This document shows positions 1 to 64,000 of a DNA stretch of 64,000 nt, piece by piece. The notes under the pieces are model-generated. The model did no database searches and was not told the origin of the DNA. It saw only the letters and a list, made by a program, of their open reading frames with translations. Numbering within the stretch: the first letter of the stretch is position 1; every line of letters starts with the position of its first letter. Source of the DNA: Kineosporiaceae bacterium SCSIO 59966 (GTDB lineage Bacteria > Actinomycetota > Actinomycetes > Actinomycetales > SCSIO-59966); the NCBI GenBank assembly GCA_020881835.1, contig CP052876.1, positions 1,116,001 to 1,180,000 on the forward strand, given 5' to 3'. The translations under genes and the position numbers were made by a program.

Positions 1-842
1 GCGGCTGCCAGGGCAGCACCGGCCCGGCGTCCCGGGCGCCGGACGGCCGGGCGTGGGGAAGCCGCTTCCCGTTCCTCACCGTCCGGGACCAGGTGGCGGC
101 CGAGGTTCGGCTCGCCGACGCGCTCGGCATCCGCTCCTGGGCGCTCGTCGTCGGTGGGTCGATGGGGGGGATGCGGGCGCTGGAGTGGGCGGTCGGCGAG
201 CCGGACCGGGTGGAGCGCGCCGCTGTGCTGTGCGCGGGAGCGGCGGCCAGCGCCGACCAGATCGCCTGGGCCCACGCTCAGCTGACGGCGATCCGGACCG
301 ACCCGGGCTTCGCCGGCGGCGACTACTACGAGGCCTTGCCGGGGCAGGGGCCGCACGCCGGGCTGGGCACCGCTCGTCGCATCGCGCACACCACGTACCG
401 GTCCGCCAGCGAGCTCGACACCCGGTTCGGTCGTGCCGCGCAGCCGGGGGAGCGCCCGCTCGGCGGAGGGGGCCGCTACGCCGTGGAGTCCTACCTCGAC
501 CACCACGCGGACAAGCTCGTGCACCGCTTCGACGCCGGCTCCTACGTCGTGCTGACGCAGGCGATGAGCTCCCACGACGTCGGCCGTGGACGCGGCGGCA
601 CCGCCGCCGCCCTGTCCCGGGTGCGGGCCCGCACCGTGGTCGTCGCCGTGGACAGCGACCGCCTGTACCCGGTACGGCAGGCCGAGGAGATCGTCGAGCA
701 CCTGCCGCCCGGCCGCGGTGTCCTGGAGGTCGTCAGCTCGCCCCACGGCCACGACGGCTTCCTCGTCGAGGCCGGGGCCGTGGGCCGGCTGCTGCGCCGC
801 GCCCTGACTACTCCGGTGGCGGTGGTGGCGCGCGCCGGCTGA
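1..842 (+). CDS. metX: Homoserine O-acetyltransferase, 5'-truncated by window edge
   Basis: This enzyme acylates homoserine with acetyl-CoA in methionine biosynthesis. It is an alpha/beta-hydrolase-fold protein acting in the cytoplasm. The reading frame is open from the first bases (GCQGSTGPAS...) and has no start inside the window, so the N-terminal third is missing. The nucleophile elbow GGSMGG lies near bases 154-171. The acid residue lies in VAVDSDRLYP and the catalytic histidine in SSPHGHDGF near the C-terminus, so the visible part keeps a full triad. It runs convergently into the NUDIX gene, only 12 bp away. A homoserine O-succinyltransferase of the same fold cannot be fully excluded, but MetX is the usual form in actinobacteria. 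Confidence 0.9.
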   Translation, partial: GCQGSTGPASRAPDGRAWGSRFPFLTVRDQVAAEVRLADALGIRSWALVVGGSMGGMRALEWAVGEPDRVERAAVLCAGAAASADQIAWAHAQLTAIRTDPGFAGGDYYEALPGQGPHAGLGTARRIAHTTYRSASELDTRFGRAAQPGERPLGGGGRYAVESYLDHHADKLVHRFDAGSYVVLTQAMSSHDVGRGRGGTAAALSRVRARTVVVAVDSDRLYPVRQAEEIVEHLPPGRGVLEVVSSPHGHDGFLVEAGAVGRLLRRALTTPVAVVARAG

Positions 843-854
843 CGTGACCGCCGG

Positions 855-1331
855 TCAGATGCCCAGGCGGCGCAGGACCGCGGTGAGGGCAGGCCACGTG
901 GCGGCCAGCCCCGGGTGCAGCGGAAGTGCCTGCGCCTGCGCCGGGTCCACCCAGCGCACCTCGGCAGTCTCGGCGTTGGCCGCGTGCGGCTCGACCGGGC
1001 CGCGCGGCGCGCCGATGACGACGGTGTACCGCCAGTCCCCGTGGTCGGTGCTCACCCAGGTCCCGAGCACGTCCACCGCGTCGGGGTGGACCCCGGCCTC
1101 CTCCCAGGCCTCTCGCAGGGCGCTCTCGCTGACCTCCTCGTGGCTGTCGCTGGCGCCCCCCGGCAGTCCCCACGTGCCGCCGTGGTGCGTCCAGTCGGCG
1201 CGCAGCTGCAGCAGCACCTCGACGGTCTCGCCGGTGCGCCGAGCCAGTAGCAGGCCCGCGGCTCCGTGCCGCCCCCAGTGCCGGTGACCGCAGCGGCACC
1301 GCACCCAGCCGTTCCCGTCGCCGACGCCCAC
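855..1331 (-). CDS. NUDIX hydrolase
   Basis: This 158-residue protein belongs to the NUDIX pyrophosphohydrolases, which cleave nucleoside diphosphates linked to another moiety with Mg2+ or Mn2+. The Nudix box is intact: GGASDSHEEVSES followed by ALREAWEEAGV, giving the REx2EE metal-binding core at about residues 58-80. The N-terminus RCRCGHRHWGRHGAAG is a Cys/His-rich lead seen in an actinobacterial subgroup. The substrate cannot be read from sequence. The start is a GTG, and TAGCGT lies six bases upstream on the minus strand (1343-1338), which suggests a leaderless transcript. It is divergent from the universal stress gene. Confidence 0.88.
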   Translation of the reverse strand: MGVGDGNGWVRCRCGHRHWGRHGAAGLLLARRTGETVEVLLQLRADWTHHGGTWGLPGGASDSHEEVSESALREAWEEAGVHPDAVDVLGTWVSTDHGDWRYTVVIGAPRGPVEPHAANAETAEVRWVDPAQAQALPLHPGLAATWPALTAVLRRLGI

Positions 1332-1337
1332 ACGGTC

Positions 1338-1343
1338 ACGCTA
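1338..1343 (-). promoter_or_regulatory. Candidate -10 element for leaderless NUDIX transcript
   Basis: TAGCGT on the minus strand ends six bases before the GTG start of the NUDIX gene. This is the spacing expected when transcription begins at the start codon. There is no clear Shine-Dalgarno sequence. This is inference from spacing and hexamer only. Confidence 0.4.
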
Positions 1344-1431
1344 CGCAGAGTCGCGGCGACCTGCAGCGGACGCCGCATGTTCCGGTAGCGTGCCCTCCAG
1401 CGGAGGCCCGCACGAGCAAGGAGGCTCATCG

Positions 1432-1833
1432 ATGGCGATCGTTGTCGGTTACGTCCCGACCAAGGAGGGCCGCGCGGCCCTGAAGACGGCGGCCGCCGAG
1501 GCCCGCCTGCGCAACACGAAGATGATCGTCATCAACAGCAACCGCGGCGGTCGCGACCTCGACGCCGAGGAGGCGCGGCGTTACGAGGACGAGCTGGCGG
1601 CGGTTCGCCGGCAGCTGGACGAGGTCGGCGTGGAGCACGAGGTGCGGCAGCTGGTGCGCGGTCTGGAGCCGGCGGAGGACCTCATCGCGGTCGCCGAGGA
1701 GACCGGCGCGCAGATGATCGTCATCGGGCTGCGACGTCGGACCCCGGTCGGCAAGCTCATCCTGGGCTCCAACGCGCAGCGGATCCTGCTCGACGCCCCG
1801 TGCGCCGTGCTGGCGGTCAAGGCCGAGAACTGA
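1432..1833 (+). CDS. Universal stress protein (UspA family)
   Basis: This 133-residue single-domain Usp protein has the Rossmann-like UspA fold. It begins MAIVVGYVPTKEGRAAL and carries the nucleotide-binding-type tail GLRRRTPVGKLILGSNAQ near residues 100-117, close to the ATP-binding consensus G-2x-G-9x-G-S/T. ATG 1432 is chosen over upstream in-frame starts because AAGGAGG at 1418-1424 sits seven bases before it. Usp proteins are implicated in stress and dormancy responses; the specific role here is unknown. The next gene starts three bases after the stop, so the two are probably cotranscribed. Confidence 0.88.
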   Translation: MAIVVGYVPTKEGRAALKTAAAEARLRNTKMIVINSNRGGRDLDAEEARRYEDELAAVRRQLDEVGVEHEVRQLVRGLEPAEDLIAVAEETGAQMIVIGLRRRTPVGKLILGSNAQRILLDAPCAVLAVKAEN

Positions 1834-1836
1834 TCT

Positions 1837-2433
1837 GTGGACGGCCGTCCGCACCGGCTCCGGCTCGCCCTGGATGACCGGGCCGACGAGCTGCTCACCC
1901 GGGACCCGTTCGCGTTGCTCGTCGGCATGCTGCTGGACCAGCAGGTGCCGATGGAGCAGGCGTTCGCCGGACCGGCCCGCCTCGCCGACCGGATGGGGAC
2001 CGGCCGGCTCGACCCCGTCGTGATCGCCGACATGGACCCCGATCGGTTCGCCGAGCTCATGGCGCAACCACCCGCCGTCCACCGCTACCACACGAGCATG
2101 GCCGCGCGGGTCCAGGCACTGGCCCGTGCCGTGGTGGACGAGTACGCCGGCGACCCCACCCAGATCTGGACCAGCGCCAGCGACGGCGCCGAGCTCAGGG
2201 CCCGGCTCGAGCGACTGCCGGGGTTCGGCGTCCAGAAGGCGAAGATCTTCACGGCTCTGCTCGGCAAGCAGCTCGGGGTCCGGCCGCTGGGGTGGCGCGA
2301 TGCGGCCGGCGAGTACGGACCGGACGACGTGCGGATGTCCGTGGCCGACGTCCGGGACGAGGACAGCCTGGCTGCCGTCCGGGAGACCAAGAGGCGGATG
2401 AAGGCCGAGAAGAAGGCGGCCGGACGACGCTGA
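1837..2433 (+). CDS. HhH-GPD family DNA glycosylase-like protein
   Basis: This 198-residue protein resembles the short actinobacterial HhH-GPD proteins, often labelled base-excision-repair or HesB-like. MLLDQQVPMEQAFAGP near residue 30 matches the start of the HhH-GPD fold. LERLPGFGVQKAKIFTALLG at about residues 124-143 is the helix-hairpin-helix with its Pro-Gly-Phe-Gly turn. No Cys4 iron-sulfur motif follows. The C-terminal KRRMKAEKKAAGRR tail is basic. The start is GTG 1837, three bases after the Usp stop. Glycosylase activity is inferred from family only; I do not see an obvious catalytic Asp at the usual position after the hairpin. Confidence 0.75.
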   Translation: MDGRPHRLRLALDDRADELLTRDPFALLVGMLLDQQVPMEQAFAGPARLADRMGTGRLDPVVIADMDPDRFAELMAQPPAVHRYHTSMAARVQALARAVVDEYAGDPTQIWTSASDGAELRARLERLPGFGVQKAKIFTALLGKQLGVRPLGWRDAAGEYGPDDVRMSVADVRDEDSLAAVRETKRRMKAEKKAAGRR

Positions 2434-2607
2434 GCCCCGCGGCGGACCGTCCTGCCCGGGGCGTGCCACAATGGGACTTGAAATGGTCCTTCGTTCCGCG
2501 CGCCCAGATTCGGGCATGCGAACGGTGCCGCTGGTGTTGAGCATGGCGGACCGGCAGCCTCCGTGGTCGTCGTCCGGCTCTGCACTCCAGACGAGGAAAG
2601 GCAGTCT

Positions 2608-4461
2608 GTGTCGTCTTCGACCTCCCGTCAGCTCCCGCCCGAGTTCGGTCACCCAGCGTTCCAGGAGCTGCTGAAGCGTGGTGTCGCCGTGGGCAGCGTC
2701 CCGGCTGACGCCGTGCGGAGCGCCTGTGAGCAGGCCGATGTGCCGATGAAGCGGATGAAGGCCGTCCTGCGCTCGCTCGGCGACCACGGCGTGCACGTGG
2801 CGGTCGAGCAGCCGCAGCCCAGGCGGGTAGCCGCCGCGTCGGCGTCCCGTGCCCGGTCGACCACGGCGAAGACGGACGACGCCGCCGACGAGGGTGGGCG
2901 CGCGGCCTCGGCGTCGCGTACCTCGGCGAGGAAGGCGGCTTCGACGGACGAGGCGACTGCGGCGGAGAAGCCCGCGCCAGAGAAGGCGGCGCCGCAGAGG
3001 AAGGCGGGCTCGCAGAAGAAGGCGGCGCCGGAGGAGAAGGGCGCGGAGAAGTCCGCTTCGGCTCGCAAGTCCACCGGAGCCCGCAAGCCGGCCGCGAAGA
3101 AGGTGGCTCCCGCCGAGGCCGCAGCGACGACCGACGAGTCCGGCTCCGCGGAGCCCGGCTCGCGCAGGCGCACTGGGGCCAAGGGTGCGACGGCACGCAC
3201 GTCCGCCACGGCGAAGAAGGCCCCGGCCAAGAAGTCGACGGGGGCGAAGTCGACCGGGGTGAAGTCGACCGCGAGCAAGGCCGCCGCGAGGAAGGCGACC
3301 GCCAGCAAGGCCGCCGCGACGAAGGCCTCGCCCGCGGCGTCCGAGGACGTCCCGGAGGAGGAGGTCCTGGCGACCGGCGCGATCACCGCCGACGGTGCGG
3401 TCGAGGTCGTGGCCGTGGACGTGGATCTGGACGCCGACGAGCCTGGGGTCACCGAGACCCCGGCAGGCGAGGGCACGGACGAGGAGAGCGGTTTCGTCTA
3501 CTCCGACGCCGACGACGACGACGCCCCTGCCCAGCAGGTGGTCAGCGCCGGAGCCACCGCGGACCCGGTCAAGGACTACCTCAAGCAGATCGGCAAGGTC
3601 GCACTGCTCAACGCCGAGCAGGAGGTCGAGCTCGCCAAGAGGATCGAGGCCGGACTGTTCGCCGAGGAGCGGCTCAACTCCGGCGCGAAGCTCGACGCCA
3701 AGTCCCGCCGCGAGCTGGAGTGGATCGCCCACGACGGGCGGCGCGCCAAGAACCACCTGCTCGAGGCCAACCTGCGGCTCGTCGTCTCCCTCGCCAAGCG
3801 GTACACCGGGCGCGGGATGCTGTTCCTCGACCTCATCCAGGAGGGCAACCTCGGGCTCATCCGCGCGGTGGAGAAGTTCGACTACACCAAGGGCTACAAG
3901 TTCTCCACGTACGCGACGTGGTGGATCCGTCAGGCGATCACCCGGGCGATGGCCGACCAGGCCAGGACGATCCGGATCCCGGTCCACATGGTGGAGGTCA
4001 TCAACAAGCTCGCCCGCGTGCAGCGGCAGATGCTGCAGGACCTGGGCCGCGAGCCCACTCCGGAGGAGCTCGCCAAGGAGCTCGACATGACCCCGGAGAA
4101 GGTCGTCGAGGTGCAGAAGTACGGTCGCGAGCCGATCTCCCTGCACACTCCGCTCGGTGAGGACGGCGACAGCGAGTTCGGGGACCTCATCGAGGACTCC
4201 GAGGCGGTCGTGCCGGCCGATGCGGTGAGCTTCACCCTGCTGCAGGAGCAGCTCCACTCGGTGCTCGACACCCTGTCCGAGCGCGAGGCCGGGGTGGTGT
4301 CCATGCGGTTCGGGCTCACCGACGGGCAGCCGAAGACCCTCGACGAGATCGGCAAGGTCTACGGCGTCACCCGCGAGCGGATCCGGCAGATCGAGTCCAA
4401 GACGATGTCGAAGCTGCGGCACCCGTCGCGGTCCCAGGTGCTACGCGACTACCTGGACTGA
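2608..4461 (+). CDS. rpoD: Principal RNA polymerase sigma factor (RpoD/HrdB/SigA)
   Basis: This is the housekeeping sigma-70 factor, about 617 residues. Residues 1-68 form a region-1.1-like helical domain ([13 protein letters not shown]). Residues 70-318 are a low-complexity linker of repeated Ala/Lys/Ser units ([23 protein letters not shown]) ending in an acidic stretch. From residue 319 come sigma 1.2 ([17 protein letters not shown]), 2.1-2.4 ([40 protein letters not shown]), 3 and 4 ([20 protein letters not shown]). GTG 2608 is preferred because GAGGAAAGG (2593-2601) lies just upstream. The open frame extends to 2563 without a ribosome site. A DUF7455 gene and parE follow downstream, as in the hrdB region of Streptomyces. 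Confidence 0.95.
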
Positions 4462-4485
4462 GTGGTTTACCTGGACTGAGTGGTT
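4450..4485 (+). repeat. 18-bp perfect tandem duplication over the sigma factor stop codon
   Basis: The unit TACCTGGACTGAGTGGTT occurs at 4450-4467 and again at 4468-4485. The first copy encodes the last residues (YLD) and the TGA stop. The second places a second in-frame-looking tail downstream that is not translated. It looks like a replication-slippage duplication. Confidence 0.9.
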
Positions 4486-4495
4486 GAGGCGCCGA

Positions 4496-4526
4496 TGCCC
4501 CTCCGGCACGACCTGCCGGAGGGGCA
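4496..4526 (+). terminator. Strong hairpin downstream of the sigma factor gene
   Basis: A perfect 13-bp stem, TGCCCCTCCGGCA / TGCCGGAGGGGCA, with a 5-nt loop lies 34 bp after the rpoD stop and before the convergent DUF456 gene. There is no U-run, as is common in high-GC actinobacteria. It could terminate from either side. Confidence 0.8.
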
Positions 4527-4567
4527 GCGGGCACTCCCGGGCTTGTGAGGGCGCCCGGGCGGTCCGC

Positions 4568-5056
4568 TCAGCCGCGCAGCACGGCGTACAGCCAGACCCC
4601 GCCGGCGAGTAGGGCGGAGGTGAGCTCGACGAGGACGGCGAGGCCGACGGCACGCAGGGCGATGACGGTCGAGCGCCAGGCGACCGTCCTGTCCGGCAGC
4701 CGGACCAGCTCGGCGAGGTACAGGGCACCGACGAAGAACAGCACGAGGCCGACGACGGGCACGAGGAAGAAGCCTGGGATCGCGGCCAGCCCGGCGATGA
4801 CGAGACTGCGCCGGGGCACTCCCGAGGACGTCATGTGGCGGGCCGCGAGGTAGTACTCGAGGACCTGGCCGACCGCGAGGACCAGGACGACGGTCGCGAG
4901 CGTCACCCAGGCGGTCGTGGTCTGGACGACGAGGGCCCAGACGAGGACGGCGGCCCCGACGAGCAGCGTGCCGGGCAGGACCGGGACGACAGTCCCGACG
5001 ATCCCCACGACGATTGCCAGACCGACGAGGACGGTCAGGTCCTCGGCGAACGGCAT
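4568..5056 (-). CDS. DUF456 family membrane protein
   Basis: This is a small integral membrane protein of about 162 residues with several hydrophobic segments (LTVLVGLAIVVGIVGTVVPV, then LVWALVV, LVIAGLAAIPGFFLVPVVGL, and a C-terminal pair). The motif GIVGTVVPVLPGTLL, with its G-x-P-x-LPG signature, is diagnostic for DUF456. Function is unknown. ATG 5056 is chosen. The longer frame to 5092 would start inside the hairpin at 5079-5107. It lies downstream of DUF7455 on the same strand but is separated by that hairpin. Confidence 0.78.
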   Translation of the reverse strand: MPFAEDLTVLVGLAIVVGIVGTVVPVLPGTLLVGAAVLVWALVVQTTTAWVTLATVVLVLAVGQVLEYYLAARHMTSSGVPRRSLVIAGLAAIPGFFLVPVVGLVLFFVGALYLAELVRLPDRTVAWRSTVIALRAVGLAVLVELTSALLAGGVWLYAVLRG

Positions 5057-5078
5057 CACGGCCGCCCTGGAAACGACG

Positions 5079-5107
5079 CGGCCCGCCGACACGGGGTCGG
5101 CGGGCCG
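5079..5107 (-). terminator. Hairpin between DUF7455 and DUF456 genes
   Basis: A perfect 11-bp stem, CGGCCCGCCGA / TCGGCGGGCCG, with a 7-nt loop lies 17 bp after the DUF7455 stop. On the minus strand it is followed by GTCGTTTCC. It likely ends the DUF7455 transcript or attenuates readthrough into DUF456. Confidence 0.7.
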
Positions 5108-5123
5108 TTGAGGCGGTCGGGGG

Positions 5124-5351
5124 TCAGCGTTCCTGGTCCGCGGCCGGCGCCGGGGCGCCGGCGAGGCGGTGGGACTCGTCGTGGATGTCGGCCGCGGCCT
5201 CCTGCAGCCGCGGGGTGTGCTCGCGTCCGTGGTGGGCGCAGAAAAGCAGCTCGCCCCCGGAGCTCAGTCGCACGCGGACGTACGCCTGGGCGCCGCAGCG
5301 GTCGCAGCGGTCCGCGGCGGTGAGCGGGGTTGTCGCCAGTGCAGCGGTCAC
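5124..5351 (-). CDS. DUF7455 small zinc-ribbon-like protein
   Basis: This is a 75-residue protein beginning VTAALATTPLTAADRC. It carries CDRCGAQAYV and, about 15 residues on, LLFCAHHGREH, a Cys2/Cys-His pattern that looks like a small metal-binding knuckle. The family is found next to the principal sigma factor in many actinobacteria; its role is unknown. GTG 5351 is preferred over the upstream ATG (5393) because GAAAGGGA sits about four bases before it and the family starts at this point. It is divergent from parE over a 188-bp gap. Confidence 0.8.
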   Translation of the reverse strand: MTAALATTPLTAADRCDRCGAQAYVRVRLSSGGELLFCAHHGREHTPRLQEAAADIHDESHRLAGAPAPAADQER

Positions 5352-5526
5352 GTCGTCCCTTTCGCTGGTGCTCGTGCCGTACGTCAGGTCCAACAGTGAA
5401 CCACCCGCCTGGCGTTCCCGCGCGCAGCGTGGCCGAAGGTTCGCTCTCCGCGAAGCCGGTCGGTCCGGCCGGGACCTCGTGCCCCGTCGGTCGGGCGCGC
5501 CTCGGCGGACCTGTCCGGGCCCCGAA

Positions 5527-5532
5527 CTACCC
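5527..5532 (+). promoter_or_regulatory. Candidate -10 element for leaderless parE transcript
   Basis: TACCCT ends seven bases before the parE GTG at 5540. No ribosome-binding site is visible, so a leaderless start is likely. Confidence 0.4.
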
Positions 5533-5539
5533 TTGGCCC

Positions 5540-7687
5540 GTGCCCGCCGCCTCGACCGACCGCAAGAGCCCCCGCAGGGCTGCCGCCGACGCGAACAGCT
5601 ACACCGCCCGCCACCTGTCCGTGCTCGAGGGGCTCGAGGCGGTGCGAAAGCGACCCGGGATGTACATCGGGTCGACCGACTCCCGCGGTCTCATGCACTG
5701 CCTGTGGGAGATCATCGACAACTCCGTCGACGAGGCGCTGGACCAGCACGCCGAGCGGATCGACGTCGTCCTGCACGGTGACGGCTCCGTCGAGGTCCGT
5801 GACGACGGCCGCGGCATCCCGGTGGACGCCGAACCCAAGACCGGCCTGTCCGGCGTCGAGGTGGTCTTCACCAAGCTGCACGCCGGCGGCAAGTTCGGCG
5901 GCGGGTCCTACGCGGCGTCCGGAGGCCTGCACGGGGTCGGCGCCAGCGTGGTCAACGCCCTGTCCGCCCGCCTGGACGTCGAGGTGGACCGGGGCGGCAG
6001 GACGTACGCGATGAGCTTCCGGCGCGGGGAGCCCGGTGTCTTCGACGACTCCGCAGGCCGGGGCCCGGACTCGCCCTTCACTCCCTTCACCGAGACCTCC
6101 GAGCTGCGCGTCGTCGGCAAGGTCCGCCGTGGGGTCAGCGGCACCCGGGTCCGGTACTGGGCCGACCAGCAGGTCTTCCTCAAGGACGCCACCTTCTCCT
6201 ACGACGAGCTGGTCACGCGGGCCCGGCAGACCTCCTTCCTCGTCCCTGGGCTCACCCTCGTCGTCCGGGACGAGCGTCGGCTGCCGGGCACCCCCGGGGA
6301 GAACGGTCCGGTCGAGGAGGTCTTCCGCCATGACGGCGGCATCTCCGAGTTCGTCGAGCACCTGGCCACCGATCCGCCGGTCACCGACGTCTGGCGGCTG
6401 CACGGCACGGGCACCTTCCGGGAGACCGTGCCCGTGCTGGACGCCCTGGGTCACCTCGAGCCGACCGAGGTGGAGCGGGAGTGCGTGGTCGACATCGCGC
6501 TGCGCTGGGGCACCGGGTACGACACCGAGGTCCGCAGCTTCGTCAACATCATCGCCACCCCCAAGGGCGGCACCCACCTCGCCGGGTTCGAGCAGGCGCT
6601 GGTCAAGACCTTCCGCAAGGTTGTCGAGGCCAACGCCCGGCGTCTCAAGGCCGGCAACGACAAGCTGGAGAAGGACGACGTCCTCGCCGGCCTGACCGCG
6701 GTGCTCACCGTCCGGCTCGCGGAGCCGCAGTTCGAGGGTCAGACGAAGGAGGTGCTCGGCACCTCCGCCGTGCGCGGGATCGTGGCACGCGTGGTGGAGG
6801 ACCAGCTGGGGGGCCTGCTCACCTCCACCCGCCGGGGCGAGAAGCAGCAGGCCGGCCTCGTCCTCGAGAAGGTCGTCGCCGAGATGAAGTCGCGGATCAG
6901 CGCGCGACTGCACAAGGAGACCCAGCGCCGCAAGAACGCCCTGGAGACGTCGTCCCTGCCGGCCAAGCTCGCCGACTGCCGCACCGACGACGTCGCCCGC
7001 AGCGAGTTGTTCATCGTCGAGGGGGACAGTGCCCTCGGCACGGCCAAGCTGGCCCGCTCAAGTGACTTCCAGGCCCTGCTGCCGATCCGCGGCAAGATCC
7101 TCAACGTCCAGAAGGCGTCCGTGACGGACATGCTCAAGAACGCCGAGTGCGCCTCCATCATCCAGGTCGTCGGGGCCGGCTCCGGCCGCAGCTTCGACCT
7201 CGGGGCCGCCCGGTACGGCAAGATCATCATCCTGGCCGACGCGGACGTCGACGGCGCCCACATCCGGACGCTTCTGATCACTCTGTTCTTCCGGTACATG
7301 CGGCCGCTCGTGGAGGCCGGGCGGCTCTACGCCGCTGTTCCGCCACTTCACCGGGTGGAGGTGATCGGCAGCGGCCGGGCGCGCAACGAGTACCTCTACA
7401 CCTACTCGGAGGCGGAGCTGGACAAGGTCATCCGCTCCCTGGAGCGCCGTAACCGCAGGTACAAGGAGCCGATCCAGCGGTACAAGGGCCTCGGGGAGAT
7501 GGACGCCGACCAGCTCGCCGAGACCACGATGGACCCGCGCCACCGCACTCTGCGGCGGATCAACGTGGGGGACGCCGAGGCCGCCGAGCGGGTCTTCGAG
7601 CTGCTCATGGGCAACGACGTCGCACCACGTAAGGACTTCATCGTCGCGGGGGCCGCTGGGCTCAACCGCGACCGTATCGACGTCTGA
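5540..7687 (+). CDS. parE: DNA topoisomerase IV subunit B (ParE)
   Basis: This is the ATPase subunit of a type IIA topoisomerase, about 715 residues, which partners with ParC to decatenate chromosomes. The GHKL ATPase motifs are present: WEIIDNSVDEALDQH near residue 58, DDGRGIPV, and GLHGVGASVVNALS. The Toprim region has FIVEGDSALG near residue 492 and DADVDGAHIRTLL near residue 567, the Mg2+ site. It ends with YKGLGEMDADQL. The start is GTG 5540. It lies beside the sigma factor gene and faces parC, so it is the ParE/ParY-type paralogue rather than GyrB, whose gene normally sits near dnaA. A gyrB label from similarity alone would be a common mistake. Confidence 0.88.
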   Translation: MPAASTDRKSPRRAAADANSYTARHLSVLEGLEAVRKRPGMYIGSTDSRGLMHCLWEIIDNSVDEALDQHAERIDVVLHGDGSVEVRDDGRGIPVDAEPKTGLSGVEVVFTKLHAGGKFGGGSYAASGGLHGVGASVVNALSARLDVEVDRGGRTYAMSFRRGEPGVFDDSAGRGPDSPFTPFTETSELRVVGKVRRGVSGTRVRYWADQQVFLKDATFSYDELVTRARQTSFLVPGLTLVVRDERRLPGTPGENGPVEEVFRHDGGISEFVEHLATDPPVTDVWRLHGTGTFRETVPVLDALGHLEPTEVERECVVDIALRWGTGYDTEVRSFVNIIATPKGGTHLAGFEQALVKTFRKVVEANARRLKAGNDKLEKDDVLAGLTAVLTVRLAEPQFEGQTKEVLGTSAVRGIVARVVEDQLGGLLTSTRRGEKQQAGLVLEKVVAEMKSRISARLHKETQRRKNALETSSLPAKLADCRTDDVARSELFIVEGDSALGTAKLARSSDFQALLPIRGKILNVQKASVTDMLKNAECASIIQVVGAGSGRSFDLGAARYGKIIILADADVDGAHIRTLLITLFFRYMRPLVEAGRLYAAVPPLHRVEVIGSGRARNEYLYTYSEAELDKVIRSLERRNRRYKEPIQRYKGLGEMDADQLAETTMDPRHRTLRRINVGDAEAAERVFELLMGNDVAPRKDFIVAGAAGLNRDRIDV

Positions 7688-7760
7688 GGCCGGGCGCCGC
7701 CGTCCCGTACCCGACCAGCCGAGACACCCCCGTTCGTGATCTGCCGGAAATCCCCTCTCG

Positions 7761-7901
7761 GTGATCATGCAGTCCCGCCACCCACCGGCCACCGTCCGGC
7801 TCACAGAGTGCTGGGTTGGTGGCGCGACACGCCGGCCAGGCTGTGCCGAGCGCAGCATTCTGTGGTCGAGGCGCGGCAGGGTGGCGGGACTGCATGATCA
7901 C
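7761..7901. repeat. Interspersed palindromic repeat, copy A
   Basis: This sits between the convergent parE and parC genes. The ends are perfect inverted 23-mers: 7761-7783 (begins GTGATCATGCAGTCCCGCCA) and 7879-7901 (its exact reverse complement). Inside is a hairpin core whose outer arms are CACAGAGTGCTG (7802-7813) and CAGCATTCTGTG (7853-7864). The flanks extend the symmetry (CCCCTCTCG on the left, CGGAGGGG on the right). A partial motif (TGATCACCGAGGGG) follows at about 7919-7932, overlapping the end of parC. It shares its termini and core with copies at 18.2 and 48.8 kb. Confidence 0.9.
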
Positions 7902-7921
7902 GGAGGGGGTTGTGGGGCTGA

Positions 7922-10402
7922 TCACCGAGGGGCGGTGGCGACGGGGCCGCCGACGGCGTGCACCGGCTGCGGCAGCGGCGTGCCGGACCCGTCGCGGCGT
8001 CCGGTGGGCTCCGGCAGTGGCACCGGCGCCCCGGCGGACGACGTCGCGCGGGCCGGGGCGGGTCCCGCCCATGCCAGCAGCAGCACGTCCTCACCCCGCA
8101 GGAACCGGTGGCAGCGGACGCCGCCGGTGCCGCGGCCCTTGGCGGGGTACTCGGCGAAGGGGGTCACCTTGGCGGTGCCGGGCTCCGTGCCCGGCAGTGC
8201 CGCCGACGACCCGGCCACGGTGACGACGACCGCGTCGGCGTCCGGCGCCACGGCCCCGAACCAGGCGACCCGGGCGTCGTCGGCGACTCGGATCCCCGCC
8301 ACCCCGCCGCCGCCGCGGCCCTGCGGCCGGACGACGTCGGCGGGGAAGTGCAGCAGCTGGGCGTCGGTGGTGACGAGCACGAGGTGCTCCGCGCCGGTGC
8401 CGAGCTCAACTGCCCCGACGACCTCGTCGCCGTCCTTGAGGGCGACGACCTCCCACGCGTCCCGGCTGGCGGGGTAGTCCGGGACCACCCGCTTGACGAC
8501 GCCCCGGGCGGTGCCCAGGGCCAGTCCGCTCGAGCCGGCGTCCAGGGAGCAGACGGTCAGTGGCAGCTCGCCGGGCTCCAGAGCGACGAACTCGCTGACC
8601 GGTGCCCCGCCGGACAGCGACGGCGGGCCGGCGGTCGGCGGCAGGGCGGGGGTGTCGACGACCCCCATCCGCAGCATCCGGCCGCGGTTGGTGACGACGG
8701 CGACCTCGCCGCGTGCGGTGGTGCGCACAGCGGCCACGACGACGTCGTGGGCCGCGCGCTCGGTGACGGTGCCGGCGGGCAGCGGCTCGTCGGTGGCGGT
8801 GCGGGCCAGCAGACCGGTCCCGGACAGCAGCACCCAGCACGGGTCGTCGGTCACCTCCAGCGGCGCGGCGGACGCGGCGGCCGACTGCCCCGACCCCTCG
8901 AGCAGGACGGTCCGCCGTGGGGTGCCGTGGTTGCGGGCCACCTCGGCGAGCTCCTGGCTCACCACGGTGCGCAGGAGCGCCTCGTCACCGAGGATCTCGG
9001 TCAGCTCGGCGATCTCCTTGGCCAGCTGGTCCCGCTCGGCCTCCAGCTCGACCCGGGAGAACTTCGTCAACCGCCGCAGCCGCAGCTCGAGGATGTACTC
9101 GGCCTGCGGCTGGGACAGGTCGAAGACCTCCATCAGCCGGGTGCGGGCGACGTCCGCGTCGTCGGAGGAGCGGATCACCTGGATCACCTCGTCGATGTCC
9201 AGGATGGCCACGAGCAGGCCCTCGACGAGGTGCAGCCGCTCCTGCCGCCGTCCCAGCCGGTAGGAGCTGCGCCGGCGGACGACGTCGAGCCGGTGGTCGA
9301 CGTACACCTCGAGCAGCTCGCGCAGCCCCAGCGTTCGCGGCTGGCCGTCGACGAGGCACACGTTGTTGATCCCGAAGGAGTCCTCCATCGGGGTGAGCCG
9401 GTAGAGCTGCTCGAGGACCGCGTCGGGGTTGAAACCGGTCTTCACCTCGATGACGAGCCGCAGGCCGTGGGAGCGGTCGGTGAGGTCCGTGACTGCCGAG
9501 ACGCCCTGGAGCCTCTTCGCCTGGACGGCCTCCTTGATCTTCTCGATCACCTTCTCGGGGCCGACGCCGTACGGCAGCTCGGTGACGACGATCCCCTTGC
9601 GCCGAGGTGTGACGTTCTCGATCCGGGTGGTCGCACGGGTGCGGAACGACCCGCGACCGGTCGCGTAGGCCTCCCGGACCCCCTCGAGCCCGACGATCTT
9701 GCCGCCGGACGGCAGGTCCGGGCCGGGCACGAACCGCATGAGGTCCTCGAGGGACGCGTCCGGGTGGTCGACGAGGTGACGGGCGGCGTTGACCACCTCG
9801 ACGAGGTTGTGCGGCGCCATGTTCGTCGCCATGCCCACGGCGATCCCGCTCGCCCCGTTGACGAGCAGGTTGGGGAAGGCTGCGGGCAGCACCTCTGGCT
9901 GGGTCAGCTGGTTGTCGTAGTTGGGGACGAAGTCGACGACGTCCTCGCCGAGGTCCGCCGTCATGAGCATCGCGGCGGGCGCCAGCCGAGCCTCGGTGTA
10001 CCGGGGGGCCGCCGGGCCGGCGTCCAGGGAGCCGAAGTTGCCGTGCCCGTCGACGAGCGGCACGCGCAGCGAGAACGGCTGCGCCATCCGGACCAGCGCG
10101 TCGTAGATCGCGGCGTCGCCGTGCGGGTGAAGCTTGCCCATCACCTCGCCGACCACCCGGGCGCTCTTGACGTGCCCGCGGTCCGGGCGCAGGCCCATGT
10201 CCGCCATCTGGAACAGGATCCGCCGCTGGACCGGCTTGAGCCCGTCGCGGGCGTCCGGCAGCGCCCGCGAGTAGATCACCGAGTACGCGTACTCGAGGAA
10301 CGAGGTCTCCATCTCCGAGCCGACGTCGATGTCGACGATCGACTCCTCGAAGTCCTCGGGCGGTGGAGGGGTGCTGGACGCGCGACGGGCCATGGCGGCC
10401 AT
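7922..10402 (-). CDS. parC: DNA topoisomerase IV subunit A (ParC)
   Basis: This is the DNA-breaking subunit of topoisomerase IV, about 826 residues. [17 protein letters not shown] near residue 50 is the winged-helix entrance. RYTEARLA near residue 125 carries the active-site tyrosine. [19 protein letters not shown] is the conserved segment after the active site. The C-terminal third is a beta-pinwheel with degenerate repeats, but I see no canonical GyrA box (QRRGGKG), which supports ParC rather than GyrA. The start is ATG 10402 or ATG 10393; nothing in the sequence decides between them. It lies 66 bp downstream of the M20 peptidase gene on the same strand, so readthrough from that operon is possible. 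Confidence 0.88.
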
Positions 10403-10468
10403 TGTCGCCGGAGCGTTCCCGTGGTCGCAGGGGGCGCGCCGGGGTCTGTCCACCCGCCAGGGTGGCGT

Positions 10469-11674
10469 TCAGCCGCAGAACCTGCGGACGACGTCCGCGA
10501 GGGCCGCCGTGAACCGGTCCAGCTGGTCGAGGTCCAGCCACTCGTCGGCGGCGTGCAGCCCCCCGCCGGACGGCCCGCACACCAGCGTCGGCACCCCGGC
10601 CGCCTGCCACAAAGCGGACTCCATCCAGTAGGGCGCACCGGCGCGTGCCGGTCCAGCGCCCTGACGGCCGAGCGCGTCCTCGAGGAGCCCGAGCAGCCGC
10701 TCGGTGGCCGGCGACCCGTCGGCCTGCCACGCTTCGCGGGCGAGCACGAGCCTGGCCCGAGCGTCCACGGTCGGGTCCTGTTCCCGCAGCGCCGCGAGCA
10801 GGGCCTGCACCTCCTCCAGCGCCACCGCCGAGGGCTCCCCAGGGACCGTCCGCCGCTCGATCGTCGCGGTCGCCGACCCGGCCAGCACGAACGGTGACGT
10901 CCCGCCGGAGGCGACGGTGGCCATGAGCGACCCCGCCCCTGCCAGGGGGTGGGGGGCTGCCGCGGCGACCCGGCCGTCCGCGGCCTCCACGGCGGCCAGC
11001 AGCCGGCCCAGGTGGGTGACCGCGTTGACTCCCAGCCCGGGCTGCGAGGAGTGCGCGGCCCGTCCGGTGAGCTCCACCTCGACCACGGCGTAGCCACGGT
11101 GGGCGACGACGACGTCGAGCCCGGTCGGCTCGGCCACCAGGCAGGCGTCGGGCAGCTCGCCGCGGTCGGTCAGGTGGCGGATCACCGCCTCGGTGCCGAC
11201 GCTGGCGTGCTCCTCGTCGGTCACGAGGGCGAGCACGACGTCCCCCGGTACGCCGGCCCGGACGGCGGTCTCCGCGGCGACGACCATGCCGGCCACCCCG
11301 CCCTTCATGTCCGCGGCGCCGCGACCCCTGAGCCGGTTCCCCTCGACCCTGGCGCCGAAGGGGTCGGCCATGCCGTCGACGCCGACGGTGTCGAGGTGCC
11401 CGTTGAGGAGCAGTCGCGGCCCGCCGCCCCGGCCCCGGTGGACGGCGAGCAGGCTCGGCCGGCCGCCGGCGTCGATGACGTCCACCGCGAACCCGGCCTG
11501 CTGCAGCCGGTCGCCGAGCATCTTGGCGACCGCGGACTCGCCGGCGGCCCCCGGGACGAGCGCGGGGTTCACCGAGTCGGTCGCGACGAGCCGGACGGCG
11601 AGGTCGAGGACAGCCTGCCGCGCCGGTGCCGCGAGACCGGCCCCGGACGCCGCCGACCGCGAGCGGGACGTCAT
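10469..11674 (-). CDS. M20 family metallopeptidase/deacylase (ArgE/DapE-like)
   Basis: This is a 401-residue di-zinc amidohydrolase of the M20 family, which removes acyl or aminoacyl groups. Zinc ligands are visible: NGHLDTVG, GRGAADMKGG (bridging Asp), TDEEHA (catalytic Glu and ligand), AEPT, and the C-terminal GGGLHAADEWL histidine. The dimerization domain lies between about residues 180 and 290. The start ATG 11674 overlaps the stop of the decarboxylase gene as ATGA, so the two are translationally coupled. The substrate is unknown. Being last in an operon with a PLP amino-acid decarboxylase suggests an acylated amino acid or polyamine, but that is inference. Confidence 0.82.
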   Translation of the reverse strand: MTSRSRSAASGAGLAAPARQAVLDLAVRLVATDSVNPALVPGAAGESAVAKMLGDRLQQAGFAVDVIDAGGRPSLLAVHRGRGGGPRLLLNGHLDTVGVDGMADPFGARVEGNRLRGRGAADMKGGVAGMVVAAETAVRAGVPGDVVLALVTDEEHASVGTEAVIRHLTDRGELPDACLVAEPTGLDVVVAHRGYAVVEVELTGRAAHSSQPGLGVNAVTHLGRLLAAVEAADGRVAAAAPHPLAGAGSLMATVASGGTSPFVLAGSATATIERRTVPGEPSAVALEEVQALLAALREQDPTVDARARLVLAREAWQADGSPATERLLGLLEDALGRQGAGPARAGAPYWMESALWQAAGVPTLVCGPSGGGLHAADEWLDLDQLDRFTAALADVVRRFCG

Positions 11675-13128
11675 GCCACCACCTGCAGCGTGCCCAGCGT
11701 GGGGTCGGCGGCGTAGGCGATTCGGGCGCCCGCGGCGTGGGCCGTGCGCAGCGCGTCGAGTGCCTCGGCCGTGACGAGCTCGCCGGGGGCGAGCACTGGC
11801 ACGCCCGGCGGGTACGGGGCCACCAGCTCGGCGCTCACCCGCCCGACGGCGTCCGGGGCCGGCACCGTGCGGTGCGGCGCGAAGAAGGCGTCCCGGGGCG
11901 TGAGGACGGTGGGGGCCGTCACCGACCACGCCGCCGACGGCAGCGGCTGGCGCGGCGGCCCGACCGGGAGCGCGGCGACCGCGTCCAGGACGGCGGTGAC
12001 GAGCCGGTCGACGGTGCCCTCGTCGTCCGCGACCGTCACCACCGGGACCAGGGTGTCGCGGTCCGCCATCTCGACCGGCACCCCGGCGGCGACCAGCCGC
12101 TCCTCGACGTCGAAGCCGCTCACGCCGGCGCCTGCCAGCAGGACGACGAGCCGGGTGGGGTCGGTCCGGGGTCCGGCGAGCACCTGCAGCCCGTGACGGC
12201 CGTCGAGACGGTCGTGCGCCAGCGTGACGAGGCGCAGGACCTGGTCCAGCAGCCGGGTGCCGTGGCCCGCGAGCAAGGCACGGGCGGCGTCGGTGCTGGC
12301 CAGCACCGCCCCGGCCGGGCTCGTCGTGGCCGTCGCCTCCACCGCCCGGTCCAGCCGGTCGGCGTCCAGCCGGTCGGTGCAGGCCAGGACGAGCGCAGCC
12401 TGCGAGTAGGCCGGCAGCATCTTGTGCGCGCTCGTCACGAACGCGTCCGCGCCCTGTGCCAGGGCGTGCGCCGGCAGGGACGGGTGGAACCCGTGGTGCG
12501 CCCCCCACGCGGCGTCGACGACCAACGGCACCCCGCGCTCGTGCGCTGCCTCGGCCAGTGCTGCGACGTCGCCGCAGCCGCCGACGTAGGAGGGGTCCCC
12601 GACCAGGACGGCCCGCGCGTCCGGTCGGGTCCGCAGCGCCTGCCGGACGGCGTCCGCCGGCACGCCGCCGGGCAGCCCGGTCCGTGGGTCCAGGTCCGGT
12701 CGAACCCAGATCGGCTCGAGCCCGGCCAGCACGAGTCCCAGGAGCATCGAGCGGTGCAGGGTCCGGGAGACCACGACGGCGTCCCCGGGACGGCCGACCG
12801 CCAGGGCGAGCGCCTGGTTGCCGTGGGTCGACCCGCCGACCGAGAACCGGCACACGTCCGCGTCCCACAGCGCCGCGGCTCGCTGCTCGGCGTCGGCGAG
12901 CACCCCGGCGCGCAGCCGGACCGTGTCCAGCCCGCCGTACAGCGGCACGTCCCCGGCCACCACGCTGCCGACAAGGTCCGTGCGCCGCTTGTGGCCCGGG
13001 ATCGTGAACGGGGCCGAGCCGTCGTGCGTGGCGGCGAGGTAGGCGTCGAGCAGCGGCGCGTCCCCGCGCAGGGCGAGCGGGTCACGCGGGTCGGTGTCCT
13101 CAACCAGGAGCGCCACCCACGCCAGCAT
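11671..13128 (-). CDS. Orn/Lys/Arg decarboxylase family PLP enzyme
   Basis: This 485-residue fold-type I PLP enzyme belongs to the Orn/Lys/Arg decarboxylase major-domain family. FTIPGHKRR near residue 43, SVGGSTHGNQALALA near residue 97 (phosphate cradle) and VVDAAWGAHHGFHP (Asp to the pyridine nitrogen) are typical. The Schiff-base lysine lies in VTSAHKMLPAYSQ. The C-terminal part has APYPPGVPVLAPGE, as in this family. It makes a polyamine or amine from a basic amino acid; which one is not readable. It overlaps the upstream acyltransferase by about 29 bp and the downstream peptidase by 4 bp. A slightly later start is possible. Confidence 0.85.
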   Translation of the reverse strand: MLAWVALLVEDTDPRDPLALRGDAPLLDAYLAATHDGSAPFTIPGHKRRTDLVGSVVAGDVPLYGGLDTVRLRAGVLADAEQRAAALWDADVCRFSVGGSTHGNQALALAVGRPGDAVVVSRTLHRSMLLGLVLAGLEPIWVRPDLDPRTGLPGGVPADAVRQALRTRPDARAVLVGDPSYVGGCGDVAALAEAAHERGVPLVVDAAWGAHHGFHPSLPAHALAQGADAFVTSAHKMLPAYSQAALVLACTDRLDADRLDRAVEATATTSPAGAVLASTDAARALLAGHGTRLLDQVLRLVTLAHDRLDGRHGLQVLAGPRTDPTRLVVLLAGAGVSGFDVEERLVAAGVPVEMADRDTLVPVVTVADDEGTVDRLVTAVLDAVAALPVGPPRQPLPSAAWSVTAPTVLTPRDAFFAPHRTVPAPDAVGRVSAELVAPYPPGVPVLAPGELVTAEALDALRTAHAAGARIAYAADPTLGTLQVVA

Positions 13129-14239
13129 AGGCAGACCGGTGTCGGACGTGCCCCGCGCGCGCCGTCCGGGCCCTTTTCAGCATCGCTAACGTCGCTCGGG
13201 AGCCCGGCCCGGCGAACGGGACCACGGCCCAGGCGATCCGCCGTCGCCCCGACCAGACTCTCGACTCCGTGCGGTTTTCCTGTGCCGTGCAGGAGTCGCG
13301 TAGGTCCACCGGGCCGCCGGCGAGGGTGTCCCGGTAGTCCACCAGTAGCTGCACGCCAGGGGAGAAGTCGGCCAGCGACTCGTCGTAGGCGGTCTTGAAG
13401 TGGAAGGCTGATCCACCGGCGTGCAGGGCGGTCTGCATCGCGGCCTCTCCCATGGCCGTACGTAGCGACCGGATCTCCAGCCTGCCCTCTGCTGCGAAGG
13501 CCGCGCACACCTCGCGGAAGAAGGCCGTGTCACCGGATCGCGCCGCCAGCGCTGTCCCTGCCCGGCCCTTCCACCCGGCTGACTCCAGGGCCAGGAACCG
13601 GTCGACAGCACCGGGGTCGGTGCTCACGTCGACCACCTGAACCGGGCCGAGCTCCCGGTCCATCGCTCGCCGCGCTCGTCGCGCGCGGCGGGCGGTCGAG
13701 CCCCCTCGGCCCGCGTTCGCGGGGTCGCCGCGGACCAGCACGGCCCGCTCGTGCTCCTCCCACCGCACGACTTGCCCACCGAGCCCGGCCACGGCCTCTT
13801 CCAGCGCCGCCGCCAGCGGCCCGGCGTCCCCGAGGTCCTCGACCGACCACAGCAGCGCCCCGCGACGGGCTCGCCATGGGGTGCGCAGCAGCGCCTGCAG
13901 CGCCGGGACGGTGGCATCGGCTGCCACGAGCGGTGAGCCGATCAGCAGGTACGGGTGGACCCACGTCGAGAGCACCGGTACCGGCGCCCGGCGGGAGAAG
14001 GTGGCGGGGCGCACCGGGTGGCAGGCCAACCACCGGCTGTCGTGCTCGACGACGAGCAGCCGCAGCCGGTCGCCGCCGGGCAGGTGGCGGACAGCCGGCA
14101 GCACGGCTCCTGGCTCGTGGCAGGGACTCGGCTCGACGGCCGCGCTCGCCAGCTGCCGCCAGCGCTGCAGGTCGGCGTCGGTGAGCCGTGCCGGGTCGAG
14201 CAGCCGACCGGGCGCCGGTCCGGCTTCAGCTCCGCGCAC
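13100..14239 (-). CDS. CelD/FemAB-like GNAT acyltransferase (second copy in operon)
   Basis: This is a 379-residue protein of the BioF2-like/CelD acetyltransferase group. The C-terminal half holds the recognisable domain: VDRFLALESAGWKGRAGTAL, DTAFFREVCAAF, ALHAGGSAFHFKTAYDESLADFSPGVQL. The substrate-binding Lys/Tyr-rich strand FKTAYDES and SPG motif match the family, which transfers acyl or aminoacyl groups during polysaccharide or cell-envelope modification. The basic run RRARRARRAM precedes it. It overlaps the flippase stop by 14 bp and the decarboxylase start by 29 bp. The exact substrate is unknown. Confidence 0.7.
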   Translation of the reverse strand: MRGAEAGPAPGRLLDPARLTDADLQRWRQLASAAVEPSPCHEPGAVLPAVRHLPGGDRLRLLVVEHDSRWLACHPVRPATFSRRAPVPVLSTWVHPYLLIGSPLVAADATVPALQALLRTPWRARRGALLWSVEDLGDAGPLAAALEEAVAGLGGQVVRWEEHERAVLVRGDPANAGRGGSTARRARRARRAMDRELGPVQVVDVSTDPGAVDRFLALESAGWKGRAGTALAARSGDTAFFREVCAAFAAEGRLEIRSLRTAMGEAAMQTALHAGGSAFHFKTAYDESLADFSPGVQLLVDYRDTLAGGPVDLRDSCTAQENRTESRVWSGRRRIAWAVVPFAGPGSRATLAMLKRARTARAGHVRHRSAYAGVGGAPG

Positions 14240-15671
14240 GGCGTAGCACCTCCAGCACCTCCCGAGCAGTGGACCGGCCCGCGACAGCCAGTCCGACGGC
14301 GCCCCCGGCCAGCCCGGCTGCGACCGTCGCGGCGAGCGCCCCGGCGCCGGGGTCCATCACCAGCCGAACCGGCAGCGCCAGGGCGAGGACCCCCACGGAC
14401 ACCGCCAGGGCCGGCATCATTGCCCGGGCGCTGTCCCGCCACGACGTGCCGACGAGCCGGTTCGCCACGACGAGCCGCACCGCGGTGTACAGGACGGCTG
14501 AGACGATGTGCACCGCCGCGACCGCCGTGATCCCGTGGCGGACGAGCGCGAGGAACGCCGCGAGCTCGGTGACGGCGAAGGCGACGTCGAGCCGCAGCAG
14601 AAGACCTGGCCGGCCCAGCGCGGGGAAGATGTCGCCGCTGGCGAAGCCGATCGCGTGCACCCCGGCCGCCAGGGCGAGCAGCGCCGTCGCCGGGACGGCA
14701 GGGGCCCACTGCTGCGACAGCAGCACCGGGACGGCGTCTCGCGCGACCAGGGCCAGTCCGATCCCGGTGGGGAACCCGAAGAGGGTGAGCAGCCGCAACG
14801 CGGTGAGCATCGAGCCGGCGAACCCCTCGGCGCCGGCCCGGCGGGCCCGGGAGTACCAGGGCAGCGCGATGCTCGAGAAGATCCAGTAGAGGTTCTCGAT
14901 CAGCAGCTCCGGCAGGCGGTAGGCCATCGTGTAGTACCCCAGCTCTTGCGGGCCGAGCACGCGGCCGACTACGAGGTAGTCGGCGTTCGAGGACGCCACC
15001 GCCACCGTCTGCACCGCCACGATCGCCACGCCGAAGCGGAGCAGGGCGCCCGCCGCGGTACGATCGAGGGTAAACGCGGGACGCAGCCTGACCAGTAGCC
15101 AGTTGACGACGGTGCCCGCGGTCTCTCCGGCCAGCAGGCCGATGACCAGCGCCCACACTCCCAGGCCGCTCAGCGCCAGCCCGACGGAGACCAGGAGCCG
15201 GGTGACGGCCCTGGCGGCCTCGGCCACGGCGCGTCGGCGGAAGTCGAGGTCCCGGCGCAGGACGGCGTCGTGCACCTGACCGAGCGCCCGGATCAGCAGG
15301 TACAGGCCGATAGCCCGGAACACGCCGTCCTCGTCGGGCACCCGGAAGAATCCGGCGATCGCCGGGGCGGCCAGGACGAACGCAGCGGTCAGCACGATCG
15401 CGACCAGGAGGTTGACGGTGAATGCGGTCTGCACCCGCCGAGTGATCCCCTCCTCCTGCTCGTAGACCACGGCGGACCCGACCCCCAGGTCCAGACCGAT
15501 CTCGATGAGGGCGATCACCGCCATGGCGGCGGCGACGACACCGAAGTGCTCCGGGACGAGGAGCCGGGCCAGCACGAGGGTGGCGACGAAGGTTGCGAGC
15601 TTGCTGGTTCCGAACGCGAAACCTGCCCACAGAAAGCTGGACACGGCCGAGCGCTCCGCCGTCGCGGTCAC
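14226..15671 (-). CDS. Polysaccharide/lipid-linked oligosaccharide flippase (Wzx/MATE-like)
   Basis: This is an integral membrane protein of about 481 residues with some 12-14 hydrophobic helices, of the polysaccharide-biosynthesis (Wzx) branch of the MOP superfamily. Diagnostic stretches are LATLVLARLLVPEHFGVVAAA-like sequence in helix 1-2, LGVGSAVVYEQE, NADYLVVGRVLGPQELGYYT and LPWYSRARR. Such proteins flip undecaprenyl-linked oligosaccharides across the membrane. The start GTG 15671 overlaps the upstream stop as GTGA; the frame is open to 15722. There are no glycosyltransferases in the window, so this operon is not a complete capsule locus. Confidence 0.82.
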   Translation of the reverse strand: MTATAERSAVSSFLWAGFAFGTSKLATFVATLVLARLLVPEHFGVVAAAMAVIALIEIGLDLGVGSAVVYEQEEGITRRVQTAFTVNLLVAIVLTAAFVLAAPAIAGFFRVPDEDGVFRAIGLYLLIRALGQVHDAVLRRDLDFRRRAVAEAARAVTRLLVSVGLALSGLGVWALVIGLLAGETAGTVVNWLLVRLRPAFTLDRTAAGALLRFGVAIVAVQTVAVASSNADYLVVGRVLGPQELGYYTMAYRLPELLIENLYWIFSSIALPWYSRARRAGAEGFAGSMLTALRLLTLFGFPTGIGLALVARDAVPVLLSQQWAPAVPATALLALAAGVHAIGFASGDIFPALGRPGLLLRLDVAFAVTELAAFLALVRHGITAVAAVHIVSAVLYTAVRLVVANRLVGTSWRDSARAMMPALAVSVGVLALALPVRLVMDPGAGALAATVAAGLAGGAVGLAVAGRSTAREVLEVLRRARS

Positions 15672-16744
15672 CGTCGGTCCCAACCGGTCAGACGCCCGAG
15701 CGCCCAGTGGACGGTCCGCCACGTCGGCCGCACGACGAGGAGCCGGACGTCGCAGCGTGTCCGTGTGCTGTACTCGGCCTTGTAGTCCTCGTCACCGCGC
15801 AGCAGGTCGTACTCGCGCCGGCCCTCGCGGGCAGCGGCGAGGATCGTCTGACACATTGCCGTCCGGCCGGGCGCGTGGCCGTGCTCAGGGGAGAACCCGC
15901 TCTGGTAGCTGAAGGCCCGGTCGTCCAGGAGCAACATGTACTCCACTGCGGCGACGGCCTCGTCGACGACGAGCCGGCCGAGCCTGGCGAGCCCCGACGC
16001 CATGAGCCGCGGGACGACGAGGTGGTGGAAGGTGCGCAGTGCCGGGGTGGCGAACACCTGGGACGCGGCGCCGAAGCGTGCCGTATGCAGTCGGATCAGC
16101 GTGTCGAGCAACGGGGCGGCACGGCCCGGGTCGGTCACGAGGTCGAAGCCACCACCGGAGCGCCAGGCGCGTCGCATGCCGCGTCGCGAGCGTCGCTGCA
16201 GCATCTCCAACACGGCCGGTGCCGACTCGCCGACGAGGTCGACGACCGGGACCGGCTCGATCTCGTGGCGGAGCAGCAGCGCGGTGGGGGTGCGCCGCGT
16301 CCCGGCGGTCAGCGCCGAGGCGAGCGCGCCCTCCCCGTCCAGACCTGCCATCTCGGTGACGTCCCACCCGGTGCCACGGCGCAGGTACTCGGTAACGGCT
16401 TCGGCGACCTGCTCGCGTCGCGGCGCCACCGCGACGACGTCGAGGTGATCGGGGTCCAGGACGCCGCTGCCAGCCGCCTCCAGCCGGCGCAGTTTTCCTG
16501 GCTCCCCGCCCAGTTGGACCGGGAACAGCCCGATGGGGGCTCCGCCGTCCCGGACGACGAGGACGCGGGCGCGGCGGCTCAGTTCCGGGACGTCGGCGAA
16601 CGCAGAGAACCACTCCCAGGTGAGGAACGGCGTGCCGACCCCCTGAGCGTCCTGCAGCGACCGCCACACGCCTGCCAGTGCCCGGTCGTCCGCACGGCGC
16701 GACTCGACGGTCGTCGTCCTGCCGGTCACGTGCAGCGACAGCAT
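15668..16744 (-). CDS. CelD/FemAB-like GNAT acyltransferase, first gene of operon
   Basis: This 358-residue member of the CelD/BioF2-like acetyltransferase family begins MLSLHVTGR. TPFLTWEWFSAFADV near residue 37 and VLVVRDGGAPIGLFPVQL are the N-terminal GNAT-like half. RRSRRGMRRAWRSGG, LHTARFG, and YMLLLDDRAFSYQSGFSPEH are the C-terminal signature. It ends with DEDYKAEYSTRTR, also typical. ATG 16744 has GAGGGGG a few bases upstream, so this is taken as the operon start. It overlaps the flippase by GTGA. Paralogy with the gene at 13100 suggests two related transfer steps on the same exported product. Confidence 0.75.
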   Translation of the reverse strand: MLSLHVTGRTTTVESRRADDRALAGVWRSLQDAQGVGTPFLTWEWFSAFADVPELSRRARVLVVRDGGAPIGLFPVQLGGEPGKLRRLEAAGSGVLDPDHLDVVAVAPRREQVAEAVTEYLRRGTGWDVTEMAGLDGEGALASALTAGTRRTPTALLLRHEIEPVPVVDLVGESAPAVLEMLQRRSRRGMRRAWRSGGGFDLVTDPGRAAPLLDTLIRLHTARFGAASQVFATPALRTFHHLVVPRLMASGLARLGRLVVDEAVAAVEYMLLLDDRAFSYQSGFSPEHGHAPGRTAMCQTILAAAREGRREYDLLRGDEDYKAEYSTRTRCDVRLLVVRPTWRTVHWALGRLTGWDRR

Positions 16745-16864
16745 CCAGCCCCCTCGGTCCCCGGACTCCGACGCTAACCAGCCCCAGGCGCCCGAGGTGG
16801 GCGGTTCTGCGAAACCCGTGCTGGGTGATCTGCCTGGAACCGCGCCAGGGGGCACACTGCCGCC

Positions 16865-18151
16865 GTGCGCAACCGGGCTCTTACCTCTGTCGAGACGGCC
16901 GCGGTCGACGCCGTGGACGCCGATGGCCTCGTGGCGGACCTGCGGGCCGCGGTGGCCATCCCCAGTACCGGCGGCAGTCGTGCGGAGTGCGACGTGCAGG
17001 CGTGGGCGGCGGCGCGGCTCGCCGAGCTGGGGGCGGACGTCGACCACTGGCGGCTGGACCTGGCTGCCCTGCGCGCGGCCGACGGCTACCCGGGCGAGGA
17101 GGTGCGCCGGGACGAGGCCTGGGGCTGCGTCGGCACGGTGTCGGCGGGCCGGGCCGAGGAGCCGGCACTGGTCCTCGCCGGGCACCTCGACGTCGTCCCG
17201 CCCGGTGACGGTGACCTCTGGGTGGGCGGGGACCCGTGGACCCTGCGGGAGACGGACGGCCGGCTGCACGGGCGTGGCGCCTGCGACATGAAGGGTGGCG
17301 TCGTGGCCGTCCTGGGAGCCGTCGCTGCGCTGTGCCGCGCCGGCGTCCGGCTGCGGCGGCCCCTCGCCGTCCACGCCGTGGTCGGGGAGGAGGACGGCGG
17401 CCTGGGCACGTTCGCCACCCTGGCCCGGGGCCACCGCGGCCGCGCCTGCGTCATCGCCGAGCCGACCGCAGGGGACCTGCTCGTCGCCAACGCCGGCGCA
17501 CTGACCTTCCGGGTCGAGGTGGCGGGTCACGCGGCCCACGGCGCCACCCGCACCCTCGGGGTGTCCGCCCTCGAGGCGTTCCTGCCGGTGCTCGACGCCC
17601 TGCGCGACCTGGAGGCCCGACGCAACGCCGTCCTTCCTGCGGGCTTCGGGCACCTCGACCTCGCCGCTCCCATCTCGGTCGGCACCGTGCGGGCCGGGGA
17701 CTGGCCCAGCACGGTGCCGGACCGGCTGGTCGCCGAGGGGCGCTTCGGCGTCCTGCCCGGGGAGGCCGTCGAGCAGGCTCGCCAGGAGCTCGAGGCGGCC
17801 GTCGCGGCGGCCTGCGCGGACGACGACTGGCTGGCCGAGCACCCGGCCCGGGTCACGTGGTCGGGCGGGCAGTTCGCTCCCGGCGAGCTGCCGGCTGGTG
17901 ACCCGCTGGCGGACGACGTCGCGGGCTGCCTCGTCGGTCTGGGCGTCCGCGCGCCCGAGCGGGTCGGCGCCCCGTACGGGTCGGACCTGCGGCTCTACGC
18001 CGGCGCCGGCATCCCCACCCTGCAGTACGGGCCCGGCGACATCTCCTGTGCCCACACGGTCGACGAGCACGTCGCGGAGGCAGACCTCGTGACGGCCGCC
18101 CGGGCCTACGCGCTGCTGGCCATCCGGCGGTGCGGCATCGTGAGCGACTGA
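16865..18151 (+). CDS. M20 family metallopeptidase (ArgE/DapE superfamily)
   Basis: This 428-residue di-zinc M20 enzyme is distinct from the one at 10469. Ligand motifs: AGHLDVVPPGDG, GRGACDMKGGV (bridging Asp), VGEEDGGLG (catalytic Glu-Glu), AEPT, and a C-terminal CAHTVDEHV histidine. HAAHGATRTLG marks the dimerization-domain histidine. Its length and the PPGDGDLW segment resemble the YodQ-like subgroup. The substrate is unknown. It starts with GTG 16865 and is divergent from the acyltransferase operon across 120 bp. It ends beside repeat copy B. Confidence 0.82.
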   Translation: MRNRALTSVETAAVDAVDADGLVADLRAAVAIPSTGGSRAECDVQAWAAARLAELGADVDHWRLDLAALRAADGYPGEEVRRDEAWGCVGTVSAGRAEEPALVLAGHLDVVPPGDGDLWVGGDPWTLRETDGRLHGRGACDMKGGVVAVLGAVAALCRAGVRLRRPLAVHAVVGEEDGGLGTFATLARGHRGRACVIAEPTAGDLLVANAGALTFRVEVAGHAAHGATRTLGVSALEAFLPVLDALRDLEARRNAVLPAGFGHLDLAAPISVGTVRAGDWPSTVPDRLVAEGRFGVLPGEAVEQARQELEAAVAAACADDDWLAEHPARVTWSGGQFAPGELPAGDPLADDVAGCLVGLGVRAPERVGAPYGSDLRLYAGAGIPTLQYGPGDISCAHTVDEHVAEADLVTAARAYALLAIRRCGIVSD

Positions 18152-18160
18152 CGTCCGCGT

Positions 18161-18405
18161 GGGTGGCGGGATTGCATGAACGCCTCATGGCCGCTGGCGG
18201 CCACCCCGAGAGATGAAAACAGGCCGTGGTGGCCATGGCAGCCCACGTCGGGTCAGGCGCCTCGGCCACAGAATGCTGCGTTCGGCGCATCTTGGCCGGC
18301 GTGTCGCGCCAGCAACCCAGCATTCTGGGATCGGGCGGTGGGGCTGGGTGGCGGGACTGCATGATCACGAGTGGGTCGTGCGGGGTGGCGGGACTGCATG
18401 ATCAC
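18161..18405. repeat. Interspersed palindromic repeat, copy B
   Basis: This fills the gap between the convergent M20 peptidase and nitroreductase genes. It starts with a variant terminus at 18161-18188 (GGGTGGCGGGATTGCATGAA, then CGCCTC). An extra module of about 85 bp follows to about 18263. The hairpin core has arms CACAGAATGCTG (18267-18278) and CAGCATTCTG (18318-18327). Two direct copies of the standard 23-mer then follow at 18346-18368 and 18383-18405. A partial motif TGATCACGGAGGGGG (from 18424) overlaps the end of the nitroreductase gene. The extra module recurs inverted in copy C. Confidence 0.9.
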
Positions 18406-18426
18406 GGAGGGGGGGTTTTCGACTGA

Positions 18427-19047
18427 TCACGGAGGGGGTGGGGTGCCGAAGCGGCCGACGTGGGTGACCTCGTGAACGGGGCGGCGGCCGCGGCGCAGGC
18501 TGGGGGAGCGGCGGTCCGGCGCGGGGTAGCCCACGCTCACCACGCCGACCGGGCGCCGTGAGTCCGGCACGCCGAACGCCTCCCGGAACCGCTCGACCTG
18601 CCGGGGCCCGCCGACCCCGAAGAAGCAGCTGCCCAGGCCGGCGTCGGTGGCCGTGAGCAGCATGAGCAGCGCCGCCATCCCGGTGTCCACGTCCCAGTAG
18701 GGCACCGGCCAGCGCGCCTCGTCCCGGTCCGTCCACCCCTTGTCCGGCTCGGCGTACCGGTCGAGGTAGGCGTCACGGTGGCTCAGGCACACCACGAGCA
18801 GCGGAGCGGTCCGCATCCCGCGCAGCCAGGAGTCCGGCTCGGCGTCCGGGTCGGTGGTGGCCCGCCAGTACCGTTCCCTGTCCGCCGGGTCGGCCAGCAC
18901 GAGGAAGTCCCAGCCCTGGGTGAAACCGGCGCTCGGCGCCCGCACCGCAGCCTGCAGCAGGCGGTCGACGACCTCCGGCGGCACTGGTCGGGTCGGGTCG
19001 TAGGCGCGGACCATCCGGCGACGGCGGATGACCTCGGCGAGCTCCAT
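18427..19047 (-). CDS. Nitroreductase family protein
   Basis: This 206-residue FMN-dependent nitroreductase-fold protein begins MELAEVIRRRRMVRAYDP, where the Arg-rich turn binds FMN phosphate. APSAGFTQGWDFLVL near residue 38 is the second FMN contact. TGMAALLMLLTATDAGLGSCFF and VVSVGYPAPD complete the family pattern. The family reduces nitro compounds, quinones or F420/flavin-type substrates with NAD(P)H; the specific substrate is not visible. It is divergent from the GNAT/acyl-CoA synthetase fusion, with 61 bp between starts. Confidence 0.85.
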   Translation of the reverse strand: MELAEVIRRRRMVRAYDPTRPVPPEVVDRLLQAAVRAPSAGFTQGWDFLVLADPADRERYWRATTDPDAEPDSWLRGMRTAPLLVVCLSHRDAYLDRYAEPDKGWTDRDEARWPVPYWDVDTGMAALLMLLTATDAGLGSCFFGVGGPRQVERFREAFGVPDSRRPVGVVSVGYPAPDRRSPSLRRGRRPVHEVTHVGRFGTPPPP

Positions 19048-19096
19048 CCCGGCAACCTCCCAGCGGTACCGCGGCCGGTCAACGACGCGCTCGCCC

Positions 19097-19102
19097 TACT
19101 CT
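19097..19102 (+). promoter_or_regulatory. Candidate -10 element for leaderless GNAT-ACD transcript
   Basis: TACTCT ends six bases before the ATG at 19109, with no ribosome-binding site between. This suggests transcription starting at the start codon. Confidence 0.4.
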
Positions 19103-19108
19103 GACACC

Positions 19109-21784
19109 ATGGCGGAGGACCCGAGCGTGACCTACCCGGCGCACTGGGAGGCCGACATCGTCCTGCGGGACGGCGGGACGGCTCACCTGCGCCCGATCAC
19201 CCCGCAGGACGCCGAGGCGCTCCAGCGGTTTCACATGGCCCAGTCGGCGGAGTCGACCTACCTGCGGTTCTTCGCCCCCCTGCCGCAGCTGTCCGACAAG
19301 GACCTGCGCAGGTTCACCCACGTCGACCACCGCGACCGGGTCGCGCTGATCGCCCTCGTCGGCGACGACATCATCGGGGTCGGCCGGTACGAGCGGCTCG
19401 ACGAGCGGCAGGCCGAGGTCGCGTTCAACGTCGCCGACGCCCACCAGGGCCGTGGACTGGGGTCGGTGCTGCTCGAGCACCTCGCAGTGGCCGCACGAGA
19501 GAACGGGATCCACCGGTTCGTCGCCGAGGTGCTGCCCCAGAACCGCAAGATGGTCACCGTCTTCCAGGAGGCGGGTTACGAGGTCACCCACCACTTCGAG
19601 GAGGGCGTGATCTCCCTGGCCTTCGACATCGACCCCACCGACCGCTCGCTCGCGGTGATGGAGGCGCGCGAGCACCGGGCCGAGGCGAACAGCCTGGCGG
19701 CGCTGCTCAGCCCGCGCAGCGTCGTCGTCGTCGGCGCCAGCCGGGAGCCCGACTCGATCGGCGCCCGGGTCCTTCAGCACCTCGTCGACAGCGGGTTCAC
19801 CGGGCCGGTCCTGGCGGTCAACCCCGAGGCGTTTGAGCTGCACGGCGTCCAGTCCTACGCCCACGTCCGCGAGGTCCCCGGCCCGGTCGACCTCGCCGTC
19901 GTCGTCGTCCCCGCCGAGTCCGTCGTCGAGGTGGTGCGGGAGTGCGCCGGCATCGGCGTCAAGGGCGTCGTCGTGATCTCCAGCGGCTTTGCCGAGGTCG
20001 GCGCCGAGGGGCTGGCGCGCCAGCGCGAGGTGGTCCGGGTGGCGCGGGCCAACGGGATGCGCGTGGTGGGACCGAACTCCTTCGGCGTCCTCAACACCGA
20101 CCCACAGGTCCGGCTCAACGCGTCCCTGGCCCCGATGTGGCCGCCCGCCGGCCGGCTCGGCCTGTTCAGCCAGTCCGGTGCCCTGAGCGTCGCGGTGCTG
20201 TCCTCGGCTGCCCGCCGGGGGCTGGGGGTGTCGAGCTTCGTGTCCGCCGGCAACCGCGCCGACGTGTCGGGCAACGACTGCATGCAGTACTGGGAGGAGG
20301 ACCCGGCCACGGCCGTGGTCGGCCTGTACCTGGAGAGCATCGGCAACCCGCGCAAGTTCTCCCGGATCGCCCGGCGGCTGTCGCGCAGCAAGCCGGTCGT
20401 CGTGCTGAAGTCCGGGATCAGCGGGTACGGGGTGCCGCCCGGCCACGCGGTGCGCACCAGCCGGGCACCGAGGGAGGCCCTCGACGCGATGCTCCGCCAG
20501 GCGGGCGTCGTCCGGGTGGAGAACCTGCACCAGCTGTTCGACGTCGCCCAGATGCTCGTCCACCAGCCGCTGCCCTCCGGCGACCGGATCGGCGTCGTCG
20601 GGAACTCCGACGCGCTGGCCGCGCTGGTCGCGGACGCCGCCACCAGCTGGGGGCTCGAGATCGGGGCACCGCCGGTGCTCGTGCACCCCGAGGCCGGCGT
20701 CGAGGAGTTCCGCGGGGCGCTCGAGCAGGTGTATGCCGACGACCGGCTCGACGCCGTCGTCGTCTGCTTCATCCCACCGCTGGGCACCGTGGACGTCGAG
20801 ATCGTCCGCGTCCTGCAGCAGGTCGCCGCTGCCTCCCAGCGGCCGACGGTGGCCTGCCTGCTGGGGATGCGCGGTGTCACCGACGCCGTCGTCGGGATGA
20901 ACAGCCCCGGCTACGAGCCGGCGGTGGAGCGCGCGGTGCCCGCCTACCCCACCCCGGAGGACGCGGTGCGTGCCCTGGTCGCCGCCGTCCGGCACGCGCA
21001 GTGGCGGCGCCGGCCGATCGGCACCAGGGTCGACCCGCCCGGGATCGACCGGGCCGCGGCCCGGGACCTGGTGGAGAAGCGGCTCGCCGGGGTCGAGCAC
21101 CCGGCCGGCGTCCGGCTCGCGCCGGCCGACGTCGAGGCCCTGCTCGGGTACTACGGCGTGCGGCTGTGGCCGACCGAGTACGTGCGCACCGGCGCCGAGG
21201 CCGTCGCGGCGGCAGACCGGCTCGGCTGGCCGGTCGCGCTGAAGACCACCGACGAGCGGCTGCGGCACCGCGCCGAGCTCGGCGGGGTCCGCCTCGGCAT
21301 CGACAACCCCTACGAGCTGCGCGGCCACGTCGAGGAGATGCGGGAGATCGCCGGCGAGGAGACGCTGCTCGTCGTCCAGCGGATGGCCGGCCCGGGCGTC
21401 GCCTGCGTCGTCCGGACGATGGAGGACGCCCTGTTCGGACCGATCGTGTCCTTCGGCCTGGCCGGTGACGCCTCGGACCTTCTCGGTGACGTCGCCCACC
21501 GGATCCCGCCGCTGACCGACGTCGACGTCGACGACCTGGTCCGTTCCGTGCGGGCCGCTCCGCGGCTGACCGGCTACCGCGGCTCGCCGGCCGTCGACCT
21601 CGAGGCCCTGCGCGACGTCGTCGCCCGGGTGTCCTGCCTGGCCGACGACCTGCCCGAGGTCGCCGACCTCGAGCTGAACCCCGTCATGGTGTGCCGGCGC
21701 GGCCTGGCCGTGGCCGGCGCGACCGCCCGGCTGGCGACGCCCGCCGGCCGTGCCGACGCCGGACGGCGGGTGCTGTCCGGGTGA
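19109..21784 (+). CDS. GNAT - acyl-CoA synthetase (ADP-forming) fusion, Pat-like protein acetyltransferase
   Basis: This is a three-part protein of about 891 residues. Residues 20-190 are a GNAT domain (LRPITPQDAEALQRFH, acetyl-CoA loop QGRGLGSVLLEHL). Residues 210-680 are the CoA-binding and ligase domains of an NDP-forming acyl-CoA synthetase (PRSVVVVGASREPDSIG, NSFGVLNT, GLFSQSGALSVAVL). Residues 680-890 are an ATP-grasp-like subdomain (LGYYGVRLWPTE, WPVALKTTD, ELNPVM). Related fusions, as in E. coli PatZ with reversed order, acetylate lysines of metabolic enzymes such as acetyl-CoA synthetase. The usual phosphohistidine segment SHTG is replaced by PPGHAVRTSRAP, so ligase activity is doubtful. 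ATG 19109 is chosen because a TACTCT element precedes it. Confidence 0.85.
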   Translation: MAEDPSVTYPAHWEADIVLRDGGTAHLRPITPQDAEALQRFHMAQSAESTYLRFFAPLPQLSDKDLRRFTHVDHRDRVALIALVGDDIIGVGRYERLDERQAEVAFNVADAHQGRGLGSVLLEHLAVAARENGIHRFVAEVLPQNRKMVTVFQEAGYEVTHHFEEGVISLAFDIDPTDRSLAVMEAREHRAEANSLAALLSPRSVVVVGASREPDSIGARVLQHLVDSGFTGPVLAVNPEAFELHGVQSYAHVREVPGPVDLAVVVVPAESVVEVVRECAGIGVKGVVVISSGFAEVGAEGLARQREVVRVARANGMRVVGPNSFGVLNTDPQVRLNASLAPMWPPAGRLGLFSQSGALSVAVLSSAARRGLGVSSFVSAGNRADVSGNDCMQYWEEDPATAVVGLYLESIGNPRKFSRIARRLSRSKPVVVLKSGISGYGVPPGHAVRTSRAPREALDAMLRQAGVVRVENLHQLFDVAQMLVHQPLPSGDRIGVVGNSDALAALVADAATSWGLEIGAPPVLVHPEAGVEEFRGALEQVYADDRLDAVVVCFIPPLGTVDVEIVRVLQQVAAASQRPTVACLLGMRGVTDAVVGMNSPGYEPAVERAVPAYPTPEDAVRALVAAVRHAQWRRRPIGTRVDPPGIDRAAARDLVEKRLAGVEHPAGVRLAPADVEALLGYYGVRLWPTEYVRTGAEAVAAADRLGWPVALKTTDERLRHRAELGGVRLGIDNPYELRGHVEEMREIAGEETLLVVQRMAGPGVACVVRTMEDALFGPIVSFGLAGDASDLLGDVAHRIPPLTDVDVDDLVRSVRAAPRLTGYRGSPAVDLEALRDVVARVSCLADDLPEVADLELNPVMVCRRGLAVAGATARLATPAGRADAGRRVLSG

Positions 21785-21802
21785 GGTGGGAGGATGACAG
21801 CC

Positions 21803-22408
21803 ATGCGTGACCGTCGCCCACCCGCCGCCGCGTCGACCGTTCCCCTGCCCCAGCGGCTGCGCACGGAGATCGAGCGCGCCGGCTACTACCCGGCGTTCGT
21901 CGAGGACGTCGTGGCGACCGCCGTCGCCGGTGAGGAGGTCGTCGCCCACCTCGTGCACCCGGAGACCACCTTCGACAGCACCGAGGTCCGCCGGCACGTC
22001 ACCGTCCTGGTCGTCACCCCCACCCGGCTCATCGCCGCCCACGCCGACGACCACGGCCCGGACGAGTCCTCCCCGACGGTCTACGCCTCGGCGTCCACCG
22101 AGGCCGTCCCGCTGGACCGGGTGACCTCCGTGGTCCTCTCGCACGTCGTCGCCGACCCGGCCCGGCACCGCCCCGGGGACGCCGCCCGTGAGCTGACGCT
22201 GACCCTCGGCTGGGGGTCGGTGCAGCACATCGACCTGGAGCCTGCGGGCTGCTCAGACCCGCAGTGCGAGGCCGACCACGGCTACACCGGGACGATGGCC
22301 GGAGACGACATCTCGGTCCGGGTGAGCGCCGGCGCCGAGGGCACGGACGCCGTGGCGGGGGCGCTGGAGTTCGCCCGGGTGCTGTCCTCGATGACCCGCC
22401 CCGCGTGA
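21803..22408 (+). CDS. DUF5998 family protein
   Basis: This is a soluble protein of about 201 residues resembling the actinobacterial DUF5998 family, which has no known function. Recognisable parts are LPQRLRTEIERAGYYPAFVE, VAHLVHPETTFD, HVTVLVVTPTRLI, and the acidic-Cys stretch GCSDPQCEADHGYTG. ATG 21803 is preferred to ATG 21794 because GGAGG (21789-21793) then has a normal nine-base spacing. The stop overlaps the next start as GTGA. Conserved linkage with the phosphodiesterase suggests a joint function, still unidentified. Confidence 0.75.
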   Translation: MRDRRPPAAASTVPLPQRLRTEIERAGYYPAFVEDVVATAVAGEEVVAHLVHPETTFDSTEVRRHVTVLVVTPTRLIAAHADDHGPDESSPTVYASASTEAVPLDRVTSVVLSHVVADPARHRPGDAARELTLTLGWGSVQHIDLEPAGCSDPQCEADHGYTGTMAGDDISVRVSAGAEGTDAVAGALEFARVLSSMTRPA

Positions 22409-23538
22409 GCCGGGACGCGCTGCCCCCCGTCTCCGGGACCCTCGCCGACGTGCTGCCCGCCGCGGCGGCGGCCCTGGGACTGCCCCAGCGTGCGACCCCG
22501 CTGCGGCTGCCGGACGCGGCCCGAGTGGTCGTCGTCCTCGTGGACGGGCTCGGGGAGCGTCTGCTGGCGGAGCGGGCGGGTCACGCCCCCTTCCTCGGCG
22601 GGCTGCTGGCCGACGGGCACGTGCTGGCGTGCGGCTACCCCTCGACCACCGCCACGTCGATGGGCTCGTTCGGCACCGGCCTGTCCAGCGGCACCCACGG
22701 CATGGTCGGCTACCAGGTGCGTCTGCCCGGCACCGACCGGCTGCTCAACGAGCTGTCCTGGGAGGACGGCCCGGACCCGCGGACCTGGCAGCCCCAGGAG
22801 ACCGTTCTCGAGCACCTCGTCGCGCGGGGTGCCGCCGTCACCCGGATCGGTCCGGCGTTCTTCGACGGCTCCGGGCTCACGGAGGCGACCCTGCGCGGTG
22901 GCCGGTTCGCCGCCGCGGAGTCCCTCGACGAGCGGGTGGAGGCCGCCTTGGCGGCTCTGCGCGGACCTGCGCCCTCGCTGGTCTACCTGTACTGGGGTGA
23001 CGTCGACAAGGTCGGGCACGTGCGAGGCTGCACGTCCTGGGAGTGGGGGGAGGAGCTCGCCGCCGTGGACCTCGCGGTCCGCAGGCTTGCCGCCCGGGCA
23101 CCCGCCGACACTCTCGTCCTGGTCACTGCCGACCACGGGATGGTCGACGTGCCCGCCGGTGCCCGCACCGACCTCGCCCAGGACGCCGAGCTGGCAGACG
23201 GCGTCCTGCTCACCGGCGGCGAGCCGCGGGCGCCGATGCTGTACACCCGGGACGGCGCGGCCGACGACGTCCTGGCCACCTGGCGGTCACGGCTGGGCAG
23301 CACCGTGGAGGTGGTGAGCCGGGAGCAGGCCGTCGAGGACGGCTGGTTCGGTCCGGTCGCCGACCACGTGCTGCCCCGGATCGGCGACGTCGTCGCGGCG
23401 GCCGTCGCACCGGTGTCCGTGCACGACTCGCGCTGTCAGCGACCCGAGCTGGCCAAGCTCGTCGGCATGCACGGCGGCCGTACCCCCGCGGAGACCCGGG
23501 TGCCGCTGCTCGTCGTCCCCGGCCGCCGTCTCGGCTGA
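22405..23538 (+). CDS. Alkaline phosphatase superfamily phosphodiesterase/nucleotide pyrophosphatase
   Basis: This 377-residue enzyme has the alkaline-phosphatase fold, type I phosphodiesterase/nucleotide pyrophosphatase branch. Metal sites are visible: VVVVLVDGLGERLL (first Asp), YPSTTATSMGSFGTGLSSGT (Thr nucleophile region), YLYWGDVDKVGH (Asp and His) and VTADHGMVD (Asp-His). A last His lies in MHGGRTPAE. There is no signal peptide, so it acts in the cytoplasm. The substrate is unknown. GTG 22405 overlaps the DUF5998 stop. Confidence 0.85.
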   Translation: MSRDALPPVSGTLADVLPAAAAALGLPQRATPLRLPDAARVVVVLVDGLGERLLAERAGHAPFLGGLLADGHVLACGYPSTTATSMGSFGTGLSSGTHGMVGYQVRLPGTDRLLNELSWEDGPDPRTWQPQETVLEHLVARGAAVTRIGPAFFDGSGLTEATLRGGRFAAAESLDERVEAALAALRGPAPSLVYLYWGDVDKVGHVRGCTSWEWGEELAAVDLAVRRLAARAPADTLVLVTADHGMVDVPAGARTDLAQDAELADGVLLTGGEPRAPMLYTRDGAADDVLATWRSRLGSTVEVVSREQAVEDGWFGPVADHVLPRIGDVVAAAVAPVSVHDSRCQRPELAKLVGMHGGRTPAETRVPLLVVPGRRLG

Positions 23539-23561
23539 GCCCTCGGGCAGGATGGACGCCC

Positions 23562-24206
23562 GTGGCCGAGCTCGTGTTCTTCTCCGGGACGATGGACTGC
23601 GGCAAGTCGACGCTGGCCCTGCAGCTCGACCACAACCACGCCGTCCGCGGCCGGGACGGGATCGTCTTCACCCGCGACGACCGGGCCGGGCAGAACGTCC
23701 TGTCCAGCCGCCTCGGGCTGGCCCGGCAGGCCGTCGAGGTCACCGACGGCACCGACTTCTGGGCCACCGTCGTCGACGCCCGGACCCACGGGCGCCGGGT
23801 GGACTACCTCGTCTGCGACGAGGCGCAGTTCTACACCCCCGCCCAGGTCGAGCAGCTGGCCCGCCTCGTCGACGACATGGGCGTCGACGTCTTCGCGTTC
23901 GGCATCACGACGGACTTCCGCAGCCAGCTGTTCCCCGGCTCGCGCCGCCTGATCGAGCTCGCCGACCGGGTGAAGGTGCTGCAGGTGGAGGCGCTGTGCT
24001 GGTGCGGTGCCCGAGCCACCCACAACGCCCGCACCGTGGACGGCGTCATGGTGGTCGAGGGTGAGCAGGTCGTCGTCGGGGACGTGGGGGACCGCAGCGG
24101 GGTGGTCTCCTACGAGACCCTCTGCCGCCGTCACCACATGCGCCGGATGAGCGCCGCCACGGCACGGGCCGCCACGGTGTCCCCGGACGTGCTGCCGTTC
24201 TCCTGA
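23562..24206 (+). CDS. tdk: Thymidine kinase
   Basis: This is a 214-residue type II thymidine kinase that phosphorylates thymidine in the salvage pathway. The P-loop FFSGTMDCGKSTLAL lies at residues 5-19, VCDEAQFYT is the Walker-B/base-catalyst Glu segment, and GITTDFRSQLFPGS is the lasso approach. The zinc-binding pairs are reduced: CWCGARATHN and ETLCRRHH are seen, giving Cys/Cys and Cys/His. The start is GTG 23562. It converges with sepH, with 10 bp between the genes. A 6-bp hairpin, CTGAGC/GCTCAG (24203-24220), spans both stops. Confidence 0.9.
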   Translation: MAELVFFSGTMDCGKSTLALQLDHNHAVRGRDGIVFTRDDRAGQNVLSSRLGLARQAVEVTDGTDFWATVVDARTHGRRVDYLVCDEAQFYTPAQVEQLARLVDDMGVDVFAFGITTDFRSQLFPGSRRLIELADRVKVLQVEALCWCGARATHNARTVDGVMVVEGEQVVVGDVGDRSGVVSYETLCRRHHMRRMSAATARAATVSPDVLPFS

Positions 24207-24216
24207 GCGTCTCGGC

Positions 24217-25401
24217 TCAGTCCCGTTTGGCGCCGAAGACGATCTCGTCCCAGCTGGGCACAGCGGGACGCCGGCCGCGGCGTGGCCGCCCCGCCGGGCC
24301 CGCGGGGGCGCTGGCCGTCGGCTGCTCAGCCTCGGCGACGGAGTCGGAGCCGGCGTCTGAGCTGACGGCGGTGGCGGTGCGTGCGTCGTCCTCGGTGCCC
24401 GCCTCGAGGTGCAGGTCCCGGCCCTCGTCGCCAGGAGAGGCCTGCGGCAGGGCCAGCAGCTCGGCGTCCGCGAGCTCCTCCGGCCGGGACGCCGGGGGGT
24501 GCGCGGCCGGAGGCAGCCCGCCGCCGTCGACGTCCTCGGCGTCGTCAGCGTCGTCAGCGGCGTCATCGTCGTCGTCGAGCGGCAGCACCGGCTGACGCCG
24601 ACCCCGCCGCTCCCGCAGGGCGTCGAGCAGGTCCAGCGTGCGGGCCCGCTCATCGCTCTCGGACGCGGTCTGGGCCTCCTCGGGGCCGCTGGCACGGGAG
24701 TGCGCGGCGGGGACCGCCGGCGCGGGTGAGCTCCGGCGCGACCGGCCCGCGGGGCGCACCCCGCCGTCGGCCTCGACGTCGTAGACGTGCTCGACCGCGG
24801 CCAGCCGGCGACCGCCGGGCCGGGGCCCGGGGTCGCCCGCGGCGGGCGCGCTGAGCCAGCGTGCCTCGTCGTCCAGTGGCTCCAGGTGGCTTGCCGCGAC
24901 GTCGTAGGCCCACTGGGCGATGCGGTCCTTGGTGCCGGCGCGGAAGGCGACCTGGACCGTCCACGTGGAGCCTTGCGCGCGCCAGGCGTCCCACACGGCG
25001 GCGGCGGCGTCGACGCCCCGGCCGGTGAGCCGCTCGGTGACGAGGTCCCCGAACGGCGGGCGGTGCGCCACCTGCCGGGCCGGTACGCGGCGGGCGCGGT
25101 CCGCGACGTGCTCGCGCTCGGCCAGCACCGGCCCCTCGTAGCGGCGGACGTGCTCCAGGGGCAGCCCCGAGGTGGCCGCGACGTCCTCGGCGCTCTCCCC
25201 GGCGCGGATCCGGGCCTGGATGTCCCGCGGCCGCAGCGCGCCGCCCATCTCGATCTGCAGCTGGCCCAGACGGGCTCGGTCCCGGCGGACCGCGGCGCGC
25301 AGCGGCTCGTCGATGCGCAGCCGGAACCGCTCACCGTCGGCGCCGGTCAGCACCAGGTGCTCGCCGTCGTCGTGGACACCGACGAGCCTCAGGTCGTGCA
25401 T
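24217..25401 (-). CDS. sepH: Septation protein SepH
   Basis: This is a 394-residue cell-division protein of the DUF3071/SepH family. SepH stimulates FtsZ assembly in Streptomyces and Mycobacterium. The N-terminal domain begins [18 protein letters not shown] and includes a helix-turn-helix-like segment ([20 protein letters not shown], about residues 54-73). The middle and C-terminal parts are disordered, with an acidic [15 protein letters not shown] patch. The conserved end [14 protein letters not shown] is typical of the family. ATG 25401 has GGAGG nine bases upstream. It is divergent from ferrochelatase. Confidence 0.92.
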
Positions 25402-25540
25402 GGGGACTACCTCCGCCCGAGGGACTCTCTCGCCCGCTGACTCTGCCACCTCCCGGGCGGTCGGGAGAAGGTGGCGCGCCGGAGGAGTGCCACCGTCCTC
25501 GAACGACCCCGACGGGCCGCGCCACGGTCGTGCTGGGACG

Positions 25541-26680
25541 ATGGGCACCGTGAACCACGGTCCGTACGACGCCCTGCTCCTGATGTCCTTCGGCGGCCCG
25601 GAGGGGCCCGAGGACGTCCTCCCCTTCCTGGAGAACGTCACCCGCGGCCGCGGCATCCCACGGGAGCGGCTCGCCGAGGTGGGCGAGCACTACCTCGCGT
25701 TCGGGGGACGCAGCCCGATCAACGACCAGAACCGGGCGCTGCTCGCGGCGCTGCGCGCGGAGCTCGACCGTCGCGGGGTCGAGCTGCCGGTCTACTGGGG
25801 GAACCGGAACTGGGCCCCCTACCTGGTCGACGCGCTGCGCCAGGCCCACCAGGACGGCGCCCGCCGGGTGCTCATGATCGCCACCAGCGCGTACGCGTCC
25901 TACTCCGGCTGCCGGCAGTACCGGGAGGACGTCGCCCGGGCGCTGACCGCGCTCGCCGGTGAGGGCCGCACGATGCGGGTGGACAAGCTGCGGCACTACT
26001 TCAACCACCCGGGTTTCGTCGCCGCCAACGTGGACCGGGTCGAGGCCGCCGTCCGACGCCTCACCGAGCGGGTGGACGCCGACGACCTGCGGCTGGTGCT
26101 CGTCACCCACTCCGTCCCCGAGGCCATGGCAGACACCGCAGGTCCTGCGGGCGGGGCCTACGTCGCCCAGCACGAGGACGTCGCCGCGACGGTCGCCGCC
26201 GAGGTCTCGGCCCGGGTCGGCCGGGACCTGCCGTGGACGCTCGTCTACTGCTCTCGCTCCGGGCCGCCGACGCAGCCGTGGCTCGAGCCGGACGTCAACG
26301 ACCACCTCCGCGAGCTCGCCGCCGCGGGCGTCGACGGTGTCGTGCTGGCACCGATCGGGTTCGTCAGCGACCACATGGAAGTGGTCTACGACCTCGACAC
26401 GGAGGCAGCCGCGACCGCCGGCGAGCTCGGCCTGCCGGTCGAGCGGGCCGCCACCGCCGGCACCGCCGCTGAGTTCGTCGCCGGCCTGGTCGACCTCGTC
26501 CTGGAGCGGGTCGCCGTCGAGGCGGGCGGCGTCGTGGAGCGGCCCACCGTCGGCAGCCTGCCGCCCTCCCACGACGTGTGCCCGGTCGGCTGCTGCCGCA
26601 ACCTGCGCGCCCCCGGCACTCCCGCCGCGTGCGGCGCCGACTGGGTGCCACCGGAGCCGGTCGGGGCTGTCGTCCCGTGA
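25541..26680 (+). CDS. hemH: Coproporphyrin/protoporphyrin ferrochelatase
   Basis: This is a 379-residue ferrochelatase that inserts Fe2+ in haem synthesis; in actinobacteria the substrate is normally coproporphyrin III (the CpfC role). [18 protein letters not shown] opens the protein. [16 protein letters not shown] is the conserved central segment. Catalytic His lies in VTHSVPEAM, and [14 protein letters not shown] carries the metal-path Glu and Asp. The C-terminal [12 protein letters not shown] plus a further Cys fits the [2Fe-2S] cluster of actinobacterial enzymes. ATG 25541 is chosen; GTG 25550 is an in-frame alternative. It is coupled to the next gene by GTGA. Confidence 0.92.
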
Positions 26681-27504
26681 CCAGCGACGCCGTCGAGGTC
26701 CGTGCGCTGGTCCGGCTCGCCGAGCGGGCCGCCCGGGCGGCCGGTGACCTCGTCCGCCAGCGGCCGGCGTCGGTGACGGTGGCGGCGACGAAGTCCAGCC
26801 CGACCGACGTCGTCACCGAGATGGACACCGCCGCCGAGGCCCGGCTCACCGAGGTGCTGCTCGGTGAGCGACCGGACGACGGGCTGCTCGGCGAGGAGAG
26901 CGGGCTGCGGGCCGGCAGCAGCGGGGTCACCTGGGTGGTCGACCCGATCGACGGCACGGTCAACTACCTCTACGGCATCCCGGCCTACGCGGTGAGTGTG
27001 GCCGCCGTGACCGGTGACCCCGACCCGGCACGCTGGCGGCAGCTGGCCGCCTGCGTGCACAACCCGGTGACGGGGGAGACGTGGACCGCTGCCCTCGGGC
27101 AGGGCGCCGCCCTGGACGGCGTTCCGGTGCGCGTCACCCAGGGCGTGCGACTCGACCGGGCCCTCGTGGGGACCGGGTTCGGCTACACCGTCGAAGGCCG
27201 TCGGAAACAGGCCCGGGTGGTCGCGGACCTGCTGCCGCGGATCCGGGACGTGCGGCGCGCCGGGGCGGCGTCGCTCGACCTGTGCTCGGTGGCCTGCGGC
27301 CGGCTCGACGCCTACTACGAGCAGGGCCTGCGCCCGTGGGACCTCGCCGCCGGTGGACTGGTCGCCGCCGAGGCAGGAGCACTCGTCACCGGCACCGACG
27401 GTCGTCCCGCCGGGGAGGCGATGGTGGTGGCCGGTTCGCCGCCGCTGGCGCGGGCCCTGGTGGCCGAGCTCGAACGGCTGGGAGCCGGCAGGGTCACACG
27501 CTGA
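26677..27504 (+). CDS. Inositol monophosphatase family protein
   Basis: This is a 275-residue Mg2+-dependent phosphatase of the IMPase family. Motifs in order: [20 protein letters not shown] (metal Glu), [17 protein letters not shown] (the DPIDGT metal site, residues 87-103), and [18 protein letters not shown] (WDxAAG). Substrates in this family include inositol-1-phosphate, fructose-1,6-bisphosphate, histidinol phosphate and PAP; nothing here decides among them. GTG 26677 overlaps the ferrochelatase stop. It converges with the small hypothetical at 27494, overlapping it by 11 bp. Confidence 0.88.
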
Positions 27505-27751
27505 CGTCCGGGCGGGCGGCACCAGTGCCCGGGAGCTCGACGACGTCGTCCTCGTCCGTTGCGGTGAGCCGGGCGACGTCCTCGTCCAGGCCGGGGACCT
27601 CCAGGTCGTGCTCGGCGGCGAGCCGCGCGAGCGACTCCAGTGCGCCGGCATGCACCCCGACGAGGTAGTCGTCGCCGGTGGCCTGCGCCTCGGCCAGCGA
27701 CTGGCGGGTCTCCTGCACCCGCTCGCTCACCTCGCTCGCGAACTCGCTCAT
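27494..27751 (-). CDS. Small conserved hypothetical protein
   Basis: This 85-residue acidic protein is predicted mostly helical (MSEFASEVSERVQETRQSLA, then VHAGALESLARLAAEH). I do not recognise a named family. It is probably a real gene: GAGGAGG lies seven bases before the ATG, and codon use matches its neighbours. No membrane segment or metal motif is visible. The pattern of repeated amphipathic heptads suggests a coiled-coil dimer. Confidence 0.65.
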   Translation of the reverse strand: MSEFASEVSERVQETRQSLAEAQATGDDYLVGVHAGALESLARLAAEHDLEVPGLDEDVARLTATDEDDVVELPGTGAARPDVSV

Positions 27752-28127
27752 GACACCTCCTCGACGTCCTCACCTGTTCGTGCTGCTGTGCGTCCTCGTG
27801 CCGATGTCCTGCCGATGTCGTGCCGCCCACGACGATAGACGGCCCCGGCGACCGGATCGGAACGCGATGGTGGACGACGGGTTGCCGGCGAGTGCCTCGC
27901 CGCCCTCCTGCCCCGCCGGTGACCTGCGTGGACGCTCTGCCCCGGCGGGCCCCGTGTGGGATGCGTCACGGGGCGGTCGACCGGTGCTGGGAGGTCCCGG
28001 GACGCCCGGCTGCGCGTCGGTCGACGAGGTAGGGCACAATCCCGCGCGCCGCGGGCACAAAGCCGCCGCCCGCGACGTTAGGCACATCGCCCCACCCGAT
28101 GCCGCAGATCCGGAGCGTGACCCACCG
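27752..28127. other. 376-bp gap between divergent genes; no gene seen
   Basis: This region lies between the start of the small hypothetical and the DUF4193 start, so it should hold two divergent promoters. It contains CACAAT-like and GTTAGGC hexamers at about 28035-28090 that could be -10 elements for DUF4193, but no convincing -35. The short open frames here have no family resemblance. No repeat of the 23-mer family is present. Confidence 0.5.
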
Positions 28128-28424
28128 ATGGCAACCGACTACGACGCACCGCGCAAGACCGACGACGAGCTCAACGAGGACTCCCTCGAGGAGCTCAAGG
28201 CGCGTCGTACCGACAAGAACTCCGGCAAGGTCGACGAGGACGAGGCCGAGGCCGCCGAGGGCTTCGAGCTGCCCGGTGCCGACCTGTCGAACGAGGAGCT
28301 GTCGGTCCGGGTGCTACCGCGCCAGGCTGACGAGTTCACCTGCTCCCGCTGCTTCCTCGTCCACCACCGCAGCCAGCTGGCCGCGGAGAAGGACGGTCAG
28401 CTCATCTGCGCCGAGTGCGCATGA
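28128..28424 (+). CDS. DUF4193 family protein
   Basis: This 98-residue acidic protein is a near-universal actinobacterial family of unknown function. It begins MATDYDAPRKTDDELNEDSL. It ends with a zinc-ribbon-like FTCSRCFLVHHRSQLA and LICAECA (CxxC ... CxxC), suggesting metal binding. ATG 28128 is the family start. It overlaps the convergent DUF3093 gene at its 3' end by 23 bp. Confidence 0.9.
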   Translation: MATDYDAPRKTDDELNEDSLEELKARRTDKNSGKVDEDEAEAAEGFELPGADLSNEELSVRVLPRQADEFTCSRCFLVHHRSQLAAEKDGQLICAECA

Positions 28425-28866
28425 GCGCGTCGATCAGCTCCTCGGGCCGGCGGGTCGAGACCAACCAGTACGGGGTCGGGTCCTCCGGGTCCTCCAGCGG
28501 CACCCGGACCACGGCGTCCACCCAGCCGCGCAGCAGCAGGTAGGCCCGGGCGTCCAGCCGCGGCCCGCGCTCCTGGCGGGCCTCCTCCCCGGTGAAGGCC
28601 TGAGGTGTTCCCAGCAGCGCCAGGGGCACCCGGGCCGGGCCGGCCTCCAGGACGTCGTCGGTGACCCGCACCCGCGGTGCGGTCGCGGCGAGCAGGGCGG
28701 CCACGACCACCGCGGCGAGCACCCCGAGGCCGACGGCGGCCGCCGTCCCGAACGGCACGGCGGCGATGCCGGCGCCGAGCCCCAGGCCGGGTGCGAGCAG
28801 CCAGGTCGCCGGGCTGGGCCAGAGACGCTCGTCGAACTGCGTGGTCGAGGGCGGCGGGGTCGGCAC
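28402..28866 (-). CDS. DUF3093 family membrane protein
   Basis: This is a protein of about 154 residues. [20 protein letters not shown] near residue 12 opens the family. Two hydrophobic helices follow ([20 protein letters not shown] and [11 protein letters not shown]), and then a soluble domain with [18 protein letters not shown] and [18 protein letters not shown]. Function is unknown; it is conserved beside dut and DUF4193 in actinobacteria. GTG 28866 is chosen because longer frames would run into the dut promoter. Confidence 0.8.
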
Positions 28867-28905
28867 CGCACCAGCCTGGCACGCCGCCGTCTGCCGGGGC
28901 GCGGG

Positions 28906-28911
28906 TAGGGT
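28906..28911 (+). promoter_or_regulatory. Candidate -10 element for leaderless dut transcript
   Basis: TAGGGT ends eight bases before the dut GTG at 28920. No ribosome-binding site is present between them. Confidence 0.4.
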
Positions 28912-28919
28912 CGGCCACC

Positions 28920-29489
28920 GTGACCGCTGCGGACGTCGAGGTGCTCCTGCACCGCCTGGACCCCGACCTGCCCGTCCCGGCCCGGGCGCACCCGGGGGAC
29001 GCCGGGGTGGACCTGCGTACCCGCGTCGACGTCGAGCTGGCACCGGGCCGGCGGGTGACCGTGCCGACCGGCGTCGCGCTCGCGCTGCCGGCCGGCTACG
29101 CCGCGTTCGTGCACCCGCGCTCGGGGCTGGCGGCGCGCCACGGGGTCACCGTGCTCAACGGCCCCGGCACCGTCGACGCGGGGTACCGTGGGGAGATCCT
29201 GGTCACTCTGGTCAACACTGACGATGAGCGGACGGTCGTCCTGCGGCGCGGCGACCGGGTCGCCCAGCTGGTCGTGCAGCGCGTCGCCGACGTGCGGTTC
29301 GTGGCGGTGGACCGGTTGCCCGGCTCCGCCCGGGGAGCCGGGGGGCACGGTTCGACCGGCGGGCTGAGCGCCGAGGCGTCGCCGGCCACGGCGACGGGCA
29401 CGACGGCCACCGTAGCCACGACGGCGACGGGCACGACGGCGAGCGGGACCACTGGGACGGAGACGACGACAGGAGGGGACGGCGGGTGA
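28920..29489 (+). CDS. dut: dUTP diphosphatase with Thr/Ala-rich tail
   Basis: This trimeric dUTPase hydrolyses dUTP to dUMP and PPi, sparing DNA from uracil. Motif 1 (GDAGVDLRT) is near residue 24, motif 2 ([11 protein letters not shown]) near residue 62, motif 3 ([13 protein letters not shown]) near residue 80, motif 4 ([10 protein letters not shown]) near residue 107 and motif 5 ([11 protein letters not shown]) near residue 138. The enzyme would normally end about there. Here about 40 more residues form a repetitive tail of Thr, Ala and Gly ([20 protein letters not shown]). GTG 28920 is probably leaderless. The stop overlaps DUF3710 as GTGA. Confidence 0.92.
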
Positions 29490-30199
29490 GGCTGTTCGGC
29501 AAGGGACGATCGACGCGCGAGGACGAGAGCGCCGGCGAGCCCGGTGCCGTCACCGAGGAGGCGGCGGCCGACCCGGCCGCCGCGCCGAGCGCAGGGTCCA
29601 CGGCTCCCGCGGCCACGACCGGCCCGTTCGACGAGGCCGACGCCCCCGCCGGCGTGACCCGGGTCGACCTGGGCGCGCTACGGGTGCCGCCACGTCCCGG
29701 GATGGAGCTGCGCCTCGAGCTGGAGGAGAAGACCCGCCGGGTCGTCGCAGCGACCGTTGGACTGGCCGGGTCCACCGTCCAGCTGCAGGCCTTCGCCGCA
29801 CCGCGACGGGACGGCATCTGGGACGAGATCCGCGCCGAGATCGCCACCCAGGTGACGAAGTCGGGCGGGAGCGCGGACGAGATCCCCGGCAGCTTCGGCC
29901 GTGAGCTGCTGGCCCGCCTGCCCGCCCGCACCAGCGACGGCCGCACGGCTCACCGGCCCGCTCGGTTCGTCGGGGTCGACGGCCCCCGCTGGTTCCTGCG
30001 AGCCGTGTTCAGCGGCCCGGCGGCGGCCGACGAGCAGGCCGCCCGGCCGCTGGAGGAGGTCGTCCGCGGCACCGTCGTCGTCCGAGGGGCCGAGGCGATG
30101 GCGCCGCGCGACCTGCTGCCGCTGCGGCTGCCCGACCAGGGCGGCGGCGACGCCCAGGTCTCCACGACCAGCGACGGCGCGACGGCGGCGGAGTCGTGA
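29486..30199 (+). CDS. DUF3710 family protein
   Basis: This is a 237-residue protein of the actinobacterial DUF3710 family, with unknown function. The N-terminus is basic then acidic ([20 protein letters not shown]). The core has [51 protein letters not shown] and [12 protein letters not shown]. No membrane segment is seen. It is locked into a four-gene chain with dut, the OB-fold gene and DUF3159 by GTGA overlaps on both sides. Confidence 0.85.
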
Positions 30200-30582
30200 G
30201 CACTCCACCGCCCCGCGGCCGGCTGCGGTCCGCGCTGTCCCGCCTCACCGCCGACCGGGACGAGCTCGCCGCCAGCGAGGAGTCCGCGCTGGCGGCAGCC
30301 TTCGGCGGCACCCCCTGCTCGGACCTGTACGACCGGGTACGCACGAGGGTCTGCGGTGTGCTGCGGACCGTGACCCTGCGTCCCCGTGGCGGCGTCCCGG
30401 CTCTGGAGGCTGAGCTGTTCGACGGCTCAGGCACCCTCACCGTGATCTGGCTCGGCCGGCGGGAGATCGCCGGCATCGAGCCGGGCCGACGGATCGTGGT
30501 GACCGGGCTCGTCAGCTGCTCCCACGGCCGGTCCGTGATGTACAACCCGGCCTACGACCTGCTCCCGGTGGACGGCGCGTGA
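30196..30582 (+). CDS. OB-fold nucleic-acid-binding domain protein
   Basis: This 128-residue protein has a C-terminal OB-fold: VCGVLRTVTLRPRGGVPALE, AELFDGSGTLTVIWLGRREI, and GRRIVVTGLVSCSHGRSVMY follow the tRNA-anticodon/RecG-type OB pattern. The N-terminal 40 residues are helical. It presumably binds single-stranded nucleic acid; the target is unknown. Conserved position after dut and DUF3710 hints at DNA metabolism. GTGA overlaps occur at both ends. Confidence 0.82.
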   Translation: MSTPPPRGRLRSALSRLTADRDELAASEESALAAAFGGTPCSDLYDRVRTRVCGVLRTVTLRPRGGVPALEAELFDGSGTLTVIWLGRREIAGIEPGRRIVVTGLVSCSHGRSVMYNPAYDLLPVDGA

Positions 30583-31265
30583 GTGAGGGGCGGGGCGGTC
30601 TCGCGCAGGCGGCCGGCGAGGAGTTCTCCCTCGCCGAGGCGGTGGGCGGTCCACGCGGCGTCGTCGAGGCCCTGCTGCCCGGCCTGCTGTTCGTCTCGTG
30701 GTTCACCGTCACGCGAGATCTTGACGGCGCACTGGTGGCCGCGCTGGGGGCGGCGGGTCTGCTCGTCGCCGCACGCGTCGTCACCGGCAGCAACGTCAGC
30801 CAGGCCTTCGCCGGCGCCGTCGGGGTCGCGATCTCCGCCTGGGCGGCCGCCCGGACCGGGGAGGCGGTCTCGTACTACCTGCCGGGGTTCCTGCTCAATG
30901 CCGGTTACGCCGCGCTGTACGCGGTCTCGACCCTGCGGTTCCCGCGACTGGGCCCGGTGCCGGCGTGGGGGCCGTTCCCGGTGATCGGAGTGCTCGTCGG
31001 TCCGCTCGTGGGGGAGGGACTCGCCTGGCGCCGGGACCCCGCTCGGCTGCGGGCCTACCGTCAGGTGACCTGGCTGTGGGTCGCGATGTTCGTCGTCCGG
31101 CTCGTCGTCCAGGTGCCGCTGTACCTCGCCGACGCGGTCGGCGCCCTGGGCGCGGCCCGGCTGGTGATGGGGGTCCCGCTGTTCGCGCTGACCGCGTACC
31201 TCACCTGGCTGGTGCTGCGGCGAGTGCCGCCGGCCCAGCCGCACACCCCGCCGCCGGTGGCCTGA
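30579..31265 (+). CDS. DUF3159 family membrane protein
   Basis: This 228-residue protein has about five to six hydrophobic segments (VVEALLPGLLFVSWF, ALVAALGAAGLLVAARVV, FAGAVGVAISAWAAA, FPVIGVLVGPLVGEGLAW, LVMGVPLFALTAYLTWLVL). It matches the actinobacterial DUF3159 family; function is unknown. The charged loop GRRRDPARLRAYRQVTWLW-type segment near residue 150 is conserved in the family. The start GTG 30579 overlaps the OB-fold gene. It converges with the TrkA-like gene at 31311. Confidence 0.82.
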   Translation: MSEGRGGLAQAAGEEFSLAEAVGGPRGVVEALLPGLLFVSWFTVTRDLDGALVAALGAAGLLVAARVVTGSNVSQAFAGAVGVAISAWAAARTGEAVSYYLPGFLLNAGYAALYAVSTLRFPRLGPVPAWGPFPVIGVLVGPLVGEGLAWRRDPARLRAYRQVTWLWVAMFVVRLVVQVPLYLADAVGALGAARLVMGVPLFALTAYLTWLVLRRVPPAQPHTPPPVA

Positions 31266-31310
31266 GCGGTCCACGCCCCGTTCCGGTCGCCCGTCACCTC
31301 GGGCCTCGGG

Positions 31311-31973
31311 TCACGTGGTGGCCCGCAGCAGCCGTTGCAGCTCCTCCTCGCTCTCCGGCACGGTGATGAGCAGCAGCTCGTCGAGGCCCTCGAGCACGTC
31401 GTCCGGAGTGGGGGCGATCGGGCTCTCCTCCCGGATGATCGCCACGAGCACCGTCTCCGGAGGCCAGGTGACCTCTCCGACCGGGGTGCCGGCCAGCGGT
31501 GAGTCCTCCGGCAGGGTGAGCTCGACCATCGTCGCCTGACCCTGCTGGAAGGTGAAGATCCGGACGAGGTCGCCGATCGCCACGGCCTCCTCGACCAGCG
31601 CGGTCATCAGTCGAGGCGTGGACACCGCGACGTCGACGCCCCACGCCTCGTCGAACATCCACTCGTTCTTCGGGTTGTTGACCCTGGCCACCGTGCGCGG
31701 GACGCCGAACTCGGTCTTGGCCAGCAGGGACAGCACGAGGTTCGCCTTGTCGTCGCCGGTCGCTGCCACCACGACGTCGGTGCGCTCCAGACCGGCTTCG
31801 CTCAGTGAGGCGAGCTCACAGGCGTCCGCCTGCAACCACTCGGCCTCCGCCACCGACGACGTCCGGATCGCGCGTGGCTCCTTGTCGATGAGCAGCACCT
31901 GGTGCCCGTTGTGCAGCAGCTCGCTGGCGATGGAGCGGCCGACGCTGCCCGCGCCGGCGACGACGACCCTCAT
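31311..31973 (-). CDS. ceoC: TrkA-type potassium uptake regulatory subunit (CeoC)
   Basis: This is a 220-residue RCK protein: an RCK_N Rossmann domain (MRVVVAGAGSVGRSIASELL, the GxGxxG nucleotide motif, then VLLIDKEP) followed by an RCK_C domain (MVELTLPEDSPLAGTPVGEV). Such subunits bind NAD(H) or ATP and gate K+ transporters from the cytoplasmic side. ATG 31973 overlaps the stop of its paralogue as ATGA. The pair matches the CeoB/CeoC arrangement in mycobacteria. Confidence 0.88.
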   Translation of the reverse strand: MRVVVAGAGSVGRSIASELLHNGHQVLLIDKEPRAIRTSSVAEAEWLQADACELASLSEAGLERTDVVVAATGDDKANLVLSLLAKTEFGVPRTVARVNNPKNEWMFDEAWGVDVAVSTPRLMTALVEEAVAIGDLVRIFTFQQGQATMVELTLPEDSPLAGTPVGEVTWPPETVLVAIIREESPIAPTPDDVLEGLDELLLITVPESEEELQRLLRATT

Positions 31974-32635
31974 CGTGCTCCCTCCGGCGCCGCGCCGAGC
32001 GCACGCTCGACCCTGGCCACGTCGTCGACCCGGACGGTGGCGTGCAGCACGTCGCCCTCCTGGAGGACCGTCGCCGGTCGCGGCAGGACGGCTTCGCCCA
32101 GCCGGGTCAGGTACGCCACCCGGCAGCCCACCGCCTCCTCCAGGTCGGCGACGGTCCGACCCACCCACCCCCGGTGCGTGCTGAACTGGGCCAGCAGGAC
32201 GGTGCCGCTGGCGTCCCGGTACTCCCCGGCCGCGCCCCGCGGCAGCAGACGGCGCAGCATCTGGTCGGCCGCCCAGCGGACCGTCGCGACGGTCGGGATG
32301 CCGAGCCGCTCGTAAACCTCGGCGCGCCGGGGGTCGTAGATCCTGGCCACGACGTTGGCGACGCCGAAGGTCTCCCGTGCGACGCGGGCGGCGAGGATGT
32401 TGGAGTTGTCGCCGCTGCTCACCGCGGCGAAGGCGTACGCCTCCTCGATCCGGGCCTCGCGCAGGGTGTCCCGGTCGAACCCGACACCGGTGACCGTGTC
32501 ACCGCCGAAGTGCGGACCGAGGCGCCGGAAGGCCTCGGCGTTCTGGTCGATCACGGCCACCGTGTGCCCGTGCTCCTCGAGGCTGTGGGCCAGGGTCGCG
32601 CCCACTCGGCCGCAACCCATGATCACGAAGTGCAC
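31970..32635 (-). CDS. ceoB: TrkA-type potassium uptake regulatory subunit (CeoB)
   Basis: This is a 221-residue RCK protein with RCK_N (MHFVIMGCGRVGATLAHSLE, then VAVIDQNAEAF) and RCK_C (TVLLAQFSTHRGWVGRTVADL). It is the partner of the adjacent paralogue at 31311. GTG 32635 has TAGCGT six bases upstream (32647-32642, minus strand), which fits a leaderless message. It is divergent from a KimA-like transporter only 78 bp away, so the RCK pair and transporter probably act together, though KimA itself is not a classical Trk channel. Confidence 0.88.
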   Translation of the reverse strand: MHFVIMGCGRVGATLAHSLEEHGHTVAVIDQNAEAFRRLGPHFGGDTVTGVGFDRDTLREARIEEAYAFAAVSSGDNSNILAARVARETFGVANVVARIYDPRRAEVYERLGIPTVATVRWAADQMLRRLLPRGAAGEYRDASGTVLLAQFSTHRGWVGRTVADLEEAVGCRVAYLTRLGEAVLPRPATVLQEGDVLHATVRVDDVARVERALGAAPEGAR

Positions 32636-32641
32636 AGGGCA

Positions 32642-32647
32642 ACGCTA
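32642..32647 (-). promoter_or_regulatory. Candidate -10 element for leaderless ceoB transcript
   Basis: TAGCGT on the minus strand lies six bases before the ceoB GTG. The same hexamer and spacing occur at the NUDIX gene. Confidence 0.45.
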
Positions 32648-32699
32648 CACGCGCGGACCCACGCCCAGGACGGGCTGCGGGGCACGGGCCGGACGGGCC

Positions 32700-32705
32700 T
32701 AGCAT
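32700..32705 (+). promoter_or_regulatory. Candidate -10 element for leaderless kimA-like transcript
   Basis: TAGCAT ends eight bases before GTG 32714 of the transporter gene. It lies 52 bp from the opposing ceoB element. Confidence 0.4.
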
Positions 32706-32713
32706 GGGCCGCC

Positions 32714-34717
32714 GTGCCGAGCCTCGTGGACGCCGCCAAGCGGCTGGTCGTCGGCCGCCCCCTCCGCAGCGAGCGGCTCGGAGCGACCCTGCTGCCCAAG
32801 CGGCTCGCGCTGCCGGTCTTCGCCTCCGACGCCCTGTCGTCCGTGGCCTACGCTCCCGACGAGATCATGCTCACCCTGGCGCTGGCCGGGGTCACCGCCT
32901 ACGTGCTGTCGCCATGGGTCGCCCTCGCGGTCGTACTGGTCCTGCTGGTCGTCGTCGCCTCGTACCGGCAGAACGTCCGCGCCTACCCCTCCGGCGGGGG
33001 GGACTACGAGGTCGTCACCACGAACCTGGGGCCCAGCGCCGGCCTCACCGTCGGCAGCGCGCTGCTCGTCGACTACGTCCTGACCGTCGCGGTGTCCATC
33101 TCCTCGGGCGCTCAGTACGCCGCCGCCGCCTTCCCCCAGCTGCGGGGCCACGAGGCGGCCGTGGCCTCCCTGCTCGTCGTCGTCCTGATGACGATCAACC
33201 TGCGAGGGGTCAAGGAGTCCGGGCGGGCGTTCGCCGTCCCGACCTACCTGTTCATGGCGGCCATCCTCGGCACCGCCGCCTGGGGCTTCGTCCGGTGGTT
33301 TCGCGGTGACCTCCCGCTCGCCGCGAGCGCCGAGCTCGACCTCGTGCCCCAGCCGGGCTTCGAGCAGGGTCTCGTCGGGCTGGCCGGAGCGCTCCTGGTG
33401 CTGCGGGCGTTCTCCAGCGGCGCTGCGGCCCTGACCGGGGTGGAGGCGATCAGCAACGGCGTGCCGGCCTTCCGGGAGCCGAAGAGCAGGAACGCCGCCA
33501 CCACCCTGGCGCTGCTGGGGGCCACGTCGGCGACGATGCTCATGTCGGTCGTGGTACTGGCCAACCTCATGGAGCTGCACTTCGTCGAGTTCCCTTCCGA
33601 GCAGCTGCTGCGTGACGGCCAGCCGGTCGGCGAGGACTTCGTGCAGGACCCGGTGATCGGCCAGATCGCCAAGGGTGTCTTCGACACGTTCCCGCCCGCG
33701 TTCTACGTCGTGGCCATCGCCACCGGCCTGATCCTCGTGCTCGCCGCCAACACCGCGTTCAACGGCTTCCCGGTGCTGGGATCGGTCCTGGCCCGTGACG
33801 GGCTGCTGCCACGGCAGCTGCACACCCGGGGTGACCGGCTGGCCTTCAGCAACGGGATCATCGCGCTGTCGGCGGCCGCCGTGCTGCTCATCGTGGCGTT
33901 CGACGCCCAGGTGACCCGGTTGATCCAGCTGTACATCGTGGGGGTCTTCATCTCGTTCACGATGAGCCAGACCGGCATGGTCCTGCACTGGACCCGACTG
34001 CTGCGCACGACCGTGGACCGGGCCGACCGGCGTCGGATGCTGCGCTCGCGGGCGATCAACGCCGTGGGTCTGGCGATGACCGGCACGGTGCTCCTCATCG
34101 TGCTCCTCACCAAGTTCACCCGCGGGGCGTGGATCACCCTGGTCGCGATGGCGGTGCTGGCCGTGCTCATGCAGGCGATCCGCCGGCACTACGACCACGT
34201 GGCCAGGGAGCTGGCCGTGGCGGAGGGGCCCAGCGCGCGGGCGCTGCCGTCGCGGGTCCACGCGCTGGTGCTCGTCTCCAAGATCCACAAGCCGGCGCTG
34301 AGGGCGCTCGCCTACGCCCGGGCGTCCCGGCCCTCCGCGCTCGAGGCCGTGACGGTGAACGTCGAGCCTGCCGAGACCCGGGCCCTCATGGCAGAGTGGG
34401 AGCGCCTGGAGCTGCCGGTACCGCTCAAGGTCCTCGACTCCCCGTACCGGGACGTGACCAGGCCCGTGCTCGAGTACGTGCGGGCGCTGCGGCGGGACAG
34501 CCCCCGCGACCTCGTCGTCGTCTACGTGCCCGAGTACGTCGTCGGGCACTGGTGGGAGCAGCTGCTGCACAACCAGAGCGCGCTGCGGCTGAAGTCGCGG
34601 CTGCACTTCGTGCCCGGCGTCGTGGTGGCCAGCGTGCCGTGGCAGCTGCGGTCGTCCCAGGGGGTGGACCAGTGGCAGGACGTGCCCGGTGGGACGCCGG
34701 CGGGCAACGGGGCGTGA
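32714..34717 (+). CDS. kimA: APC-superfamily potassium transporter, KimA-like
   Basis: This is a membrane protein of about 667 residues with roughly 12 helices and a cytoplasmic C-terminal domain of about 170 residues. The N-terminal pattern (KRLVVGRPLRSERLG, then ASDALSSVAYAPDEIMLTLA, SYRQNVRAYPSGGGDYEV) closely follows Bacillus KimA (YdaO), a proton-coupled K+ importer. The Asp and Tyr of SDALSSVAY correspond, as I recall, to K+ ligands. Most annotations would call it an amino-acid permease. Adjacent CeoB/CeoC RCK genes strengthen the K+ assignment. GTG 32714 is probably leaderless. The stop overlaps the methyltransferase gene as GTGA. Confidence 0.82.
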   Translation: MPSLVDAAKRLVVGRPLRSERLGATLLPKRLALPVFASDALSSVAYAPDEIMLTLALAGVTAYVLSPWVALAVVLVLLVVVASYRQNVRAYPSGGGDYEVVTTNLGPSAGLTVGSALLVDYVLTVAVSISSGAQYAAAAFPQLRGHEAAVASLLVVVLMTINLRGVKESGRAFAVPTYLFMAAILGTAAWGFVRWFRGDLPLAASAELDLVPQPGFEQGLVGLAGALLVLRAFSSGAAALTGVEAISNGVPAFREPKSRNAATTLALLGATSATMLMSVVVLANLMELHFVEFPSEQLLRDGQPVGEDFVQDPVIGQIAKGVFDTFPPAFYVVAIATGLILVLAANTAFNGFPVLGSVLARDGLLPRQLHTRGDRLAFSNGIIALSAAAVLLIVAFDAQVTRLIQLYIVGVFISFTMSQTGMVLHWTRLLRTTVDRADRRRMLRSRAINAVGLAMTGTVLLIVLLTKFTRGAWITLVAMAVLAVLMQAIRRHYDHVARELAVAEGPSARALPSRVHALVLVSKIHKPALRALAYARASRPSALEAVTVNVEPAETRALMAEWERLELPVPLKVLDSPYRDVTRPVLEYVRALRRDSPRDLVVVYVPEYVVGHWWEQLLHNQSALRLKSRLHFVPGVVVASVPWQLRSSQGVDQWQDVPGGTPAGNGA

Positions 34718-36003
34718 CGACCACCGAGGGGCTGCTTGAGCTCGTCGTCGGCCCGGTCGCCCACGGCGGGCACTGCGTCGCCCGCCACGAGGGCAGGGTG
34801 GTCTTCGTCCGGCACGCCCTGCCGGGGGAGCGGGTGCTCGCCGAGGTGACCGAGGGCGGCCCGCGGGACAGGTTCTGGCGTGCGGACGCCGTCGCGGTGC
34901 TCACGCCGTCCCCGGACCGCGTCGTCCCACCGTGCCCGTTCGCCGGACCCGGTCGGTGCGGCGGCTGCGACTGGCAGCACGCGGCCCCGGCGGCGCAGCG
35001 GCGGCTCAAGGCTGACGTCGTCGCCGAGCAGCTGCGCCGGCTGGCCGGGATCGAGGTGGACGTCGAGGTCGAGGCGGTGCCCGGCCCTGGTGTGGACGCC
35101 GGCACGGGGCTCGGCTGGCGGACCCGGGTGCAGCTGGCTGTTGATGCCGGCGGCCGGGCGGGCTTCCGCCGGCACCGCTCGCACGACGTCCAGGTCGTCG
35201 ACGACTGCCTCATCGCCACCGACGGCGTGCGCGCACTGGGGTTGACGCACCGGCGCTGGCCGGGGGCGGTCGCGGTGGAGGGGGTCGTCCCCGCCACCGG
35301 CGACGACAGACTCGTCGTGCTCACCCCCTCGCGTCCTGGCCGTCGGCCGCGGCTGCCCGACCTGCCCGAGGGCACCTCGGTCGCCGTGGCCGCCGCCCCG
35401 GGGACCACCGAGCGGGTGCGCGGGCGCACCTGGGTCACCGAGCAGGTCCCGCTGCCGACCGGTCCACGCTCCTTCCGGGTCACCGGATCCGGCTTCTGGC
35501 AGGTCCACCCCGGCGCCGCGGCCGTCCTCGTCGACGCCGTGCACGAGGCCCTGCGGCCCCGTCCGGGTGAGCACGCGCTCGACCTGTACGCCGGCGCGGG
35601 GCTGTTCGCTGCCGCCCTCGCCGGCGCCGTCGGCCCGGACGGCGCGGTGCTGGCCGTCGAGGGCGACGCCCGGGCGGTCGCCGACGCCCGGCGGAACCTG
35701 CACGACCTGCCCCAGGTCGTCGTCCGGCAGGGTCGGGTCGACGCCCGGCTCGGCGGGGCCGGTCAGGCCGACGTCGTCGTCCTCGACCCGCCCCGCACCG
35801 GTGCCCGTCGGCAGGTCGTCGAGGCCGTCGCCGCCCTGCGGCCGCGTGCCGTGGCGTACGTCGCCTGCGACCCGGCCGCCCTGGCGCGGGACCTGGCGTA
35901 CTTCGGCGACGCCGGCTACCGGTTGGCCGGACTGCGGGCGCTGGACCTGTTTCCCCACACCCACCACGTCGAGTGCGTCGCCCACCTCGTCCCGGCCGCC
36001 TGA
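34714..36003 (+). CDS. TRAM-domain class I RNA methyltransferase (TrmA/RlmD family)
   Basis: This is a 429-residue SAM-dependent uracil-C5 RNA methyltransferase. The TRAM domain is at residues 1-65 (VVGPVAHGGHCVARHEGRVV, LPGERVLAEVTE). A [4Fe-4S] site is suggested by CPFAGPGRCGGCDWQH, with another Cys in VDDCLIA. The Rossmann motif is LDLYAGAGLFAAALA near residue 287. LDPPRTGARR and the nucleophile in AYVACDPAALARDLAYF (Cys) follow. Whether it modifies 23S rRNA or tRNA is not readable. GTG 34714 is coupled to the transporter gene. Confidence 0.9.
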   Translation: MTTTEGLLELVVGPVAHGGHCVARHEGRVVFVRHALPGERVLAEVTEGGPRDRFWRADAVAVLTPSPDRVVPPCPFAGPGRCGGCDWQHAAPAAQRRLKADVVAEQLRRLAGIEVDVEVEAVPGPGVDAGTGLGWRTRVQLAVDAGGRAGFRRHRSHDVQVVDDCLIATDGVRALGLTHRRWPGAVAVEGVVPATGDDRLVVLTPSRPGRRPRLPDLPEGTSVAVAAAPGTTERVRGRTWVTEQVPLPTGPRSFRVTGSGFWQVHPGAAAVLVDAVHEALRPRPGEHALDLYAGAGLFAAALAGAVGPDGAVLAVEGDARAVADARRNLHDLPQVVVRQGRVDARLGGAGQADVVVLDPPRTGARRQVVEAVAALRPRAVAYVACDPAALARDLAYFGDAGYRLAGLRALDLFPHTHHVECVAHLVPAA

Positions 36004-36012
36004 CCGCCCGAT

Positions 36013-36068
36013 CTCTGGAGGCTTTCCGGGGTCTCGAGGCGCGTTGAGACCCCGAAAAGCCTCCAGAG
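36013..36068 (+). terminator. Long hairpin terminator after the methyltransferase gene
   Basis: Arms 36013-36035 and 36046-36068 are 23 bp each and pair with a single G:U, around a 10-nt loop. The arms begin CTCTGGAGGC and end GCCTCCAGAG. It lies 9 bp after the stop. It should end the kimA-methyltransferase transcript before the acnA promoter. Confidence 0.85.
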
Positions 36069-36122
36069 GACGCCGCGGACGCCGGGGGAGGGGCGTGACA
36101 GTCGGCGGGGGACGTGATTCAA

Positions 36123-36142
36123 TTATCTTGACGTCAAGATAA
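36123..36142. promoter_or_regulatory. 20-bp perfect palindromic operator upstream of acnA
   Basis: TTATCTTGACGTCAAGATAA is a perfect inverted repeat 84 bp before the acnA start. It stands out as AT-rich in a GC-rich region and overlaps a possible promoter (GTGACA at 36095, AATTAT just before the site). MarR- and TetR-family repressors bind sites of this form. No regulator gene is next to it here, so the binding protein is unknown. Confidence 0.75.
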
Positions 36143-36226
36143 CTGCCGGATCGAGACTCCGGTCCCGGTGGTCCAGGATGGGTACGAGGACCGGTACGAG
36201 GACCGCGGCCGACGGAAGGAGCCAGC

Positions 36227-39052
<2,826 letters not shown>

Positions 39053-39070
39053 CCGGCCGGCGACACCCAC

Positions 39071-39696
39071 GTGTTCGGTCTCGGCCCGACTGCCCTGCTC
39101 GGGTGCGCGGGCGTCGTCGTGCTCGGCGCGGTCGTCCAGGGAGAAGTGGGGCTTCGGCCTTGCGCTGGTCGTCTCCCCGGTGCTGCTGCTCGTCGACGAG
39201 CGGCTCGTTCCGGCGGCGGCGCTGGTCGTCGCCGGAGCGCTGCCCTGGAAGACGCTCGCGCAGGAGTGGCGGCACTTCGACTGGCGTGGCCTTCGGTGGA
39301 GCCTGCCCGGGCATCCCGTGGCGCCGGCGTGCCCTGCCGGTCAACCGGGACACCTTGCTGGTCGGCGCAGGCGTCGGTGGGGTCGGTGGCACCACAGCCG
39401 GAATCGGCGGCCCACCTCTGGCCATGCTGCACTCCGGAGCCTCCGGCCCGCCCATCAGGGCGACGCTGGCAGCGTTCTTCGTGATCGGCCACCTGGTCTC
39501 AGTGGGGGCCCTGGCGGCCGCGTCCGCAGTCGACGTCCGCGCTCTCGGGACAGGTGCGCTGCTGCTGCCCGCGGCGCTGGTCGGAGCCGCGATCGCGCGG
39601 GTCTACGCCCCCACCTGGACGCCGGCCGAGTGGGCCTCGCCGTGCTGGGTGGCTGTGGTCAGCGCCGTCGTGCTGCTCGCGCGCACGGTCGCGTGA
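39071..39696 (+). pseudogene. Broken TauE/SafE sulfite exporter-like gene
   Basis: Fragments of one TauE/SafE permease occur in three reading frames. They are VFGLGPTALLGCAGVVVLG (39071 on), then GFGLALVVSPVLLLVDERLV after a shift near 39145, then the C-terminal half (LLVGAGVGGVGGTTAGIGGP to the end at 39696) after another shift near 39310. The middle helices expected after DWRGLRWSLPG are also missing, so the gene carries frameshifts plus an internal deletion. The family exports sulfur-containing anions such as sulfite or sulfoacetate. The remnant lies between acnA and the sugar ABC cluster. Confidence 0.8.
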
Positions 39697-39699
39697 AGC

Positions 39700-40602
39700 C
39701 TACTCCTTCACCGCACCCTCGGTGGTGCTCATAATCTGCCGCTGAAAGACGAAGAACAGCACGGCGACAGGGATCGTCATGAGGAATGCGGCTGCCAGCT
39801 TCAGCGGGTACTGCGTCCCCTGGCTGATGGCGCCGGACGCCAGGCTGGCAACGCCCTTCGTGAGCACGGCCAGGTCTGGGTCGGAGGTGACGACAATGAA
39901 GTGTGCGAGTTCGTTCCAGGACCCTTGGAAGGACAAGATGACGAGCGTGATGAGCGCCGGGCGCGCCATCGGCAGCACGATGGACCAGTAGGTGCGGAAC
40001 AAGCCTGCCCCGTCGATCTTTGCTGCCTCCTCGACGCTGCGCGGGATCGACTCGAAGAAGTTCTTCATGATGAAGATGCCGGCGGCGTCCGCGAGCAGCG
40101 GCAGTACCATGCCCGCGTACGAGTTGTAGATCCCGAGCTGGTTCACCACGAGAAATTTCGGGATGAGCAGCACGACGCCGGGTACCGCCATCACAGCGAC
40201 CAAACCGGCGAACACCGCACCTCGGCCACGAAACTCCAGGCGGGCCAGGGCGTAGCCGGCGAGGGAGTTGAAGAACACACGCCCCGCGGTGACGGCCAGT
40301 GTGACGACGACCGAGTTCATAGTCCACGTCGGGAAGTCGGACTGAGGACTGGTGAAGAGAAACTCGTAGGCTGCCCCCGTCACTGGGTTCGGCACGAGTG
40401 ACAAGGGATTTTGCGCCGCCTCGGCATCGGTCTTGAACGACGACGCGATCTGTATGAGGAAAGGGAAGACGTAGACGACAGCGATAGACACGAGTAGGGC
40501 GTACCGGAAGGCAGTTCCCCAGGTCATCGGCCGGCGATTCGGCTGCCGTGTGGAGACGGTCTCCGTGGCCGGGGTGCCGGTTGTGGCCAGGCTCGCGCTC
40601 AC
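39700..40602 (-). CDS. Carbohydrate ABC transporter permease (MalG type)
   Basis: This is a 300-residue inner-membrane permease with six predicted helices. The EAA loop that contacts the ATPase is RSVEEAAKIDGAGLFRTYWS near residue 205. It starts at GTG 40602, overlapping the MalF-type gene by GTGA. It pairs with that gene to form the channel of a CUT1-family sugar importer. The three transporter genes and the regulator show fewer G/C-ending codons than neighbouring blocks. Confidence 0.9.
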   Translation of the reverse strand: MSASLATTGTPATETVSTRQPNRRPMTWGTAFRYALLVSIAVVYVFPFLIQIASSFKTDAEAAQNPLSLVPNPVTGAAYEFLFTSPQSDFPTWTMNSVVVTLAVTAGRVFFNSLAGYALARLEFRGRGAVFAGLVAVMAVPGVVLLIPKFLVVNQLGIYNSYAGMVLPLLADAAGIFIMKNFFESIPRSVEEAAKIDGAGLFRTYWSIVLPMARPALITLVILSFQGSWNELAHFIVVTSDPDLAVLTKGVASLASGAISQGTQYPLKLAAAFLMTIPVAVLFFVFQRQIMSTTEGAVKE

Positions 40603-41693
40603 GAGGGCCTTCTCTCGTCAACTGGCTGTAGAAAGCGTTTGCGGCGTGGAACAGTGGTGCGCTCCCGCAGAACGACGCGCTGCAGGATCGTGAAGGTGAC
40701 GATGATGGCGAACAGAATGAATGCAATCGCCGCTCCCTCCCCCCAGCGCTGACTGCCGAACGACGCCGTGTACGACAGGTAGGCGGGAGTTACGGTCGTC
40801 TTCGCCGGACCACCGTCCGTGCCGACGTAGATCTGGTCGAAGACCTGCCAGGTGCCGATGAGCCCAAGCGTGATGACGGTGAAGAGCGTTGGTCTTAGCT
40901 GAGGCAGTGTCACCCGGAAGAACCGCTGGCGACTCGTTGCGCCGTCGACCATGGCCGCTTCCTCCAACTCGGCCGGGATGTTCTGCAGGGCGGCGATGAA
41001 CAACAGCATGAACGTTCCGGACGTCGTGAAAATCGCCATGGTAATGAGGGTGACCATGGCGACACTGGGCCCGGCCAACCACTCCCACCATGTGACGCCG
41101 AGCAGGCCGCCGGTCGTGAGGGCCGCCGGCGCTGAGTCGACGCCCATACCTGCGAGCGCGATGTGCAGCACACCACGGGGATCGTTGAACCAGTTCGGCC
41201 CCTCAATACTTAGGAACGAGAGCAGTTTGTTGACCGCGCCCGTAGAACTGAACAGGAAGAGGAAAACGACGGTGATCGCTACTGAGCTGGTTACCGACGG
41301 AAAGTAGAAGGCGGTGCGGAAAAGCCCGCGGCCACGGATCGCCCGACGACCCACCAGCATGGCCAGGGTCAACGACACCACCGTCTGAAGTGGTACGACG
41401 AGTACCACGTACCAGAGGTTGTTACGCAGTGAGGTACCGAAGTCTCGGGTGGTGAGCCCGCCCCCCGTTAGGAGCGCCTCGTAGTTGTCGGCTCCGACGA
41501 AAGAGACGTCGCCAGCCAGGGGACTGCCCCGGCCGTCCCAGTCGGAGACGCTGACCCAGAGGGCCATCAGCACCGGAATGACGAGGAAGAGGCCAAGGAT
41601 TATCAGGGCGGGTGCTGTGAACAACCATCCCGCCGCGGTCTCGCGGCTCCTCATGGAGGAGCCGCGAGACCGTTGGGATGCCACTGGCATCAC
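40599..41693 (-). CDS. Carbohydrate ABC transporter permease (MalF type)
   Basis: This is a 364-residue permease with an extended periplasmic-facing loop. The EAA motif is AELEEAAMVDGATSRQRFFR near residue 245. N-terminal WLFTAPALIILGLFLVIPVL is the first helix. GTG 41693 (GTGA overlap with the binding-protein stop) or the nearby ATG codons could be the start. There is an unusual Trp-rich inserted region (LLGVTWWEWLAGPSV) near residue 200. It works with the adjacent MalG-type permease; no ATPase gene is present in the window. Confidence 0.9.
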   Translation of the reverse strand: MMPVASQRSRGSSMRSRETAAGWLFTAPALIILGLFLVIPVLMALWVSVSDWDGRGSPLAGDVSFVGADNYEALLTGGGLTTRDFGTSLRNNLWYVVLVVPLQTVVSLTLAMLVGRRAIRGRGLFRTAFYFPSVTSSVAITVVFLFLFSSTGAVNKLLSFLSIEGPNWFNDPRGVLHIALAGMGVDSAPAALTTGGLLGVTWWEWLAGPSVAMVTLITMAIFTTSGTFMLLFIAALQNIPAELEEAAMVDGATSRQRFFRVTLPQLRPTLFTVITLGLIGTWQVFDQIYVGTDGGPAKTTVTPAYLSYTASFGSQRWGEGAAIAFILFAIIVTFTILQRVVLRERTTVPRRKRFLQPVDERRPS

Positions 41694-42943
41694 TGTGCCC
41701 CCAGCACAGCCTCGAGGTTGGCTTGGGTGCTGGACAGGATGGCCGCCGGGTCGGCGCTCTCCAGCGACTCCAGCTGTGCGTTGAGGTCGGCGATGACGTC
41801 GCTCACGCCGGCGGCGTTCGGCGGCGTCGTGGCGACGTCTGCCTGCTCAATGAAGGCTTCGAACTGCGGAAACTCGTCGCGGAAGGCTTCCTCTGCTGAC
41901 TGCACCGACGGCATTACACCGAATGCCCGCGCGAACTCCATCTGCTGCTCGGGTTGCGTGAGGAAGGCAACGAGGTCTGCGGCGGCCTCAGGGCTCTCGC
42001 TGTCCGCAGCGATGCCCCAGCAGTTCGTGAACGACAGGGTGCCAGCACCTGCCGGGCCCTCGGGGAGCGGAGCCACGAGGTAATCCACGTCCGGGTAATC
42101 GTTGTTCATGGCCCCGGCGATCCAGTTCCCTTCGATCGTCATGGCTGCTCTGCCCGTGCCGAAGGCCTCACCTCCCCAACCGGCTCCGACCTCGCCAGTG
42201 AACGCCATCGAACCTTCGGCGAGCATGTCCTTCACGAAGGTGAGGGCCTCGAGGTTCTCGGGGGAGTCGGCCGTGGCCTCGCCTTCGGTGACTAAGCCTC
42301 CGCCGGCCTGCTCCATGAACGCCCCTAGCCGTTGGTACTCCGAGCTGGTGACGAGCCCGACCTGGTCGCCGGTCGTCAGTGTGGCCGCGACGGTCCGCAG
42401 CTCTTCCCACGTGGTCGGCACGTCGTCCTCGGTGAGCCCGGCGGCTTCCCACGCCTCCGTGTTGATGATGAGGCCAAGCGTCGAGAAGTCCTTAGGGGCG
42501 CAGTAGAACTGGCCTTCGTAAGTAAAAGCATCGACCAGGTTGGGGTAGAAGTCGGAGGCGTTCTCGAGATCGGCGGCGTACGGCAGGAGCGAGCCATTGT
42601 CGGCGTAGCCGGCCAGTTGGTCCGACCCCACATAGAAGACGTCCGGAGGGTCCCCTGCGGCGAAGCCCTGGCTCAGCTCCTGAGCCAGGTCAGTGGCCGC
42701 GACAACCTCGACCTGGTGACCGGAGTCCTCGGCGAAGGCCGCTGCGGCGGCCGTGACGGCCTCGGTCTCGGCTGGACCGGACGAGCCAATGAGCATCCGC
42801 AGGGAAGCCGTGTCGGCGTCGGCGGCGTCGCCGCCGCCGGTGCTGTCAACGGTGGGCTCCTCCTCGAAGCCGCTCCCACCGCAGGCGGCGAGGCTCACGG
42901 CAGTCAGGCACGCGACGAGGGCGACAGTAGGGCGGCGGGTCAT
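41690..42943 (-). CDS. Sugar ABC transporter substrate-binding lipoprotein
   Basis: This is a 417-residue extracellular solute-binding protein, family 1. The signal peptide MTRRPTVALVACLTAVSLAA ends at a lipobox LAAC, so the protein should be lipid-anchored at Cys21. The body shows ADLAQELSQGFAAGDPPDVF-type lobe contacts, and WGIAADSESPEAAADLVAFL near residue 310 is typical of sugar binders. AAGGAGG lies five bases before ATG 42943. A malto-oligosaccharide or alpha-glucoside ligand is plausible given the divergent debranching-type enzyme, but that is inference. Confidence 0.9.
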   Translation of the reverse strand: MTRRPTVALVACLTAVSLAACGGSGFEEEPTVDSTGGGDAADADTASLRMLIGSSGPAETEAVTAAAAAFAEDSGHQVEVVAATDLAQELSQGFAAGDPPDVFYVGSDQLAGYADNGSLLPYAADLENASDFYPNLVDAFTYEGQFYCAPKDFSTLGLIINTEAWEAAGLTEDDVPTTWEELRTVAATLTTGDQVGLVTSSEYQRLGAFMEQAGGGLVTEGEATADSPENLEALTFVKDMLAEGSMAFTGEVGAGWGGEAFGTGRAAMTIEGNWIAGAMNNDYPDVDYLVAPLPEGPAGAGTLSFTNCWGIAADSESPEAAADLVAFLTQPEQQMEFARAFGVMPSVQSAEEAFRDEFPQFEAFIEQADVATTPPNAAGVSDVIADLNAQLESLESADPAAILSSTQANLEAVLGAQ

Positions 42944-42985
42944 GCTTCCTCCTTGTGCGGTGGTGCTTGCTCCGTACGGGTGAAC

Positions 42986-43993
42986 TCAGACGGTGGTGCT
43001 GCCGCGCTCGACGAGTGACGGCTCGAGCAGGACGTGAACGGACGGTGCGTTTGGTTCATGGATGCTGGTGAGGACCTGGTCCAAGCAGGCCTGGGCGGCC
43101 TGGGTGAGGGGCTGAGCGATGCTGGTGAGGTCCACGGCGGCCGCTGCCGGGGTGTCGTCGAAGCCGACGACGGCGAGACGGCGCTCACTGCCGGAACGGT
43201 CGAGCGCCAGCAGCGCCCCGAGAGCGAGGGAGTCGCTCGCGCACACCACTGCGCTCGGCGCGTCGGGCAGGTTCAGAAGCCGCTCAGTGGCTTCTGCCCC
43301 CTGCAGGATGCCGTCGTCAACCATGACGTCCAGCTCCGCGGCCGCTGGGAGACTGGCGTCCGCGAGCCCTAGGCGCCAGCCGTCGCGCCGGTCATCTCCG
43401 ACGCCGGATCCCGTGGGCCAGCCGAGAAAGGCGATTCGCCGGTGGCCGCGTGCCGTTAGCTGCGTGACCGCGTGGCGGGTTCCAGCGGCTCCGTCGATAT
43501 CCACCCAGGAGTGCGGGGCAGGCGGGGCGCCCCACGGCCGTCCAAAGGTGGAGAAGGGGATTCCATGTTCGCTTAGCCACGCCGTCCGTGGGTCGCCGTG
43601 GTGGGTACTGGTGAGCACGATGCCGTCGATGTCGCTCGTGGACACGAGGTCCCCGAAGGTCTGGATCTCCTGGTGGTCGTCGTCCGCGGTATAGAGCAGC
43701 ACGCGGTATCCCGCGCGCTGCGCGCCTTCGACGAAGGCGTGCAGAAAGCGATCGAGGACGACGCCGTTAACGCCGTCTCGGTGCGGCTCCATCCGCATCG
43801 CGAGGGTCCGCGAGCGCTGCGTGCGCAGCTGCTGCGCCGCTCGGGACGGACGGTAGCCCAGGTCGGAGATAACGGCATGCACCCGGGCTCGGGTGGCAGG
43901 CCGCACTCGGTCCGGCGAGTTGAGAACGTTGCTCACCGTCTGGCGTGACACGCCGGCGGCGCGTGCGACCATCTCCAGCGTGGGTCGTGCCAT
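42986..43993 (-). CDS. LacI family transcriptional regulator
   Basis: This is a 335-residue repressor. The helix-turn-helix is at residues 5-24 (LEMVARAAGVSRQTVSNVLN), with the hinge at SRAAQQLRTQRSR. The effector-binding domain has the periplasmic-binding-protein fold (GIVLTSTHHGD, AVVCASDSLALGALLALDR). GAGGAGA precedes the ATG. It is first in line with the ABC importer genes 42 bp downstream and divergent from the debranching enzyme, so it likely controls both through the two operator-like sites upstream. Confidence 0.93.
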   Translation of the reverse strand: MARPTLEMVARAAGVSRQTVSNVLNSPDRVRPATRARVHAVISDLGYRPSRAAQQLRTQRSRTLAMRMEPHRDGVNGVVLDRFLHAFVEGAQRAGYRVLLYTADDDHQEIQTFGDLVSTSDIDGIVLTSTHHGDPRTAWLSEHGIPFSTFGRPWGAPPAPHSWVDIDGAAGTRHAVTQLTARGHRRIAFLGWPTGSGVGDDRRDGWRLGLADASLPAAAELDVMVDDGILQGAEATERLLNLPDAPSAVVCASDSLALGALLALDRSGSERRLAVVGFDDTPAAAAVDLTSIAQPLTQAAQACLDQVLTSIHEPNAPSVHVLLEPSLVERGSTTV

Positions 43994-44011
43994 GTCTCCT
44001 CGCCTCTGCTG

Positions 44012-44023
44012 GATCGTTCAATG
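44012..44023. promoter_or_regulatory. LacI-type operator site 1
   Basis: GGATCGTTCAAT is, on the other strand, ATTGAACGATCC. It shares the TTGAACGATC core with the site at 44042 and has the central CG of LacI-family operators. It lies 19 bp upstream of the lacI-type start. Confidence 0.65.
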
Positions 44024-44041
44024 TCGGCGTCGACCAAGGGC

Positions 44042-44053
44042 TTGAACGATCAA
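44042..44053. promoter_or_regulatory. LacI-type operator site 2
   Basis: TTGAACGATCAA is a near-palindrome with central CG. It is inverted relative to site 1, with 18 bp between the two sites, inside the divergent lacI / debranching-enzyme promoter region. Paired sites suggest looping or cooperative repression of both directions. Confidence 0.7.
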
Positions 44054-44147
44054 ACTGGAAGGCCCACACTGTGGCCGCGGGTGCGTGACCTGTCAAGACC
44101 CCTTCGTCGAGTGACGTGCCCACTTGTCATCGACTCCTGGAGGAGAT

Positions 44148-46244
44148 GTGCCTGACAGCGCCGAGGCCACCCCGGTCACCGCTTCGGTCTCGTCCGCCGA
44201 CGTGGTGCCATTGCAGCCGTGGCTCAACGATCTGGTGACGTGTCTGGCTGCCCCGACCCAGTGGTGGTCGGGCCATGACGGCCAGACCCGCGCGGTTGGT
44301 GCGCAGGGCCTCTGGCACGGGGACACGAGGGTGCTCTCCACGGCCCGGCTTACCGTCGGTGGACGTGAGCCCTCTCCGGCGCTGGTGGCCCCGGCCGACT
44401 CCGACGAGGTGCGGGTCATCGCCTACGCCCGCGAGCTGGGGGACGCCACTGCCGACCCGACGGTGCGCGTGGAGACGCGGCGGCGGGTACGCCCCGGAGT
44501 GGGCGTGGAGACCATCGTGGTGACCTCCACCGCGTCCCGGCCGGTGACGACCGAGGTGGTCGTCGAGCTGGCGTGCGACCTGGCGCCGATGGAACGCGTC
44601 AAGACGGGGCTGCCGAGTCGGCCGATCACGCCCACGGCTCAGGGGGCACCCGGCTGGTCCGACGGGTCGACGACCGTGCAGGTGGAGGCGCCCGACGCCG
44701 AGGTCGACCGGACAGACGTGGGGCTGAGTCTCCGGTGGCTGGTCAGCCTCGCTCCGCGTGGCTCGGTGGAGCTGGAGTGGCAGGCACGCTCGCACGACTC
44801 TCGCCAGGTGGTGGTCGCACCGGCCGACGCGGGCACCGACGCCTGGCGGATCGAGGTCACGGCCGATGACCGCCGTCTGGAGCGGTGGGTGCGCCGCGCG
44901 CTCGGCGACCTGTCGGCCCTGCGGTTGGTCACGCCGGAGTTGCCCGATGACGTTTTCGTCGCAGCGGGTGCGCCGTGGTTCCTCACACTGTTCGGGCGGG
45001 ACTCGTTGTGGGCGGCTCGCATGCTGCTGCCTCTGGGCACGTCGCTAGCCGGGTCGACGTTGCGGGTCCTGGCGGCCCGGCAGGGCCGCGGCGTCGACAC
45101 CGGGTCTGCCGAGGAGCCCGGCAAGATCCTGCACGAGCTGCGCCGAGATGCTCTCGACCTGTCAGGGGGGCTGGCCGGCGGGCTGCACCTGCCGCCGGTG
45201 TACTACGGCACCGTCGACGCGACGTCTCTGTGGGTGTGCCTCTTGCACGACGCGTGGCGGTGGGGCCTGCCGGCGGAAGAGGTCGAGATGCTCCTGCCCC
45301 ATCTGGAGGCGGCCCTGGACTGGACTACGCTGCACGGCGACTCCGACGGCGACGGTTTCCTGGAGTACGTGGACAGCAGTGGTCGGGGCCTGAGCAACCA
45401 GGGGTGGAAGGACTCCGGTGACTCCGTGCAGTGGCACACGGGAGGTCTGGCCGAGGCGCCGATCGCGCTGTGCGAGGTGCAGGGGTATGCGCACGAGGCG
45501 GCGCTCGGCGGGGCCGCTGTGCTGGAGGCGTTCGGGCGGCCGGGGGCAGACCGGTGGCGGGAGTGGGCAGCCGAACTGGCGGAGCGGTTCCGCAGGCGGT
45601 TCTGGGTGGAGGACGCCGAAGGGGCCTATCCCGCTATTGCCCTGGACAGCTCGAAGCGACCCGTCGACTCTCTCACCAGCAACATCGGGCACCTGCTCGG
45701 CACCGGCCTGCTGTCCCGGGACGAGGAGGCCCAGGTCGCCGCGCGGCTGGCTGGACGGGACATGGACTCCGGCTTCGGGCTGCGGACCATGTCGTCCACC
45801 GCTACGGGCTACGCCCCCCTGAGCTACCACGGCGGCTCGGTGTGGCCGCACGACACGGCCATCGCGCTCTCCGGACTTGCCCGTGGCGGCTTCCACGCTG
45901 CGGCCGGCTCGCTCGTCCAGGGACTGCTTGCTGCTGCCGACGCGTTCGACGGCCGTCTGCCGGAGCTGTACGGCGGGGACGCGCGGGAGGACGTCCCCGC
46001 GCCGGTCCCGTATCCGGCAGCCTGCCGCCCGCAGGCGTGGTCGGCCGCCGCCGCCGTCGTCACGCTCGCTGCCGTCACCGGCCTGCGCCCCGACGTGCCC
46101 GCGGGTTCGCTCGACGTCCGTCCGCTGGCGCCGTCTCCGGTCGGCGCGGCCCGGGTCAGCGGCCTGCAGGTCGGGGGACGACCGGTGGAGGTGACGGTCG
46201 ACCGAGATGGCACCGTGCTGTCGGCACCGGACCCCACTATGTAG
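44148..46244 (+). CDS. Glycogen debranching-type amylo-alpha-1,6-glucosidase
   Basis: This protein of about 698 residues combines an N-terminal debranching-enzyme domain (LNDLVTCLAAPTQWWSGHDG, WHGDTRVLSTARLTVGGREP) with a C-terminal (alpha/alpha)6 barrel. Barrel motifs include PWFLTLFGRDSLWAARMLLP, NQGWKDSGDSVQWHTGGLAE with its paired acids, and YHGGSVWPHDTAIALSGLAR. The family removes alpha-1,6-linked glucose or trims related oligosaccharides. There is no signal peptide, so it is cytoplasmic and could process imported sugar. GTG 44148 has GGAGGA just upstream (a short spacing); a TTG at 44124 is the alternative. It is divergent from the LacI gene. Confidence 0.82.
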   Translation: MPDSAEATPVTASVSSADVVPLQPWLNDLVTCLAAPTQWWSGHDGQTRAVGAQGLWHGDTRVLSTARLTVGGREPSPALVAPADSDEVRVIAYARELGDATADPTVRVETRRRVRPGVGVETIVVTSTASRPVTTEVVVELACDLAPMERVKTGLPSRPITPTAQGAPGWSDGSTTVQVEAPDAEVDRTDVGLSLRWLVSLAPRGSVELEWQARSHDSRQVVVAPADAGTDAWRIEVTADDRRLERWVRRALGDLSALRLVTPELPDDVFVAAGAPWFLTLFGRDSLWAARMLLPLGTSLAGSTLRVLAARQGRGVDTGSAEEPGKILHELRRDALDLSGGLAGGLHLPPVYYGTVDATSLWVCLLHDAWRWGLPAEEVEMLLPHLEAALDWTTLHGDSDGDGFLEYVDSSGRGLSNQGWKDSGDSVQWHTGGLAEAPIALCEVQGYAHEAALGGAAVLEAFGRPGADRWREWAAELAERFRRRFWVEDAEGAYPAIALDSSKRPVDSLTSNIGHLLGTGLLSRDEEAQVAARLAGRDMDSGFGLRTMSSTATGYAPLSYHGGSVWPHDTAIALSGLARGGFHAAAGSLVQGLLAAADAFDGRLPELYGGDAREDVPAPVPYPAACRPQAWSAAAAVVTLAAVTGLRPDVPAGSLDVRPLAPSPVGAARVSGLQVGGRPVEVTVDRDGTVLSAPDPTM

Positions 46245-46246
46245 GG

Positions 46247-46615
46247 GTGCGCCTGAACACCCCTCCCGGCTGGCCCCGGGGCGTCCCCCCGCCGGACGCC
46301 GACGAGTGGCGGTCCCGCGCCGTCGGCTGGCTGCTCGACCTGTGCCCGGCGGACTACCGGGGCCACCCGGTGCTGGCTCGGCACCCCGTCGCGCTGGCCC
46401 GCCTGGCCGCCCACCACGTCGAGGCCGGGCTGGAGGCCCAGCGCCGGGCGCGCGCCACGGCCCGCGAGCGACTCGGTGACGTCCTGCCGCCCGGGGCGAT
46501 GGCCGAGGTGCTCGAGGTGCTGGACGTCGAGCAGGCGCGCCTGCTGGCCGCCCGCCGCGGCGTCGAGCTCGTCGAGACGGCCCTGCGCGGGCAGCGCTTC
46601 GTCCCCCGGCTGTGA
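46247..46615 (+). CDS. Conserved hypothetical protein upstream of dxs
   Basis: This is a helical protein of about 122 residues: [20 protein letters not shown] near residue 22, then [22 protein letters not shown] and [22 protein letters not shown] recognise it only as a small actinobacterial protein; function is unknown. The start is GTG 46247, two bases after the debranching gene's stop. Its codon use and composition look native. It may share the transcript from the debranching gene. Confidence 0.7.
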
Positions 46616-46649
46616 CCGGCCCTGCTGGACGGTGGCGCGGCGCTCGTCC

Positions 46650-46733
46650 GGCGGGCCGCGACGTCCGGACCTCGACCGGCGGGCCAGAGCGTCCGACCTG
46701 GACCGGCGGGCCGCGACGTCCGGACCTAGACTC
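46650..46733 (+). repeat. Three tandem 27-29 bp repeats upstream of dxs
   Basis: Units at 46650-46677, 46678-46704 and 46705-46733 each begin GGCGGGCC and carry a GCG(A)CGTCCG(G)ACCT(C/G)GACC-like middle. The last unit ends in TAGACT (46727-46732), a good -10 hexamer for dxs. The repeats could have arisen by slippage or could be a regulatory array. Confidence 0.85.
46727..46732 (+). promoter_or_regulatory. Candidate -10 element of dxs promoter
   Basis: TAGACT lies 38 bp before the dxs GTG and is followed by a leader with GAGGAG about nine bases before the start. No convincing -35 hexamer is visible; the upstream tandem repeats occupy that space. Confidence 0.45.
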
Positions 46734-46770
46734 GTCGGCGGACACCGCCGCCTGCCGAGGAGCCCCACCC

Positions 46771-48738
46771 GTGCCCACCTTGCTCGAGACCGTGCGTTCC
46801 CCCCGGGACCTGCGCGGGATGACTCCAGTGCAGCTCGAGCGGCTCGCACGGGAGATCCGCTCCTTCCTCATCCAGGCCGTGTCCCGCACCGGCGGCCACC
46901 TCGGGCCGAACCTTGGAGTCGTCGAGCTGACCATCGCGCTGCACCGGGTGTTCGACTCACCGCGCGACACCTTCGTCTTCGACACCGGGCACCAGGCCTA
47001 CGTGCACAAGCTGCTCACCGGACGTCAGGACTTCGCCCGGCTGCGCCAGAAGGGCGGCCTGTCCGGCTACCCCAGCCGCGCGGAGAGCGAGCACGACGTC
47101 GTGGAGAACTCCCACGCCTCCACGTCGCTGTCGTGGGCCGACGGCATCGCCAAGGCCCGCCAGCTGCGGGGGGAGTCCGAGCGGTTCGTCGTCGCCGTCA
47201 TCGGCGACGGGGCGTTGACCGGCGGGATGGCGTGGGAGGCGCTCAACAACATCGCCACCGGCCAGGACCGTCGACTTGTCATCGTCGTCAACGACAACGA
47301 GCGCTCCTACGCCCCGACCATCGGCGGGCTCGCGCACCATCTCGCCACGCTGCGGACCACGAAGGGGTACGAGCGGTTCCTCGAGTGGGGCAAGGGGGCG
47401 CTGCAGCGCGGTGGCGCCCCGGGCCGGCTCGCTTACGAGACCCTGCACGGGGTGAAGAAGGGCCTCAAGGACATCGTCGCCCCGCAGGGCCTGTTCGAGG
47501 ACCTCGGCCTCAAGTACGTGGGGCCGGTCGACGGCCACGACGTCGAGGCGGTCGAGCACGCCCTGCGCCGCGCCAAGGCGTTCGGCGGCCCGGTCATCGT
47601 GCACGCCATCACCCGCAAGGGCCAAGGCTTCTCCGCGGCCGAGGCCGACGAGGCCGACCGGTTCCACGCCGTCGGGATCATCGACCCGGAGACCGGGCAG
47701 CCCCTCACCGTGCCCGGCGGGTCCTGGACGTCGGTGTTCGCCGACGAGATCGTCCAGATCGCCCGCCGCAGGTCGGACGTCGTCGCGATCACTGCGGCCA
47801 TGCTCATCCCGACCGGCCTGGACCGGTTCGCCGCGGAGTTCCCCGACCGGGTGTTCGATGTCGGCATCGCCGAGCAGCACGCGGTCACCAGCGCAGCGGG
47901 CATGGCCTACGCCGGCCTGCACCCGGTCGTGGCGGTCTACTCGACGTTCCTCAACCGGGCGTTCGACCAGGTCCTCATGGACGTCGCGCTGCACGGTGCC
48001 GGCGTCACCTTCGTCCTCGACCGGGCCGGCATCACCGGTGACGACGGTGCCAGCCACCACGGGATGTGGGATCTCGCGCTGCTCCAGCTGGTCCCGGGCC
48101 TGCACCTGGCCGCCCCCCGGGACGCTGCCTCCCTGCGGGAGGCGCTGCGGGAGGCCGTCGACATCGCCGACGCCCCCAGCGTCGTCCGGTTCTCCAAGGG
48201 CGTGGTGCCCGACGACATCCCCGCCGTCGAACGCATGGGGGCGGTCGACGTCCTGGCCCGACCCGAGTTCGCGGTCGGCGGTGGGGACAGCGACGGCGCC
48301 CCGGCTGCAGGGCCCCAGACCCTGGACGCCGACGTGCTCGTCGTGGCTGTCGGCGTGCTGGCCGGTACCGGCCTGGAGGTCCGCGAGCGGCTGCGGGACC
48401 AGGGGATCACGGCCACCGTCGTCGACCCCCGCTGGGTGCTCCCGGTCCCCGAGGAGCTTGTCGCCCTCGCGCGACGGCACCGGCTCGTCGTCGTCCTCGA
48501 GGACGGCGTGCGCGTCGGGGCCGTGGGGGCTCGGCTGGTGCAGACCCTCACCGACGCCGGCTGCGCCGTGCCCGTGCACGAGGCCGGGGTGCCGTGCAGG
48601 TTCATCGGCCATGCCAGCCGGTCGGAGGTGCTCGCCGAGGTCGGCCTCACCGCCCGGCAGGTCGCCCTCGACGTCGCCGCCCGGGTCAGTGCCGACACCG
48701 CGGCCGGCAGCGATACCACCCTCCCGTCGTCCCACTGA
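46771..48738 (+). CDS. dxs: 1-deoxy-D-xylulose-5-phosphate synthase
   Basis: This is a 655-residue thiamine-diphosphate enzyme that condenses pyruvate and glyceraldehyde-3-phosphate, the first step of the MEP isoprenoid pathway. [15 protein letters not shown] near residue 42 holds the conserved catalytic His region. [20 protein letters not shown] near residue 143 is the ThDP-binding GDG motif, with NDN following. [20 protein letters not shown] near residue 365 carries the catalytic Glu. The C-terminal transketolase domain is complete. The start is GTG 46771. The stop codon lies within a 20-bp tandem duplication. Confidence 0.96.
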
Positions 48739-48758
48739 CCCTCTCGTCGTCCCACTGA
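48719..48758 (+). repeat. 20-bp tandem duplication over the dxs stop codon
   Basis: Units 48719-48738 and 48739-48758 differ at one base (CCCTCCCG versus CCCTCTCG). Both end CGTCGTCCCACTGA. The first unit encodes the last dxs residues and its TGA. This parallels the duplication at the sigma factor stop. Confidence 0.85.
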
Positions 48759-48818
48759 CGCATTGACGGCCCCGGGCCACCGCTTTGCCTCAGTGATTCG
48801 TCGACCGCCCCCTTTTTC

Positions 48819-49230
48819 GTGATCATGCAGTTCCGCCACCCCGCACGACCCACCCGTGATCATGCAGTCCCGCCACCCCCGTTACGCGTGATCCGTCCGG
48901 CCCCCGTCCGTGATCATGCAGTCCCGCCACCCACCGGCCACCGTCGGCTCGCAGGATGCTGGCTTGGTGGCGGGACACGCCGGCCAAGCTGCGCCAAACG
49001 CAGCATTCTGTGGTGGAGGCGCCCGACCCGACGTGGGCTGCCATGGCCACCAAGGCCTGCTTTCGTCTTTCGGGGCGGCCGCGAGCGGCCGTGAGGCGTT
49101 CATGCAATGCCGCCACCCCGGTCCGCAGAATGCCTGGGTTCGTGGCGCGCCACGCGGGACCAGCTGGGCCGAGTCCAGCACTGTGTGGGCGCGTGGGGGC
49201 GCTTGCGGGGTGGCGGGATTGCATGATCAC
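48819..49230. repeat. Interspersed palindromic repeat, copy C (compound)
   Basis: This is the largest copy, between convergent dxs and the hypothetical at 49252. Three left-type 23-mers occur at 48819-48841 (one mismatch), 48856-48878 and 48910-48932. A first hairpin core spans about 48950-49014 (CAGGATGCTG ... CAGCATTCTG). The extra module follows, inverted relative to copy B, to a variant terminus at 49091-49119. A second degenerate core follows at about 49123-49190 (GCAGAATGCCTG ... CAGCACTGTG). The closing inverted 23-mer is at 49208-49230. The whole looks like two elements fused in opposite orientations. Confidence 0.9.
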
Positions 49231-49251
49231 GAAGGGGTTGATCGGCGAGGT

Positions 49252-50145
49252 TCAGGAGGAGTGGTAGCGGACGTCGCGCAGGGCGGGGCCGTCGGTGACG
49301 GGGTCCGCCAGCGACTGGGCCACCGGGTCACCCCGGGGGACGGCCATCCGCACCTCGTCGGCGGTGACGAGCAGCGGGCGCGGGTAGCCGCGCCCGACCT
49401 CCGGTGTCGCCGACCACGCGGCGGCGACGAACGCGGGATCGATGCGGGCCAGGTCGTACCAGCCGCGGCTGCGCATCGGCACCGCGAGCGCGCGCATCCC
49501 CGACCCGTCGCCAGCGGCCAGGTACCCGCGCAGCGCTGACGATGAGAGCAGCGTCGGGACGTCGCAGCCGCCGACCGGCCGCAGCACGCTGTGCCGGCCG
49601 GCGCCCTCGTCGCGGGCGAGCCGGTGCGCGGCCAGCGCGCCCATCGCCTCGGCGTGACCGCGCAGCCGGCGCCACCACTGCCGGGCGTCCGTCCCCGCGG
49701 CAGCGGCGACGCTGCGGTGCAGCGGGACGATCTCCTCGTCGTCGCCGAGCAGGCCGACGACGCCGACGCCGAGGCGCACGTCCCCGCCGAGGACCGTCTC
49801 CCGGACCCAGCCCGGGCCGAGGTCGTCGAGGTGCCCCTCGGGCAGGGCCAGGGCCCGCGCCGACTGCTCCAGCACCGCCGGCGCCCGGCTGCCGAGCTCG
49901 CCGACGAACCGGCGCAGTCGCAGCAGGACGCTGATCCGCCGGCGCGCCGCCTCCCCGGTCAGGTCGGCACCGGCGACGACGTCTGCCAGCTCCGTCCAGC
50001 GGACCAGCACCGGCAGGCGTCCCGGCAGGTGCACCCCGCCCTCCCGCGGCTCGAGGTCCACGTCGTCCAGGACGGACACCGCCAGGACCGCTCGGCGCAG
50101 CAGCCCGGGGTCCGGGTCCCCGGGCCGCGGGGCCGGCGCGTCCAT
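49252..50145 (-). CDS. Conserved hypothetical protein
   Basis: This is a soluble protein of about 297 residues of unrecognised family. Visible segments are LLRRAVLAVSVLDDVDLEPR, RRRISVLLRLRRFVGELGSR, DARQWWRRLRGHAEAMGALA, and a C-terminal YDLARIDPAFVAAAWSATPE and YPRPLLVTADEVRMAVPRGD. It has no membrane segments and no clear catalytic motif. The overall pattern suggests a native actinobacterial gene rather than a shadow frame. ATG 50145 is taken as start. It is divergent from the branched-chain ABC operon by 218 bp. Confidence 0.65.
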   Translation of the reverse strand: MDAPAPRPGDPDPGLLRRAVLAVSVLDDVDLEPREGGVHLPGRLPVLVRWTELADVVAGADLTGEAARRRISVLLRLRRFVGELGSRAPAVLEQSARALALPEGHLDDLGPGWVRETVLGGDVRLGVGVVGLLGDDEEIVPLHRSVAAAAGTDARQWWRRLRGHAEAMGALAAHRLARDEGAGRHSVLRPVGGCDVPTLLSSSALRGYLAAGDGSGMRALAVPMRSRGWYDLARIDPAFVAAAWSATPEVGRGYPRPLLVTADEVRMAVPRGDPVAQSLADPVTDGPALRDVRYHSS

Positions 50146-50363
50146 GCGCCCACGGTACGGCGGCCCGACGGGGCCGGCCTCGCCAGTCCGGCGGACGTCG
50201 AGCCTTCCCTGCAGCGCCTGGTCGCGGTGGGGAGCCAGGCCACCACCTGGTGGCTGACTGTGTGGGACGGCGCCATAGGGACCCTCCGGCACCCTGCGTA
50301 GTGTCCAGCGTCACACCGACCCGCACGGGTCGTGAGCCGCACCACCAGGTCATGGAGGCCCAC

Positions 50364-51608
50364 ATGCGACGCGTCCGACGTCCCTCGCTCCTCGCCCGCG
50401 GCGCCACCGCGGCGTCCCTCGCCCTCGTGCTGGGAGCCTGCGGCTCCCCGGGTGAGCCCGGGGCCGCCCCGGCGGAGGAGGAGACCACGGGCGGAGGGGA
50501 GCAGACGCAGGACGCCGCGTCGTCCGAGCCGTTCCAGGTCGGCATCGTGCACTCCCAGACCGGCCCGCTGGCCAGCTACGGCGAGCAGTACATGGCCGGC
50601 TTCGAGGCCGGGCTCGACTACGCCACCGACGGCACCGGCGAGATCGACGGCCGCCCGGTCGAGGTCACCGAGGTCGACGACGCCGGCGACCCGGCGAAGG
50701 CCGTCGCCGCCGCCACCGACCTCATCGGCCAGGGCTACCAGGTGCTCGCCGGGTCCACAGCCTCCGGGGTCGCGCTCCAGGTCGCCCCGCTGGCCGAGGA
50801 GAACCAGGTGCTGTTCATCTCCGGCCCGGCCGCTGTGGACGCCGTCACCGGCGTCAACGACTACACGTTCCGTTCCGGACGCCAGACCTACCAGGACATC
50901 CTCACCGCCGCCTCGTTCCTCGGCGACCCCGAGGGGCAGTCCGTCATGGTGTTCGCCCAGGACAGCGCCTTCGGCCAGGCCAACGCCGCCGCCGTCGAGG
51001 CCGTCCTGGGAGCCGAGGGCGCCGAGGTTACCCCGCTGCTCGTGCCGTCCGGTGCCACCGACCTCACCCCGTTCGCCCGGCAGGCCGCCGACGCCGCGCC
51101 CGACCTGCTGTTCGTCGCCTGGGCGGGCACCAACGCCACCCAGATGTGGCAGTCGCTGGAGCAGCAGGGCGCCTTCGACGCCAGTGCCGTCGTCACCGGG
51201 CTGGACATCAAGGCCACCCACCCGGTGTTCGGCCCGGTCGCCGAGCGGATCCAGTTCCTGTCCCACTTCTTCGAGGGCGCGAACGACAACGAGGCCTACC
51301 AGGCGCTGGCCACGGGGCTCGAGGAGCAGGGCATGGAGGTGGACCTGTTCACCACCGACGGCTTCACCGCCGCCCAGATGATCGTGCACGCGCTCAGCGA
51401 GGGCGGCGACGACGTCGACGCGATGGTCGCGGCCCTCGAGGGCTGGGAGTTCGAGGGCCCCAAGGGCGCGATGACCATCCGCCCCGAGGACCACGCGCTG
51501 CTGCAGCCGATGTTCACCGCGAACCTCGTCGTGGACGGTGAGGAGTTCGTCCCCGAGCTGGTCGACACCCTGGCCCCCGAGGACGTCGCGCCCCCGGTGA
51601 CCCAGTGA
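50364..51608 (+). CDS. Branched-chain amino-acid-type ABC substrate-binding lipoprotein
   Basis: This is a 414-residue periplasmic-binding-fold (LivJ/type 1) lipoprotein. The signal sequence ends LALVLGAC (lipobox). The mature part starts with an acidic-Thr linker, then FQVGIVHSQTGPLASYGEQY, VLAGSTASGVALQVAPLAEE, and YTFRSGRQTYQDI. ATG 50364 has GGAGG (50354-50358) five bases upstream; ATG 50352 is also in frame. LivJ-type proteins bind Leu/Ile/Val, amides, urea or aromatic acids; the ligand is not readable here. It is the first gene of a five-gene importer. Confidence 0.9.
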   Translation: MRRVRRPSLLARGATAASLALVLGACGSPGEPGAAPAEEETTGGGEQTQDAASSEPFQVGIVHSQTGPLASYGEQYMAGFEAGLDYATDGTGEIDGRPVEVTEVDDAGDPAKAVAAATDLIGQGYQVLAGSTASGVALQVAPLAEENQVLFISGPAAVDAVTGVNDYTFRSGRQTYQDILTAASFLGDPEGQSVMVFAQDSAFGQANAAAVEAVLGAEGAEVTPLLVPSGATDLTPFARQAADAAPDLLFVAWAGTNATQMWQSLEQQGAFDASAVVTGLDIKATHPVFGPVAERIQFLSHFFEGANDNEAYQALATGLEEQGMEVDLFTTDGFTAAQMIVHALSEGGDDVDAMVAALEGWEFEGPKGAMTIRPEDHALLQPMFTANLVVDGEEFVPELVDTLAPEDVAPPVTQ

Positions 51609-52366
51609 CCGCAGTCGCCACCGGGACCGCACTCGCCGCCCACGGTCTGGGCTGGACCGTGGGCGGCGCGCAGATCCTCGAGGACATCACCCTTGCCCTG
51701 CACACCGGCGAGCTGCTCGCCGTCATCGGCCCGAACGGGGCCGGCAAGTCGACGCTGCTGCACCTGTTCTCCGGCGTCACCCGGCCCACGACCGGCCGGG
51801 TCGAGCTCGCCGGGCAGGACGTGACGCGGCTGTCGCCGGCGGCACGGGCCCGGCTCGGCCTCGGTCGCACCTTCCAGACGTCCAGCCTGTTCGACGGGCT
51901 GACCGCGGTGGAGAACGTCCGGCTCGCGGTGCAGAGCCGGCACCCCGGCGCACTCAGTCCGTTCCGGCGAGCCGTGTCCGCCGCCGATCTGGCGGAGGCC
52001 CTCGAGCTGCTCGACCGGGTCGGGATGGCCCACCGCGCCGACCGCAGCGCCGGCGTCCTGTCCCACGGCGACCGGCGCAAGCTCGAGATCGCGGTCGCGC
52101 TGGCCCGCCGCCCGCACGTGCTGCTGCTCGACGAGCCGATGGCCGGTGTCTCCGTCGAGGACGTGCCGGGCCTCGTCGACCTCGTCGGTGGCCTGCGCGA
52201 CGACGGCGTCAGCGTGTGCATGGTCGAGCACCACATGGACGTCGTCCTCGGGCTCGCCGACCGGGTCGCCGTGCTCCACCACGGCGCGCTGCTCGCCGTC
52301 GGCACGCCCGCCCAGGTCACCGCCGACCCCGCCGTCCAGCAGGCCTACCTGGGGGAGGAGCTGTGA
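51605..52366 (+). CDS. livG: ABC transporter ATPase, LivG type
   Basis: This is a 253-residue ABC ATPase. Walker A GPNGAGKST is near residue 43. The Q-loop region follows (FQTSSLFDGLTAVENV). The signature is degenerate (LSHGDRRKLEIAVALARRP in place of LSGGQ, as in LivG). Walker B is LLLDEPMAGV. GTG 51605 overlaps the binding-protein stop and its own stop overlaps livF. Confidence 0.93.
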   Translation: MTAVATGTALAAHGLGWTVGGAQILEDITLALHTGELLAVIGPNGAGKSTLLHLFSGVTRPTTGRVELAGQDVTRLSPAARARLGLGRTFQTSSLFDGLTAVENVRLAVQSRHPGALSPFRRAVSAADLAEALELLDRVGMAHRADRSAGVLSHGDRRKLEIAVALARRPHVLLLDEPMAGVSVEDVPGLVDLVGGLRDDGVSVCMVEHHMDVVLGLADRVAVLHHGALLAVGTPAQVTADPAVQQAYLGEEL

Positions 52367-53103
52367 GCGACCCCGTGCTCACCCTGCAGGACGTGCACGT
52401 GTACCTCGGCCGCTCCCACGTGCTGCAGGGAGTCGACCTGTCCGTCGCCCGAGGCGGCGTCACCGGCCTGCTCGGTCGCAACGGCGTCGGCAAGACGACG
52501 ACGCTCAAGGCGGTGCTCGGCCTCGTGCCCCGGACCGGCCGGATCACCTTCGACGGAGCGGACATCAGCTCGACGTCGACGCCGGCTGTCGTCCGCAGCG
52601 GCGTGGGCTACGTCCCGGAGGACCGGGAGGTGTTCGCCGGTCTCACCGTCGAGGAGAACCTGCGGCTCGCCGAGCCGATGGCCCGGGCCCACGGCGGTGA
52701 ACCGGACCACGGCCTCGTCGACGAGCTATTCCCCGAGCTGCGCACCCGGCGCCGGCAGAAGGCCGGCACGCTCTCCGGTGGGCAGCAGCAGATGGTCGCC
52801 CTCGCCCGCGTGCTGCTGGCCACGCCGCGGCTGCTGCTCGTCGACGAACCCACCAAGGGGCTGGCACCGCGGCTCGTCACCGAGGTGACGCAGGTGCTGG
52901 CCCGGGTCGCCGAGGCCACCACCGTGCTGCTCGTCGAGCAGAACCTCACCGTCGTCCGTCGCCTCGTCCGCGACGTCGTCGTGGTGGACGGGGGACGCGT
53001 CGTCCACAGCGGCCCGGCGGACCAGCTGCTGTCGGACGCCGACCGGACCAAGGAGCTGCTCGGCGTCGCGCCGCGCAGCCACCGCGAGGAGGCCGGGCGA
53101 TGA
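52363..53103 (+). CDS. livF: ABC transporter ATPase, LivF type
   Basis: This is a 246-residue ABC ATPase. Walker A is GRNGVGKTT near residue 39. YVPEDREVFAGLTVEENLRL is typical LivF. The signature LSGGQQQMVALARVLL and Walker B LLLVDEPTKGL follow. It pairs with livG as the heterodimeric motor. It overlaps livG by GTGA and the LivH gene by ATGA. Confidence 0.93.
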   Translation: MSDPVLTLQDVHVYLGRSHVLQGVDLSVARGGVTGLLGRNGVGKTTTLKAVLGLVPRTGRITFDGADISSTSTPAVVRSGVGYVPEDREVFAGLTVEENLRLAEPMARAHGGEPDHGLVDELFPELRTRRRQKAGTLSGGQQQMVALARVLLATPRLLLVDEPTKGLAPRLVTEVTQVLARVAEATTVLLVEQNLTVVRRLVRDVVVVDGGRVVHSGPADQLLSDADRTKELLGVAPRSHREEAGR

Positions 53104-53984
53104 GCACCTTCCTCCTGCTGGTCGCCACCGGGCTGGGCCTGGGGGCCCTGTACTTCCTCGTGGCCTCGGGCCTCAGCCTCATCTACGGACTGATGGGCGT
53201 GCTGAACTTCGCCCACGGGGCGTTCCTGTCCGCCGGCGCCTACGGGACCTGGTGGGCCACCGAGAACCTGCCCGGCGCCGGACCCGACGGTGCTGGCTTC
53301 GTCGTCGCGGTCGCCTTCGGCGTCGCCGTGGGGGCCGTGCTCGCCGCACTCGTCGAGCTCACCGTCATCCGACCGCTGTACCGACGGCACATCGAGCAGG
53401 TGCTCGTCACGGTCGGCCTGTCGCTGGCCGCCGTCGCGCTGCTGCAGGGCATCTTCGGCGCCGACCCGATCACCTACCCGCGGCCCGGGTGGACCGCCGG
53501 GACGACGCAGGTCGCCGGGGCGAGCGTGCCGAACGACCGGTTCCTGCTCATGGGGGCGGCCGTCGCCGTCCTCGTCGGGCTGCTCGCCATGCTGCGCTTC
53601 ACCCGGCTCGGCCTGGTCATCCGGGCCGGGGTGGAGAACCGCAGCATGGTGGAGGCGCTCGGCATCGACGTGCGGCGCACGTTCACCCTCGTCTTCGCGG
53701 TCGGCGGCGGCGTCGCCGCGCTGGGCGGCGCGCTCGGCTCGGTGTACCTCGGCAGCGTGTCCCCCGGCCAGGGCACCTCGCTGCTGATCTTCGCCTTCAT
53801 CGTCGTCGTCATCGGCGGACTCGGCTCCATCACCGGCACCGCGGTCTCCGCGGTCGTGGTCGGGCTCGTCCAGCAGCTGGCGAACTACTACGCCGCCTCC
53901 GGGGTCGGCGACCTGTCCGTCGTCCTGCTGCTGGCGCTGGTCCTGCTGGCCCGGCCGCAGGGACTCTCCGGGAGGACCGCGTGA
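53100..53984 (+). CDS. livH: Branched-chain ABC permease, LivH type
   Basis: This is a 294-residue permease with about eight helices. GLSLIYGLMGVLNFAHGAFL near residue 22 is the diagnostic first motif of LivH. RAGVENRSMVEALGIDVRRT near residue 180 is the ATPase-contact loop. VVIGGLGSITGTAVSAVVVG follows. It works with the adjacent LivM-type gene. Confidence 0.93.
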   Translation: MSTFLLLVATGLGLGALYFLVASGLSLIYGLMGVLNFAHGAFLSAGAYGTWWATENLPGAGPDGAGFVVAVAFGVAVGAVLAALVELTVIRPLYRRHIEQVLVTVGLSLAAVALLQGIFGADPITYPRPGWTAGTTQVAGASVPNDRFLLMGAAVAVLVGLLAMLRFTRLGLVIRAGVENRSMVEALGIDVRRTFTLVFAVGGGVAALGGALGSVYLGSVSPGQGTSLLIFAFIVVVIGGLGSITGTAVSAVVVGLVQQLANYYAASGVGDLSVVLLLALVLLARPQGLSGRTA

Positions 53985-55102
53985 GGACCCTCGTCGACCG
54001 AGTGACCCGTCCCGGGCAGGCGAGCGGACCGACCGCGGACGCCGGTCGGGCCGGGGTCCTTCACCGATGGGCGGGGACGGCGGTGCCGCTGGCCCTGCTC
54101 GTGCTGCTCGCCGTCCTGCCGTACGTGTGGCTGCCGCTGCCCGGACTGCTGTCCGGTCGGATCAACTCCCCGGGGTCGATGCAGCTGCTGGCACTGATGC
54201 TGGTGTTCGGCGGCATCGCCCTGTCCTACGACGTGCTGTTCGGCCGGGCGGGTCTGCTGAGCTTCGGCCACGCGCTCTTCGTCACTGCCGGCTCGTACAC
54301 GACGGCCATGGCCCTGCGGCACCTCGACGTCGGGCTGCTCACCGCGGTCGGGCTCGCCGTGCTCGTCGGGGTCGTGCTGCCGGTCGTCGTCGGCGCCGTC
54401 GCACTGCGGGTCACCGGCATCGCGTTCGCGATGGTGACCCTCGCGTTCGCCCAGGCCGGGTCGATCCTCGTCCTGCGCAACCCCGGTGGGGTGACCGGCG
54501 GGGAGGAGGGGCTGCCGCTGACCCGGGACCGGGTGCCGGACCTGCTCACCGGCGTCGCCAACGCCCCCTACCGGTACTGGCTGGCACTGGCCTTCCTCGC
54601 CGCGACGTGGGCCGCGGTCACCTGGCTGGGCCGCAGCCGGGCGGGGCACGCCTGGGCTGCGGTGCGGGAGAACGAGGACCGGCTCGCCGTCCTCGGGGTC
54701 TCCACGTACCGGGCCAAGCTGCTCGCGGTCGCGGTCGGCGGGTTCTTCGGCACCCTGGGCGGGGTGGTGCACCTGCTCGTCGTCGGCGGCTCCACCCCGC
54801 ACATCACGACGTCCGAGTTCACCCTGGGCCTGCTCGTCATGGTGGTGCTCGGTGGGGCGGGCTCCAAGTGGGGCGCTGTGATCGGCGGGATGCTGTACAC
54901 CTATCTGGACAACCGGCTGCTCCAGCTGGCGTCCTCGGACGTCGTCCGCGGCCTGCCGGACTGGTTGCGGGTGCCGTTGTCCGAGCCGCTGTTCATTCTG
55001 GGCAGCCTGTTCGTGCTCGTGGTGTTCTTCGCCCCCGGGGGCCTCGTCGGCCTGGCCCGCGGACGGCGCCGGGCCGCGCCGGAGGTCGACGGCGAGCACT
55101 GA
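53981..55102 (+). CDS. livM: Branched-chain ABC permease, LivM type
   Basis: This 373-residue permease has an N-terminal extension of about 30 polar residues before the first helix (WAGTAVPLALLVLLAVLPYV). SYDVLFGRAGLLSFGHALFV is the LivM motif, and AWAAVRENEDRLAVLGVSTY is the coupling loop. It ends LFVLVVFFAPGGLVGLARGR. GTG 53981 overlaps LivH by GTGA. With livGFH and the binding protein it completes the importer. Confidence 0.92.
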   Translation: MRTLVDRVTRPGQASGPTADAGRAGVLHRWAGTAVPLALLVLLAVLPYVWLPLPGLLSGRINSPGSMQLLALMLVFGGIALSYDVLFGRAGLLSFGHALFVTAGSYTTAMALRHLDVGLLTAVGLAVLVGVVLPVVVGAVALRVTGIAFAMVTLAFAQAGSILVLRNPGGVTGGEEGLPLTRDRVPDLLTGVANAPYRYWLALAFLAATWAAVTWLGRSRAGHAWAAVRENEDRLAVLGVSTYRAKLLAVAVGGFFGTLGGVVHLLVVGGSTPHITTSEFTLGLLVMVVLGGAGSKWGAVIGGMLYTYLDNRLLQLASSDVVRGLPDWLRVPLSEPLFILGSLFVLVVFFAPGGLVGLARGRRRAAPEVDGEH

Positions 55103-55154
55103 CCGACCGAGGCGCCGAGGACGCCGGCGCCACCATCCGAGCGGAGGAACCCCC

Positions 55155-56063
55155 GTGACCGACACCGACCGCATGCTGCACGTCCCCGTCGCCGGCGGCG
55201 AGCTCGCCGTCCACGACCTCACCCCCGGGTCCGGGCCCGACCGTCCGGTCGTGCTGGCGCTGCACGGGATCACCGCGAACGCCCTGTCCTGGACGGCGGT
55301 AGCCCGGGAGCTCGACGGCACCGCCCGGCTGCTCGCCGTCGACCTGCGGGGGCGGGCGTGCAGCCGAGGCCTGCCGACCAGCGCCGGGCTGGCCACGCAC
55401 GCCCAGGACGTCGTGGCCGTGCTGGACCACGTCGGCCTCGACGCCGCCGTCCTCGCCGGCCACTCGATGGGCGCGTTCGTCACCGCCCTGCTCGCGGCCC
55501 GGCACCCGGAACGGGTCCACGCGGCCGTCCTCGTCGACGGTGGCGTGGGGTTCCCGGCGCCGGCCGGCGTCGACGTCGACGCGGTACTCGAGGCCGTCAT
55601 CGGTCCTGCCATGCGGCGGCTCGCGATGCGCTGGTCCACGCGTGCGGAGCACCTCGACTTCTGGCGGGAGCACCCCGCTCTCGGCCCGGTCTTCGGCACC
55701 CCCGCCGAGCCGGACCTCGTCGGGTACGTCGAGCACGACCTCGTCGAGGACGGCGGGGCGCTGCGCTCCTCCTGCGTGCTGGACTCCGTACGCGCGGACG
55801 GGGCGGACCTCGTCGCCGGCGAGGAGGTGCTCGCGGCGGTGCGGACCACCGACGTGCCCACGACCCTGCTGTGGGCGCCGCGCGGCCTGCTCGACGAGCC
55901 GCAGGGCCTCTACGACGAGCAGCGCCTCGCCGCCGCGGACCTGCCGGACCGGGTGCGCGTGCGCAAGGTCGAGGACACCAACCACTACACCCTGCTGCTC
56001 TCCCCGCACGGCGCGGCGGCGGTCGCCGGTGAGGTGACCCGCGCGCTGGCCGCGACGGACTGA
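55155..56063 (+). CDS. Alpha/beta hydrolase
   Basis: This is a 302-residue hydrolase with the alpha/beta fold. VVLALHGITANALSWTAVAR near residue 31 is the oxyanion region, LAGHSMGAFVTALLA near residue 95 holds the nucleophile Ser, and NHYTLLLSPHG near residue 276 holds the catalytic His. VDLRGRACSRG follows the usual second strand. The start is GTG 55155, 52 bp after the LivM stop on the same strand. An ester or lactone substrate taken up by the importer is possible but not shown. Confidence 0.85.
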   Translation: MTDTDRMLHVPVAGGELAVHDLTPGSGPDRPVVLALHGITANALSWTAVARELDGTARLLAVDLRGRACSRGLPTSAGLATHAQDVVAVLDHVGLDAAVLAGHSMGAFVTALLAARHPERVHAAVLVDGGVGFPAPAGVDVDAVLEAVIGPAMRRLAMRWSTRAEHLDFWREHPALGPVFGTPAEPDLVGYVEHDLVEDGGALRSSCVLDSVRADGADLVAGEEVLAAVRTTDVPTTLLWAPRGLLDEPQGLYDEQRLAAADLPDRVRVRKVEDTNHYTLLLSPHGAAAVAGEVTRALAATD

Positions 56064-56076
56064 CCCGGCGGCTTGC

Positions 56077-57966
56077 TCAGCCGGCCGAGCGGAGCCGGTG
56101 CAGCCGCAGAGCCAGCTGCAGCTCCAGGGCCCGGGCCGGCTCCGCCCAGTCCGCGCCGAGCAGGCGGGCGACCCGCTCCAGCCGCTGGGCCACCGTGTTG
56201 ACGTGGACGTGCAGCCCGGCCGCCGCCCGGCTGGGGCTCGCCCCGGCGGCGAAGTACGCCTCCAGCGTGCCGACGAGGTCGCTGCCGCGCCGGGCGTCGT
56301 AGTCCAGCAGGGGACCGAGCACCCCGGCGACGTAGCGCCCCACGTCCGCGGCGCCGCCGACCACCAGACCGGCGAAGCCGAGGTCCGCCGCGGCCGCCCC
56401 GCGGCCCGGCGTGCCGAGCGCGACGAGCGTGTTGACGGTCCGCACGGCCTCGGCGTGCGCCGCGACCAGCCCGTCGACGGGGACGACGGGGCCGGCGGCG
56501 CCGACGGTCACCTCGGCGGTGCGGGCGAGGCGGGTCGCCAGCGTGCGCGCGGTGGCGGAGGCGTCCTCGCCGGGCACGAGGACGACGACGTCGTGACCCT
56601 GCTCGCCGACGAGGACGGCGGAGGTGCCACTGGCGGCGGCCGTCGCGGCGAGCAGCAGGCTGCGGCGCGGGTAGCCGGCGGGGCCGCGGCAGACCGCGAC
56701 GACGTGCGGGTTGCGCAGGTCGAGACCGAGCAGCCGGCCACGAGCCACCAGCGAGTCCACTTCCCCGGACCGGCGTTCGTGGCCGGCGAGCAGGTCGGTG
56801 AGCAGGTCGGTGCGGACCCGCTGCTCGGCCTCGGCGGCCTGGCGGCGAAACAGCAGGACGAGCGCAGTGACGACTGCGGCCCGCTCCAGGGTGCGCTGGT
56901 CCCCGGCGTCCAGGTCGCCCCGCCCGCCCAGGACCAGGGTGCCCATCCGCTCGCCGGCGGCGGTCACTGCCGCCGCCCAGGTGCCGCCGGCGGACGCCAG
57001 CCGGCCGGAGGTGTCCGACGTCCGGACGGCGAGGGTGTCGGCGAGCGGGTCGACTCCAGCGCCCTCGGCGAGGGACGGCGCCGGGCCGGACTGAGCGGTC
57101 CGCCGCCCGTCGGGGTCCAGGGCGACGACCCAGCCGCCGAGCAGCTCGGCGACGGCAGACACGATGTCGTGCACGCCGCCGCCGCCGAGCACGACCTGGG
57201 CGAACCGGTCGTGCGCGGCCGCCGCGCGCTCGGTCGCCGCGGCCTGGCGCCGCACCGTCTCGTGGGCTGCCGAGAGCGCGGCCAGCGCGTCGCGGGTCTC
57301 GGCCGCGGCCCGGGTCTGCACGAGTGACACCGCGGCGAGCGCGGCGAGCGACTGCAGCAACGACACCTCGTCGCGGGTGAACGGTCGGCGGGTCCGGTTC
57401 GAGGCGAACAGCACCCCGACGAAGTCGTCCTCGACGAGCAGCGGGACGCCGCAGATCGCGACGAGACCCTCCTCGCCGACCGCGCTGTCGATGTCCAGGG
57501 TGTGCGAGAACCGCTCGTCGTCGAAGTAGTCCGCGGTCCAGTACGGCTGGTGGGTCTGCGCGACGAGGCCGCCGAGGCCGGCGCCCAGCGGCAGCCGCAG
57601 GCTCTGGAAGGCCGCCGAGACCGAGCCGTCGGTGGCCCGCATGTAGGTGTCGCCGCGGTCGTCGTCGTACAGCGTGAGATACGTGACGTCGGTGCTGAGC
57701 AGGAGGCGCGCCCGGCGGACGATCGCCTCCAGTACGCCGCCCGGGTCGGCCATTGTCGCCAGGTCCCGGGCGGTGTCGACGAGGGCGCTGAGCTCGGTCT
57801 CCCGGCGGCGTCGGGCGTCGAGCACGCTTCGTACCCGCAGGGCCAGCGAGCGGGCGGAGGCCGCCAGCTGCGGGTCGTCGGCGGCGAGTCCACGGACCTG
57901 CGCCTCGAGCGCCTCGGCGGGAGCGTCATCAGCGAGCAGCCGCAGCAGCTCGAGTGTCGTGGGCAC
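56077..57966 (-). CDS. GAF-domain PucR/CdaR-type transcriptional regulator
   Basis: This is a regulator of about 629 residues. An N-terminal coiled-coil leads into a GAF domain (LLSTDVTYLTLYDDDRGDTY, LPLGAGLGGLVAQTHQPYWT, ICGVPLLVEDDFVGVLFASN, about residues 90-230). A second coiled-coil and linker domain follow. The C-terminal PucR helix-turn-helix is ETLEAYFAAGASPSRAAAGL, then HVHVNTVAQRLERVARLLG. The family often controls adjacent catabolic genes; here the SDR gene upstream and the importer are candidates. GTG 57966 is chosen; the frame is open to 58131. Confidence 0.85.
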   Translation of the reverse strand: MPTTLELLRLLADDAPAEALEAQVRGLAADDPQLAASARSLALRVRSVLDARRRRETELSALVDTARDLATMADPGGVLEAIVRRARLLLSTDVTYLTLYDDDRGDTYMRATDGSVSAAFQSLRLPLGAGLGGLVAQTHQPYWTADYFDDERFSHTLDIDSAVGEEGLVAICGVPLLVEDDFVGVLFASNRTRRPFTRDEVSLLQSLAALAAVSLVQTRAAAETRDALAALSAAHETVRRQAAATERAAAAHDRFAQVVLGGGGVHDIVSAVAELLGGWVVALDPDGRRTAQSGPAPSLAEGAGVDPLADTLAVRTSDTSGRLASAGGTWAAAVTAAGERMGTLVLGGRGDLDAGDQRTLERAAVVTALVLLFRRQAAEAEQRVRTDLLTDLLAGHERRSGEVDSLVARGRLLGLDLRNPHVVAVCRGPAGYPRRSLLLAATAAASGTSAVLVGEQGHDVVVLVPGEDASATARTLATRLARTAEVTVGAAGPVVPVDGLVAAHAEAVRTVNTLVALGTPGRGAAAADLGFAGLVVGGAADVGRYVAGVLGPLLDYDARRGSDLVGTLEAYFAAGASPSRAAAGLHVHVNTVAQRLERVARLLGADWAEPARALELQLALRLHRLRSAG

Positions 57967-58061
57967 GGCGGAGATCCTGCCAGCCGGGGTGCTTCCCCGG
58001 TCGTGTCTGGTCGCGCGGACCGACGGGGGCCGGGACGTCGCGGACCGCGCAGGCCCGTCGG

Positions 58062-58841
58062 TCACCGCGCCGTCCAGCCGCCGTCCATCGCGAACGACGC
58101 CCCGGTCACCGACGCCGACGCCGGCCCGCACAGGAACGCGACGAGCTCCGCGACCTCCGCCGGCTCGATCAGCCGCTTGACCGCGACCGGGTCCAGCATG
58201 ACCCGCTCGACGACCTCGTCGGCGGGGATGCCGTGTGCCCGCGCCTGGTCGTCGATCTGCTTCTCGACGAGCGGGGTGCGGACGTAGGCGGGGTTGACGC
58301 AGTTGCTCGTCACCCCGTGGACGGCACCCTCCAGGGCCACCACCTTGCTCAGCCCCTCGAGCCCGTGCTTCGCCGAGACGTAGGCCGCCTTGTAGGGGCT
58401 GGCCCGCAGGCCGTGGGCGCTGGAGACGTTGACCACCCGGCCCCAGCCGCGGGCGTACATGTGCGGCAGCGTCCGGCGGACCAGCCGGAACGGGGACTCC
58501 AGCATCAGCCGGAGGATGAACGAGAACCGCTCCGGCGGGAACTCCTCGAGCGGCGCGACGTGCTGAACGCCGGCGTTGTTGACGAGCACGTCCACCTCGG
58601 CGGGCAGTCCGTCGACCGCCTCGAGGTCGCTGAGGTCGCAGTGCAGCGGCGTCACGTCCGCCAGGTCACCGGCCATCCGCTCGAGCCCGGCCGCGTCGAC
58701 GTCCACGGCCAGCACGTGGGCGCCTGCCGCGGCGAGCCGTCGTACGCACGCGGCGCCGATCCCGCTGGCCGCGCCCGTCACCAGCGCGGTCCGGTCCGAC
58801 AGGTCGACACCGGCGGCCGGGTCCGGGGAGGGTGCGGTCAT
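58062..58841 (-). CDS. 3-hydroxybutyrate dehydrogenase-like SDR
   Basis: This 259-residue short-chain dehydrogenase has the NAD-binding TGAASGIGAACVRRLA near residue 23, and VNNAGVQHVAPLEEFPPERF with the HVAPLEEF segment typical of D-3-hydroxybutyrate dehydrogenase. Catalytic residues lie in NVSSAHGLRASPYKAAYVSAK (Ser, Tyr, Lys). SNCVNPAYVRTPLVEKQI also fits BdhA. Substrate assignment rests on these segments. ATG 58841. It lies upstream of the regulator on the same strand; a repeat-rich 251-bp gap precedes it. Confidence 0.85.
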   Translation of the reverse strand: MTAPSPDPAAGVDLSDRTALVTGAASGIGAACVRRLAAAGAHVLAVDVDAAGLERMAGDLADVTPLHCDLSDLEAVDGLPAEVDVLVNNAGVQHVAPLEEFPPERFSFILRLMLESPFRLVRRTLPHMYARGWGRVVNVSSAHGLRASPYKAAYVSAKHGLEGLSKVVALEGAVHGVTSNCVNPAYVRTPLVEKQIDDQARAHGIPADEVVERVMLDPVAVKRLIEPAEVAELVAFLCGPASASVTGASFAMDGGWTAR

Positions 58842-58917
58842 GAGCGCAGACGGTAGGCCGAGTGACGGACCTCACCCGTGTGCGCGGACCACCCAATCGT
58901 CATCAGGTCGGTGGTGC

Positions 58918-58961
58918 GACCTCACAGCCCCGGACCTCGCAGCCCCGACCTCACAGCCCCG
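58918..58961. repeat. Three 14-15 bp tandem repeats upstream of the SDR gene
   Basis: Units 58918-58932 and 58948-58961 carry ACCTCACAGCCCCG, and unit 58933-58947 has ACCTCGCAGCCCCG. They lie 77 bp upstream of the SDR start. A further direct repeat, CCACGTCATG, occurs near 58974 and 59017. Confidence 0.8.
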
Positions 58962-59074
58962 GCCCCCTAGCGCCCACGTCATGCGGGCACAGGGTGCTCC
59001 GGAGGGGCCCCGGGGCCACGTCATGTCCGCAGAGTGCGGAGAGGGGACGGGGCCGCCTGGGGAGGGGGAGCGGC

Positions 59075-59092
59075 GGGGGGGGGGGGGGGGGG
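59075..59092. repeat. Run of 18 G residues
   Basis: An uninterrupted G tract ends immediately before the TAG stop (minus strand) of the small hypothetical gene. On the coding strand it is a poly-C run directly after that stop. Its length could vary by slippage, or could be a read error. Confidence 0.85.
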
Positions 59093-59329
59093 CTACTCGC
59101 CGGCGCCGTCGGGGCCGAGGGGGACGGTGAACGGCTGGGCGATGCAGACCGGCGGCTCCGGGTGCACCTCCACGGTGTCGGTCACCGAGACGTACGCCCC
59201 ACCCAGCAGGACCGACAGCGGGACGGCGTAGCGGTTCGTCTGGGGCAGTCCGGGCAGGTCCAAGGGCCGGGCGTCGTCCCGGACGTCGTCCCGGTCGGCC
59301 GGCCGGTGGGTCGCGTCCATCCCGTTCAT
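59093..59329 (-). CDS. Small hypothetical protein
   Basis: This is a protein of about 78 residues of unknown function, beginning MNGMDATHRPADRDDVRDDA. The C-terminal half (NRYAVPLSVLLGGAYVSVTD, then VEVHPEPPVCIAQPFTVPLG) looks like a compact beta domain and has native composition, so it is probably a real gene. A longer frame to 59371 exists. It lies between fadJ upstream and the poly-G tract at its stop. Confidence 0.5.
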   Translation of the reverse strand: MNGMDATHRPADRDDVRDDARPLDLPGLPQTNRYAVPLSVLLGGAYVSVTDTVEVHPEPPVCIAQPFTVPLGPDGAGE

Positions 59330-59378
59330 CCCACCAGGGTAGGCGGCGCGGCGGTCCCGCGGGACCACCACCGCCGGC

Positions 59379-61505
59379 TCAGGCGGGTGTGCTCGCCACC
59401 CCGCGCGGCAGGAACCGCCGGCCGGTGACCTGCTCCGCGACGCCGGTGCGGTCGAGCAGCGGGGTCAGCCCGCCGTTCCAGAACTGGAACCCGGCGCCGG
59501 TGATCATGGCGAGGTCGATGTCCTGCGGCTCGGCGACGACCCCGTCGTCGAGCATCCGCCGGGCCTCGTCGGCGAGCGCGGACAGCACCCGGGTGCGGAT
59601 CTGCGCCGGCTCGAGGACAACCGGTTCGGCCGGCTGCTCGACGAGCTCGAGCACCTCCTCGTCGAGCACCGGCCGGCCCCCGTCGGTCCGGTAGAAGCCC
59701 GGCTTACCGGCCTCGACGACCCGGCGCAGGTTGTCCGAGACGTAGAACCGGTCCGGGAAGGCGCGGTGCAGCGTCTCGTTGTTGTGCAGCGCGATCGCCG
59801 GGCCGACGAGGCCGAGCAGCATGAACGGGGGCATCGGGGCCAGGCCGGCCATCGAGCGGTCGGCGACCGGGATCGGCGTCCCCTCGTCGACGATCCGGGC
59901 GATCTCGCCCATGAACCGGCCGAGCAGCCGGTTGACGACGAACGACGGGGAGTCGGTGACGAGGATCGTCGTCTTGCGCAGGGTCTTGGCGGTCGCGAAC
60001 GCGGTGGCCAGGGTGGCGTCGTCGGTGCGCTCACCACGGACGATCTCCACCAGCGGCATGACGGCGACCGGGTTGAAGAAGTGGAAGCCGACGACCCGCT
60101 CCGGGTGCTGCAGCTGCGAGGTCATCTCGGTGATCGACAGCGAGGAGGTGTTCGTCGCCAGCACGCACTCGGCGGAGACCACCGCCTCCACCTCCGTGAG
60201 GACCTGCTGCTTGACGGACATCTGCTCGAACACGGCCTCGATGACGAAGTCCGCGTCGGCGAACCCGTCCTTGGACGTCGAGCCGGTGACCAGAGCGCGT
60301 AGCCGGTTCGCGGCGTCCGGGGAGATCCGCCCTCGGGCCAGCAGCTTGTCCACCTCGGCGCGCACGTAACCGACACCCTTGTCCACCCGGGCCTGGTCGA
60401 GGTCGGTCATCACGACCGGTACCTGCAGCCGGCGGGCGAACAGCAGCGCGAGCTGGCTGGCCATGAGTCCGGCCCCGACGATCCCCACCTTCGTCACCGG
60501 CCGGGCGAGCCCGGTGTCCGGGGCCCCGGCCGGGCGCTTGGCTCGGCGCTGGACGAGGTCGAAGGCGTAGACGCTGGCGCGGAACTCGTCGCTGAGGATG
60601 AGGTCGGCGAGGATCTCGTCCTCCGCGGCGAACCCGGCGTCCCGGTCGGCGGTGCGGGCCAGGCGCACCAGGTCGAGTGCCCGGTAGGGCGCGGGCGCAG
60701 CCCCGGCGACCTTGGCGTCGACGGTGGTGCGTGCGGCGTCCACGGCGGCCTGCCAGGCCTGCTCGTCCCGGTCCACCTCCGGTCGCTCGACCCGCTCCTC
60801 ACCGGCCAGCACCCTCGCGGTCCAGCGCAGCGACTCGGTGAGGAAGTCCGCAGGCTCGAAGACCGCGTCGGCGATACCGAGCCGGGCCGCCTCCACCCCG
60901 CTCATCGTCGTGTTGTTGCTCAGCGGGTTGGCGACCATGACGGTCAGCGCGGCCTGCGGGCCGACGAGGTTGGGCAGCAGGTAGCTTCCCCCCCAGCCGG
61001 GGACCAGCCCGAGGAAGCACTCCGGCAGCGCCACCGCAGTCACCCCGGAGGAGATCGTCCGGTAGGTGCAGTGCAGGGCGATCTCCAGGCCGCCGCCCAT
61101 CGCCACGCCGTTGACGTAGGCGAAGGAGGGGACGCCGAGCTCGCCGAGCCGGCGCATCTGCTCGTGGCCGAGCCGGGCGATGGCCAGGGCCTGGTCGCGG
61201 TCGGCGATCCGCCCGACGTCCTTGAGGTCGGCACCGACGGCGAAGACGAACGGCTTGCCGGTCAGCCCGACCGCGCTGACCTGTCCGCCGCGGACCCGCT
61301 CCTCGATGCCGTCGAGGGCCTCCTTGAGGTTGAGCAGTCCCCGTGGACCGAAGGTCGTCGGCTTCGTGTGGTCGAAGCCGTTGTCCATCGTGATCAGGGC
61401 CATCGTCGCGCCGCCGGGCAGCTGCACGTCCCGGACGTGGAACTCGGTGACCCGTTCGTCGCCGGACTGGGCCAGCAGGCGCGCGGCGTCGGTCGTGCTG
61501 CTCAT
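59379..61505 (-). CDS. fadJ: 3-hydroxyacyl-CoA dehydrogenase / enoyl-CoA hydratase (fatty acid oxidation, FadJ/FadB type)
   Basis: This is a 708-residue bifunctional enzyme for two steps of beta-oxidation. The N-terminal crotonase domain has AVGLTGKPFVFAVGADLKDV and YVNGVAMGGGLEIALHCTY near residue 130, with PECFLGLVPGWGGSYLLPNL carrying a catalytic-Glu-type segment. The dehydrogenase domain starts with KVGIVGAGLMASQLALLFAR near residue 345. VLATNTSSLSITEM and VVGFHFFNPVAVMPLVEIV (catalytic His) follow. ATG 61505 overlaps the thiolase stop as ATGA, giving the usual fadA-fadJ order. Confidence 0.93.
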   Translation of the reverse strand: MSSTTDAARLLAQSGDERVTEFHVRDVQLPGGATMALITMDNGFDHTKPTTFGPRGLLNLKEALDGIEERVRGGQVSAVGLTGKPFVFAVGADLKDVGRIADRDQALAIARLGHEQMRRLGELGVPSFAYVNGVAMGGGLEIALHCTYRTISSGVTAVALPECFLGLVPGWGGSYLLPNLVGPQAALTVMVANPLSNNTTMSGVEAARLGIADAVFEPADFLTESLRWTARVLAGEERVERPEVDRDEQAWQAAVDAARTTVDAKVAGAAPAPYRALDLVRLARTADRDAGFAAEDEILADLILSDEFRASVYAFDLVQRRAKRPAGAPDTGLARPVTKVGIVGAGLMASQLALLFARRLQVPVVMTDLDQARVDKGVGYVRAEVDKLLARGRISPDAANRLRALVTGSTSKDGFADADFVIEAVFEQMSVKQQVLTEVEAVVSAECVLATNTSSLSITEMTSQLQHPERVVGFHFFNPVAVMPLVEIVRGERTDDATLATAFATAKTLRKTTILVTDSPSFVVNRLLGRFMGEIARIVDEGTPIPVADRSMAGLAPMPPFMLLGLVGPAIALHNNETLHRAFPDRFYVSDNLRRVVEAGKPGFYRTDGGRPVLDEEVLELVEQPAEPVVLEPAQIRTRVLSALADEARRMLDDGVVAEPQDIDLAMITGAGFQFWNGGLTPLLDRTGVAEQVTGRRFLPRGVASTPA

Positions 61506-62722
61506 CGGGCGTCGTCCTCCGTGCCGTAGTCCGGGTGGTGCGGGTTCTCCCAGAGCACGGACCCGCCCATCCCCATGCCGATGCACATCGTCGTCAGGCC
61601 GTAGCGGACCTCGGGGTGCTCCTCGAAGTGCCGGGCGAGCTGGTTCATCAGCCGGATCCCCGAGGCGGCCAGCGGGTGGCCGACGGCGATCGCCCCGCCC
61701 CACGGGTTGACCCGCGGGTCGTCGTCCGCGATCCCGAAGTGGTCGAGGAAGGCGAGTACCTGGACGGCGAACGCCTCGTTGATCTCGAACAGCCCGATGT
61801 CCTCGATGCCCAGGCCGGTGCGGGCCAGCAGCTTCTCCGTGGCCGGGACCGGTCCGACCCCCATGACCTCCGGCTCGACGCCGGCGAAGGAGTAGTCGAC
61901 CAGTCGCATCCGGGCGGTGAGCCCGAGCTCACCGGCCGCGTCGGCGCTGGCGAGCAGGCAGGCCGTGGCGCCGTCGTTGAGGCCGGCGGCGTTGCCGGCG
62001 GTCACCCGGCCGTGGGGGCGGAACGGGGTCTTCAGGGTCGCCAGGCCGTCCGCCGTGGTCCCCGGCCGCGGCGGCTCGTCGGCCACCGCCAGCCCCCACC
62101 CCTGCTCGGCGCTGCGGACGGCGACGGGGACGAGGTCCGGCTGGACCTTGCCTGCGGCGTAGGCCGCGGCGAGCCGCTGCTGGCTGAGGACGGCGAAGGC
62201 GTCGGCGCGCTCCTTGGTCAGGTGCGGGAACCGGTCGTGCAGGTTCTCCGCCGTCGCGCCCATGGACAGCGCGGAGGGGTCGACGAGCCGCTCGGCGACG
62301 AGCCGGGGGTTCGGGTCGACCGCCTCGCCCATCGGGTGCCGGCCCATGTGCTCGACCCCGCCGGCGACCACGACGTCGTAGGAGCCGAAGGCGATCCCCG
62401 CCGCGGTGGTCGTCACCGCGGTCATCGCACCGGCGCACATCCGGTCGATCGCGTACCCCGGCACGGACGCCGGCAGGCCGGACAGCAGGGCCACCATCCG
62501 GCCGATCGTCAGACCCTGGTCGCCGATCTGCGTCGTGGCCGCGACCGCCACCTCGTCGACACGCTCGGGCGGTAGAGCGGGGTTGCGGCGCAGCAGCTCG
62601 CGCACGCAGGCCACGACGAGGTCGTCGGCGCGGGTCTGCGCGTACATGCCCTTCTCGCCGGCCTTGCCGAAGGGGGTTCGGACGCCGTCGACGAAGACGA
62701 CGTTCCGGAGGGTGCGGGGCAC
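61502..62722 (-). CDS. fadA: Acetyl-CoA acyltransferase (thiolase)
   Basis: This is a 406-residue thiolase that cleaves 3-ketoacyl-CoA. The nucleophilic Cys lies in AIDRMCAGAMTAVTTTAAG near residue 93. NEAFAVQVLAFL near residue 330, GGAIAVGHPLAASGIRLMNQ (His) and TTMCIGMGMGGSVLWE (second Cys) complete the active site. GTG 62722 has GGGAGG a few bases upstream. It is the first gene of the fadA-fadJ pair, 98 bp downstream of ribonuclease D. Confidence 0.94.
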   Translation of the reverse strand: MPRTLRNVVFVDGVRTPFGKAGEKGMYAQTRADDLVVACVRELLRRNPALPPERVDEVAVAATTQIGDQGLTIGRMVALLSGLPASVPGYAIDRMCAGAMTAVTTTAAGIAFGSYDVVVAGGVEHMGRHPMGEAVDPNPRLVAERLVDPSALSMGATAENLHDRFPHLTKERADAFAVLSQQRLAAAYAAGKVQPDLVPVAVRSAEQGWGLAVADEPPRPGTTADGLATLKTPFRPHGRVTAGNAAGLNDGATACLLASADAAGELGLTARMRLVDYSFAGVEPEVMGVGPVPATEKLLARTGLGIEDIGLFEINEAFAVQVLAFLDHFGIADDDPRVNPWGGAIAVGHPLAASGIRLMNQLARHFEEHPEVRYGLTTMCIGMGMGGSVLWENPHHPDYGTEDDAR

Positions 62723-62820
62723 GGGGCCTCCCGGTCGGGACGGTGGGTGGTGTGCGCGCCTCAGGCTACTCACCGGTAACTGCTGGCTGGTAGCGGCCGC
62801 CGTGGTGGCGCCGGTCACGG

Positions 62821-64000
62821 TCAGGTGACCGCTGCGCCCTCGCCGGCCAACGCGGCGGCGAGCGGACCCGCCAGGAGCGACACCTGCCACGGCCGCGCCC
62901 CACCGGTCCGCAGCCGGTCGGCCACGTCCTGGGGTTCGGCAGGGTCCGGCGGGTCCCAGCACAACCGGCGCAGCAGGTCGGGCTGCAGCAGGTTCTCCAC
63001 CGGGACGGCGTGCTCGCGGGACAGCCCAGCGACGGCCTGCCGGGCTGCGGCCAGACGCGCTGCGGCGTCCGGGTTGCGGTCCTTCCACAGCCGGGCCGGA
63101 GGCGGGCCGTCGCTGGCCAGCGACGGGGTGGGCAGCTGGTCGTCGGGGAGCCGGCGGGCCCGGTCGACGGCGGCGAACCAGCGGGTGGCGATCCTGCGGT
63201 TGGCCGGTCCGGAGAACACCGGCAGAGCGGTGAGCTCGGGCACCGACGCCGGCATCGCCGCGGCAGCGGCCACGATCGCCCGGTCGGGCAGCACCCGCCC
63301 CGGCGCCAGGTCCCGCCGGCGGGCCATCTCCTCCCGCACCTGCCACAGCTCTCTGACGACGGCGAGCTGACGGCGTCCGCGGACGGTGTGCAGGCCGGAC
63401 GTGCGCCGCCAGGGCTCGAGCCGCGGGGCCGCCGGGGCGGCGTCCCGGACGGCGGCGAACTCCTGGGCCGCCCAGTCCGACTTGCCCTGCGCGGCCAGCT
63501 CCGCGGCCAGGGCGTCGCGCAGGTCCAGCAGGACGTCGACGTCCAGGGCCGCGTAGGTGAGCCACTCGGCCGGCAGCGGCCGGGTGGACCAGTCCACGGC
63601 GGAGTGCTCCTTGGCGAGCTGCCAGCCGAGCATCCGCTCGACCACCGCCGCCAGCCCGACCTTCTCGAAGCCGGCCAGCCGGGCGGCCAGCTCGGTGTCG
63701 AACAGCTCGCCACCGGGTCGTAGGCCAACCTCGGCCAGGCAGGGCAGGTCCTGGGACGCCGCGTGCAGCACCCACCCGGCGTCCGCCAGAGCCTCGCCGA
63801 GCACGGCGAGGTCGTCGAACGGGACCGGGTCGACCAGCACGGTGCCGGTACCGGCCCGGTGCAGCTGGACGAGGAAGGCCCGCTGGCCGTAGCGGTAGCC
63901 GGAGGCGCGCTCGGCGTCGACGGCGACCGGTCCGGTGCCGGCGGCCAGCCGCTGCGCGACCGCCTGCAGCGCGGCCGGGGTGTCGGTCACCTCCGGGACG
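62821..64000 (-). CDS. rnd: Ribonuclease D with HRDC domain, 5' end beyond window
   Basis: This is a DEDD-family 3'-5' exonuclease that trims RNA 3' ends. The visible part has GPVAVDAERASGYRYGQRAF (Asp and Glu of Exo I), HAASQDLPCLAEV (Exo II Asp), LFDTELAARLAGF and YAALDVDVLLDLRD (Exo III Tyr and Asp). An HRDC domain covers roughly residues 205-285 (RRQLAVVRELWQVREEMARR, RVLPDRAIVAAAAAMP). A GTG at 63990 could start it, but the frame stays open to the window edge and homologues usually begin further upstream, so it is treated as partial. Confidence 0.88.
   Translation of the reverse strand, partial: VPEVTDTPAALQAVAQRLAAGTGPVAVDAERASGYRYGQRAFLVQLHRAGTGTVLVDPVPFDDLAVLGEALADAGWVLHAASQDLPCLAEVGLRPGGELFDTELAARLAGFEKVGLAAVVERMLGWQLAKEHSAVDWSTRPLPAEWLTYAALDVDVLLDLRDALAAELAAQGKSDWAAQEFAAVRDAAPAAPRLEPWRRTSGLHTVRGRRQLAVVRELWQVREEMARRRDLAPGRVLPDRAIVAAAAAMPASVPELTALPVFSGPANRRIATRWFAAVDRARRLPDDQLPTPSLASDGPPPARLWKDRNPDAAARLAAARQAVAGLSREHAVPVENLLQPDLLRRLCWDPPDPAEPQDVADRLRTGGARPWQVSLLAGPLAAALAGEGAAVT

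What the first reader, a model, noticed from the sequence alone, without database searches (positions are those of the whole stretch)
18161..18263. Modular structure: an extra ~85-bp block is shared and inverted between copies B and C
Copy B has a block from about 18181 to 18263 between a variant terminus (…GCATGAACGCCTC) and the core. The same block occurs in copy C in reverse orientation (about 49014-49098), joined to a first core on one side and a variant terminus on the other. Copy A lacks it. Modules that are gained, lost and flipped suggest recombination or mobilisation rather than static drift.
Basis: seen in the sequence. Interest (0 to 1): 0.6.

Follow-up and report, generated by a model that had tools for sequence, protein, structure and literature searches.

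The report
Repeats paired with their own nucleases
The shared block is one module of hairpin-like repeats scattered after genes in an actinobacterium; the repeat families in these elements each match the DNA flanking a different copy of one DNA-cutting enzyme family, which points to a little-known way for repeats to spread.

Summary
The 181-nt match between copies B and C is real, but the block is not flipped on its own. In all 19 block copies found in 962 kb, it lies on the 3' side of the core in the core's orientation; B and C are whole units in opposite orientation. Many copies keep only its start; copy A has none. The units are composites of REP-like families sitting after stop codons: 25-fold denser between convergent than divergent genes. 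RAYT transposase is absent. Instead, the 23-mer and the core each flank, as inverted repeats, a different paralogue of one family: AbiEi-like helix plus Vsr-like DUF559/MTES_1575 nuclease. A third palindrome, one copy in this window, flanks a third paralogue. Of 273 evenly sampled genes, only these three have such flanks. The same architecture, with changing repeat dialects, recurs across the order and in named Tsukamurella and Arthrobacter. Sister genomes show elements present or absent, one element inverted, and one nuclease cassette inverted between its repeats. Best reading: REP-like elements serviced by a nuclease instead of a RAYT. The association is strong; cutting and mobilisation are inferred. 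My searches found no description of it.

The parts
7760..7782 (-). copy A: 23-mer (family 1), 1 mismatch
7797..7865 (+). copy A: core hairpin (family 2), no block
   Evidence: G000 1123797-1123865; block absent
7880..7902 (+). copy A: 23-mer, exact, inverted to the first
18162..18184 (+). copy B: variant 23-mer that ends the block
   Evidence: 3 mismatches
18163..18255 (-). copy B: block, full length (model 1-93)
   Evidence: G000 1134163-1134255
18266..18334 (-). copy B: core hairpin (family 2)
18347..18369 (+). copy B: 23-mer, exact
18384..18406 (+). copy B: second tandem 23-mer, exact, 37 nt on
36009..36075 (.). solo family-3 palindrome, a few nt after a stop codon; same family flanks nuclease N3
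48818..48840 (-). copy C: 23-mer, 1 mismatch
48855..48877 (-). copy C: 23-mer, exact
48909..48931 (-). copy C: 23-mer, exact
48945..49013 (+). copy C: first core hairpin
49025..49116 (+). copy C: block (model 2-93)
49095..49117 (-). copy C: variant 23-mer that ends the block
   Evidence: 4 mismatches
49119..49188 (+). copy C: second, diverged core
   Evidence: 44.8 bits
49209..49231 (+). copy C: 23-mer, exact

Best explanation
The block is the 3' part of a composite, non-autonomous REP-like element. The composite joins two palindromic repeat families: the 23-mer (family 1) and the core hairpin (family 2); the block is an extension of the core that ends in a 23-mer variant and is often truncated. 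Each family has its own cognate enzyme in the same chromosome: N1 (G000:C1:2095740-2096681) for the 23-mer and N2 (about 1248513-1249481) for the core. A third palindrome family, one copy in this window, pairs with N3 (about 551834-552841). N1-N3 are paralogues with an AbiEi-like winged-helix N-terminus and a Vsr-like (DUF559/MTES_1575) nuclease domain. Shown: gene-repeat pairing, dialects, dispersal, placement after genes, presence/absence and inversion in sister genomes. Inferred: the N-terminal part reads the dialect; the nuclease nicks or cuts at or near the repeat, probably in hairpin or cruciform form; host repair or template switching then copies, tandemly duplicates, truncates or inverts the stretch between repeats. 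The repeats survive mostly after stop codons, where they may also help end or protect transcripts.
For: (1) Of 273 genes of 700-1300 nt in 41 stretches (40 evenly spaced 20-kb stretches plus the window; 864 kb), only 3 have flanking inverted repeats scoring >=16, and all 3 are family members: N1 with the 23-mer, N2 with the core, N3 with a third palindrome (Fisher p 3e-7). (2) Other loci: 25 of 210 genes score >=16, all family members (25 rows, 21 distinct genes). (3) Close orthologues: 20 of 23 score >=16; two of the three misses rise to 36 and 33 with other gene starts. (4) Dialects follow the gene: three G015 paralogues and four G006 paralogues each have different repeats on both sides. (5) A dialect read from the G100a gene's flanks was then found 44 times in G100 and 8 in G006, and 0 times in the 7 genomes searched from other genera. 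(6) Close orthologue present in 14 of 20 motif-rich genomes and 2 of 30 others, p 3.5e-6. (7) Named relatives: 4 of 5 flanked, 10 neighbour genes score <=11; the Arthrobacter repeat has 28 places in its record, the Tsukamurella one 20 places in 8 records. (8) Sister genomes: nuclease cassette inverted between its repeats, an element interior inverted, an empty site after a stop codon. (9) No Y1 transposase in G000. (10) Conserved E204, D237, E248-x-D250 and weak Vsr-family matches at that stretch.
Against: No cleavage or movement has been observed. Six of 20 motif-rich genomes (G066, G032, G120, G134, G176, G170) lack a close orthologue; loss or another enzyme must be assumed. Three further G000 paralogues tested have no clear flanking repeat (scores 12, 9, 14), and a seventh match was not tested. 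Distant paralogues: only 12 of 19 score >=16; in a phylum sample only 6 of 30, two of them already counted. One dialect (G032) was not dispersed: 3 places, all at the gene. The core, though independent at N2, is mostly joined to 23-mers (60 of 67), so which enzyme moves the composite is open. The block has no enzyme of its own found. Thresholds (IR >=16, E <1e-38) were set after seeing the data. The family identity by Pfam is weak for N2 and none for N3.
Confidence: 0.64

Rival explanations
1. The repeats are host functional elements, chiefly bidirectional terminators or 3'-end protectors, kept by selection; the nuclease is a resident of such sites or a protein that merely binds them.
For: 23-mers per kb of intergenic DNA: 3.45 convergent, 0.80 and 1.59 codirectional, 0.14 divergent. 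C-rich strand precedes the motif in the sense of the gene. Copy A's unit folds strongly, z -7.5. A symmetric pair of changes between sister genomes keeps one palindrome.
Against: Patchy within families and genera, dialects differ per paralogue in one genome, elements absent or inverted between sister genomes, and inverted flanks are confined to one gene family. A terminator needs no shared 12-mer across families nor its own nuclease.
Confidence: 0.17
2. The nuclease family is a selfish or defence gene (AbiEi-like regulator fused to a nuclease); the flanking repeats are its operators or decoy sites that restrain it, and dispersal is a by-product.
For: N-terminal half matches AbiEi models in PADLOC and Pfam AbiEi_1/AbiEi_4. 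Repeats lie on both sides of the gene, some within 30 nt of it.
Against: No partner toxin gene seen by eye next to N1-N3 in the gene calls; operators would not need copies after the stop codon, nor hundreds of copies after other genes.
Confidence: 0.12
3. Classical REP/REPIN elements moved by a RAYT (Y1 transposase).
For: Same look: short palindromic dispersed repeats, inverted pairs, 3' of genes.
Against: PF01797 absent from 19 of the 20 motif-rich genomes, G000 among them; 2 of 50 genomes have it, while 5 of 14 control genomes ring.
Confidence: 0.02
4. The IS110/IS1111-type element spreads the repeats.
For: 7 copies in G000, inserted at CCCYTTC-GTGATCATGC (7 of 7 left junctions; right junction independently in 6).
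Against: 7 copies against 270 exact 23-mers; cores, arrays and family 3 have nothing of the IS ends; such IS are known to target REPs (PMC1525189, start of abstract seen).
Confidence: 0.02
5. Static drift: an old tandem or segmental repeat family decaying, with no active process.
For: 10 of 67 cores keep only the start of the block.
Against: Near-exact 23-mers next to diverged spacers; presence/absence and inversions between genomes about 93% alike.
Confidence: 0.03

Closest known systems
REP/REPIN elements with RAYT (TnpA-REP)
   Same: Short palindromic repeats in high copy, inverted pairs, mostly 3' of genes, and a gene flanked by inverted copies of the cognate repeat.
   Different: No Y1/HuH enzyme; the flanked gene is a DUF559/Vsr-like nuclease with an AbiEi-like N-terminus; units here are longer and composite.
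CGTC-tagged REPs (Di Nocera 2013, PMC3733652, passages read)
   Same: REP families reported to lack a dedicated transposase.
   Different: Reported for five other phyla; no nuclease partner described in the passages read; tag and sequence differ.
BIMEs of enterobacteria (recalled)
   Same: Mosaic of several repeat motifs in one intergenic cluster.
   Different: Here two of the motifs each pair with a separate nuclease paralogue.
IS110/IS1111 targeting of REPs with bridge/seekRNA (PMC11208160, PMC11187229, passages read)
   Same: An IS110-type element here inserts into the 23-mer.
   Different: It is a user of the repeat, not its source.
Vsr mismatch endonuclease / DUF559 proteins
   Same: Likely fold and active-site pattern of the nuclease half.
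   Different: Vsr is a repair nickase with no dispersed cognate repeats (recalled).
AbiE type IV toxin-antitoxin (AbiEi)
   Same: N-terminal half resembles AbiEi.
   Different: No AbiEii partner seen; nuclease domain fused; repeats on both sides.
DNA uptake sequences (recalled)
   Same: Dispersed short motif, inverted pairs after genes.
   Different: Patchy within genera, paralogue-specific dialects, nuclease gene flanked.

Membership tests
REP/RAYT (REPIN) | Dispersed short palindromic repeats, inverted pairs, extragenic | tested here: met
REP/RAYT (REPIN) | Y1 (IS200/IS605-like) RAYT in the genome | tested here: not met
   0 matches in G000
REP/RAYT (REPIN) | GTAG or CGTC tag at one end | not tested
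   not scored; family 1 begins CGTGATCATG (sequence)
REP/RAYT (REPIN) | Enzyme gene flanked by inverted cognate repeats | tested here: met
   met with a nuclease, not a RAYT:
DUF559/Vsr-like endonuclease family | Profile match | tested here: inconclusive
   N1: MTES_1575 E 2.5e-07 but 31.1 bits under cut-off 38.2; N2: DUF559 E 0.0017 under cut-off; N3 none; T. tyrosinosolvens relative over the DUF559 cut-off
DUF559/Vsr-like endonuclease family | Conserved acidic active-site pattern | tested here: met
   E204, D237 invariant, E248 and D250 nearly so in 20 sequences
DUF559/Vsr-like endonuclease family | Vsr-like fold | tested here: inconclusive
   best PDB matches 3hrl E 0.0027, Vsr E 0.4; fold not predicted because the tool's text admits only other sources
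AbiE toxin-antitoxin | AbiEii nucleotidyltransferase partner next to it | tested here: inconclusive
   neighbours of N1-N3 seen look like housekeeping genes by eye; no family search was run on them
MITE of a DDE transposon | Target-site duplication | tested here: inconclusive
   one empty site right after a stop codon, no clear duplication; too few sites
IS110/IS1111 (noticed element) | DEDD_Tnp_IS110 + Transposase_20, long 3' non-coding end | tested here: met

The most novel reading that the evidence does not exclude
A second, RAYT-independent class of repeat-spreading systems in bacteria: a large actinobacterial family of winged-helix/Vsr-like nucleases, each paralogue reading its own palindromic repeat dialect, nicking it and thereby copying, stacking and inverting it and its own gene, so that a genome such as this one carries several nuclease-repeat pairs at once, which can fuse into composite units like B and C.
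Probability: 0.5. Interest if true: 0.9.

Novelty: new variant of a known kind. Interest (0 to 1): 0.8.

Why it matters
Dispersed palindromic repeats without a RAYT, such as the CGTC REPs, have had no known enzyme. A family of uncharacterised nucleases, each with its own repeat dialect, would supply one and would explain composite, flipping and tandem units as found here. It gives a testable partner gene for hundreds of repeats per genome, and a set of natural protein-DNA specificity pairs (several paralogues per genome) from which recognition rules could be read. It would also give a role to DUF559-type genes, which recur in many Actinomycetota (70 of 149 genomes have a family member).

Tried and rejected
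Rfam on the window: no match at gathering scores. RAYT: rejected. IS110 as mobiliser: rejected, it is a target user. Independent block flipping: rejected. Exact 23-mer elsewhere: only one other genome, MAG Actinomycetales BWSM_131 (2 of 119 same-order genomes counting the own one); 0 in viral contigs. The one same-order genome with it, G015, has a looser dialect, 57 matches at <=3 mismatches. Covariation of the core: weak, 1 of 19 pairs with a two-sided change, so the hairpin rests on single-sequence folding and symmetry, not on covariation. Phage records: no nuclease match. PADLOC: only the AbiEi half. G032 dialect: not dispersed. Nonomuraea relative: no flanking repeat. Literature: searches in an open-licence library found no account, in the listings, of DUF559/AbiEi nuclease genes flanked by dispersed repeats; most subscription journals and all bioRxiv preprints are not held, so this is not proof. 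The gene caller is a home-made codon-usage one and its starts are rough. The first gene-context run had an orientation slip in my coordinate frame, found and mended; later counts use the mended frame.

Rows dropped or choices made: genes of 700-1300 nt only in the G000 control; in the 50-genome comparison G200 (34 motifs, same as G170) was placed among the 30 'others' and has no close orthologue. One search used letter shuffles (20 per locus) as null.

Full report
What was checked. The window is G000:C1:1116001-1180000 of a complete 3.1-Mb genome, about 73% G+C, with no relatives of its own family among the 119 genomes searched. The 181-nt inverted match between B and C is there and has 52 matches in the genome. 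I read the genome from 40 evenly spaced 20-kb stretches, the window, and loci around matches: 962 kb in all.

Anatomy. Three modules recur. The 23-mer: 142 exact and 66 one-mismatch copies among 225 hits with up to 4 mismatches in the covered sequence, in clusters where copies reading CGTGATC stand left and their inverted copies right of a core, often in tandem with a spacer that is the same within a locus but differs between loci. The core: 67 distinct copies, a hairpin CAGAATGCTG...CAGCATTCTG. The block: 19 copies, always 3' of a core and on its strand. The 23-mer lies 5' of the core in one orientation in 93 of 93 cases, 3' in the opposite one in 25 of 27. Of 67 cores 17 carry a full block, 10 its start only, 40 neither; copy A is among the last. 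Seven cores have no 23-mer within 80 nt, so the core is a repeat of its own. This corrects the finding: B and C differ by orientation of the whole unit and by C's extra diverged core, not by a flipped block.

Placement. In the unbiased 864 kb, 99 of 104 23-mers fall in gaps between called genes: 33 in 9.6 kb of convergent gaps, 61 in 52.2 kb of codirectional gaps, 5 in 35.9 kb of divergent gaps; by locus 11, 26 and 3. The motif often starts within tens of bases of a stop codon and in six of 71 measured cases supplies the TGA itself. G022 shows the same, without divergent cases (0 of 42); G066 is weaker, with 2 of 35 divergent and convergent no denser than codirectional (these regions were chosen around hits).

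The motif beyond this genome. A shorter pattern, SGTGATCWTGNA, has 418 matches here and is patchy among 396 genomes of the order: 428 in G106, 388 in G064, 256 in G015, but about 5-20 in most; reversed control near 0. In the other rich genomes sampled, the 12-mer CGTGATCATGCA or a close variant is joined to a genome-specific palindrome. PF01797 is absent from 19 of the 20 motif-rich genomes searched, G000 among them.

The partner. Looking for genes between inverted 23-mers gave one at 2095740-2096681: AbiEi_1 and an MTES_1575 nuclease match. Close orthologues (45-59% identical for most, E below 1e-38; cut set afterwards at a gap in the list) occur in 14 of 20 motif-rich genomes and 2 of 30 others. 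Their flanks carry the motif inward-facing on both sides in many. A motif-free test, the best ungapped match between the left 300 nt and the reverse complement of the right 300 nt, gave >=16 for 20 of 23 close orthologues and, unexpectedly, for 12 of 19 distant paralogues, with different repeats. In G000 the paralogue N2 is flanked by inverted copies of the core, and N3 by a third palindrome with five further copies in the covered sequence, one of them in this window at about 36009-36075. As a control, only those three of 273 G000 genes reach 16, and in other loci 25 of 210 genes do, all of the family. Three other G000 paralogues do not (scores 12, 9, 14); a seventh match was not tested.

Dialects. 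Three paralogues in G015 and four in G006 each have their own repeat on both sides. As a prediction, the dialect at the G100a gene (ACGATCAAGSAAGT) was searched and found 44 times in G100, often as inverted pairs about 36 nt apart, 8 in G006, 3 in G086, 2 in G114 and 0 in nine other genomes, seven of them of other genera. A second prediction failed: the G032 flank repeat occurs only at its gene. In named records, Tsukamurella tyrosinosolvens (three genes) and Arthrobacter sp. ERGS1:01 have flanked DUF559-type genes, Nonomuraea has not; the flank repeats recur at 28 places in the Arthrobacter record and 20 places in 8 Tsukamurella records. Across the phylum 6 of 30 best matches reach 16, two of them counted before, so the pairing is strongest in this order and may have shorter repeats or be absent elsewhere.

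Dynamics. G106 and G064 align over about 143 kb at about 93%. Their nuclease gene with its inner flanks is inverted between the two motif copies. Of four shared palindromic elements compared, one is inverted (85% identical inverted, 53% direct) and three are not. One element in G106 is missing in G064, where the sequence runs on from the gene's stop codon; others differ at 93-94 kb and 140 kb; one pair keeps its palindrome through matched changes on both arms.

Mechanism. From the protein, the C-terminal half has the conserved E, D, E-x-D-G pattern with a following H and its profile touches Vsr-family structures weakly; the N-terminal half is AbiEi-like. I infer sequence reading by the N-terminal half and nicking by the C-terminal half, followed by host repair that copies, stacks, trims or inverts. 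None of these steps is shown. A host role in ending or guarding transcripts may coexist.

Known or new. The layout is that of REP-RAYT loci, but the defining enzyme is absent and another stands in its place, so this works like a REP system without being a RAYT one. CGTC REPs were said to lack a dedicated transposase (PMC3733652, passages). IS110-type elements using REPs as targets are known (listing; passages), which covers the IS110 copies here. Full-text searches in the library showed no description of the nuclease-repeat pairing in their listings, with the library's limits.

Noticed in passing
G000:C1:1395587-1396843, 2793751-2795007 and five more (L102-L108): Seven near-identical IS110/IS1111-type elements, all on the + strand, inserted at CCCYTTC-GTGATCATGC of the 23-mer. 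The long 3' non-coding end holds GATGATCACC, complementary to most of the target's GGTGATCAT, a likely guide RNA segment.
   Followed up: partly
window 36009-36075: A third palindrome family, a few nt after a stop codon; the same palindrome flanks nuclease N3 elsewhere in the genome.
   Followed up: yes
G106 and G064, L262-L279: Nuclease cassette and one palindromic element inverted between sister species; an inversion bounded by short inverted repeats.
   Followed up: partly
G066, G032, G120, G134, G176, G170: Genomes with 34-165 GTGATCWTG motifs but no close orthologue of N1; their enzyme, if any, is unknown.
   Followed up: no
G000, G072, G006, G100 (L212, L214, L215, L216): The N1 gene sits between valS-like and clpX-like genes (named by eye) in several families, so this pairing may be old and vertically kept.
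   Followed up: no
six 23-mers of 71 measured in G000: The TGA inside CGTGATCA serves as the stop codon of the gene before it.
   Followed up: no
G432, G456, G478, G531 (L287-L290): Genomes of one genus with 7-15 copies of the nuclease family and only short (9-13) flank matches such as CCGAGACTGCGCACAG; possibly shorter dialects.
   Followed up: no

Follow-up and report, generated by a model that had tools for sequence, protein, structure and literature searches.

Intergenic repeat families that enclose and covary with free-standing DUF559/AbiEi-like nuclease genes in Actinomycetes suggest a REPtron-like system

Introduction

The REP, BIME and REPIN repeats together with the TnpA_REP (RAYT) enzyme constitute the "REPtron" (PMC8266576, PMC3116915). 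A second group relevant to the present work is that of the EDxHD homing endonucleases, to which a DUF559 gene has previously been assigned (PMC9403480) and of which I-Bth0305I is an example (PMC3943268). The DNA analyzed here, termed the window, is a 64-kb stretch of the genome of Kineosporiaceae bacterium SCSIO 59966, in which a sequence-only reading had placed three intergenic loci (A, B and C) sharing a 23-bp motif in both orientations. The window covers positions 1116001-1180000 of its contig. All three loci are found where that reading placed them, and their comparison with the rest of this genome and with related genomes indicates that they probably belong to a REPtron-like system, the repeats being the dispersed partner and recognition sequences of trans-acting free-standing nucleases.

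Results

The repeat unit common to the three loci is a 23-mer, GTGATCATGCARTCCCGCCACCC, termed F1, and matches to its core 20-mer (GTGATCATGCARTCCCGCCA) number nine in the window compared with 0.02 expected by chance. Locus A has a left F1 unit at 7761-7783 on the plus strand and a right F1 unit at 7879-7901 on the minus strand, which form an exact inverted pair with 95 bp between them as had been described, with an F2 hairpin module at 7801-7864 (+) and a diverged sister unit (GTGATC with a different tail) placed outermost at 7736-7755 (+). The units of locus B all lie on the minus strand and comprise a diverged F1 unit (GCGTTCATGCAATCCCGCC) at 18161-18183, an F2 hairpin module at 18267-18329, two F1 units at 18346-18368 and 18383-18405 in tandem at 37 bp, and a diverged sister unit (GTGATCAGTCGA) at 18411-18430. 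Locus C contains three F1 units at 48819-48841, 48856-48878 and 48910-48932, an F2 hairpin module at 48949-49012, a diverged F1 unit (GCGTTCATGCAATGCCGCC) at 49096-49118 and a second, diverged F2 module at 49124-49187, all on the plus strand, with an F1 unit at the right end at 49208-49230 (-). The hairpin core that the sequence-only reading had included in the motif family is indeed shared, its arms CAGAATGCTG and CAGCATTCTG or close variants being present at all three loci, but it represents a distinct family, F2, which has copies and a nuclease of its own, and the window loci are nested mixtures of F1 and F2. Gene calls made here bear out the convergent arrangement proposed for the three gaps, whose flanking genes include those for gyrase/topoisomerase IV subunits B and A (locus A), an M20 peptidase (locus B) and DXP synthase (locus C), and the MIMQSRHP-type open reading frames in the repeats are spurious, as had been stated.

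The sister unit, GTGATCAGTCGACAATCCCC, has GTGATCA in common with F1 and another tail; its copies at loci A and B are two window examples, and 11 matches occur in a 464-kb sample of the genome, often outermost in F1 arrays. A conserved stretch (GTGGTGGAGGCGCCCGACCCGACGTGGGCTGCCATGGC...GGCCGTGAGGCGTTCATGCA) follows the F2 module and recurs between F2 and a diverged F1 unit (L085 7754-7867; window 49012-49118). A third family, F3, is represented in the window by a near-perfect hairpin (CTGGAGGCTTTCCGGGGTCTCG, an inverted pair, without assigned strand) at 36015-36066. Elsewhere in the window, positions 39700-43993 have a G+C content of 0.66 compared with about 0.74, are possibly acquired, carry a binding-protein-dependent ABC transporter and a LacI-type regulator, and adjoin a glycogen-debranching-like gene.

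Across the genome (a single contig of 3,095,448 bp) the core 20-mer has 387 exact copies, 190 forward and 197 reverse, and 427 copies when up to 2 mismatches are allowed, whereas the reversed-pattern control has none. The earlier extrapolation from three loci to many copies per genome thus holds, and the motif is not confined to the window loci. The repeats had not been recognized as a named family, in agreement with the lack of any Rfam match in the window at gathering score and of any literature match by sequence in the papers searched. No named IS is matched either, yet an element that bears a nuclease gene does have F1 at its ends (see below). The sequence-only reading was right about a high-copy intergenic family; what it missed, as lying outside the window, is that several families are mixed at these loci and that four families of this genome are each tied to a nuclease paralog of their own.

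Gene context was assessed in the 464-kb sample, made up of 20 stretches and the window, with genes called using a simple codon model. No F1 lies inside a called gene in this sample, and F1 is mostly in convergent gaps: 15 of the 19 convergent gaps of at least 120 bp contain it, as do 12 of the 58 tandem and 4 of the 42 divergent ones. Forward copies always precede reverse copies in the convergent gaps, and the stop codon of several genes is the TGA within GTGATCATG of F1. A strict rule that F1 is sense-oriented downstream of a gene is not absolute, since copies in tandem gaps are 22 sense and 13 antisense. All 23 positions are nearly invariant across the 113 copies in the sample, which have C-rich flanks and no conserved GTAG or CGTC tag beside them. 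The arrays have a locus-specific period and a spacer identity of 0.91 within an array compared with 0.55 between arrays, a pattern that local tandem duplication would produce.

The preference for convergent gaps raises the explanation that the repeats are bidirectional transcription terminators selected by the host and not mobile DNA. The strong hairpins formed by the repeats fit such a role, as does one syntenic gap where, in a related genome, the repeat hairpin is missing and another palindrome, short and G+C-rich, is present. The 23 positions are, however, invariant even in one-direction arrays, which are unable to form such a hairpin, clean insertions are observed (see below), and the link to nuclease genes is left unexplained. 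A reading as terminators only is weakened by the one-direction arrays and the insertions, and we regard it as quite unlikely.

The exact F1 21-mer is found in the named genomes searched only on two contigs of one metagenome-assembled genome. Moving the search to the 11-mer core GTGATCATGCA revealed a wider family with 413 copies in this genome and 384, 347, 150, 106, 90, 72, 68, 34 and 24 copies in other genomes of the same order. The enrichment is extreme but scattered, the core being near zero in most genomes of the order, and a sample of the phylum shows, at its depth, no enrichment beyond the order. The tail following the core differs genome by genome, and strong hairpins are formed by paired copies.

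In two core-rich genomes of other families, homologous nuclease genes are enclosed by arrays with wide spacing. The present genome has one close homolog, a 313-amino acid protein 57% identical to one of these nucleases, whose gene (G000:C1:2095740-2096681) is located outside the window between valS and clpX. Four forward F1 copies lie on one side of this gene and two reverse copies on the other; the first forward copy supplies the valS stop codon, and the two reverse copies start directly after the stop codon of the nuclease gene. The nuclease is found in 8 of the 10 core-rich genomes (P=1.6e-5), and within one genus it is present in both core-rich species (347 and 384 copies) and absent from two poor species (10 copies each). 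The core-rich genomes G032 and G066 have only distant nuclease paralogs, none of which is enclosed by the core; most simply, the cognate nuclease would have been lost, or for G032 would fall in an assembly gap. No nuclease relative is found in viral contigs, and plasmids give only distant DUF559 matches.

The F1-enclosed nuclease matches the Pfam families AbiEi_1 and REase_MTES_1575 and not a Y1 transposase. Among 34 homologs the domain matches are REase_MTES_1575 (31), AbiEi_1 (20), AbiEi_4 (10) and DUF559 (8), and PF04480 by itself recovers only one of the four paralogs of this genome. Residues E204, D237, E248, H255, D264 and R267 are invariant in the 34 homologs; the first five are putative catalytic residues, and in our reading E204, D237, H255 and D264 would correspond to the named EDxHD motif. 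The predicted EDxHD/Vsr-like fold rests on these residues together with non-significant PDB profile hits over the catalytic region (3r3p, E=0.47; 1cw0, E=1.0), the best of which include I-Bth0305I and Vsr.

Two further explanations were considered. The repeats could be operator sites for autoregulation by the AbiEi-type winged helix, dispersed copies being decoys or a regulon, and AbiEi_4, which is matched by those 10 of the 34 homologs, has the description of a transcriptional regulator. There are arrays downstream of the gene as well, however, and dispersed copies prefer gene ends over starts, making this reading highly improbable. Alternatively, the repeats could be a signal for self-recognition, DNA uptake or chromosome organization, with the nuclease perhaps acting on DNA that lacks it. 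PADLOC AbiEi models do match the nuclease, and the near-identical copies number in the hundreds, their common core having variants specific to each genome, but the near-equal numbers of forward and reverse copies (190 and 197) show no strand bias and the motif is wholly absent from most relatives; we give this explanation almost no credence.

The pairing of repeat and nuclease extends to other families in this genome, which has four nuclease paralogs, each enclosed on both sides by its own repeat family; the three paralogs distant from the F1-enclosed nuclease have no F1 around them. F2 encloses the paralog at 1.249 Mb, F3 that at 0.552 Mb (G000:C1:551918) and F4 that at 2.759 Mb. F2 is an approximately 62-bp module with a well conserved left half, CAGAATGCTGGGTTGGTGGCGCGACACGCCG, then a variable stretch and then CAGCATTCTG; it has about 34 copies in 464 kb, some with no F1 nearby, and its covariation is weak because most stem pairs hardly vary. 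F3 has a few dispersed copies in the genome sample. F4, GGTTCGCACACCCAGCGGC, surrounds the paralog G000:C1:2758610 (L108 1331-1400 and 2482-2551) and has one dispersed hairpin in the sample (L097 16884-16953). As controls, none of 319 ordinary genes is enclosed by F1, and none of the DUF222-HNH nuclease loci of this genome has any one of F1-F4 on both of its sides, which rules out HNH/DUF222 genes as the repeat partner here. In another genome, G658 (L219 14580-16502), the cognate arrays also enclose a gene of DUF222-HNH type (13E12-like), showing that other nucleases can occupy these ends.

Enclosure was then scored automatically for homologs from the order and class by comparing the left flank with the reverse complement of the right flank (score at least 18). 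Inverted repeats enclose 45 of 57 homologs compared with 1.5% of 600 random windows (P about 5e-71), a null that is heavy-tailed (99th percentile 38.5), so that single loci with modest scores are not to be leaned on. The repeat sequence varies among lineages and tracks the protein (Mantel r=0.58, P=2e-4; 37 homologs, whose repeats were selected by hand among those that the automated flank comparison gave, so that bias is possible). The label GATC(A/T)(A/T)G requires 2 changes on the protein tree compared with 11.4 when shuffled, and 0 of 500 shuffles are as low. The neighbors of the nuclease genes are convergent in 26 of 33 cases and divergent in none, and the gene order valS-nuclease-clpX is common to G000, G072, G006 and G100, which suggests that the nuclease gene has long stayed at a single site during drift of the repeat. 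Copies at a distance from the gene are present in the samples of G076, G765 and G658, and 80-140-kb samples of G077, G132, G716 and G838 have no convincing dispersed cognate copies. Dispersal is thus not automatic, and the element apparently occurs in some genomes as a single copy and in others in amplified form.

These data also bear on the possibility that the nuclease genes are passengers, with the repeats spreading or being selected for some other reason, such as a terminator role, and the nuclease element inserting into repeats already present. Such an order of events would accommodate the repeats without a cognate nuclease in G032 and G066, the preference for convergent gaps common to nuclease genes and repeats, and the DUF222-HNH-type gene within an array in G658. 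It accounts poorly for the several genomes in which the motif lies only around the gene in the samples and there is no evident repeat to insert into, for the one-to-one pairing of paralogs of one genome with different families, and for the covariation of motif and protein. We consider the passenger explanation unlikely.

Same-genus genomes provide clean empty sites of the kind that the sequence-only reading had proposed looking for in close relatives. In G106 a hairpin of 129 bp is inserted between the two stop codons of a tight convergent gap; this insertion is absent from G064 and G134, and the whole nuclease element is absent from G134. The nuclease gene of G064 is inverted between its repeats relative to that of G106, a close species (the loci compared are L188 8645-9826 and L190 9962-11084). 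Both repeat arms in G106 carry an identical short extra insert (CCCAGCCTTCGGCCGGGAGGTGCCCCCA), pointing to arm-to-arm homogenization. No target-site duplication is evident at the one exact empty site at which it could be resolved.

Discussion

The REPtron-like reading can be set out as follows. Each repeat family would be the recognition sequence of one nuclease, composed of an AbiEi-type winged-helix part and an EDxHD/Vsr-like DUF559/REase_MTES_1575 part. The full element would consist of a nuclease gene with its own repeat around it in inverted arrays, the valS/clpX gap being an example, and the three window loci would be its gene-less relatives. The nuclease may bind the repeat and nick or cut nearby, after which repair would place copies of the repeat ends in other gaps, either alone or together with the gene, and the arrays would then enlarge through local tandem duplication. 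Copies may persist mainly in convergent gaps since they do least harm there, possibly serving as two-way terminators. Counting against this explanation are G032 and G066, the four genomes lacking convincing dispersal in the samples, the HNH-type array of G658, the lack of an observed target-site duplication and a fold assignment that draws on non-significant PDB hits.

More broadly, we lean toward a mobile system that is class-wide in the Actinomycetes, in which a short repeat evolves together with a free-standing EDxHD-type nuclease and is spread by it, so that gene-less copies, up to hundreds of them, come to lie in convergent gaps. Such a system would be a counterpart of REP/RAYT, independent and enzymatically unrelated, with each nuclease lineage evolving its own recognition sequence. 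Repeats linked to nucleases in this manner are not described in the open-access papers searched, and an earlier description elsewhere, as in bioRxiv or a subscription journal, is possible. If correct, the proposal would give a function and a partner to the very common actinobacterial "DUF559 / AbiEi-like" proteins, explain many uncatalogued intergenic repeats, and add another, independent example to be used in addressing the open question of what allows populations of repeats to persist in bacteria. The likely recognition sequence would stand beside each nuclease gene, making dozens of specificities readable from genomes and testable.

Comparison with known systems places these repeats apart from each of them. 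DNA uptake sequences occur as many near-identical copies, with inverted pairs at gene ends and species-specific variants, and the repeats described here have the same properties; they differ in that none lies within called genes in the sample and in their one-to-one tie to nuclease paralogs. MITEs and IS ends likewise have gene-less copies with inverted ends, an autonomous relative and clean empty sites, whereas the ends here are arrays of 1-5 units, with no target-site duplication seen (at one exact empty site) and no known transposase. The nuclease shares similar invariant acidic and histidine residues with EDxHD homing endonucleases such as I-Bth0305I, with no significant sequence similarity to solved structures obtained, and unlike these enzymes it is free-standing, outside any intron or intein, and enclosed by repeat arrays with dispersed gene-less copies. 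In common with the REPtron are short palindromic intergenic repeats in hundreds of copies, arranged as inverse pairs and tandems, and a gene for a trans-acting enzyme lying among its own repeats. Differences from the REPtron occur in the lack of a conserved GTAG tag in F1, in the enzyme, which is an EDxHD-like DUF559 nuclease here and a tyrosine HUH transposase in the REPtron, and in the enclosure of the gene by inverted arrays with a preference for convergent gaps. The system works like a REPtron but is not one on the features tested, the tag and the class of enzyme beside the repeats.
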